Positions 1 to 26,798 of a DNA stretch of 26,798 nucleotides are shown one piece after another. The notes below the pieces were generated by a model. That model was not told the origin of the DNA. It did not search any database and saw only the letters and a program-made list of their open reading frames with translations. Source of the DNA: a virus. The stretch covers positions 1 through 26,798 of the IMG/VR virus record IMGVR_UViG_3300025423_000074, one strand, 5' to 3'. Position 1 is the first letter of the stretch. Every line of letters begins with the position of its first letter. The position numbers and the translations under genes were made by a program.

Positions 1-265
1 ATATAACACTTACTTTGACAACTTAGCATTGCCACAAGGCTACACAAACGCCTTGCGCTGGTGTTTGGCTGAACGCTTGATGCCTATGTATGGCAAAGCA
101 AGTGCAACCCAAATTCAGATGATTAATGCGTTTGCATCGCAGGCTAAAGCTACGGTGAAACGTACAAACATGAAACCACCTCAAGTCTCTCGCTACCCTG
201 ATTCGCTGCTTGTCGGCAAATCAAAGGACGCGGGCTGGATCCTAAGCGGAGGCTTTTTTCGTTAA
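1..265 (+). CDS. P22 gp4-like tail accessory factor (5' partial)
   Basis: The frame is open from the left edge (codons begin at base 2) to TAA at 263-265, so only the C-terminal 87 codons are present. The segment NLALPQGYTNALRWCLAERL followed by a basic KATVKRTN stretch is the pattern I recognise from P22 gp4-type head-completion/tail accessory proteins, which bind under the portal and begin tail assembly after packaging. The neighbour downstream, after an inserted endonuclease, is a gp10-like protein, which is the P22 order gp4-gp10. A TTG at 29 could be mistaken for the start, but homology-like sequence continues upstream of it. The assignment rests on remembered family resemblance and gene order, not on a search. 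Confidence 0.75.
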   Translation, partial: YNTYFDNLALPQGYTNALRWCLAERLMPMYGKASATQIQMINAFASQAKATVKRTNMKPPQVSRYPDSLLVGKSKDAGWILSGGFFR

Positions 266-288
266 TTTTAAAACAAAACAAGATAAAA

Positions 289-921
289 ATGTATTACATT
301 TATGCTCATTTAAGAAACGACACAAATCAACCTTTTTATGTTGGAAAAGGAAAGGGGAAACGTTGTTTTTTAAAAACTGGGCGTAATGAATATTGGCATC
401 GGATTGTTGATAAGCATGGGTATCAAATCAATATTGTTACGGCAAATTTAGATGAAGAATTAGCATTTTTGGCTGAAACTGAATGTATTGATCTTTACAA
501 AAAAATTGGTTATTCATTAGCAAATATGACTAATGGTGGAGAAGGTGCTTCTGGATACAAACATACAGAAGAACATAAACAAAAAATGCAAGGTAATCCT
601 TATGGAAAACTTGTTAAAACAAATGGTTTTAAAGGAAAAACTCATTCTGATGAACAAAAAGCCAAATGGACTGTAACTCGCAAAGGGATAACTTCTCCAA
701 GAAAAGGAGTTAAGTTAACTGAGGAAATCAAACAAAAAATGAGTAAAGCAAAAAAAGGAATTCCTTTAGTTGCCAGTCGTATTTTGTCTGATGAACAAGT
801 GCGTGAAATTCGAGTTCTGTTAGTGAATAATACAATTGCTTCAATTTCCAGAAAATTCGGCGTTGGTGAATCGACCATTCGTAGAATTCGTGATGGCGAA
901 CGTTATTGCGAGGTTAAATAA
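289..921 (+). CDS. GIY-YIG homing endonuclease with NUMOD3 repeats
   Basis: This 210-aa protein begins with the GIY-YIG nuclease core: YYIY at residues 2-5, FYVGKG at 16-21, Arg25, a candidate catalytic Glu at 63 or 65, and TNGGEG at 81-86. Three NUMOD3-like DNA-binding repeats follow (about 89-102, 116-133 and 140-157, each of the type G-x-x-[HL]-[ST]-[DE]-E-x-K). A C-terminal helix-turn-helix lies at about 166-203 (DEQVREIR, then [16 protein letters not shown]). This is the standard build of free-standing phage homing endonucleases, which cut DNA lacking the gene and so spread it. It sits between the gp4- and gp10-like genes, is visibly richer in A+T than its neighbours, and its TAA overlaps the next ATG by one base. 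It has no structural role and is probably a selfish insertion. Confidence 0.9.
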
Positions 922-2816
922 TGGCTGATTTTAACTTTGTTGGGGCAGCTTACGAAGCACCTTCCATTTATCAAGATGGACAAGACTGTATTAACTTTCG
1001 CCCTGAAGTTGACCCTACGAAGCCTGATGGTGCTCGTGGCGTGGTTGCTTTATACCCAACGCCTGGGCTGACAATTCAAGCCACTTTACCAAATCAACAG
1101 GAAGTGCGCGGCTTGCGTACTTTGTCTGGTGGGAATATTCTTGTTGCTGTGTGTGGTTCATACGTTTACGCATTAAATACTGCGTTAACTCCCGTCATCA
1201 TCGGTCAATTGAACTCAACATCTGGTCGGGTATCAATTTCTGACAACGGTATTAACGTCTACATTGTGGATGGAACTTACCGTTATACGTGGGTTATTGG
1301 TACGCAAACGGCTGCGATTTTCACAGGGTCAACATCAGGTACTACCCTGACGGTTACTTCTGTTAAATCGGGGACTATTGCTGTTGGACAACAATTTTTT
1401 GCTATCGGCGGTGCTCAAGAAACCGTGATTACTGCGCTTGGCACAGGTACTGGTGGTATTGGTACATATACGATCAACATTAGCCAAAACCTTGCTTCTG
1501 CTCAGTTTTACACATCTTCAAGCGGCGCTATTGTAACTGGCGCAATTGCCGGTACTACGTTGACAGTCAGTGCTGTGTCAAGCGGAACTCTTTATGTTGG
1601 GCAAACAATTCAAGGTGCTGGTGTTACAGCCAACACTATGATTACTGCCCTTGGAACTGGCACAGGCGGCACAGGAACATACACGGTCAGCACTTCGCAA
1701 ACCGTTGCATCTGAAACTTTGTATGCCCTAAATTGGACAGTTATTCCATCGTCTGACGGTGCGTTTACTGGCGGCAATACTGTGGACATTGTTGACAATT
1801 ATTTTGTCTATAACCGACCAAACAGCCAACAATGGGGTGCTTCAAACCTTTTGTCGCCTGTTAGCCCTGCTCTTAGCTACTCAGCCAAAGACGGTGCGCC
1901 TGATAACCTTGTCTCCCTTATTGTTGACCACCGAGAAGTTTATTTGTTGGGTGAGGCATCATCTGAGGCGTGGGTGGATGTGGGCGCTGTGCCTTTTCCA
2001 TTCCAGCGAATTCCAGGCACTTCTACGCAACACGGTATTGCAGCTAAGTTTTCCATGTCTCGCGTGGGCAATTCGTTTGCTTATGTGTCGCAAAACAGTC
2101 GCGGTCAAGCCCAAGTCATGCAAATGAACGGCTATCAGCCACAGCGTATCTCAACTCACGCAGTTGAGAATACATTGGTCAACCAAAAGATTTCAGACGC
2201 TATTTCATGGACTTATCAATTAGAAGGCCATGAGGTTTTCGTGGTGACGTTTCCAAGTATCGGCACAAACGGTCTAACTTGGGCTTATGACGTTACAACA
2301 GGTATGTGGCATAAGTGGTTGTACACAAACAACTTAGGCCAATACGAGCGTCATCGTGGTAATTGTGCTGCGTTGTTTCAGGGCATGGTTCTTTGTGGGG
2401 ATTATTCCAACGGAAACATCTACGAGATTGATTCCACTAATTACACTGATAACGGTCAAAACGTGCGTAGATTGCGCCGCTGCCCTCATATCGTGACTGA
2501 TTTGCAACGTCAATTCTTTGATGAGTTACAAATTCAATTCCAACCTGGTGTTGGTTTGTCTGGTATCACTACACCTCTTAATTCTGAATTAGTGGGAGCA
2601 AACCCTCAAGCCATGTTGCGCTGGTCAAGCGATGGTGGCTCTACATGGTCGCGTGAATACTGGGTTTCTATTGGTCTTGAAGGCAAATACAAGAATCGTG
2701 CTATTTGGCGCAGATTGGGTACAGCCCGAGATCGAGTGTATGAAATCGTTGTCTCAGACCCTGTGAAGGCGGTCATTGTTTCTGCCAACCTTAAAGCCTC
2801 TGAAGGGGAAAACTAA
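921..2816 (+). CDS. P22 gp10-like packaged DNA stabilisation / tail hub protein
   Basis: The protein is 631 aa. Its N-terminus ([20 protein letters not shown], then YPTPGL at 45-50) and C-terminal part ([42 protein letters not shown]) match what I know of the P22 gp10 family, which forms a hexameric plug below gp4 and holds packaged DNA in. P22 gp10 is about 470 aa; most of the extra length here is two tandem copies of a Gly/Thr-rich beta repeat at residues about 132-197 and 203-268. Each repeat ends in [10 protein letters not shown]-x-GTYT. The start ATG overlaps the homing endonuclease stop (TAATG) and the stop overlaps the next ATG, so the gene is translationally coupled on both sides. Confidence 0.88.
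1314..1724 (+). repeat. Two tandem beta-repeat domains inside gp10-like gene
   Basis: Residues about 132-197 and 203-268 of the gp10-like protein are two diverged copies of one unit: TG-x3-GTTLTV-x2-V-x-SGT-x2-VGQ, a variable turn, [10 protein letters not shown]-x-GTYT, then SQ-x-VAS/LAS. The copies agree clearly at protein level but differ at many codons, so the duplication is not recent. I have seen units of this type in other phage virion proteins, where they probably form exposed beta domains. No function can be read from sequence alone. Confidence 0.8.
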
Positions 2817-3052
2817 TGGCTGGTGGAATTTACGGCTCAACTCAAACAAACCCATACCCGCAGTCGGAGTTTTTGGATAGCTCAACCAAACGCCCGACTC
2901 GTGCTTGGCAACAGTTCTTTCTTAACCTGTTGAACTTCTCATCGGCTACCACAGCAACGACAGGCTCTGGTAGCCTTCCTGCTGCGCCCGTAGGTTTTAT
3001 AAACATTACGGTAAATGGTAAGCCTTTCAAAGTTCCGTACTACAATCAATAA
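2816..3052 (+). CDS. Small conserved virion-associated protein
   Basis: This 78-aa protein starts at an ATG overlapping the previous stop by one base. The N-terminal half contains RPTRAWQQFFLNLLNF (residues 26-41), a probable amphipathic helix. The C-terminal end LPAAPVGFINITVNGKPFKV then PYYNQ resembles a beta-hairpin tail that I recall from short proteins in structural clusters of aquatic phages. It has no signal peptide and no catalytic motif. Placement after the gp10-like gene suggests a tail or neck accessory, but the function is unknown. Confidence 0.7.
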   Translation: MAGGIYGSTQTNPYPQSEFLDSSTKRPTRAWQQFFLNLLNFSSATTATTGSGSLPAAPVGFINITVNGKPFKVPYYNQ

Positions 3053-3053
3053 C

Positions 3054-3404
3054 ATGACAATTGCACAAGAATTTGCTGAAAAATTGGGCACTTTTGAAGT
3101 TGACCCAAATATTGTCCATCATTTTTCTGATGGGCTGTATGCCAAGGAAATGACCATTCCAGCAAATTATCAGGCTTGTCAACACGCTCACAATTATTCG
3201 CATTTGTCTATTTTGGCAAAGGGTCGAGTTCTTGTTGAGACTGATGATTGGAAAAAAGAATTTAAAGCGCCTGCTTGTATTGAAATTAAAGCGGGTGTTT
3301 TTCACAAAATCACAAGTTTTGAGGATTGTGTTTGGTTTTGTGTTCACGCAACTGATGAAACCGACCCAGAAAAGGTCGATGAAATTTTGATTCAAAGGGG
3401 TTAA
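3054..3404 (+). CDS. Cupin-fold protein
   Basis: The chosen start is ATG 3054, directly after the previous stop; a longer reading from ATG 3015 would overlap the conserved end of the upstream gene. The 116-aa product has the single-domain cupin pattern: a first metal-site motif around residues 40-60 (YQACQHAHNYSHLSILAKG, with His44, His46 and His50), then EIKAGVFHKI (77-86, with His84) as the second motif. Cupins are small beta barrels that often hold Fe or Mn, but many are non-enzymatic. Its position inside the virion-gene run hints at a virion or assembly role, perhaps sugar or cell-surface related. That is inference; substrate and metal cannot be read here. Confidence 0.7.
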   Translation: MTIAQEFAEKLGTFEVDPNIVHHFSDGLYAKEMTIPANYQACQHAHNYSHLSILAKGRVLVETDDWKKEFKAPACIEIKAGVFHKITSFEDCVWFCVHATDETDPEKVDEILIQRG

Positions 3405-3405
3405 T

Positions 3406-4245
3406 ATGCCTTTAGGTTCTCTTACTGGCGCGGCAATTATGGGAGGCGGTAGCCTTTTGGGTGGATTGCTTGGTGCAGGCGCTTCTCAAAATGCAGCCAA
3501 TACCCAAGCTAATGCCGCTTTGCAAGCTGCTCAAATTCAGCAAAATATGTTCAACACGCAGAACGCGCAACTTGCGCCGAATCGTGCTGCTGGATATAAC
3601 GCCCTGAATCAACTTGGTGCATTAGGCTCTGGTACAACGCAAACCTATGATGCCAACGGCAACCCCACTGGTTCGCAAACTGGTTCTGGATACCTTCAGC
3701 ACCAATTTAATGCTCAAGACCTTCAGGCTGGATTAGCGCCTAACTATGATTTCATGCTTAACCAAGGTCAAATGGCTAACCAACGTGCGGCAAACGTGGG
3801 CGGTGGTGCTATTGGTGGTAATGCTTTGCAAGGATTAGATCAGTTTACGCAAAATTACGCAGGTAATGCCTACCAAAATGCTTTTCAAAATTATCAAACT
3901 CAGCGCACAGGCATTTACAACACCTTAGCTGGTATTGCTGGCTTGGGTCAAAACGCTCAAAATACAACTGCTAACTTGGCCTCCGACACTGCTGGCGCAT
4001 TAGGCCAAACAGCTATTGGTGGCGCGGCTGCTCAAGCGGCTGGAACTATTGGGGCAGCAAATGCTTTGTCTGGTGGCGCTCAAGGTGCGGCAAATGGTTA
4101 TTTTTTAAATAACTTAATGCAAAACAGCCAAAACGGAATTAATCAATATTCAAATTCAAATGGTTGGGCTAATGGTGGCAGCGGAATGGTTAATGTCCCA
4201 GGTGAAGGCAATATGAGCATTGCCAATTTCTTTAATCCAAATTAA
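3406..4245 (+). CDS. Probable ejection/internal virion protein (gp7-like position)
   Basis: This 279-aa protein starts with a glycine-zipper hydrophobic segment (about residues 8-26, LTGAAIMGGGSLLGGLLGAG) and continues as a low-complexity Ala/Gln/Asn/Gly-rich helix-prone chain (SQNAANTQANAALQAAQIQQ). N-terminal membrane-active glycine zippers followed by Ala/Gln-rich regions are typical of proteins injected with the DNA by P22-like phages (gp7, gp20, gp16) to build a channel across the cell envelope. It is the first of three consecutive genes of this kind, before the fibre gene, as expected for the ejection-protein block. The sequence is too divergent for me to assign it individually with certainty. 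Confidence 0.65.
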   Translation: MPLGSLTGAAIMGGGSLLGGLLGAGASQNAANTQANAALQAAQIQQNMFNTQNAQLAPNRAAGYNALNQLGALGSGTTQTYDANGNPTGSQTGSGYLQHQFNAQDLQAGLAPNYDFMLNQGQMANQRAANVGGGAIGGNALQGLDQFTQNYAGNAYQNAFQNYQTQRTGIYNTLAGIAGLGQNAQNTTANLASDTAGALGQTAIGGAAAQAAGTIGAANALSGGAQGAANGYFLNNLMQNSQNGINQYSNSNGWANGGSGMVNVPGEGNMSIANFFNPN

Positions 4246-4254
4246 GGATAAATC

Positions 4255-5592
4255 ATGGCTGACTTAACCACAACTCCTGTTGCTACACAGATTCAACCAC
4301 CTAAAGGCATGAGCCTTGCGAATATGGTGAACTTGGCTGGTGGCATCCAAGCATACCAACAATCGCAACTACTTAATCCGTTGCAGCTTCAAAAAGCTCA
4401 ATTGGAATTGCAACAAGCGCAACAAACATCGTCTTTGGCTGTGCGTGAGGCTGCGGCTAGAACATCTACAGCTGAAACTGGGTCTAAAAAAGCAAGTTCA
4501 GAATTGAACGCTTACTATCAAGATCAAACACGCAAAACTTACGGTGGTTTGTTAACCGACCCTGATTTCAATCCTAAAAACCCTAATCCTGAAGCTATCA
4601 AAGAAAAATTAAACGAAGCTAAGGATTATTTGGTTAACGTCATTGGTGTGCCTGAGCATGAAAGCAAGATGCACGACAAATTGTTGGAGCACATTGACAA
4701 GCATGGTGCTGCTGGCGCTCAACGAGTAATCCAAACAATCGCTAATGGCGTACAACAAGCAGGCACTAATACAGAGCAATTTGGTCAAGTTAACAAAGCG
4801 CCAACTTACATTAACCAAGGCCAGTATGCTGTGCCTGTGTACACATCGCCTTATCAAAGCGGTGGCCCAGGTCAAGCGCCAGCGGTGCAAATGCAATTGC
4901 CGCCAACAACTGAAATCGTTAATGCTGAAACTGGCGAAAAAGAATTGATTGGAAACACTCCTATCATTAACAGAAAATTAACAACAGCGCTCGGGCCTGC
5001 TCAAGCAGCTACTCAAGAAGCCGCTGGCAATGTTGTTAAGTCTGACATTTTGCAAACAATGTCGGATGCTTCTGCGGCTCAAAACCGCATTGCAACATTC
5101 CAAAAAATCAAACAACTTACACCTGAATCGTTTACTGGTGTTGGTGGCGAACGCAAAAAATTCTTGTCTGGCTTGGCTCAGTCTGTTGGTATCCCTGTTG
5201 CTGAACTTGAAACATCATCCACAGACGAATTGGCTAAAAATTCTAAGTTGTTGGCATTGGCTGGCGGCAATACCGATGCTGCTCGTTCAATTGCTGAAAT
5301 GGCAACGCCTAACGCAAAGATGACCAAAGAGGCGATGTTGCGCGTTTCAGATCAATTGATTGGCATGGAAAAAATGAAGTTGGCAAAAGCCGCTTACCTT
5401 TCTTCTTCAATCAACAACCCTGCCGAATACAAACGCAAATTGGATACGTTTAACAATTTTTCAGACTTCCGTCTTTTCCAAGAAATGACGCCTGAAGAAG
5501 TCGCTAAATTGAAAGCATCCATGTCGCCTGCTCAACAACAAGAGATGAGCAACAAAATCAAGCAAGCAAGAGCATTAGGGATTATTCAATAA
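4255..5592 (+). CDS. Probable ejection/internal virion protein (gp20-like position)
   Basis: The 445-aa product follows a 9-base gap after the preceding gene. It begins with a predicted helical Gln/Leu/Ala-rich coiled-coil stretch (QLLNPLQLQKAQLELQQAQQ, then TSSLAVREAAARTST, about residues 38-75). A mostly helical middle and C-terminal part follow (KMTKEAMLRVSDQLIGMEKM; SPAQQQEMSNKIKQARALG). There are no Cys clusters, no signal peptide and no enzymatic motif that I can see. By position, second of three large helical proteins before the fibre, it is most likely a DNA ejection protein. The family is not recognised with confidence. The stop overlaps the next ATG (TAATG). Confidence 0.55.
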   Translation: MADLTTTPVATQIQPPKGMSLANMVNLAGGIQAYQQSQLLNPLQLQKAQLELQQAQQTSSLAVREAAARTSTAETGSKKASSELNAYYQDQTRKTYGGLLTDPDFNPKNPNPEAIKEKLNEAKDYLVNVIGVPEHESKMHDKLLEHIDKHGAAGAQRVIQTIANGVQQAGTNTEQFGQVNKAPTYINQGQYAVPVYTSPYQSGGPGQAPAVQMQLPPTTEIVNAETGEKELIGNTPIINRKLTTALGPAQAATQEAAGNVVKSDILQTMSDASAAQNRIATFQKIKQLTPESFTGVGGERKKFLSGLAQSVGIPVAELETSSTDELAKNSKLLALAGGNTDAARSIAEMATPNAKMTKEAMLRVSDQLIGMEKMKLAKAAYLSSSINNPAEYKRKLDTFNNFSDFRLFQEMTPEEVAKLKASMSPAQQQEMSNKIKQARALGIIQ

Positions 5593-7748
5593 TGGGAACT
5601 CTAGCCGAATTGTGGGACGCGCCCACTACTGAAAAAAAGACAACGCAGGATGTTGCTCCTAAGCGCAATGCGTTTTCTACGTATGTGCCTGGTACACAAA
5701 TCGGCTCAGAAGCCACTTCTAACTTAGCTGATTTGTGGGAACAAACACCTGCCACAGAACAGCCAAAAGAAGAACAACAACACGGCATTGTTGCTGATGC
5801 CATTAAAAAAGCATTTGAAGCTCGTCACAAATTTAATCAAACCGTTGCTGGTGTAGGCGAAGCTGGATTGACCGCATTAACTGGCTCTGTTGCTGCTCCA
5901 TTGGCTGCGGCTACTGGTTTGGTTTATGGCGCTCGTGGCGGAAATCCAGAAGAACAAGCTCGTAACTTAATGCAGCAAATGACCTATCAGCCAAGAACGG
6001 CTAAAGGTCAAGAGTATGTGCAATCATTGCAAAATGCGTTTGAAGCATCTAAATTGCCGCCTGTTTTCCCTGAAGCCCAATCATTGGTTGGAGCGCTGCC
6101 GAATCGTGCCGCTGTTAAAGCCGCTATTCCTGAATTTACCATTGAACGTCAGAATGTAAAACCTGTTGTTAATGCAATTGAAAATGTAAAACCTGCCACA
6201 GCGGGTAGTGTTGGCTCTGCCAAAGTTGAGTTCAATCCTTACGCTGGTCAAATTACTGGTGAAGAAAGTGCTCGCGGTCAATTTCCACAGGTAAAACTTT
6301 CAAAAACTACGGAAGATGTAAAGCCACAAGAACAAATAACACGCGCAACTATTGCAAAAGAAATTTTGCAAGAAGGTGGTGTTGATTCAAGTCAAGTAAG
6401 ACCTGGTGTTGTTACTGGTAATGAAAACACATTACGTAATGAACATACAGAAGCAAAATCAGCAAATCCAACGCCAAAAAGCGAATTGTTAAAAAGCCAA
6501 ATTGCTAATGAGCAAATTGCTTTGTCCAACTATGCCCAAAAGCGTATTGAGAATACAGGCGCAAGTTCAACACTTGTAACGCCTTATGAACGTGGTGAGC
6601 GCATCAACAGTACTTTTACTGGCGATGAAGGAATTTCTGGTTTTATTAAAGGCGAAAAACAAAAGTTATATGATGAAGTCGCAACCAAAGTTGGCGGCAA
6701 TCCAATTCAATCGTCTAATGTTGACGAATTATTTGGCAACAAACAATTTAAGGCTGGCCTTGGTCTGAAAGGCAACGAAGGCGTTGCAAAATCTGCTGAA
6801 GAACTTATTAATCTTGCTAAAACTGTTGGCTTTCAAGATGAAATGGGTCATGTTCATGCACCAAATACTATTGGTGCATGGATTGCTGTTCAGAAAGCAT
6901 TGAACAGCGAATGGTCGCCTTCAAACGCAAAAATTATCCGAACTATTAATCAATCAATTGAGCGTGATATTGGGCAAGCTGGCGGTTTGGAAATGCTTAA
7001 AAAAGCAGACAGTTTGCATGAAGCGGAAAAAGTTTTGTTTGGTTCTAAAGGCATTAAACAAATATTTGGTGACATTGATCCTAATGGAGTTCAAACTGCC
7101 ACAGCATTTGAGGCAATACCTCAAAAGTTAAATAGTATGCCTGTTGACCAATGGAAACACATTTACGAAACTGCTGAAAAAATTTCTAAGGGCGCACTTG
7201 AAGGGCCTATTGATAAAACTACAGGTTTGCCTAAATGGACAATCCCAATTCCTGATGAATTGCGCGTATCTGCACAATCTGCTGTTAATGAAATGCGCGG
7301 AAACATTGCTCGTGAAATTTATCAAGCTGGCGCTGCTAAAGCTGGTGAATGGAATCAAAACGCAGTCAATAAGATTTTGAACGCTCGCGCTGACAAAATT
7401 AAATTAGCTTTTTCACCTGAAGAACAAAAAGCGTTTCATACACTGAACGTAGGTGGTTATTTAATGCCAGGTGTTCATGGTTATGAAGGCGCTGGTTTGC
7501 AAGGTCAGCGTGTTCAAGGAATTATTGAGCATAATTTGCCTAAAGCTGGTGCAGCAACTGGAGCAACTATTGGTGGCGCAATTGGTGGGCCAACAGGTGC
7601 GGCTGTTGGTGGGTATTTGGGTGGTAAGGCGGGAACAACAGGTCAACAAATGTTGGCTGCTCGTCATATGACCAAAGAAGCGCAAAAATTAAAAGAACAA
7701 ATGCAAAATACATCAAAACTTTCAGACATTGGTAAGGAACAAAAATGA
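5592..7748 (+). CDS. Probable large ejection/internal virion protein (gp16-like position)
   Basis: This 718-aa protein has two related N-terminal peptides (LAELWDAPT at 4-12, LADLWEQTP at 45-53). A hydrophobic Ala/Gly segment follows at about 87-116 (VGEAGLTALTGSVAAPLAAA), then a long hydrophilic, largely helical middle. A classic glycine zipper lies at about 652-682 (AGAATGATIGGAIGGPTGAA), followed by a basic tail. Glycine zippers insert in membranes, so the protein probably travels in the virion and helps form the DNA translocation channel. No peptidoglycan-hydrolase motif is visible. The repeated short N-terminal peptide could be a packaging or docking tag; that is inference. Its stop overlaps the fibre gene start (ATGA). 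Confidence 0.6.
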   Translation: MGTLAELWDAPTTEKKTTQDVAPKRNAFSTYVPGTQIGSEATSNLADLWEQTPATEQPKEEQQHGIVADAIKKAFEARHKFNQTVAGVGEAGLTALTGSVAAPLAAATGLVYGARGGNPEEQARNLMQQMTYQPRTAKGQEYVQSLQNAFEASKLPPVFPEAQSLVGALPNRAAVKAAIPEFTIERQNVKPVVNAIENVKPATAGSVGSAKVEFNPYAGQITGEESARGQFPQVKLSKTTEDVKPQEQITRATIAKEILQEGGVDSSQVRPGVVTGNENTLRNEHTEAKSANPTPKSELLKSQIANEQIALSNYAQKRIENTGASSTLVTPYERGERINSTFTGDEGISGFIKGEKQKLYDEVATKVGGNPIQSSNVDELFGNKQFKAGLGLKGNEGVAKSAEELINLAKTVGFQDEMGHVHAPNTIGAWIAVQKALNSEWSPSNAKIIRTINQSIERDIGQAGGLEMLKKADSLHEAEKVLFGSKGIKQIFGDIDPNGVQTATAFEAIPQKLNSMPVDQWKHIYETAEKISKGALEGPIDKTTGLPKWTIPIPDELRVSAQSAVNEMRGNIAREIYQAGAAKAGEWNQNAVNKILNARADKIKLAFSPEEQKAFHTLNVGGYLMPGVHGYEGAGLQGQRVQGIIEHNLPKAGAATGATIGGAIGGPTGAAVGGYLGGKAGTTGQQMLAARHMTKEAQKLKEQMQNTSKLSDIGKEQK

Positions 7749-8491
7749 GCGTTAATCTTTCACCTATTGGCAACGGTTTTCAATTCTTCACTAGCACAGG
7801 CTTGCCTTTAGCTGGTGGTCAAATCTACACCTATCAAGCAGGTTCAAGCACACCGCTTGCGACCTACTCTGATAACGGTGGTGTATATGCCAACACCAAC
7901 CCTATCGTCTTGGGTTCAGATGGTCGCCCACAAACTGAGATTTGGTTGACCTACGGTTTTAACTACAAGTTTGTGTTGCAAGATGCTGTTGGCAATACCA
8001 TTCAAACTTACGATAACTTATACGGTATTGTTGGAGTTCAATCATCTAGTGGCGCAACAATTCCTAGCGGATTAATTTCTTTGTGGTCAGGTGCAATTGG
8101 GTCTATTCCATCGGGCTGGTTATTGTGTGATGGTACTAATGGAACGCCTAACTTAAAAGATTCATTCATTGTTGGCGCGGGTAATTTGTATTCTGTTGGT
8201 GGAACTGGTGGTTCAACAGACGCTGTTGTGGTATCTCATACCCATACAGCCACTTCAACTTCAACAGTTACAGACCCTGGGCATCATCACAATTACACCG
8301 GTCCTTCTTCTGGTAGTGGCGGCGGTTTTGCTGGTGCTGGTTCAGGGTCTCAAGTTAATGGAGCCTTGACAACCACTTCAACAACTGGCATTTCCGTTGC
8401 AACCACTACAACCAACAATTCAACTGGTGTAAGCGGCACAAACGCAAACCTGCCTCCTTACTATGCTCTTGCATACATTATGAAATCATAA
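7745..8491 (+). CDS. Short tail fibre with phage collar domain
   Basis: The 248-aa protein begins with an SPIGNGFQFFTSTGLPLAGG segment and IYTYQAGSSTPLATYSD (27-43), typical of the N-terminal particle-binding part of podovirus fibres and tailspikes. At about 108-146 it has the tail-collar domain (IPSGLISLWSG, IPSGWLLCDGTNGTPNLKDS). A Gly/Ser/Thr-rich tip carries His-rich metal-binding-like motifs (SHTHT at 164-168, GHHH at 179-182) and ends in NLPPYYALAYIMKS, the usual collar C-terminus. Such fibres bind the host surface, and the His motifs in long fibres coordinate metal in a trimeric knitted tip. It lies last in the structural block, overlapping the preceding gene by ATGA. Confidence 0.88.
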   Translation: MSVNLSPIGNGFQFFTSTGLPLAGGQIYTYQAGSSTPLATYSDNGGVYANTNPIVLGSDGRPQTEIWLTYGFNYKFVLQDAVGNTIQTYDNLYGIVGVQSSSGATIPSGLISLWSGAIGSIPSGWLLCDGTNGTPNLKDSFIVGAGNLYSVGGTGGSTDAVVVSHTHTATSTSTVTDPGHHHNYTGPSSGSGGGFAGAGSGSQVNGALTTTSTTGISVATTTTNNSTGVSGTNANLPPYYALAYIMKS

Positions 8492-8500
8492 GGTGTTGAG

Positions 8501-8731
8501 ATGGAAGAACAGACCATTACCCACAAAGAAATCTATGACCGCCTTGTTTTGGTGGAAACAAAGATTGATTCAATTGATACAAACACCAAAGGTTTGGTCG
8601 ATGCTTTCCAATCGTTGCAAGGCGCTTTTAAGGTCTTAAGCTGGATTGCTTCTGCTGCCAAGCCTATTCTTTGGATAGCTGGCGCGTTTGGTGCGGCAAC
8701 TGTGTTCTGGTCGCAACTTGTCAAAAAGTGA
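8501..8731 (+). CDS. Small membrane protein, holin candidate
   Basis: The 76-aa protein has a charged amphipathic N-terminal half with heptad character (THKEIYDRLVLVETKIDSID, residues 6-25). One or two hydrophobic segments follow at about 44-70 (VLSWIASAAKPILWIAGAFG, AATVFW), and it ends in Lys residues. This resembles XhlA-type or other small phage holins and haemolysin-like lysis proteins. It is the first gene after the fibre and opens the lysis region ending in the endolysin, which supports a lysis role. A second good holin candidate exists at 9701-10159, so the assignment is tentative. Confidence 0.6.
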   Translation: MEEQTITHKEIYDRLVLVETKIDSIDTNTKGLVDAFQSLQGAFKVLSWIASAAKPILWIAGAFGAATVFWSQLVKK

Positions 8732-8774
8732 GTAGCCCATTGACCCGATCACCCTCCTTCTTGGCGCAGTCACT

Positions 8775-9461
8775 TTGGTCAAACAGATCAAAGCGGGTTG
8801 CGATCAACTCCATGAAGGACGCATGGCGATTGAGGAGTTCAAGAAGGGGACTGAACGCGCCATTGGTGACGTTAAAGCCATTGCAAAAGAAGTTTCAGGG
8901 ATTTGGGTTTGGCTTAAGAGTTTATTTGGCGCTAAGAAAGCTGTTGTCGCCGTTGCAGAGCCTATTAAAAAAGTTAAACGTCACCAAGACCCTGAAGAAC
9001 TCCAGGCACAACTTATCGTGGATGTTGGTCAAAAAATGGGAGACTTCTTTGATTTGCATCAGAAGCTCACAAATTATTACAAAGACCTTGAGGAAACATC
9101 AAACACGGTCTACGACCCAAACGCAAACCTTGCCAAGAACGCAATGGATAGGGCGCTCGTAGAACTTCAACTGGAGAACTTGAGCATAGAGATACGAGAG
9201 GCTATGGTGTATGCGCCGCCTGAGTTAAAGGACATATACACGAGGTTTCTCAAGATGCACAGTCGGATTGTTGAAGAACAGGAATTCGCAAGGCGTGAGC
9301 AAATCAGAAAAAGGAATGAGGCAAGATGGCTACGCGAGGAAATCAGCAAGCGCCGACAAATGCGGGTCGCCTTGGCGGTAACGCTCGGGCTTCTGGCGGC
9401 GTGGGTGTGGGGCTTGATGATTACTCTGCGTCTGACGACTCAGGATTTCATGCAATACTAA
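8775..9461 (+). CDS. Conserved membrane-anchored coiled-coil protein; start uncertain
   Basis: From TTG 8775 this reads 228 aa: a helical N-terminal part, a central charged helical region, and a C-terminal basic stretch followed by one membrane helix (VALAVTLGLLAAWVWGLMIT). It is probably an inner-membrane protein of the lysis region, function unknown. The start is doubtful. The frame stays open upstream to TAG 8733-8735, and the peptide before the TTG reads DPITLLLGAVTLV after an ATT at 8739. That peptide looks like the conserved N-terminus of a family I recall beginning M-(I)-DP-I/V. ATG 8823 is preceded by AAGGA, but only three bases away. The last 136 bases overlap the next gene in another frame. 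Confidence 0.65.
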   Translation: MVKQIKAGCDQLHEGRMAIEEFKKGTERAIGDVKAIAKEVSGIWVWLKSLFGAKKAVVAVAEPIKKVKRHQDPEELQAQLIVDVGQKMGDFFDLHQKLTNYYKDLEETSNTVYDPNANLAKNAMDRALVELQLENLSIEIREAMVYAPPELKDIYTRFLKMHSRIVEEQEFARREQIRKRNEARWLREEISKRRQMRVALAVTLGLLAAWVWGLMITLRLTTQDFMQY

Positions 9462-9604
9462 TCTTGTTGGTGTTGTTGTTTGCTTTGTTAGTGCCTGCGG
9501 CTGGATACGTTTGGTATCGGGCATACGTGGCTGAAATGGCAATGGAGCATACTTTGCGAAAACTGCAACAGGCTCAGAAAGAAATTGAGGAAGCAAGGAA
9601 ATGA
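9326..9604 (+). CDS. Small single-pass membrane protein
   Basis: This 92-aa protein has a Gly/Asn/Arg-rich N-terminus, one strong membrane helix at about 41-64 (FHAILILLVLLFALLVPAAG) and a charged coiled-coil tail (residues 70-92, ending KEIEEARK). A GAGG-like ribosome site precedes ATG 9326. The first 136 bases overlap the end of the preceding gene out of frame, and the stop overlaps the next start (ATGA). The build resembles an inner-membrane spanin or lysis accessory, but the true Rz/Rz1 pair lies downstream, so I leave the function open. Confidence 0.6.
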   Translation: MATRGNQQAPTNAGRLGGNARASGGVGVGLDDYSASDDSGFHAILILLVLLFALLVPAAGYVWYRAYVAEMAMEHTLRKLQQAQKEIEEARK

Positions 9605-9807
9605 AATGGTGGATTTTCTTGATTGCTTGCTTGGTGTTTATTTATCATTCAGAGGATGATTACAGATACCCATGCCAAAACCCTGACAACTGGAGTAACG
9701 ATGAGTGCAAACCGCCAACCTGTCACGCAAATCAATCTTGCCCTGAATATTTTGAAAAAGATGGTCTCCAAAGATATAACGCCAGAGCAACAAATTACCA
9801 GCGATAG
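9601..9807 (+). CDS. Small secreted Cys-rich protein
   Basis: The 68-aa protein starts with a short hydrophobic leader (WWIFLIACLVFIY) and continues DDYRYPCQNP, ECKPPTCH and SCPEY, giving Cys26, Cys38, Cys42 and Cys48 outside the leader. I recall similar leader-plus-DYRYPCQ-x-P-x-NW proteins in phages of this type. It is probably exported to the periplasm with disulphide bonds. LIAC at residues 7-10 looks like a lipobox, but it is unusually close to the start and followed by more hydrophobic residues, so a lipoprotein is doubtful. It starts at an ATGA overlap, and its last 107 bases are overlapped by the next gene in the +1 frame. Confidence 0.6.
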   Translation: MKWWIFLIACLVFIYHSEDDYRYPCQNPDNWSNDECKPPTCHANQSCPEYFEKDGLQRYNARATNYQR

Positions 9808-10159
9808 ATCATTTGTCATTCGATGTTTAGCTGTCGGTTTGTTGTTTATTGTAATTATTTTTGGATATTCAGTGGTCAAAGAAGCGCAACCGTTGTTTTC
9901 CGAATCGCCCACTGATAAAGCAATCATTGCGGTTTTATCATTGATTTTGGGGCAAGCAATTCAAATCATTGCCAATTACCTTAACAGTTCTAAACCATTG
10001 TTACCAACAACGCCATGCCCACCAGCGTTTCCTGTTTCAACTTTGAACACGCCGATAACCACAATTAACACAATACCTAAACCAATCACGCCTGTTGCAC
10101 CTGTTGCGGCAGTCACGCCAACTGCGCCAAAATCAACTAGGATTGCTGACGATGATTAA
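9701..10159 (+). CDS. Two-helix membrane protein, holin candidate
   Basis: The start was set at ATG 9701 because GGAG at 9692-9695 sits five bases upstream; the frame is open further back to 9623. The 152-aa product has a short soluble N-terminus, membrane helix 1 at about 38-59 (SFVIRCLAVGLLFIVIIFGY), membrane helix 2 at about 73-94 (KAIIAVLSLILGQAIQIIAN) and a Pro/Thr-rich tail at 99-145. Two helices just before Rz, Rz1 and endolysin make this a good candidate for holin or antiholin. It overlaps the preceding gene by 107 bases out of frame and shares eight bases with the start of Rz. Confidence 0.6.
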   Translation: MSANRQPVTQINLALNILKKMVSKDITPEQQITSDRSFVIRCLAVGLLFIVIIFGYSVVKEAQPLFSESPTDKAIIAVLSLILGQAIQIIANYLNSSKPLLPTTPCPPAFPVSTLNTPITTINTIPKPITPVAPVAAVTPTAPKSTRIADDD

Positions 10160-10586
10160 TCCATACCTGCTTATTGGCGTATTGGCGCTTTGTGTGGCTG
10201 CTTTCTTTGAAGGCATCCATTACAAGTCATTGGAAGATCAAGCGGAAATCGCTAAACTTAATGAGCAAGCCAGACAAATTGAACAACAACGGGTGCAAGA
10301 CGCAAACGATCACGCAACTAAATTAAGGCAAGCAAATGCAAAAGCTGACCAACAAATTACTAAGCTCAAGTCTGACGTTGCTTCTGGCGAGTTGCGGCTC
10401 AGTATCAGTGCCGTACAAGCCACCAGCAATCCCGCCTTTGCCACCAGAGTTGGGGGCGAAACAAGATGCGACATTGACCCAACGGCTGCTCAATCTATTG
10501 TCACCATCGCAGCAGACGGGGACAAAGCAATCAGACAATTGAACGAATTGATTGATTTTTACAACCAACTGAAAGGGTCAAAATGA
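10152..10586 (+). CDS. Rz: Rz-like inner-membrane spanin
   Basis: Start ATG 10152 gives 144 aa beginning with an N-terminal signal-anchor (YLLIGVLALCVAAFFEGIHY). A long Gln/Ala/Lys-rich coiled coil follows (about residues 27-80), then a C-terminal globular stretch. This is the layout of lambda Rz-type i-spanins, which pair with an outer-membrane Rz1 lipoprotein to fuse the two membranes at the end of lysis. The matching Rz1 lies entirely inside this gene in the +1 frame (10336-10542). The start overlaps the previous gene by eight bases and the stop overlaps the endolysin start (ATGA). Confidence 0.85.
   Translation: MINPYLLIGVLALCVAAFFEGIHYKSLEDQAEIAKLNEQARQIEQQRVQDANDHATKLRQANAKADQQITKLKSDVASGELRLSISAVQATSNPAFATRVGGETRCDIDPTAAQSIVTIAADGDKAIRQLNELIDFYNQLKGSK
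10336..10542 (+). CDS. Rz1: Rz1-like outer-membrane spanin nested in Rz
   Basis: This 68-aa protein is wholly embedded in the Rz gene in the +1 frame. It has a basic start, a hydrophobic h-region and a lipobox LASC with Cys20 (SSLTLLLASCGSVSVP). The mature part of about 49 aa is proline-rich (YKPPAIPPLPPE). A short Pro-rich lipoprotein encoded inside Rz is diagnostic of the o-spanin Rz1, which spans the periplasm with Rz. The nested arrangement is the same as in lambda. Confidence comes from the lipobox, Pro-rich mature region and location together. Confidence 0.88.
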   Translation: MQKLTNKLLSSSLTLLLASCGSVSVPYKPPAIPPLPPELGAKQDATLTQRLLNLLSPSQQTGTKQSDN

Positions 10587-11104
10587 TTGAAAATTGGCAA
10601 ACCTGTTTTAACCATGTGATGCAAAGTGAAGGCGGCTATGTTTGGGACAAAGACGATGCTGGCGGTGAAACCAATCACGGTGTGACCAAAGCAGCCTGGG
10701 CAGCATACATTGGCAGACCTGTACATGATGGTGAAATGAAAGCGTTGACGCTGGAAGAAGTTGAGCCGTTTTACAAATCACGCTATTGGGATGTGAACAA
10801 ATGCGATGAATTACCCGCTGGCGTTGATTACGTTATGTTTGATTTTGGCGTAAATGCTGGCGTGAAACGTGCCGCTAAATTTTTGCAACAAGCCCTTGGA
10901 GTTACTGCCGATGGTTCAATTGGCGAATGGACGATTGAGGCTGCAAGAAACGTCAACACGCAAGAATTGATTGCCGCTTTCAGCCAAGTAAAAGATCAGT
11001 TTTATCGTGAACTGGTGCAAAAAAATCCCCATGACGAAAAATTTCTTCATGGGTGGTTAAATCGTGTTGCATCAGTGCAAAACACGGCAGATCAGATGGT
11101 TTAA
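10583..11104 (+). CDS. GH108-type endolysin (N-acetylmuramidase)
   Basis: The 173-aa protein shows the glycoside hydrolase 108 signature at its N-terminus: SEGGYV at 15-20 with catalytic Glu16, then DDAGGETNHGVTKAAW. The C-terminal half is the peptidoglycan-binding domain usual in this family (DFGVNAGVKRAAKFLQQALG, then VTADGSIGEWT). It should cut the glycan backbone of the host wall after holin triggering. It has no signal peptide, so it needs a holin for access. It closes the lysis cassette, overlapping Rz by ATGA. Its stop TAA (11102-11104) overlaps the stop of the facing gene on the other strand. Confidence 0.92.
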   Translation: MIENWQTCFNHVMQSEGGYVWDKDDAGGETNHGVTKAAWAAYIGRPVHDGEMKALTLEEVEPFYKSRYWDVNKCDELPAGVDYVMFDFGVNAGVKRAAKFLQQALGVTADGSIGEWTIEAARNVNTQELIAAFSQVKDQFYRELVQKNPHDEKFLHGWLNRVASVQNTADQMV

Positions 11105-11217
11105 TCACAAAGGGATTCAATTACCAGCCAAACAGCAATTGCAACAACGGTAAAGAATCCTGCTCCAAAAAACAAGATTGTGCAAAGCATGAGGATGTTG
11201 TAAATATCGTCATCCAT
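11101..11217 (-). CDS. 38-aa single-helix membrane peptide
   Basis: On the minus strand, ATG at 11217-11215 to TAA at 11103-11101 encodes 38 aa: an acidic start (MDDDIYNILM), a strong hydrophobic helix (LCTILFFGAGFFTVVAIAVW) and a short acidic end. Its start overlaps the end of the upstream gene by eight bases, the same spacing used by two other micro-ORFs in this operon, so it is probably coupled and translated. It is the last gene of the leftward operon and shares its stop region with the convergent endolysin gene. Function unknown; a small inner-membrane peptide is likely. Confidence 0.6.
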   Translation of the reverse strand: MDDDIYNILMLCTILFFGAGFFTVVAIAVWLVIESLCD

Positions 11218-11572
11218 TGTTTTTCTCTTTGAGTTTGTCTGCAACTGCCCATATTGAGCCTAAAGTTAGCGAACGGTTTTCACGCAAAAGTGTTTCTAAT
11301 TCTTCGCCAGTCAGGTCTACCCATGTGCGGGGTTGTGGGCGAGTGTCAATACGACCAGTTGCAATGTAACAATCTAACTGTTCTTTGGTAACGTCACCAT
11401 ATTGTTTTAGGTGGAATACAGGCTCACCCTGCTCTGCCTTGGGTTGTGGGTGAAAGTCGCTATGCTCTTTCATGGCCTCGCGGCTGAAAAAACAGGACGT
11501 AAACTCTTGCTGTTGCTTGGGTTGTGAATATTGACAAACACAATTCCATTTTCCACATAAGTTACATGGCAT
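11210..11572 (-). CDS. Conserved phage protein, unknown function
   Basis: The 120-aa protein opens with MPCNLCGKWNCVC, a Cys-rich knuckle (Cys3, 6, 11, 13) that could bind zinc. It contains QPKAEQGEPVFHLKQYGDVT and TRPQPRTWVDLTGEELETLL, linker-like PQP motifs shared with the next upstream gene. An AAGGAG ribosome site precedes the ATG at 11572. I recall proteins with EPV...PQPR...LT-x-EE in phages of Burkholderiales, none with a known function. The gene belongs to the leftward early operon. Confidence 0.65.
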   Translation of the reverse strand: MPCNLCGKWNCVCQYSQPKQQQEFTSCFFSREAMKEHSDFHPQPKAEQGEPVFHLKQYGDVTKEQLDCYIATGRIDTRPQPRTWVDLTGEELETLLRENRSLTLGSIWAVADKLKEKNNG

Positions 11573-11575
11573 CGC

Positions 11576-11965
11576 TTACTCCTTTATGCCGTGGGCGGCT
11601 TCGATTGCTCTGGCAAAACGAGTTCTAAAGTCATTCACAATTCCGACCAAAGGCATATTTGCCACTGTGTCGGCGATTTCATCAATCTGCTCATCCGTTA
11701 GCGGCTTGCGGGGTTGTGGGTGGGTGTAAAGAGGTTTGCATGACCAACTTTCAAGCAACTTACCTTCTGGGTTGTCATACCAAATATCGTCTTCTTCGCC
11801 ATTAGAGTCAATGGTCATCCACGCCACAGGTTCTTGCTTCTCTGCCTCTGCAATAATTGTTTTGGCAAACCAAGAATTGTGTTGAGAGCAAGGTGTTTTT
11901 AAGCAAGCATCAATATCGCCTTTTACTGTGCAATTCATACAAATGTCCATTGCTTCACTCATCAT
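11576..11965 (-). CDS. Conserved phage protein with EPVAW...YTHPQPR motif
   Basis: The 129-aa protein has an N-terminal Cys cluster (CMNC at 9-12, then Cys21 and Cys26), the segment EKQEPVAWMTID, then KPLYTHPQPRKPLTDEQIDE and a helical C-terminus. The EPVAW...PLYTHPQP arrangement is familiar from small proteins of betaproteobacterial phages, always of unknown function. The strong GGGGAGAAG ribosome site lies inside the last codons of the upstream gene, and start and stop overlap (ATGATGA). Either of two adjacent ATGs (11965 or 11962) could be used. Confidence 0.7.
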   Translation of the reverse strand: MMSEAMDICMNCTVKGDIDACLKTPCSQHNSWFAKTIIAEAEKQEPVAWMTIDSNGEEDDIWYDNPEGKLLESWSCKPLYTHPQPRKPLTDEQIDEIADTVANMPLVGIVNDFRTRFARAIEAAHGIKE

Positions 11966-12198
11966 CTTCTCCCCAAATAAATGCGTTTAACAGTAAAAAG
12001 ATAAGATGATTTTTTGTTTCTTTTTTCTGCTTCTGCTTTAGCTTCGGCAAGACTGTGATAAATTTTGTGAATCGTAAAAGCCTCAAGATGCCCATTTATC
12101 CTAAATGGTGCTCTAGGATGTTTACGAACAATCCAAATTGTGTTTATTTTTTGAATAACATCTTGCAACATATCTTCTTTGCTTAAAAAGATTTTCAT
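11962..12198 (-). CDS. Small basic protein, unknown
   Basis: The 78-aa protein is Lys/Arg-rich (IVRKHPRAPFRINGHLEAF; AEAKAEAEKRNKKSSYLFTV), probably a small alpha/beta fold, with no motif I recognise. GGGGAGAAGATGA precedes the start, and the start overlaps the stop of the upstream 37-aa membrane peptide (ATGA). It is part of the leftward operon and probably an early accessory protein. Confidence 0.6.
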   Translation of the reverse strand: MKIFLSKEDMLQDVIQKINTIWIVRKHPRAPFRINGHLEAFTIHKIYHSLAEAKAEAEKRNKKSSYLFTVKRIYLGRR

Positions 12199-12308
12199 TC
12201 ATCTTCTCCCCAAGGATGGTTGATTGCATCAGCGTACAAAGCCAAGCAACCACCAACAATAAACAACACAACAATTACGCCAACAAAAATGTCAATCCAA
12301 TCAGTCAT
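12195..12308 (-). CDS. 37-aa single-helix membrane peptide
   Basis: On the minus strand, ATG 12308-12306 to TGA 12197-12195 encodes 37 aa: MTDWIDIF, a hydrophobic helix (VGVIVVLFIVGGCLALY), then an acidic end HPWGEDE. It overlaps the end of the upstream gene by eight bases and the start of the downstream gene by four (ATGA), which fills the gap between the two larger genes exactly. That fit, plus its membrane-helix composition, supports a real coupled gene. Its last codons also carry the ribosome site of the next gene. Function unknown. Confidence 0.6.
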   Translation of the reverse strand: MTDWIDIFVGVIVVLFIVGGCLALYADAINHPWGEDE

Positions 12309-12618
12309 TTTGTAACTCCTGAATAATTCGTTTACGCCAGCCGCTTGCCTTGTTTTCAATCAAACGGTATTTGTAGCAACCATTGCCAATGTATTCTTTG
12401 TCAATTTCGTGGCTACCAAATCGAGATTTACGCAAATGCCGCAATTGTGCGCTGATGCTTGCTGGTGGGTCGTTTGTAATGTCGGCAATGTCTGCAAGTG
12501 TGTACCAACCACCATCCTGAATTGCATTCCACACACGCAGCAATTGACCTGTCAAACGCGCATCATCACGCGATGGCACATAATCATCACCATCAAACCT
12601 CAATTCTAAATTTGTCAT
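12301..12618 (-). CDS. Winged-helix DNA-binding protein
   Basis: The 105-aa protein contains ARLTGQLLRVWNAIQDGGWY, then TLADIADITNDPPASISAQL and RHLRKSRFG, followed by a wing-like segment with GCYKYRL. That is a winged helix-turn-helix at about residues 36-90, the ASISAQLRHLRK helix being the probable recognition helix. Proteins of this pattern are common in early regions of phages of Proteobacteria, usually without assigned targets. Its start overlaps the stop of the 25-aa membrane peptide (ATGA). It could regulate this operon or serve replication/recombination; neither is shown. Confidence 0.75.
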   Translation of the reverse strand: MTNLELRFDGDDYVPSRDDARLTGQLLRVWNAIQDGGWYTLADIADITNDPPASISAQLRHLRKSRFGSHEIDKEYIGNGCYKYRLIENKASGWRKRIIQELQND

Positions 12619-12692
12619 AAAGTACCTTTTAAAAGAAGTTCAAGCAAAGCCACCACAACCATTGCGGCGGCAAGCAACTCAAAATCATTCAT
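12615..12692 (-). CDS. 25-aa hydrophobic micro-ORF
   Basis: On the minus strand, ATG 12692-12690 to TGA 12617-12615 encodes MNDFELLAAAMVVVALLELL plus LKGTL, a single short membrane-type helix. It overlaps the upstream gene by eight bases and the downstream start by four (ATGA), exactly as the 37-aa ORF does. At 25 aa it could arise by chance, but the spacing rule shared with its neighbours argues for translation. Confidence 0.45.
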   Translation of the reverse strand: MNDFELLAAAMVVVALLELLLKGTL

Positions 12693-12837
12693 TGATTTGT
12701 TCGCCTTTTTCCATTACCTCCGCAATTCGTCTTGCAGCATCGGCAATTTTTTCAGGCTCAATATTTACGCCAAACGGGATGCTTGACAGAATGGCATGAG
12801 CAGCCAGCGCATAGTACATTTTGAATGTTTCAGACAT
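12685..12837 (-). CDS. Small helical protein, unknown
   Basis: ATG 12837 was chosen because AAGGAA lies about six bases upstream; a longer reading from 12924 would overlap the preceding gene. The 50-aa product (MSETFKMYYALAAHAILSSI, then a charged helix ADAARRIAEVMEKGEQ) is probably one or two amphipathic helices. No motif is recognised. It follows the SSB-like gene closely in the leftward recombination operon. Confidence 0.55.
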   Translation of the reverse strand: MSETFKMYYALAAHAILSSIPFGVNIEPEKIADAARRIAEVMEKGEQINE

Positions 12838-12847
12838 GGTTGTTTCC

Positions 12848-13099
12848 TTAAAACGGGATTTCAGAATCGTTGAAGTCATCTTTTGGCAAACCTTCGTAAG
12901 TCGGTTTTTGTGGGCGTGGCTCATTCAAAAAAGCCCAACCAGCCCAACCTCCCTCCATTAGCGGCAGGTTATCAATTTTCAGCATCAAACCATTTTTGGT
13001 GTCAATGACAGAGCCAATGCGTTGGTAGCGGTTTTTGGTTTTACCTTCTTTTTGGTAAGTGCCAACAACCGTGCTGACCTCATAAACTGTTTTGGACAT
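12848..13099 (-). CDS. SSB-like small protein with acidic tail
   Basis: The 83-aa protein has a beta-rich body (YEVSTVVGTYQKEGKTKNRY, QRIGSVIDTKNGLMLKID) and ends in DDFNDSEIPF. A C-terminal acidic tail ending in IPF is the protein-docking tip of bacterial single-strand binding proteins. I recall relatives of this short protein next to recombination genes in betaproteobacterial phages. Together with ERF and the YqaJ nuclease immediately upstream, a ssDNA-binding or recombination accessory role is reasonable. The body is shorter than a normal SSB OB fold (about 110 aa), so it may be a minimal OB fold or only a tail mimic that binds SSB partners. Confidence 0.65.
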   Translation of the reverse strand: MSKTVYEVSTVVGTYQKEGKTKNRYQRIGSVIDTKNGLMLKIDNLPLMEGGWAGWAFLNEPRPQKPTYEGLPKDDFNDSEIPF

Positions 13100-13108
13100 T
13101 TTTTACTT

Positions 13109-13723
13109 TCAAGTGTGAATCAGGGTTTTCAAAGTTGCAATGCGTTGTTCTAATTCGGTTAAAAACAAATGCACTTCATTTTCTAAGTTGGCAATGTATT
13201 TGTCGTCACGCTCGATGCGGGTGATAAACAACTGCAAACCTTCGGGTGCGCGTGGGTCAAAACTTACAAAGTCATTCCACAAACGATTGGCGCAAGCCAT
13301 TTGCCACTGGACTTGCGGCATATATTTGGTCGGCATTTTGCCAGCCAACAAAGTATCAAAATGCGTTGCGGTGTTTGGGCATTTGATCTCGACCATTCCA
13401 TCATCACTCACCAACCCGTCTGGCGAGGCAGCGCACATTGGCAAAAATGGGTGGTCAATGATTCCTACCTCATCAACCAAAACATTCTTGCTTGCTTCAT
13501 AAGCAGCACGGGCATACGGCTCGGTTTCTGTACCCCAATCCATCGCAGCATTGCTGAATGATTCTTGTTTTTTGCCTGTCAATCGTTCGCAAATTAATTG
13601 CGTCATGTAATTTTCACGGCTAGTGGAATACCCTGATTTGGTTTTGGCGATAACGTCAGCCACTTTGCTGGCGGTCACTTTGCCCAATCGGGCTTCAAAC
13701 CATGCGTCTGTGCGTTGCTCCAT
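13109..13723 (-). CDS. YqaJ/lambda exonuclease-type recombination nuclease
   Basis: The 204-aa protein matches the YqaJ viral recombinase family: QRTDAWFEARLGKVTASKVA at the N-terminus, WGTETEPYARAAYE (Glu68), SPDGLV with Asp102, VEIKCP with Glu112 and Lys114, and a Gln-rich helix MPQVQWQMACA. These are the PD-(D/E)XK active-site elements of lambda Exo-like 5'-3' nucleases. It should resect double-strand ends so that the annealase can pair the strands. Its ATG overlaps the stop of the ERF gene by one base, so both partners are made from one coupled message. Confidence 0.92.
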   Translation of the reverse strand: MEQRTDAWFEARLGKVTASKVADVIAKTKSGYSTSRENYMTQLICERLTGKKQESFSNAAMDWGTETEPYARAAYEASKNVLVDEVGIIDHPFLPMCAASPDGLVSDDGMVEIKCPNTATHFDTLLAGKMPTKYMPQVQWQMACANRLWNDFVSFDPRAPEGLQLFITRIERDDKYIANLENEVHLFLTELEQRIATLKTLIHT

Positions 13724-14322
13724 TACAAACTCGCTTTCTTTGCGTCTTTAGCTGCAATCATTTTTTTCTGCCAATGTTTATCAGTGCCACATGCTTTGTA
13801 AGCCTCAAGATAAACCTTTTTGAGTTGATCTTCATCTGTTGCGTCTTGAATGGCAATCAGGTGGTCAGCCATGACGTTAATGTCAACGCTTGCAACTTCA
13901 TGCGTTGTTTCGTCAGCGTCTGGTGTGCCTTCGATTGGGATGGCAAACGCTTGGAAACAAGCGTATTTGTAAGCCGCAGACATGGCTTTGTTGGTTGCCT
14001 TGTCGCCGCTATCCATTGCTTCGCCAAACGTCTTGACGGTGTGTTTAGACCCGTCTTCAACGGCAACAAAATCAAATTCAACTTCAACGGTCACATAAAA
14101 CAATGTGCCACCTGATTTGCTTTGACGTTCCAAACAATCGCGTTTTAGCACTCGCGGCAAAATACACAAACCATTTGATGCCAACAAAGGCGCAATGGCT
14201 TGATACACATCGTCAATGCCTCGGAATTTGTATCCGCTGCCCTGACTGTTTGTGCGAGTTTTGCCAATACCAACAACAGACAACGCACCTTGCACTTTGT
14301 TGATTGATTCATAAACTTTCAT
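13723..14322 (-). CDS. erf: ERF-family single-strand annealing protein
   Basis: The 199-aa protein has the ERF signature: QGSGYKFRGIDDVYQAIAPL at about 27-46, then NGLCILPRV, LFYVTVEVEFDFV and SGDKATNKAMSAAYKYAC at about 117-134. ERF proteins, first known from P22, form rings and anneal complementary single strands, allowing recombination and circularisation of phage DNA. A KAA/KKAS basic C-terminus follows a helical tail. It lies directly upstream of its probable exonuclease partner. AAGGAAA precedes the ATG, and the upstream small gene overlaps its first 14 bases. Confidence 0.93.
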   Translation of the reverse strand: MKVYESINKVQGALSVVGIGKTRTNSQGSGYKFRGIDDVYQAIAPLLASNGLCILPRVLKRDCLERQSKSGGTLFYVTVEVEFDFVAVEDGSKHTVKTFGEAMDSGDKATNKAMSAAYKYACFQAFAIPIEGTPDADETTHEVASVDINVMADHLIAIQDATDEDQLKKVYLEAYKACGTDKHWQKKMIAAKDAKKASL

Positions 14323-14542
14323 CTTTAAGTTTCCTTTCGTTTTGTTTAATTAAGCGAAAAATTACATCGTGTTCTTTGGTAGACAACAAATGGTCGATGG
14401 TTTCACGGTCACCATTAACAGATACAGCTACGACTTCGTAATCTAAGCCCTTGTCTGTGAATTCGTATTCAATGAACAAATCTCGCTCACCGAGAATTTC
14501 ATCCATTGACATTGGGTATTCAAATGTTTCAAAACTAATCAT
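14309..14542 (-). CDS. Small acidic protein, unknown
   Basis: The start was set at ATG 14542, which overlaps the stop of the upstream gene by ATGA; a reading from 14605 would run through that gene. The 77-aa product begins MISFETFEYPMSMDEILGER and has a beta-strand-like centre (LFIEYEFTDKGLDYEVVAVS) and a charged helical end. No family is recognised. It is the second gene of the leftward operon and overlaps the ERF start by 14 bases. Confidence 0.6.
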   Translation of the reverse strand: MISFETFEYPMSMDEILGERDLFIEYEFTDKGLDYEVVAVSVNGDRETIDHLLSTKEHDVIFRLIKQNERKLKDESL

Positions 14543-14745
14543 TTGACGCACCACAACATATGAACGAGAAAACCAGCGGCAAACGCCAACGTGATGTACA
14601 CCCAAAATTCAGCATTTGAAGCTGGTTCGTCTTTGAATACAGGTGTTTGATATTCAAGCTGGTTGTTGTGCTTGACGGTGTTGGGAAACGCCTCGTCAAG
14701 TGTGCGCGGATACTGTCGGGTTGTGGGATTTAGATCAATCATCAT
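14539..14745 (-). CDS. Conserved phage membrane protein, NPTTRQYPRT motif
   Basis: The first gene of the leftward operon starts at ATG 14745 with AAGGAG just upstream, giving 68 aa. The N-terminus DLNPTTRQYPRTLDEAFPN is a motif I have seen in short proteins of betaproteobacterial phages. The C-terminus is one membrane helix (FWVYITLAFAAGFLVHMLW). The soluble part would face the cytoplasm or periplasm depending on orientation; function unknown. A second in-frame ATG lies one codon downstream. Confidence 0.65.
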   Translation of the reverse strand: MMIDLNPTTRQYPRTLDEAFPNTVKHNNQLEYQTPVFKDEPASNAEFWVYITLAFAAGFLVHMLWCVK

Positions 14746-14824
14746 GTGCTCCTTAAAAGACCGCAGTTTGCGGCATGGATAGAAGTGTATCAAGAAATTT
14801 ACAAATAAACCAACAATTTGCAAA

Positions 14825-14853
14825 ATATTTTTATTGTGTTGTATTTTTGTCAA
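14825..14853 (-). promoter_or_regulatory. Probable promoter of leftward early operon
   Basis: Read on the minus strand there is a consensus -35 TTGACA (14853-14848), a 17-base spacer and an AT-rich -10-like AAATAT (14830-14825). It lies upstream of the first leftward gene at 14745. The region 14746-14873 between the divergent genes is very A+T-rich and also holds the palindrome TTTGCAAA at 14817-14824, a possible operator core. The -10 is weak, so the exact start is uncertain. Confidence 0.5.
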
Positions 14854-14867
14854 TTTACCTATACAAT
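14839..14867 (+). promoter_or_regulatory. Probable promoter of Cro-like gene
   Basis: A -10-like TATACAAT lies at 14860-14867, with a weak -35 candidate TTGTAT at 14839-14844 (15-base spacer). The ATG of the regulator is at 14874, so transcription would begin almost at the start codon. No Shine-Dalgarno sequence is present between. It overlaps the divergent leftward promoter, so one repressor could control both. Confidence 0.45.
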
Positions 14868-14873
14868 TTACGC

Positions 14874-15035
14874 ATGACAAAAGAAGATGCTATCAAACGT
14901 GCAGGCTCACCTAGTGAGCTTGCTAGGCTGCTTGGATGCTCCAGGCAAGCTGTAAACAACTGGGTCAAGCTACCGCAGGGTAGGCTATGGCAGTTAAGGG
15001 TATTACGACCAGAATGGTTTGAGGTGATTGAATGA
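14874..15035 (+). CDS. cro: P22 Cro-like transcriptional regulator
   Basis: The 53-aa protein MTKEDAIKRAGSPSELARLL continues GCSRQAVNNWVKLPQGRLWQ: a compact helix-turn-helix with the order and length of P22-type Cro. Helix 2 is about SELARLLG and the recognition helix about RQAVNNWV. Start ATG 14874 was preferred over an upstream in-frame start because homology-like sequence begins exactly there. It is the first rightward gene facing the leftward recombination operon, where a Cro-like repressor normally sits. No CI-type partner is encoded divergently, so whether the phage is temperate cannot be read here. Confidence 0.8.
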   Translation: MTKEDAIKRAGSPSELARLLGCSRQAVNNWVKLPQGRLWQLRVLRPEWFEVIE

Positions 15036-15139
15036 GGTGGGCATTGCTTATTGTTGCTTTTTTGTTGGCGCTCAATGGTGAAACTGCTTGGCTGCTTTTT
15101 ATGATGATCGGAATGGTCTTGCACGGAATTGATATATAA
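15032..15139 (+). CDS. 35-aa hydrophobic membrane peptide
   Basis: ATG 15032 overlaps the stop of the Cro-like gene (ATGA) and the frame ends at TAA 15137-15139. The peptide is almost entirely hydrophobic: MRWALLIVAFLLALNG, then ETAWLLFMMIGMVLHG, giving two short membrane segments. Coupling to cro and the composition support a real small membrane protein. It is followed within 16 bases by the structured RNA region. Function unknown. Confidence 0.5.
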   Translation: MRWALLIVAFLLALNGETAWLLFMMIGMVLHGIDI

Positions 15140-15150
15140 TTTTTTGAAAG

Positions 15151-15256
15151 ACGCTTGGCGGCGTTTCGTAGTGGGGTTACACATGGAATCTGCTGGTACT
15201 ACGCCAGTCCGCCAACATTCGCAAGAATGAGATTCCAGGTGTAGCCCCTTTTTTTT
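15151..15256 (+). ncRNA. C4-like antisense RNA with intrinsic terminator (candidate)
   Basis: The strand folds into a closed multi-branch structure. The basal stem pairs 15173-15191 with 15230-15248 (GGGGTTACAC and TGGAATCT against AGATTCCA and GTGTAGCCCC, with one A-G mismatch and one G-U pair) and is followed by eight T's (15249-15256). Inside are hairpin GCTGG/CCAGT (15192-15196 with 15204-15208) and hairpin CATTC-GCAA-GAATG (15216-15229) with a GNRA loop. The unpaired ACTACG (15198-15203) and CCGCCAA (15209-15215) are exact complements of CGTAGT (15167-15172) and TTGGCGG (15155-15161) just upstream. Two exposed antisense segments plus upstream targets is the plan of C4 RNA of phages P1, P7 and P22. 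A plain terminator with accidental complementarity is the alternative. Confidence 0.65.
15173..15256 (+). terminator. Intrinsic terminator formed by the structured RNA
   Basis: The 19-bp basal stem (15173-15191 with 15230-15248) ends in four G-C pairs and is followed at once by T8. This is the arrangement of a Rho-independent terminator, although the enclosed loop region (38 bases) is large and itself folded. It lies between the cro/35-aa genes and the replication genes, so it could gate their expression. Confidence 0.6.
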
Positions 15257-15265
15257 GGGTTGAAA

Positions 15266-15925
15266 ATGAAAATTAAAAATTGGTCAAAGTTTCAGCATTT
15301 CAAAGATAGGAAACCACCTTGGGTCAAGTTGTATCGTGACGTTTTAGACGACATGGAATGGTATGAGTTAGACCCACTTGCTTGCAAAGTACTTGTGATG
15401 TGCTGGTTAATTGCTAGTGAAGATGAGGGTAGGCTGCCAACATCAAAAAATCTTGCATTTCGTTTAAGAATGACAGAAAAGCAAACTATTGATTGCTTAA
15501 ACAAGTTGTCTCATTGGCTGGAACAAGATGATATCAATGTGATATCACAGCAATATCAAATTGATAGTCTAGAGACAGAGAGAGAGACAGAGAGAGAGAC
15601 AGAGACAAAGAAAGCAACTAGCGTTGCTTGCCCACCAGATGTTTCAAAACAAGTTTGGGATGATTGGCTACAACTTCGTAAAACAAAAAAAGCATCTGTG
15701 ACAAACACGGTTGTAAATGGTGCAAGAAAAGAAGCTGAAAAGTTGGGTTGGTCACTTGAGCAATTTTTGGCTGAATGGTGTACTCGTGGAAGCCAAGGGT
15801 TGAAAGCTGAATGGATTAGCAAAGACAATCCGATGAGCAAAACTGGTCAAACAAATCAAACGGTAATGTCTGGATTAACTCGAGGTTTAGTTGGAGGTGG
15901 CAATGTACGCTTACTTGGAAACTGA
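15266..15925 (+). CDS. Replication initiator-like protein (phage O-type, winged helix)
   Basis: The 219-aa protein begins with a block typical of phage replisome organisers: NWSKFQHFKDRKPPWVKLYR, then a winged helix (LACKVLVMCWLIASEDEG, LAFRLRMTEKQTIDCLNKL). A Glu/Thr/Arg linker follows, and the C-terminal domain reads VWDDWLQLRKTKKASVTNTV, then EKLGWSLEQFLAEWCTRG and LKAEWIS. In related phages this combination is annotated as replication protein O-like or DnaT-like; it should bind the origin and recruit the helicase loader. The next gene is loader-like. ATG 15266 was chosen over TTG 15260. The linker is encoded by a 12-base tandem repeat. It sits just after a terminator, so expression probably needs readthrough. 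Confidence 0.75.
   Translation: MKIKNWSKFQHFKDRKPPWVKLYRDVLDDMEWYELDPLACKVLVMCWLIASEDEGRLPTSKNLAFRLRMTEKQTIDCLNKLSHWLEQDDINVISQQYQIDSLETERETERETETKKATSVACPPDVSKQVWDDWLQLRKTKKASVTNTVVNGARKEAEKLGWSLEQFLAEWCTRGSQGLKAEWISKDNPMSKTGQTNQTVMSGLTRGLVGGGNVRLLGN
15572..15607 (+). repeat. 12-base GA-rich tandem repeat, three copies
   Basis: GAGACAGAGAGA is repeated at 15572-15583 and 15584-15595, with an imperfect third copy at 15596-15607. It is in frame and encodes E-T-E-R units in the linker between the two domains of the replication protein. It is a likely site of copy-number change by slippage that would only alter linker length. Confidence 0.9.
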
Positions 15926-16301
15926 TTTTTGTGATGCTGAAAGTGGCCTTGATTACATTTTTGGATATATGGGCGCAATTTACGGTGCATCATTTAACCG
16001 ACATTGGGAAGGCATGGATTTGGGTTTGGTCAGGCAAGTTTGGCGTGAAAACCTTGGTCGGTTTCTTACATACAAGCCAAGTCTTGATTTTGCTTTGCGA
16101 AAATTGAATTCAGACTATCCACCATCGGCGCTTAAGTTTCGTGATTTATGCAATGCTGGCCCTGAAATTCCAAGCAAACCTGTGCAATTGGTCACACATC
16201 AAAAAACAGAGCGTGAATTGGCTGAAATTGAACGTCAAAAACAGATTGCTTTAAAAAGATTAGAAGAATTAAAAAACGAAATGAAAGGCAAGGTGGTATG
16301 A
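15903..16301 (+). CDS. Replication accessory protein, possible helicase loader
   Basis: The start is ATG 15903 because GGAGG at 15893-15897 lies five bases upstream. The 132-aa product contains GAIYGASFNRHWEGMDLGLV, then RENLGRFLTYKPSLDFALRK and YPPSALKFRDLCNAG, and ends in a Glu/Lys helix. This pattern is familiar as the short gene after the O-like gene in many betaproteobacterial phages, a position that lambda P-type loaders occupy. There is no Walker motif, so it is not a DnaC-type ATPase. The stop codon overlaps the methyltransferase start. Confidence 0.65.
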   Translation: MYAYLETDFCDAESGLDYIFGYMGAIYGASFNRHWEGMDLGLVRQVWRENLGRFLTYKPSLDFALRKLNSDYPPSALKFRDLCNAGPEIPSKPVQLVTHQKTERELAEIERQKQIALKRLEELKNEMKGKVV

Positions 16302-17248
16302 ATGAGTTGGTTAATCAGTCAAGCCTTAATGAACTCGCTTTGTTTGCAGGAGCAGGTGGAGGAATACTTGGGGGAAAACTTCTTGGATGGCGAACAGTCT
16401 GCGCCGTTGAATGGGAAGCCTATCCAGCAAGCGTATTGTGCGCCCGACAAAATGACGGTCTTCTCCCGCCTTTCCCGATTTGGGATGACATACAAACTTT
16501 TAACGGAAGACCGTGGCGAGGAATTGTTGACGTTATATCTGGCGGATTTCCATGCCAAGACATTAGCGCCGCTGGAAAAGGCGCAGGAATTGACGGAGAG
16601 CGAAGCGGAATGTGGCGAGAAATGGCGCGGGTGGTTAGCGAAGTACGACCCAGATACGTTTTTGTGGAGAACAGCCCAATGCTCGTTACTCGAGGACTTG
16701 AACGAGTCATTGGAGACCTTACCGCGCTCGGGTATGACGCGAAGTGGACTGTTATGGGAGCTGCCGATGTTGGAGCAAACCATCAAAGGGACAGAATCTG
16801 GATTGTTGGAAAAATGGGCAACACCAACCACAATGGACAAATTGCCCCCAAAATCTCAACAAGCGTTGCTAAAGGAGGCAACACAAGCCAGACTTGGCCG
16901 CAGCAAACCAGCGAATTTGCGCGACCAAGTAAGCAATATGCAGAATTGGCCTACACCGACAGCACACATGGCGAAAGAAACCAATGCGCCAAGCGAACAC
17001 AATCGGAACACACCAACATTGACAGCCCAAGTGAATTGGGCAACTCCAACAGTTTGCGGAAATTACAACAGGAAGGGACTAAGCAAGACAAGTGGAGATG
17101 GTCTTGCAACTCAAGTTGGTGGCAAGTTGAACCCAACGTGGGTAGAGTGGTTGATGGGATGGCCGCTAGGATGGACAGACTTAAAGCCATTGGAAACGGT
17201 CAAGTACCCTTATGCGCCGCAACAGCATGGAGAATCTTAAGTGAATAA
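16298..17248 (+). CDS. DNA cytosine-C5 methyltransferase
   Basis: The 316-aa protein carries the ordered C5-methyltransferase motifs: motif I FAGAGGG (16-22, S-adenosylmethionine binding), motif IV GGFPCQDIS with catalytic Cys86, motif VI ENS with Glu124, motif VIII QRDRIWIVG (163-171) and motif X DRLKAIGNGQVP (293-304). The stretch between VIII and X, where target recognition resides, is short and rich in Ser/Asn/Gln/Thr, and motif IX is not clear. It should methylate C in a specific DNA site, probably to resist host restriction; no cognate nuclease is next to it. Almost the whole gene also encodes a second protein in the +1 frame (16302-17240), which constrains its sequence and may explain the odd composition of the recognition region. 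AAGGTGG (16290-16296) is the ribosome site. Confidence 0.93.
   Translation: MNELVNQSSLNELALFAGAGGGILGGKLLGWRTVCAVEWEAYPASVLCARQNDGLLPPFPIWDDIQTFNGRPWRGIVDVISGGFPCQDISAAGKGAGIDGERSGMWREMARVVSEVRPRYVFVENSPMLVTRGLERVIGDLTALGYDAKWTVMGAADVGANHQRDRIWIVGKMGNTNHNGQIAPKISTSVAKGGNTSQTWPQQTSEFARPSKQYAELAYTDSTHGERNQCAKRTQSEHTNIDSPSELGNSNSLRKLQQEGTKQDKWRWSCNSSWWQVEPNVGRVVDGMAARMDRLKAIGNGQVPLCAATAWRILSE
16302..17240 (+). CDS. Second gene nested in methyltransferase (+1 frame), WxTPT/WVEWLMGWP protein
   Basis: A 312-codon frame without stops starts four bases after the methyltransferase ATG and ends eight bases before its stop. It is not a random shadow: it has sequence I recognise from annotated phage proteins. 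These are SRFGMTY near residue 59, CGEKWRGWLAKYDPDTFLWR (104-123) and LPRSGMTRSGLLWELP (140-155). Three copies of W-[AP]-TPT (172-176, 216-220, 246-250) follow, and the end is LNPTWVEWLMGWPLGWTDLK (276-295), then PLE. The protein is soluble, Trp/Pro-rich, with no signal peptide; function unknown, perhaps linked to methylation. The one Shine-Dalgarno AAGG is four bases from the methyltransferase ATG and eight from this ATG, so both can be served. The upstream gene's TGA (16299-16301) ends immediately before this ATG. Confidence 0.78.
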   Translation: MSWLISQALMNSLCLQEQVEEYLGENFLDGEQSAPLNGKPIQQAYCAPDKMTVFSRLSRFGMTYKLLTEDRGEELLTLYLADFHAKTLAPLEKAQELTESEAECGEKWRGWLAKYDPDTFLWRTAQCSLLEDLNESLETLPRSGMTRSGLLWELPMLEQTIKGTESGLLEKWATPTTMDKLPPKSQQALLKEATQARLGRSKPANLRDQVSNMQNWPTPTAHMAKETNAPSEHNRNTPTLTAQVNWATPTVCGNYNRKGLSKTSGDGLATQVGGKLNPTWVEWLMGWPLGWTDLKPLETVKYPYAPQQHGES

Positions 17249-17441
17249 ACAAGAAGCACACCAAATCCTTGACCAACAAAAATCAGGTTTATATGTCGCA
17301 CCCTACAAAATCAACCAAGCCCTTATCGCCACAGGAGACCTTAGAACACATGAAGAATTGCGAAGCGATAGAGTGGCAAGACAGATACAAGAACAAAGCC
17401 TACGAACATGGGGTGAACCATGCGAGAGCTTGGTGGGCTAA
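17241..17441 (+). CDS. Small conserved phage protein, GTG start
   Basis: GTG 17241, with GGAG about eight bases upstream, begins MNKQEAHQILDQQKSG and continues INQALIATGDL. That N-terminus is a pattern I recall from short phage proteins of the MNKQQAH type (helix, turn, helix, then TGDL). The 66-aa product has no catalytic motif. Its last 149 bases overlap the next gene in another frame; both frames contain familiar-looking sequence, so both are listed. Confidence 0.55.
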   Translation: MNKQEAHQILDQQKSGLYVAPYKINQALIATGDLRTHEELRSDRVARQIQEQSLRTWGEPCESLVG

Positions 17442-17529
17442 AACGATTGCAGACATAGAGCGCAGGCGTGGATACGATGCAGCTTATGACTTGCGTAAGC
17501 GCATGAACAAATTGAGGGAAACCAAATGA
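17293..17529 (+). CDS. Small helical phage protein, unknown
   Basis: ATG 17293 was chosen over an upstream TTG. The 78-aa product contains HMKNCEAIEWQDRYKNKAYE, then HARAWWAKTIADIERRRGYD and DLRKRMNKLR, a helical basic protein. The ARAWW...IERRRG...DLR-x-RMN pattern is familiar from early regions of betaproteobacterial phages, function unknown. Its stop overlaps the next start (ATGA). Confidence 0.65.
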   Translation: MSHPTKSTKPLSPQETLEHMKNCEAIEWQDRYKNKAYEHGVNHARAWWAKTIADIERRRGYDAAYDLRKRMNKLRETK

Positions 17530-17672
17530 GCAAAGAAGAACTGATTGTTTTGTTGCGCTCGGTGGGCGTAGATGAGAACACCGTGACCGCCATGACAAAC
17601 GCTTACGACCTTGGCGTGGAATGGCAAAAACAACAACAAAAAGAACCTAACATTGTGCGGGGTAGCGAATGA
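17526..17672 (+). CDS. Small 48-aa protein, unknown
   Basis: ATG 17526 to TGA 17670-17672 encodes 48 aa: MSKEELIVLLRSVGVDENTV, then TAMTNAYDLGVEWQKQQQKE and PNIVRGSE. It fits exactly between its neighbours with ATGA overlaps at both ends, which supports it despite its small size. The N-terminal part looks like a short helical domain. No function is recognised. Confidence 0.6.
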   Translation: MSKEELIVLLRSVGVDENTVTAMTNAYDLGVEWQKQQQKEPNIVRGSE

Positions 17673-17941
17673 GACACGCTGCTCGGATCGATGCAAATCA
17701 AACGCAAGTGGTATCTGCTTTACGAGCCGCTGGCGCTTACGTCTGGATTATTGGTCTGCCAGTGGATATTTTGTGCGGATACCGCAACCATACTTTTTTG
17801 ATTGAGATCAAATCTGACCACAAAAAAAAATTGACAAAATTACAACAGGAGTTTTTTGAGCATTGGATTGGTGGTACATTGTGCCGTGTTGACAACGCAG
17901 AAGCAGCCCTTCGAGCAATTGGGGCTATTAAGGACAAATGA
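17669..17941 (+). CDS. PD-(D/E)XK nuclease, VRR-NUC/resolvase-like
   Basis: The 90-aa protein shows a minimal PD-(D/E)XK core: ARIDANQTQVVSALRAAGAY at the N-terminus, then LPVDILCGYRNHTFLIEIKS with Asp33, Glu46 and Lys48, followed by KLTKLQQEFFEHW with the conserved Gln. This matches VRR-NUC or archaeal Hjc-like nucleases, which in phages process branched DNA, such as Holliday junctions before packaging. Substrate is inferred from family only. It overlaps both neighbours by ATGA-type junctions within the replication/accessory operon. Confidence 0.78.
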   Translation: MRHAARIDANQTQVVSALRAAGAYVWIIGLPVDILCGYRNHTFLIEIKSDHKKKLTKLQQEFFEHWIGGTLCRVDNAEAALRAIGAIKDK

Positions 17942-18270
17942 TGAGCGCCCATGAAGCAATTGATTACATCCTCAAAAACCGCAAAGAATTTGCAGCCGCA
18001 AAAGCTAAACGCTGCCACCTTGAAGAATTCAGAAAGTCCAAGAAGGCTTTACTGATGACAGAAGCCCTTAAAACAGGCATAGAGGCGGCAAACGCGCAAG
18101 AGCGATACGCATATAGCCACCCAGACTATCAGGCGCTTTTAGAGGGCTTGGCTGCGGCTATTGAAATCGAAGAATTCCTTAAGTGGGGAATGGAGGCTGC
18201 AAGGATGCGGGTTGATGTTTGGCGTAGCGAAGAAGCAAGTAACCGAATGACAGACAAGGTGACCCAATGA
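17938..18270 (+). CDS. Conserved helical phage protein, unknown
   Basis: The 110-aa protein contains KCHLEEFRKSKKALLMTEAL-type sequence (residues 24-43 begin KRCHLEEF), then ANAQERYAYSHPDYQALLEG and ARMRVDVWRSEEASNR. This HLEEFRKSKKALL ... AQERxAYxHPxYQ pattern is one I recall from many phages of Proteobacteria, located among recombination and replication genes. It is probably all-helical, and its function is unknown. Start may be either of two adjacent ATGs; the first overlaps the nuclease stop. Confidence 0.7.
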   Translation: MMSAHEAIDYILKNRKEFAAAKAKRCHLEEFRKSKKALLMTEALKTGIEAANAQERYAYSHPDYQALLEGLAAAIEIEEFLKWGMEAARMRVDVWRSEEASNRMTDKVTQ

Positions 18271-18464
18271 CACAAGAAGACATCATTGAGATGTGGAAGA
18301 ACTCAGGCGACTTAGAAATTATTGGTATGCCTTACAGCAAGATTGAAGCCTTTGCCAAATTGGTAGCAACCAAAGAGCGTGATAGAATGTGCGAACAATG
18401 TAATTGGAGTAAACATGAAAACGCAGCGTGCAATGAAGCCAATAAGTCAAAGGTTTTGGGATAA
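18267..18464 (+). CDS. Small protein with possibly altered C-terminus
   Basis: The 65-aa protein begins MTQEDIIEMWKNSGDLEIIG and has a helix ending AKLVATKERDRMCEQCN, like the short MTQEDII...FA-x-LVA-x-ER family in phage early regions. Relatives normally continue with an EACA-type helix, as the gene at 18864 does. Here the frame instead runs 50 bases into an HNH endonuclease gene and stops. This suggests that insertion of the endonuclease replaced the original end; the remaining protein may still work. Confidence 0.55.
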   Translation: MTQEDIIEMWKNSGDLEIIGMPYSKIEAFAKLVATKERDRMCEQCNWSKHENAACNEANKSKVLG

Positions 18465-18867
18465 GGTCAACAAGAAAGCGCAAAACGGATGCTGGGAATG
18501 GACTAGCGCAATTCGCGGAAACGGATATGGCGCTTTCTTCACACATTTAATTGATGAAGGCCGTAAATGTCATGGCGCTCATCGTTACTCTTGGCAAATA
18601 GTTAATGGACAAATTCCAAACGGATTATGGGTTTTACATAAATGCGATAACCGCATTTGCGTTAATCCAGAGCATCTTTTTCTTGGCGATAGAACAGACA
18701 ACATGAGAGATTGCGCCACTAAAAGGCGAGTTTGCATAATAGGCAAATCAAACCTTACGCATTGCAAAAGAGGACATGAGTTCACGCCAGAAAACACATG
18801 GAAAACAAAACAAGGATGGCGGCTTTGTAAGGCTTGCGATTCATTGAGAAAAAGAGGTGAAGCATGA
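18415..18867 (+). CDS. HNH homing endonuclease
   Basis: ATG 18415 has GGAG at 18406-18409 five bases upstream. The 150-aa product carries an N-terminal RFWDKVNK-x3-NGCWEWT motif. The HNH core follows: HRYSWQIVNGQIPNGLWVLH and KCDNRICVNPEHLFLGDRTD, with His57, His75, Cys77 and His87. A C-terminal zinc-knuckle region has Cys117, His121, Cys138 and Cys141 (HCKRGHEFTPENTW; LCKACDSLRKRG). This is the standard build of free-standing phage HNH homing endonucleases, which nick or cut intron-less or insertion-less alleles. It interrupts a series of small overlapping accessory genes, overlaps the preceding gene by 50 bases, and joins the next by ATGA. Confidence 0.9.
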   Translation: MKTQRAMKPISQRFWDKVNKKAQNGCWEWTSAIRGNGYGAFFTHLIDEGRKCHGAHRYSWQIVNGQIPNGLWVLHKCDNRICVNPEHLFLGDRTDNMRDCATKRRVCIIGKSNLTHCKRGHEFTPENTWKTKQGWRLCKACDSLRKRGEA

Positions 18868-19133
18868 CATACGACGAACAAAAAGAACTTGAGACTTTGC
18901 GTGCATTTTCAGCAGGTCAACTCACAATTTCAAAGGTAACGGCAGAGCTTGGGCCTATGTCTCTGTGGTCAAAATCTGGATTTGACGCAGAGATTCGTAA
19001 GGCTGTCGAGGCTGAACGCGAGGCGTGTGCATTGATTGTCGAATTAAACGCAGATGCCTGTAGGTCAGATGGCGTTGCACAAATGTATCTTTACTCAAAT
19101 GCCACAGCAATCCGAGCAAGGGGACAAGAATGA
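18864..19133 (+). CDS. Small phage protein, EREACA-type
   Basis: The 89-aa protein has an N-terminal helix (YDEQKELETLRAFSAGQLTI) and the motif AVEAEREACALIVELNADAC, ending SNATAIRARGQE. The EREACA ... AIRARG pattern recurs in many small phage early proteins, without a known function. The start overlaps the HNH endonuclease stop and the stop overlaps the next start. Confidence 0.6.
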   Translation: MTYDEQKELETLRAFSAGQLTISKVTAELGPMSLWSKSGFDAEIRKAVEAEREACALIVELNADACRSDGVAQMYLYSNATAIRARGQE

Positions 19134-19327
19134 ACTATGAAGCATGGATTGCCGAGAAGGTGAATAGCGGCAAAGAGGCGAACATCAGTTTGTGTTTGCT
19201 TGAAAAATTAATGTACGAGCCTGCGATCAAGCACTGGATTGAAAGCACAGCCAAGAAGTTGGGCTGCAAAGCCACTATTCATTGGAAAAGCGATGTAGTG
19301 ACCTTTTACCCAGTGAGTGCAATATGA
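19130..19327 (+). CDS. Small 65-aa protein, unknown
   Basis: This protein starts at an ATGA overlap. It reads MNYEAWIAEKVNSGKEANIS, then CLLEKLMYEPAIKHWIESTA and ends in a short strand-rich part (IHWKSDVVTFYPV). No motif is recognised. Real-gene support is the operon-style overlap on both sides. Confidence 0.5.
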   Translation: MNYEAWIAEKVNSGKEANISLCLLEKLMYEPAIKHWIESTAKKLGCKATIHWKSDVVTFYPVSAI

Positions 19328-19386
19328 GTTTCATTGCTTTTGCACGAGCTTACAAAGTTTTAGACGAAATAAGGAGCATGAAGTGA
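19324..19386 (+). CDS. 20-aa micro-ORF (possible coupling peptide)
   Basis: ATG 19324 overlaps the preceding stop by four bases, and the frame ends with TGA 19384-19386, which overlaps the GTG start of the next gene (GTGA). The peptide MSFIAFARAYKVLDEIRSMK is short enough to be chance, but it exactly bridges the gap and could simply carry ribosomes to the next gene. Confidence 0.3.
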   Translation: MSFIAFARAYKVLDEIRSMK

Positions 19387-19841
19387 GAAAGCAGTGCCGA
19401 AGAAAAATTTGGGCGACAAATATTGATATTGTGGGTCATGCTATTGCTGGCGCAAGCATTACAGACGAAGCAAGCCTAAACAAACTGCGTTTGGCTGAAT
19501 TGTCAGCTTTGGAGGCTATGCGAATGGGTCAAGGCACAGTTGACGATTGGCGTATGTTGGTTGATTTAATGAACATTTGCGAGACATTTGCCAAAAGCGG
19601 TATCGGCCCTGAAGCCCTGCCAGATTGCAAATTAGCACAAGAAAGCCTACACAAAGCCGCTTTAAGGTACGAAAACACCGAGCGTATGGGTTTGGATGGG
19701 CAAGGCATTAAAGCGCTTCAAAACGTGCGGGAATGGCATGATTTACAGCGCACAAGCGTGGCAAGGTCGGTTTACGAGCGCATGATTGAGAAAACCCGCA
19801 ACAATATTCGTTCACACGGTAAGGATGTGGTGGTGATATGA
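19383..19841 (+). CDS. Conserved early phage protein, unknown
   Basis: GTG 19383, with AGGAG upstream, gives 152 aa. The N-terminus RKQCRRKIWATNIDIVGHAI is followed by LNKLRLAELSALEAMRMGQG, LVDLMNICETFAKSGIGPEA and REWHDLQRTSVARSVYERMI. This is a helical protein whose pattern (RKxCRRK ... GPEAL ... HDLQR-x-S-x-AR-x-E/VYERMI) I recall from many phages of Gammaproteobacteria and Betaproteobacteria, usually just before a nuclease like the next gene. Function unknown. Its stop overlaps the next ATG. Confidence 0.72.
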   Translation: MRKQCRRKIWATNIDIVGHAIAGASITDEASLNKLRLAELSALEAMRMGQGTVDDWRMLVDLMNICETFAKSGIGPEALPDCKLAQESLHKAALRYENTERMGLDGQGIKALQNVREWHDLQRTSVARSVYERMIEKTRNNIRSHGKDVVVI

Positions 19842-20155
19842 CTGCCAGACCAAAGTTTAATTACTTTCGTAGCAAGCAACACCTGAAAAACGTAGCGTCA
19901 CTGCCCTGCCAAATTTGTTATGTTGAAGGTAGAACACAGGCAAGCCATTCAAACCAAGCTAAACATGGAAAAGGCCGTTCGCTTCGTGCTAGTGACGAGT
20001 ACACGGCTGCATTATGTGTTGAGCATCATTACGCAATTGACCAAGGTTCAAACCTTACAAAGCAACAGCGAGTTGATATGTGGAATGAAGCACATCAAAA
20101 AACTGTATGCCGCCTTGTTGAGCAGGGCTTGTGGCCTAAAGAGATAACGCCTTAG
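19838..20155 (+). CDS. YbcO/DUF1364-like or related HNH-type nuclease
   Basis: The 105-aa protein contains LPCQICYVEGRTQASHSNQA, then SLRASDEYTAALCVEHHYAI and DQGSNL. Its Cys-x2-Cys, SH and Cys-x2-HH pattern is that of small treble-clef (HNH/EndoVII-like) nucleases seen in lambdoid late-early regions. These are thought to act in recombination or packaging, but the exact family is uncertain. It is the last gene of the rightward early operon. Its TAG stop (20153-20155) overlaps the TAA of the facing gene. Confidence 0.68.
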   Translation: MTARPKFNYFRSKQHLKNVASLPCQICYVEGRTQASHSNQAKHGKGRSLRASDEYTAALCVEHHYAIDQGSNLTKQQRVDMWNEAHQKTVCRLVEQGLWPKEITP

Positions 20156-20382
20156 AACTTACGCATATTGGGCAGCGGTGCGTCTTTTTGTGATTTCCCT
20201 TGTGCCTCATGAGAACGGTGCATAGGATGTGCATGAGCCGCATCTGTCTTTTCGTGTTCGCGTAGTTCTTTTTCTAAACCCGCAACTTTGCGAGCTTCTG
20301 CTTTCCATTCACGTTCGATAACGTAGTTTGAAGGTTCACGGTGTTTGGGCTTTTCAGCTTTAACAGAAAATTTGGTTGCCAT
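20152..20382 (-). CDS. Lone leftward gene, basic charged protein
   Basis: The 76-aa protein is highly charged and His/Lys-rich: MATKFSVKAEKPKHREPSNY, then WKAEARKVAGLEKELREHEK and a His-rich tail ending LPNMRKF. A helical or disordered structure is likely; no family is recognised. AGGAG precedes the ATG at 20382. It stands alone on the minus strand between two rightward operons and faces away from the promoter at 20372-20400, so it is probably transcribed from its own divergent promoter. Confidence 0.6.
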   Translation of the reverse strand: MATKFSVKAEKPKHREPSNYVIEREWKAEARKVAGLEKELREHEKTDAAHAHPMHRSHEAQGKSQKDAPLPNMRKF

Positions 20383-20400
20383 TGGAAAAACTCCTATAAT
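20372..20400 (+). promoter_or_regulatory. Strong sigma70-type promoter of packaging operon
   Basis: TTGGTT (20372-20377), a 17-base spacer and a perfect TATAAT (20395-20400) precede the 109-aa protein gene whose ATG is at 20447. Transcription would start near 20406, leaving a leader of about 40 bases with AGGAAA as ribosome site. It overlaps the start of the divergent gene. This is the best promoter seen by eye in the window. Confidence 0.65.
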
Positions 20401-20446
20401 GTGTGTGCCGATTATGGCAAATTTTTCTTTGCAAAGGAAATTGAAA

Positions 20447-20776
20447 ATGGGTTATCCAAATATGGAAAAAGAGCCAAAGGGCGCTAAATCAAGCGACCGT
20501 AGTGGTGAAAAGAAAATTCATGTGTCTAAAGTTGACCGTGAAGCCTACGAGCCTGGCGTGTCTGGCGAGAAAATGCCCAAGGGTGTTTTGTCTAGCGATA
20601 CATCTGGCGAGCGCAAGGCTAAGATTGTTGGCGGCGTTGCTATGGGCAAGGCTGACAGCATCGGTTCACGCGATGGTTCGCACATGGGTCGCGTTGATGG
20701 TCGTTGCGGCGAGATGAACACTGGTTCGTCTGAAAAAGTCGTGTACGATCACAAACGTAGCGATTACGGTAAGTAA
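20447..20776 (+). CDS. Repetitive Gly/Ser/Lys-rich protein, unknown
   Basis: ATG 20447 was chosen because AGGAAA lies just upstream; the frame is open further back. The 109-aa protein has an internal repeat: EKEPKGAKSSDRSGEKK (residues 7-23) and EKMPKGVLSSDTSGERK (about 42-58). Gly/Asp/Ser-rich sequence follows (GKADSIGSRDGSHMGRVDGR). It is probably disordered and hydrophilic. It is the first gene from a strong promoter and is followed by a stem-loop, so it may be made abundantly. Function unknown. Confidence 0.6.
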   Translation: MGYPNMEKEPKGAKSSDRSGEKKIHVSKVDREAYEPGVSGEKMPKGVLSSDTSGERKAKIVGGVAMGKADSIGSRDGSHMGRVDGRCGEMNTGSSEKVVYDHKRSDYGK

Positions 20777-20783
20777 TGCGAAA

Positions 20784-20811
20784 CCCCAAGAGTCAGTCGG
20801 GACTCAAGGGG
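20784..20811 (+). terminator. Stem-loop after 109-aa gene
   Basis: CCCC-AA-GAGTC (20784-20794) pairs with GACTC-AA-GGGG (20801-20811) around a six-base loop, leaving an AA/AA internal loop. It lies eight bases after the stop of the 109-aa gene. There is no T-run after it, so it is either a weak terminator or an mRNA end-protecting or processing hairpin that lets part of the transcription continue to the downstream genes. Confidence 0.45.
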
Positions 20812-20839
20812 CTTCTAGGCACAACAAAAAGAGGTTGTC

Positions 20840-21058
20840 ATGCTTGGTGAACATTGTAAGTCTTGTATCTATTTCAAAGATACAGAAAGAGGCTCATTAG
20901 GAGTCTGTCGGCGTTTTCCAGCCCACCATAACAAAAGTCGTGAGGACTGGTGCGGTGAATTCAAAGCTGAAATGCTAACGCTGCCTGTTGTAGATATGCA
21001 ACGCAAGCCAGGTCGCCCAAAGAAGGAGGTACAGAATGTACAAGCCTCTGAAGGATAA
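20840..21058 (+). CDS. Small zinc-ribbon-like protein with AT-hook-like motif
   Basis: The 72-aa protein has Cys6, Cys9, Cys23 and Cys38 (HCKSCIYF; GVCRRFP; DWCGEF), a plausible zinc site, and near the C-terminus KPGRPKK (56-62), which resembles an AT-hook DNA minor-groove binding motif. Together these suggest a small nucleic-acid-binding protein; target unknown. GAGG precedes the ATG. The next gene's AAGGAGG ribosome site lies within its last codons, and the two overlap by 23 bases. Confidence 0.65.
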   Translation: MLGEHCKSCIYFKDTERGSLGVCRRFPAHHNKSREDWCGEFKAEMLTLPVVDMQRKPGRPKKEVQNVQASEG

Positions 21059-21320
21059 AGTCATTGTCAAGCCTGAGAAGCGGTTTACATCTGAATCGCT
21101 GGATTTAAGCATGGTGGCTGGCGCGGAAACTACTGGATACATTACCGCCGTGGGTGATGATGCTGCGGCGCATGGCTTAAATGTGGGCGATAAAGTACAC
21201 TTTGGCACGATTGCTGACACATATAAAGATGAGTATTTGAAATATCACGACTTCAAAGAAAACGGTGAACGCTATCTGGTGATGAGTTGGCAAGATATTT
21301 GCTTTGTGGAGGAAATATGA
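21036..21320 (+). CDS. GroES-like co-chaperonin
   Basis: The 94-aa protein has the Cpn10 layout: MYKPLKDKVIVKPEKR at the start, a flexible stretch at about 17-30 where the GroEL-binding mobile loop would be, TTGYITAVGDDA, GLNVGDKVHFG (47-57) and ERYLVMSWQDICFVEEI at the end. Cellular GroES is about 97 aa. Phages such as T4 (gp31) encode GroES relatives to fold their own capsid protein with host GroEL. No GroEL is present here. The mobile loop lacks an obvious Ile-Val-Leu contact triad, so binding is not assured. AAGGAGG gives a very strong ribosome site. It lies upstream of the terminase and head genes. Confidence 0.82.
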   Translation: MYKPLKDKVIVKPEKRFTSESLDLSMVAGAETTGYITAVGDDAAAHGLNVGDKVHFGTIADTYKDEYLKYHDFKENGERYLVMSWQDICFVEEI

Positions 21321-21526
21321 GTTGGGCGCATATTGAAGAAGAAATTGAACTTAGAGCCGATATAACCCATATTGGTCAAATTCTTGAAAATCAAGAAAGA
21401 GTTGTCAATTGGATTAAAGGTAGAAAGTTTGAGATGGAAAAGCGCCTTAGACATTTGGAATACCGCAGATCAATTGATGAGCGTTCAACTAAAGTAAAAG
21501 TTGAAACTAATGGCGAAATACAATGA
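21317..21526 (+). CDS. Small coiled-coil protein
   Basis: ATG 21317 overlaps the co-chaperonin stop (ATGA). The 69-aa product MSWAHIEEEIELRADITHIG is followed by ILENQERVVNWIKGRKFEME and KRLRHLEYRRS, a charged helix with heptad spacing. No family is recognised. Its stop overlaps the next start. Confidence 0.55.
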   Translation: MSWAHIEEEIELRADITHIGQILENQERVVNWIKGRKFEMEKRLRHLEYRRSIDERSTKVKVETNGEIQ

Positions 21527-21741
21527 ACGAAGCCTACAAGTTATTGTGGTTTCACGACTGCGCTGTAAAGCAAATGGAATGGCTGAAAGCGAACGGTGGC
21601 AGCTATGAGATGGTTGAATCGTTCAAAGAGTTTGTAAGCAGTTACGCAACAAAGATCAAGGAGATCAAAGATGCCGTTAATCAAGAGCAAATCAGACAAA
21701 GCGTTCAAAGAGAACATCAAAGCGGAAGTGAAGGCGGGTAA
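21523..21741 (+). CDS. Small helical protein, unknown
   Basis: The 72-aa protein (MNEAYKLLWFHDCAVKQMEW, then KEFVSSYATKIKEIKDAVNQ) is probably two helices. It starts at an ATGA overlap. The last 71 bases are shared with the next gene in another frame, and its Gln/Gly-rich end (QREHQSGSEGG) is probably dictated by that overlap. Confidence 0.5.
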   Translation: MNEAYKLLWFHDCAVKQMEWLKANGGSYEMVESFKEFVSSYATKIKEIKDAVNQEQIRQSVQREHQSGSEGG

Positions 21742-21814
21742 ACCTGTCAAGCAAGCCGTGGCGATTGCGTACTTTGAAAAGCGAGAAGCTGCCAAAAAGC
21801 CTAAAAAGAAATAA
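21671..21814 (+). CDS. Conserved 47-aa MPLIKSKS protein
   Basis: ATG 21671, with AAGGAG at 21657-21662, encodes MPLIKSKSDKAFKENIKAEV, then KAGKPVKQAVAIAYFEKREA and a Lys-rich tail. This short protein type (MPLIKSKS...F-x-EN-[IV]-KAE-x-KAGKPxKQAVAIAY) is familiar from many phage genomes, often near terminase. It is small and basic, function unknown. It overlaps the preceding gene by 71 bases out of frame, but the recognisable sequence makes it more certain than that neighbour's tail. Confidence 0.8.
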   Translation: MPLIKSKSDKAFKENIKAEVKAGKPVKQAVAIAYFEKREAAKKPKKK

Positions 21815-21837
21815 AATCGGGTAAACCGAGGATTTCT

Positions 21838-22878
21838 ATGCCATTTCTATCAGACCTATTAAATTCTGCAACGCAAAAAGCGAATAATTTTGTTCAGCAT
21901 CCAGGACAAAGTTTGATTGATTTGGCTAATTCTGTGAATGAAAGAGCCAAAGCGCAAAACGCTCAAGAAGATGCGGAATTACAAGAATTTTTACGAACTA
22001 AAAAACTTAATGGTCCTATTCAAATGAAAGGTGCATTAGAGTTAGCGCAAGGGTACAACCCCGCTGGCATGACTGTTTGGCATGGTTCGCCTTATAAATT
22101 TGCGGCATTTGACCCTACCAAAATTGGTACAGGCGAAGGCGCTCAAGCATATGGGCATGGTTTGTATGTTGCTGAAAATAAAAAAACAGCACAAGATTAC
22201 ATGAAAATAGAGCCAGCAGGTTCATCTGCTGCTCCTAGAAGAACTTTACTAGGCCAAGAGGTTGAAGTTGGCACACCAGAATACAAAGTCGCACAGCTTG
22301 TTGATGAACTCGGTTTGTCTAAAGCAAGAAAGTTTATATCTGATTGGTCTAAAAATCCAACGCCTGACAGGGTTGATTTTGTTGGAAAAGCAAGTGATGT
22401 AATTCAAAATGTGACCAAAAAGGCTGATGCTAAAAATCTTGGTACAGGCAATTTGTACAAAATTGATTTGCCAGACGAACACATTGAAAAAATGCTTGAT
22501 TGGGATAAGCCGTTAAGTGAGCAACCACAAGCAGTTAAAGATGCTTTGAAAGACTTGCCTCATCGTGGGTCTGATTGGACATACGGAACAACTATTGAAT
22601 CAATAGATGCTGCTCCACATTTAAAAGAACAAAGTTATGGAATGAACCCAACAGGTCAAGAAATTTATAACAATTTGGGTAAATCTATGATGGTTGGTAA
22701 CAATGCCAAAGGTCAAATAGAGGCTTCAAATACATTAAAACAACTAGGCATCCCAGGCATTAAATATTTTGACCAAGGCAGTAGAGGCGCAGGACAAGGT
22801 TCACGTAACTTTGTTGTATTCCCTGGCAACGAGCATCTTTTAAAAATACAAGATATAAACGGAAACCCCATTAAATGA
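21838..22878 (+). CDS. ADP-ribosyltransferase-like protein (ART-PolyVal type)
   Basis: The 346-aa protein has an amphipathic, charged N-terminal region (1-75), then the core I associate with ART-PolyVal: TVWHGSPYKFAAFDPTKIGT (79-98), GEGAQAYGHGLYVAENKKTA (99-118), GNLYKIDLPDEHIEKMLDWD (204-223), LGIPGIKYFDQGSRGAGQGS (303-322) and NFVVF. HGSP and YGHGLY are the NAD-site motifs of this family. ART-PolyVal domains usually occur inside very large injected polyvalent proteins of phages and mobile elements; here it is a stand-alone gene. It would transfer ADP-ribose from NAD to a host or phage target, unknown here. It lies directly before the small terminase, overlapping it by ATGA. Confidence 0.8.
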   Translation: MPFLSDLLNSATQKANNFVQHPGQSLIDLANSVNERAKAQNAQEDAELQEFLRTKKLNGPIQMKGALELAQGYNPAGMTVWHGSPYKFAAFDPTKIGTGEGAQAYGHGLYVAENKKTAQDYMKIEPAGSSAAPRRTLLGQEVEVGTPEYKVAQLVDELGLSKARKFISDWSKNPTPDRVDFVGKASDVIQNVTKKADAKNLGTGNLYKIDLPDEHIEKMLDWDKPLSEQPQAVKDALKDLPHRGSDWTYGTTIESIDAAPHLKEQSYGMNPTGQEIYNNLGKSMMVGNNAKGQIEASNTLKQLGIPGIKYFDQGSRGAGQGSRNFVVFPGNEHLLKIQDINGNPIK

Positions 22879-23279
22879 CCGAAGTAAAACGCCCAGTAGG
22901 TAGACCAAGCCTCTATGACCCCGCATATTGCGAGAAGGTCGTGGAATTGGGCAAACTGGGTAAATCCGTAGAGCAAATATCGGCGATTCTTAATGTATCG
23001 TTAAGAACAATGTATTCATGGCGTGACTCACATGAAGAATTTTTGCACGCCTTGGAAGATGCAAAGGCTTATGAGCAAGCATGGTGGGAAGATCAAGCGC
23101 AGAGTTACATGGTTGAGGATAAGGAAAGCGCAAAGCTGAACTCATCACTGTGGTCAAGAAGCATGGCGGCACGATTCCCCAAGAAGTACCGTGAAAGCGT
23201 GAAGCAAGAGATTACAGGGGTGGATGGTGCTCCATTGCTGACAGGCATCCAAGTCACATTCGTCAAACCTAATGAGTGA
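22875..23279 (+). CDS. terS: Terminase small subunit
   Basis: The 134-aa protein begins with a basic VKRPVGRPSLYD arm, then a helix-turn-helix (GKLGKSVEQISAILNVSLRT, then MYSWRDSHEEF). An oligomerisation-type helix follows (LHALEDAKAYEQAWWEDQAQ), and it ends in KKYRESVKQEITG. This is the usual layout of phage TerS, which recognises the packaging site (pac) on concatemeric DNA and regulates TerL. It overlaps both neighbours (4 and 8 bases). The pac site is often inside terS, but I cannot pick it out by eye. Confidence 0.9.
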   Translation: MTEVKRPVGRPSLYDPAYCEKVVELGKLGKSVEQISAILNVSLRTMYSWRDSHEEFLHALEDAKAYEQAWWEDQAQSYMVEDKESAKLNSSLWSRSMAARFPKKYRESVKQEITGVDGAPLLTGIQVTFVKPNE

Positions 23280-24567
23280 CGTAAAGACCGCCATTGCTAA
23301 CGCACAGTTTCCAGCCAAACTGGAGTGCTTATTCAACCCTAAGAATTCCCGCTATCGAGTGCTGTATGGTGGTCGTGGCGGCGCAAAGTCATGGGGTGTG
23401 GCTAGAGCATTGCTGATTAAGGGCGCTCAAGCACCATTGCGTATCCTTTGCGCTCGTGAGTTTCAGACTTCTATCAAGGATTCAGTTCACAAGCTACTGT
23501 GCGACCAGATCGCTGATATGGGTTTGGCTGGCTTCTACGAGATTACCGAAAAGTCCATCAAAGGCAAGAACGGCACAGAGTTCTTCTTTGTTGGCCTGCG
23601 AAACAACGTGGTCAACGTAAAGTCTATCGAAGGGGTTGATGTGTGTTGGGTAGAGGAGTCACAAACGGTTTCCCGCAATAGCTGGAACGTACTGATTCCC
23701 ACCATTCGTAAAGAGCAGTCCGAGATTTGGGTGACGTTTAACCCTGAACTAGAGACTGACGAGACTTACCAGCGGTTTGTGGCTAACCCGCCTGCTAACG
23801 CCATTGTTCAAAAGATCAATTGGTCGGATAACCCTTGGTTTCCTGATACGCTCAAAGACGAGATGCTGGCGCTAAAGTCACGCGACCCTGCGGCACATAG
23901 AATTGTTTGGGAAGGCTTCTGCCGCATGACGGTGGACGGCGCTATCTTTGGCAAAGAGATGCAGATGGCCGAATTGGACAACCGAATCACTAATGTGCCA
24001 TACGATGCCTCTAAGCCTGTTCACGCCGTGTTTGATTTGGGTTGGGCAGATATGACCTCTGTCTGGTTTGTGCAGTTTATTGGCATGGAAACACGCCTGA
24101 TTCGCTACATTGAGGTCAACCAAACCACAATGACGGACATTTTGGCGAAGATGCAGACCTACGGCTATCTTTACGATACCCTGTGGCTGCCACACGATGC
24201 CCAAAATAAGACACTGGCATCGTCAGGACGCAGTATTGAGGACATTGTTAGGGCAGCAGGCTACAAGACTAAGGTTTTGGAGCGTGTGCCTGTGGTGGAT
24301 TCGATCAACGCTGCAAGAACAATATTCAGGTCGTGTTATTTTGATAGAGATAATTGTGCCGAAGGGTTACAATGCCTCCGACACTATCGTTATGAAGTTG
24401 ACTCCGAGACAGGCCAATTTAGCAGAACGCCTCTCCATGACCATTACAGTCACGGTGCAGACGCATTTAGATATATCGGGTTAATGGTGAACGAGCCTAG
24501 AGGCAGGCAGCGTCAAAAATCTGTGCCGCAGAACTATGGCGGCGCACACTCTTGGATGGGTAATTAA
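23272..24567 (+). CDS. terL: Terminase large subunit
   Basis: The 431-aa protein has the packaging ATPase motifs: Walker A in YGGRGGAKSWG (32-42), Walker B with catalytic Glu in VDVCWVEES (122-130) and coupling motif TFNPE (155-159). The C-terminal RNase H-like nuclease has acidic residues Asp255 and Asp260 (VFDLGWAD), Asp309 (LPHDAQ) and Asp397 (HGADAFRY). It pumps DNA into the prohead through the portal and cuts it, in partnership with TerS. P22 gp2 is 499 aa; this is shorter and resembles the PBSX/Terminase_3 type. Its TAA is immediately followed by the portal ATG. Confidence 0.95.
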   Translation: MSDVKTAIANAQFPAKLECLFNPKNSRYRVLYGGRGGAKSWGVARALLIKGAQAPLRILCAREFQTSIKDSVHKLLCDQIADMGLAGFYEITEKSIKGKNGTEFFFVGLRNNVVNVKSIEGVDVCWVEESQTVSRNSWNVLIPTIRKEQSEIWVTFNPELETDETYQRFVANPPANAIVQKINWSDNPWFPDTLKDEMLALKSRDPAAHRIVWEGFCRMTVDGAIFGKEMQMAELDNRITNVPYDASKPVHAVFDLGWADMTSVWFVQFIGMETRLIRYIEVNQTTMTDILAKMQTYGYLYDTLWLPHDAQNKTLASSGRSIEDIVRAAGYKTKVLERVPVVDSINAARTIFRSCYFDRDNCAEGLQCLRHYRYEVDSETGQFSRTPLHDHYSHGADAFRYIGLMVNEPRGRQRQKSVPQNYGGAHSWMGN

Positions 24568-26673
24568 ATGGCTGAATTCAATGAAAGCTCTTTGAGCGAT
24601 TACGACCCTCGAATTGACGAGGCTATCCAGTTTTTGCGTTTGGCGAACGATGCCGACACAATGAATCGCCAAGAAGCATTGGAAGATTTGAAGTTCGTCA
24701 ACGGCGATCAATGGCCTGTTGAACTACAAAACAGCCGAAACCTCGAATCTCGCCCTGTGCTGACGATTAACAAACTTGATGGTTATTGCCGCCAAGTGGT
24801 TAACCAGATTCGCCAGCAGCGCCCTCGCCCTAAAGTTCATGGCATGAACAGCCAAGCAGACGAAAAGACCGCGCAAGTCATCCAAGGCATCATTCGCCAC
24901 ATTGAAGCAAACTCTAACGCTGACAACGCCTATGACACAGCCACAGATTACGCTGTTCGCATGGGTTGGGGTTATATCCGTCTGCGTACAGATTATGTAA
25001 GTGATGACTCATTCGACCAAGAAATCTACATTGAGCCGATTGATAACCCATTTACGGTCTATTACGACATTAACTCAATCATGCCTGATGGGTCTGATGC
25101 AGAGCGTTGTTTGATTACAACAATGATGCGTAAGGCTGATTTCAGCAAGCTTTACCCTGATGCTGAAATCACATCGTTCACACAGCGCGGCACAGGCGAC
25201 AGCCAATCTGAATGGATTACCAAAGAGGATATTCGCCTTGCTGAGTATTACTACATGGTGCGTGAACGTGCCAAACTGTATATGCTCAGTGACGGTTCTG
25301 CTACCTTTGCGACTGACAAAGACTTCTTCAAGCGCCTTGAAAACATGGGCATTGAGATCATTGACGAACGTGAATCGGTCAAGAAGTCGGTTAAATATTG
25401 CAAGCTGACAGCCAATGAAATTCTGGAAGAAGGCGAATGGGCGGGTAAATACCTACCCATTATTCCTGTTTACGGTCGCCATGTGATTGTGGGCGACAAA
25501 CGCAAGAAGTTTGGCATGGTGCGTCACGCCAAAGATGCACAACGTATGTACAACTTCTGGCAAACCTCATTGACTGAATCAGTCGCCCTTGCACCCAAAG
25601 CCAAATGGATTATGGCTGAAGGTCAAGATGAGGGACATGAAATCGATTGGGCGCAGGCCAACATCAAATCATTCCCGCTGTTGCGCTACAAGCAAACCGA
25701 CATTGATGGTCGTCAAGCGCCACCACCTACCCGCTTGCAGCCAGAGCCACCTCCTGCTGGCATTTTGGAAGCCACAGGTCTAATTGACCAAGATATTAAG
25801 GTCTTGATGGGTGTGTTTGACCCTGCTCAACTGAAGCAAGGCAACATCTCAGGCAAGGCTTTGAACGGTCAGCAACAGCAAGTTGACCTCAACAACTTTG
25901 ACTTTTACGACAATTTGTGTAAATCGCAGGCTCAAGTCGCTCGTGCCATTCTTGACCTTATCCCCAAAATATACGACACCGAGCGTGTCATGCGGATTAT
26001 TGGCGATGACGGTAAGCCTGAGTTGGTGACGGTTAACGAGCGTGATGCCGTGAACAACCTCATGAAAAACGACCTCACCGTTGGTCTTTACGATGTGGTG
26101 ATGGACACAGGCCCAGGCTACAACAGCAAGCGCCAAGAGGCTTTGGAGACCATTACGCCTATCTTGTCGGCAGACCCACAGCTTATGTCTCAGATTGGCG
26201 ATTTGTGGTTTAGGAACATGGATTTCCCTGGCGCAGACGTTATCGCAGACCGCTTGGCTACGCTCAACCCGCTGGCTAAGGTGGATGAGAAGTCCGATGT
26301 GCCGCCACAAGTTCAAATGGCTATGGCTCAGGCTCAGGCGCAAGTCCAGCAAATGCAACAAGCCATGCAACAAATGCAGAACGACATTAATTACGGCAAA
26401 TCTGTTGCCCAAATTAAAGAAGAAGGCGCGACTAAGCGTGAACTGCTTAAAGCCACAGCCAAGGCACACAATACCGAAACAATGGCAGAGGTCAAGGTCA
26501 ACGACCAGAATACCCGCGCCATTACGTCACAGAACAAAGTGGAGATTGAAGCGATCATGGAATTGCTGCTTCACCACATGGACACCAAGCGTCTTGAAAA
26601 GGAAATCCAAGTGCGTAATGCGGAACAATACGCTTACGCAAATCAGGCTAATCAAGACATTGCAAATCAATAA
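24568..26673 (+). CDS. P22-type portal protein
   Basis: The 701-aa protein is close in length to P22 gp1 (725 aa). It shows sequence I recognise from that family: DYDPRIDEAIQFLRLANDAD, FVNGDQWP, LTINKLDGYCRQVVNQIRQQ, RPRPKV, DYAVRMGWGYIRLRTDY and QEIYIEPIDNPFTVYYD. The C-terminal part includes a Gln-rich coiled-coil region (QAQVQQMQQAMQQMQND, about 592-608), which may form part of the barrel. Twelve copies should form the DNA entry ring and the docking site for terminase and later gp4-like factor. A lone long frame on the opposite strand (25849-26469) is a shadow of this coding sequence. Confidence 0.95.
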   Translation: MAEFNESSLSDYDPRIDEAIQFLRLANDADTMNRQEALEDLKFVNGDQWPVELQNSRNLESRPVLTINKLDGYCRQVVNQIRQQRPRPKVHGMNSQADEKTAQVIQGIIRHIEANSNADNAYDTATDYAVRMGWGYIRLRTDYVSDDSFDQEIYIEPIDNPFTVYYDINSIMPDGSDAERCLITTMMRKADFSKLYPDAEITSFTQRGTGDSQSEWITKEDIRLAEYYYMVRERAKLYMLSDGSATFATDKDFFKRLENMGIEIIDERESVKKSVKYCKLTANEILEEGEWAGKYLPIIPVYGRHVIVGDKRKKFGMVRHAKDAQRMYNFWQTSLTESVALAPKAKWIMAEGQDEGHEIDWAQANIKSFPLLRYKQTDIDGRQAPPPTRLQPEPPPAGILEATGLIDQDIKVLMGVFDPAQLKQGNISGKALNGQQQQVDLNNFDFYDNLCKSQAQVARAILDLIPKIYDTERVMRIIGDDGKPELVTVNERDAVNNLMKNDLTVGLYDVVMDTGPGYNSKRQEALETITPILSADPQLMSQIGDLWFRNMDFPGADVIADRLATLNPLAKVDEKSDVPPQVQMAMAQAQAQVQQMQQAMQQMQNDINYGKSVAQIKEEGATKRELLKATAKAHNTETMAEVKVNDQNTRAITSQNKVEIEAIMELLLHHMDTKRLEKEIQVRNAEQYAYANQANQDIANQ

Positions 26674-26677
26674 AATC

Positions 26678-26720
26678 AGTAGCATAATGGCTACTAAACC
26701 TTACCTGTGAGGTACACAGG
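26678..26720 (+). other. Two stem-loops in portal-scaffold gap
   Basis: AGTAGC-ATAATG-GCTACT (26678-26695) and CCTGTG-AGGTA-CACAGG (26704-26720) are perfect six-base stems in the 67-base gap before the scaffold start. There is no T-run after either, so they look like mRNA structure (stability, processing or translation control of the scaffold message) rather than terminators. Confidence 0.5.
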
Positions 26721-26740
26721 GTTAAATCGTTGGGAAACGT

Positions 26741-26798
26741 ATGTCCGAAAACCAAGCAGGTCAAGTATTGACTAGCGAAAATGCGGCTGAGTTCTATG
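26741..26798 (+). CDS. Scaffolding-like protein start (3' partial)
   Basis: ATG 26741, with GGGAAA upstream, opens a frame that runs off the window: MSENQAGQVLTSENAAEFY. The acidic, flexible start and its place right after the portal are as expected for a P22 gp8-type scaffolding protein (order portal-scaffold-coat). Only 19 codons are visible, so the call rests mostly on position. Confidence 0.6.
   Translation, partial: MSENQAGQVLTSENAAEFY

Follow-up and report, generated by a model that had tools for sequence, protein, structure and literature searches.

A C4-like RNA overlapping a predicted terminator in the replication leader of phages: a probable brake on viral replication

The attenuator of pT181 controls a replication gene, and its antisense RNA can pair along its whole length with the 5' part of that attenuator. 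In attenuators of this type, the antisense RNA is reported to act on the leader to favour or force closure of the terminator (PMC4878617). Satellite phage P4 is reported to shut off its replication genes through premature termination by way of CI RNA (PMC4825925), a C4-type RNA in the leader of the replication operon with a complementary site upstream (seqA), another site downstream (seqC) and a separate upstream terminator/isrK-like element (RF03163/RF01394). In both P4 and N15 the upstream target element matches these two families and bears its own terminator. The IsrK RNA exists in a short, terminated form that acts in trans on the read-through form (PMC4825925). For the C4 RNA of phages P1 and P7, processing by RNase P has been reported (PMC5320573), the precursor being trimmed to about 77 nt, and phage P1 holds an upstream pair of target sites, a1/b1, as well as a pair at the ribosome-binding site of icd, a2/b2. 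The C4 RNAs of Rfam family RF01695 are ordered as basal stem P1, UUCG hairpin, hairpin with the b' loop, a' linker and P1 again, the extra hairpin lying 5' of the targeting module.

The DNA considered here (the window, 26,798 nucleotides in all) is a record of 26.8 kb from a freshwater bacterial virus, with portal and terminase genes (PHROG matches). Judging by its sequence, an element in its early region is probably an RNA brake on virus replication that is related to the C4 RNA of phage P1 and the CI RNA of P4 but built unlike them. The rightward early operon runs from a Cro-like regulator, with 50 relatives among viral contigs, through a possible ORF of 35 aa and the element to a replication protein that matches phrog_678 ('replication initiation O-like', E 7e-15) and phrog_26426 (replication protein, 2e-14). 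The element forms a three-way junction in which a base of 10 bp, one mismatch and 8 further pairs enclose the P2 hairpin, a linker and the P3 hairpin, with T8 immediately thereafter (Table 1), and none of 200 shuffled sequences is as stable (z = -6.27). A preliminary description had proposed a C4-like antisense module with its targets in the same transcript, placed before a replication gene, and both the architecture and the covariation in relatives bear this out. The two segments that it called unpaired, ACTACG and CCGCCAA, are indeed perfectly complementary to the upstream CGTAGT and TTGGCGG, but the first consists of the 5 nt of a hairpin loop and one closing base, and the second is a linker in the junction. 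Both upstream targets are present as well, with the correction that TTGGCGG itself lies in the loop of a conserved, covarying hairpin. The basal stem followed by T8, a terminator overlapping the RNA, stands as described. A conserved peptide starting from the ATG at 15183-15185 was considered and rejected because its frame is lost among relatives: L008-type elements have an extra base in the P2 loop, and L094, for example, has no such ATG.

Table 1. Positions of the element, its target segments and the neighbouring genes in the window, and of the leaders that take its place in other contigs
Feature	Position	Strand	Basis
Cro-like HTH regulator, first in rightward early operon	14874-15035	+	PHROG_409 transcriptional regulator, E 6e-10; phrog_35 repressor
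Possible 35-aa hydrophobic leader ORF, ATG overlapping the cro stop	15032-15139	+	predicted from the sequence
Target hairpin, presents segment a (loop UUGGCG)	15150-15166	+	stem covariation
Target segment a, TTGGCGG, complement of a' linker (15209-15215)	15155-15161	+	covariation
Target segment b, CGTAGT, complement of P2 loop; abuts 5' end of basal stem	15167-15172	+	covariation
C4-like RNA fold: P1, P2 with b' loop, a' linker, P3	15173-15248	+	fold z -6.27; covariation
P1 basal stem, lower: GGGGTTACAC/GTGTAGCCCC	15173-15182/15239-15248	+	abuts T8 directly
P1 basal stem, upper 8 pairs	15184-15191/15230-15237	+	fold
P2 hairpin GCUGGU-ACUAC-GCCAGU, carries b' (ACTACG, 15198-15203)	15192-15208	+	fold and b pairing
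a' linker CCGCCAA, unpaired in junction	15209-15215	+	covaries with a
P3 hairpin CAUUC-GCAA-GAAUG, 3' of targeting module	15216-15229	+	all 5 pairs double-changed, 93.7% paired
T8 tract, with P1 stem a predicted intrinsic terminator	15249-15256	+	geometry
Replication protein (O-like/DnaD-like helicase loader family), first gene past terminator	15266-15925	+	phrog_678, phrog_26426
int-alpA-like leaders in other contigs	L048 2900-2975; L065 2905-2979; L037 2907-2979; L033 2527-2601; L055 224-296	+	RF02996

The resemblance to the C4 RNA of phages P1 and P7 is one of anatomy. They have in common a three-stem junction and a hairpin of the form GCUGG-loop-CCAGU whose loop holds one pairing segment, while a linker of 7 nt holds the other (CUGUCAA in P1, CCGCCAA here). 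With P1 C4 the element further has in common the G-U pair at the base of the loop hairpin, the string GCTGG-loop-CCAGTC and a linker ending in CAAC, and its targets likewise lie upstream in the same transcript, a before b and 5-7 nt apart, as the annotated a1/b1 of phage P1 do. As in C4, then, two unpaired segments are complementary to two target segments of the same transcript. However, the order of the parts differs from that of C4, since the element runs P1, b'-loop hairpin, a' linker, hairpin, P1, with the third hairpin 3' of the module. Its basal stem doubles as the terminator, the gene downstream is a replication gene rather than icd/ant, and no site of the a2/b2 type was found at the downstream ribosome-binding site. 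The stem starts with GGGG at 15173, directly after b, and cleavage by RNase P between b and G15173 is plausible by analogy with C4. RF01695, with a gathering score of 45 bits, recovers P1 (68.8 bits), P4 (74.9) and N15 (78.8), yet the scan suggested in the preliminary description gave no match in the window region (15000-15320) at E<=5, in the record as a whole at E<=10, in 8 relatives or in 34 carrier genomes; nor did RF01394 (isrK) or RF03163 (c4-a1b1) match the window region at E<=5. Our own covariance model R1 scores the window at 102.5 bits, the window being part of its training set, and with filters off it finds the right locus in P1 C4 without reaching significance (11.4 bits, E 0.19). 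The element is thus C4-like by anatomy and not a member of RF01695, and common descent with the C4 module seems likely.

Control of replication instead of an antirepressor had been presented as a new wiring. This is wrong, because P4 CI RNA is itself a member of RF01695; P22, named as another carrier of C4, was not confirmed by that model. By complementarity and position the element resembles CI RNA: it lies in the leader of replication genes, and the antisense RNA predicted from it would find a complementary site upstream. Unlike in P4, the RNA and the terminator are one structure here, and only the upstream site was found. An upstream target of a C4-type RNA, accompanied by a terminator, is also what c4-a1b1 (RF03163) and isrK (RF01394) provide, but the target of the element is a small hairpin (loop UUGGCG) plus a 6-nt segment. 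In contrast to pT181, the element RNA is the terminator structure itself, on the same strand, with two short complements.

The window alone is only suggestive, and it is the covariation in relatives that takes the pairing beyond chance. Within the window, single 6-7-mers of both pairings recur about as often as chance predicts or somewhat more often. Apart from the expected antisense copy of the element itself, 15155-15172 is the one place with the exact tandem target, and any other tandem match in the window needs 3 mismatches, which is chance level. A search with the replication protein returned 80 viral loci, and nearly all of the 54 loci with an element came from this search, the element mostly lying directly upstream of the gene. 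Patterns that constrained a/a' together with some of the P2 stem, leaving b/b' entirely free, found at least 120 contigs with TTGGCGG/CCGCCAA and 55 with TTGACRG/CYGTCAA, where the matched TTGACGG/CCGTCAA was the sole combination present (26 of 128 elements). The R1 model, free of such patterns, led to a third type, TTGGTCG/CGACCAA, in G157, with an altered P2 stem, and a pattern for this type found 47 contigs, 40 of them distinct and one a chance match. The linker pairing thus comes in three matched a/a' types, and distinct relatives with compensatory change in viral contigs number at least 167. Of eight pattern matches in genome contigs, six looked like chance by eye, lacking a matching fold or T-run, and the match in L326 looked like chance too. 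In the nearest phage record, MW202462.1 (83.7% identical), CGTAGT has become CTCAGT together with ACTACG to ACTGAG, and two stem pairs have also changed jointly.

Among 33 diverse members, 95.0% of the cells of the fold are paired, compared with 77.3% after shuffling, a control that ignores relatedness, and at most 48% after sliding, which preserves it. In this set 25 of 34 pairs have changed on both sides, and the covariation of 0.504 (0.172 when shuffled) was reached in none of 500 shuffles. By the same two controls the target pairings are 98.3% paired as against 83.6% and at most 47%, with 67 double-changed cells where shuffling gives 19.8. The b:b' pairing shows double changes at all 6 pairs (96.1% of cells paired), and a:a' is 100% paired in A2 with one double-changed column; that a/a' does not vary inside a type is in part a product of the search patterns, from which b/b' is free. 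The b' loop is hypervariable, with 37 loop sequences in 128 distinct subtype-A elements, whereas the flanking P2 stem does not vary in this subtype, where the search pattern fixed part of it. In 115 of the 128, loop and b match over 6 or more Watson-Crick pairs in a row, compared with 3.5% when loops are re-dealt. The target hairpin varies as CGC/GCG, CAC/GTG, TGC/GCA and CCC/GGG in its stem (99.2% of cells paired, 3 of 4 pairs double-changed), and its loop is invariant within each a/a' type. This loop, UUGGCG, resembles the ColIb-P9 Inc RNA motif and U-turn loops; a literature search for UUGGCG gave no match. A T-run of 5-9 directly follows the basal helix in all 128 elements, a run of at least 5 having been a criterion of selection. 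Compensatory changes in homologues, which the preliminary description had named as the check on the basal stem and the two complementary pairs, are therefore found in every part. Comparative sequence analysis and thermodynamics together establish the fold, both pairings, the terminator geometry and the position before replication genes.

How might such an element act? The reading we prefer, and hold to be reasonably probable, is that it is a trans-acting C4-like antisense RNA and at the same time an attenuator of the replication operon, its target being its own leader. Transcription from the cro side would yield hairpin a, segment b and the C4-like fold and would mostly stop at the T-tract. 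The released RNA, whether first cleaved from its attached targets where the basal stem starts on its 5' side or acting uncut, would then pair in trans with new transcripts of the same phage, the linker with a and the P2 loop with b. On a nascent RNA that is still short, a and b would tend to pair in cis with a' and b', as the folding of transcript prefixes predicts, giving a form of the leader able to delay the terminator. A trans-acting RNA bound to a and b would remove this option, so that the terminator closes and the replication gene is left untranscribed. More phage genomes, or RNA already resident, would mean less new replication, a self-limiting brake in which the loop would serve as a specificity tag whose effect could extend to an incoming phage that shares this loop. 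That the terminated RNA acts in trans is the best-supported reading because the final fold leaves the pairing segments largely open, as such action requires (unpaired probability 0.93 for a', a mean over 128 elements, 0.80 for b' and 0.69 for the a loop), and because the cognate duplex of leader and RNA is better by about 4 kcal/mol than one with the same a and a different b (-18.1 versus -14.2 kcal/mol). It is also consistent with the reported action of P4 CI RNA (PMC4825925) and with pT181 attenuator logic (PMC4878617). We infer an antisense RNA that acts in trans to favour the closed terminator and thereby throttles replication; it would be expressed and processed, and by these two analogies termination would be the step under control.

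It is possible that no RNA acts in trans and that the element is purely a co-transcriptional attenuator, in which a/b and a'/b' would form a short-lived anti-terminator whose setting depends on how fast the polymerase moves, on a protein or on translation upstream. Pairing in cis alone could also keep the complementarity, the target is always in cis and unique, and within one molecule the pairs are nested and prevail while the transcript is short. As long as the RNA extends no more than about 16 nt beyond a', 83-90% of elements are predicted to form a cis a:a' duplex, usually with P2 opened for b:b'. The share falls to 70% once 20 nt follow a' and to 12% with 24 nt, as the 3' strand of the basal stem appears and the terminator fold takes over. 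This folding considers nested pairs only, by which a pseudoknot form is not scorable. The switch in cis that the preliminary description raised as pseudoknot-like is thus compatible with prefix folding, although it is neither the sole nor the best reading. The transient duplex does not contain the terminator strand, and since the 5' strand of P1 is not sequestered in the cis a/b duplex, an anti-terminator effect needs a kinetic or steric argument. Folding at full length overwhelmingly favours the C4 form. Moreover, a cis attenuator has no need for a target presented in a hairpin loop, for a hypervariable loop on near-invariant flanks or for differing a/a' types in genomes with two elements, and the related C4 and CI RNAs act in trans. 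We therefore regard an attenuator acting in cis alone as unlikely. An ordinary intrinsic terminator with chance complementarity would account for the stem and the T-tract, but the matching of loop and target over 37 loop sequences is so far above the re-dealt controls that its probability is negligible.

Two other readings keep an RNA that acts in trans. As with IsrK, a short terminated RNA might open its own rare read-through transcript and so promote the replication gene, and here too the terminated and read-through forms would share one leader. However, the sites with which it would pair are found on the upstream side of the RNA, whereas the ribosome-binding site of the next gene directly follows the T-run, at least 85 nt away from them, and RF01394 gives no match, making such an activator quite improbable. 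Alternatively, the RNA could be a classical translational repressor of the C4 type whose real target lies elsewhere, in a missing part of the genome, in the host or in another phage, the upstream site being a side target like a1/b1. Phage P1 does have both kinds of site, and part of the phage may be missing from the window. The preliminary description had suggested looking for further copies of the target segments in the missing part, but no second tandem site exists in 979 kb from 115 records of relatives, including one complete genome of 34.7 kb (the control gave 4), and no second target was found at any ribosome-binding site, the element's own leader being the sole target found. One match in a Polynucleobacter host genome is at chance level. 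We consider a target elsewhere very improbable.

The genomic setting of the relatives points to replication. In 119 of 122 elements no more than 15 nt separate the T-run from the following start codon, and 129 of 146 elements have a protein of the replication cluster within 3 kb, as the first gene in 87; this cluster is single-linkage and takes in O-like/DnaD-like and DUF1376/primosomal families. Other first genes encode ParB-like proteins or are ORFs that look HNH- or GIY-YIG-like by eye. A tyrosine integrase was detected in only 3 of 34 large carriers, whose contigs may be incomplete, and the ParA domain AAA_31 in none of the 34, for which reason the idea of a phage-plasmid was rejected. In the order to which the Polynucleobacter host belongs, R1 matches 2 of 399 genomes. 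In Polynucleobacter sp. UK-Kesae-W10 (L213) the element is part of a prophage-like region and lies between regulators and a replication protein with a DnaC-like loader. Prophage immunity was rejected as the general role, given the scarcity of tyrosine integrases and of matches in host-order genomes, and a part in lysogenic immunity like that in P1 or P4 is not obvious from these sequences. With few integrases and no AAA_31 ParA, control of replication or competition between co-infecting phages is likelier. Most large carriers have one element. Two elements occur in 2 of the 34. In L356 (8063-7962 and 7653-7549, minus strand) and L194 (226-124 and 2562-2453, minus strand), where both elements were read, the two differ in a/a' type. 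In L356 an HNH-like ORF lies between the two, upstream of the replication gene, as if element and endonuclease had been inserted as a unit.

It is tempting to go further and propose a large, unrecognised class of phage antisense RNA in which one molecule is terminator, antisense regulator and specificity tag of its own operon. It would be found mostly in phages with no detected tyrosine integrase, and its hypervariable loop would set dozens of compatibility types, determining which phages are able to replicate side by side in a co-infection, much like plasmid incompatibility. This generalisation is tentative, and we lean somewhat against it. If the element works as proposed, control of replication by RNAs of the C4/CI type would be a common device of freshwater phages and not a rarity of P1, P4 and N15, and such RNAs would have been missed because current models expect another order of hairpins. 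Nature has provided, among the relatives, 37 or more loop sequences on a common scaffold, for most of which the target matches, and these could be used to test how antisense specificity evolves and whether compatibility groups of phage replication exist. Should the proposed action hold, the element would also be a compact case of a terminator hairpin that doubles as a regulator acting in trans.

Some other contigs have, at the same position before this replication gene, a different conserved, structured leader that resembles int-alpA RNA (RF02996), with 25.6-36.0 bits against a gathering score of 35.8, near or above threshold. Sequence and structure of int-alpA RNA differ from those of the element. 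Since the two RNAs swap at one place, int-alpA RNA may serve the same function as the C4-like RNA. In L026 and L047 yet other hairpin-rich leaders, such as GACGGTTTAGGTGT...ACACCTAAGCCGTC, precede the replication gene. They end shortly before position 3001, and no Rfam family matches them at its gathering threshold. Elsewhere in the window, an ORF of 210 aa (289-921) that adjoins the structural genes begins like a GIY-YIG protein by eye and is probably a homing endonuclease. Two long ORFs in different frames share the same DNA on the plus strand: that at 16298-17248 encodes a DNA methyltransferase (phrog_363), and that at 16302-17240, of 312 aa, could be either a spurious frame or a gene overlapping the first.
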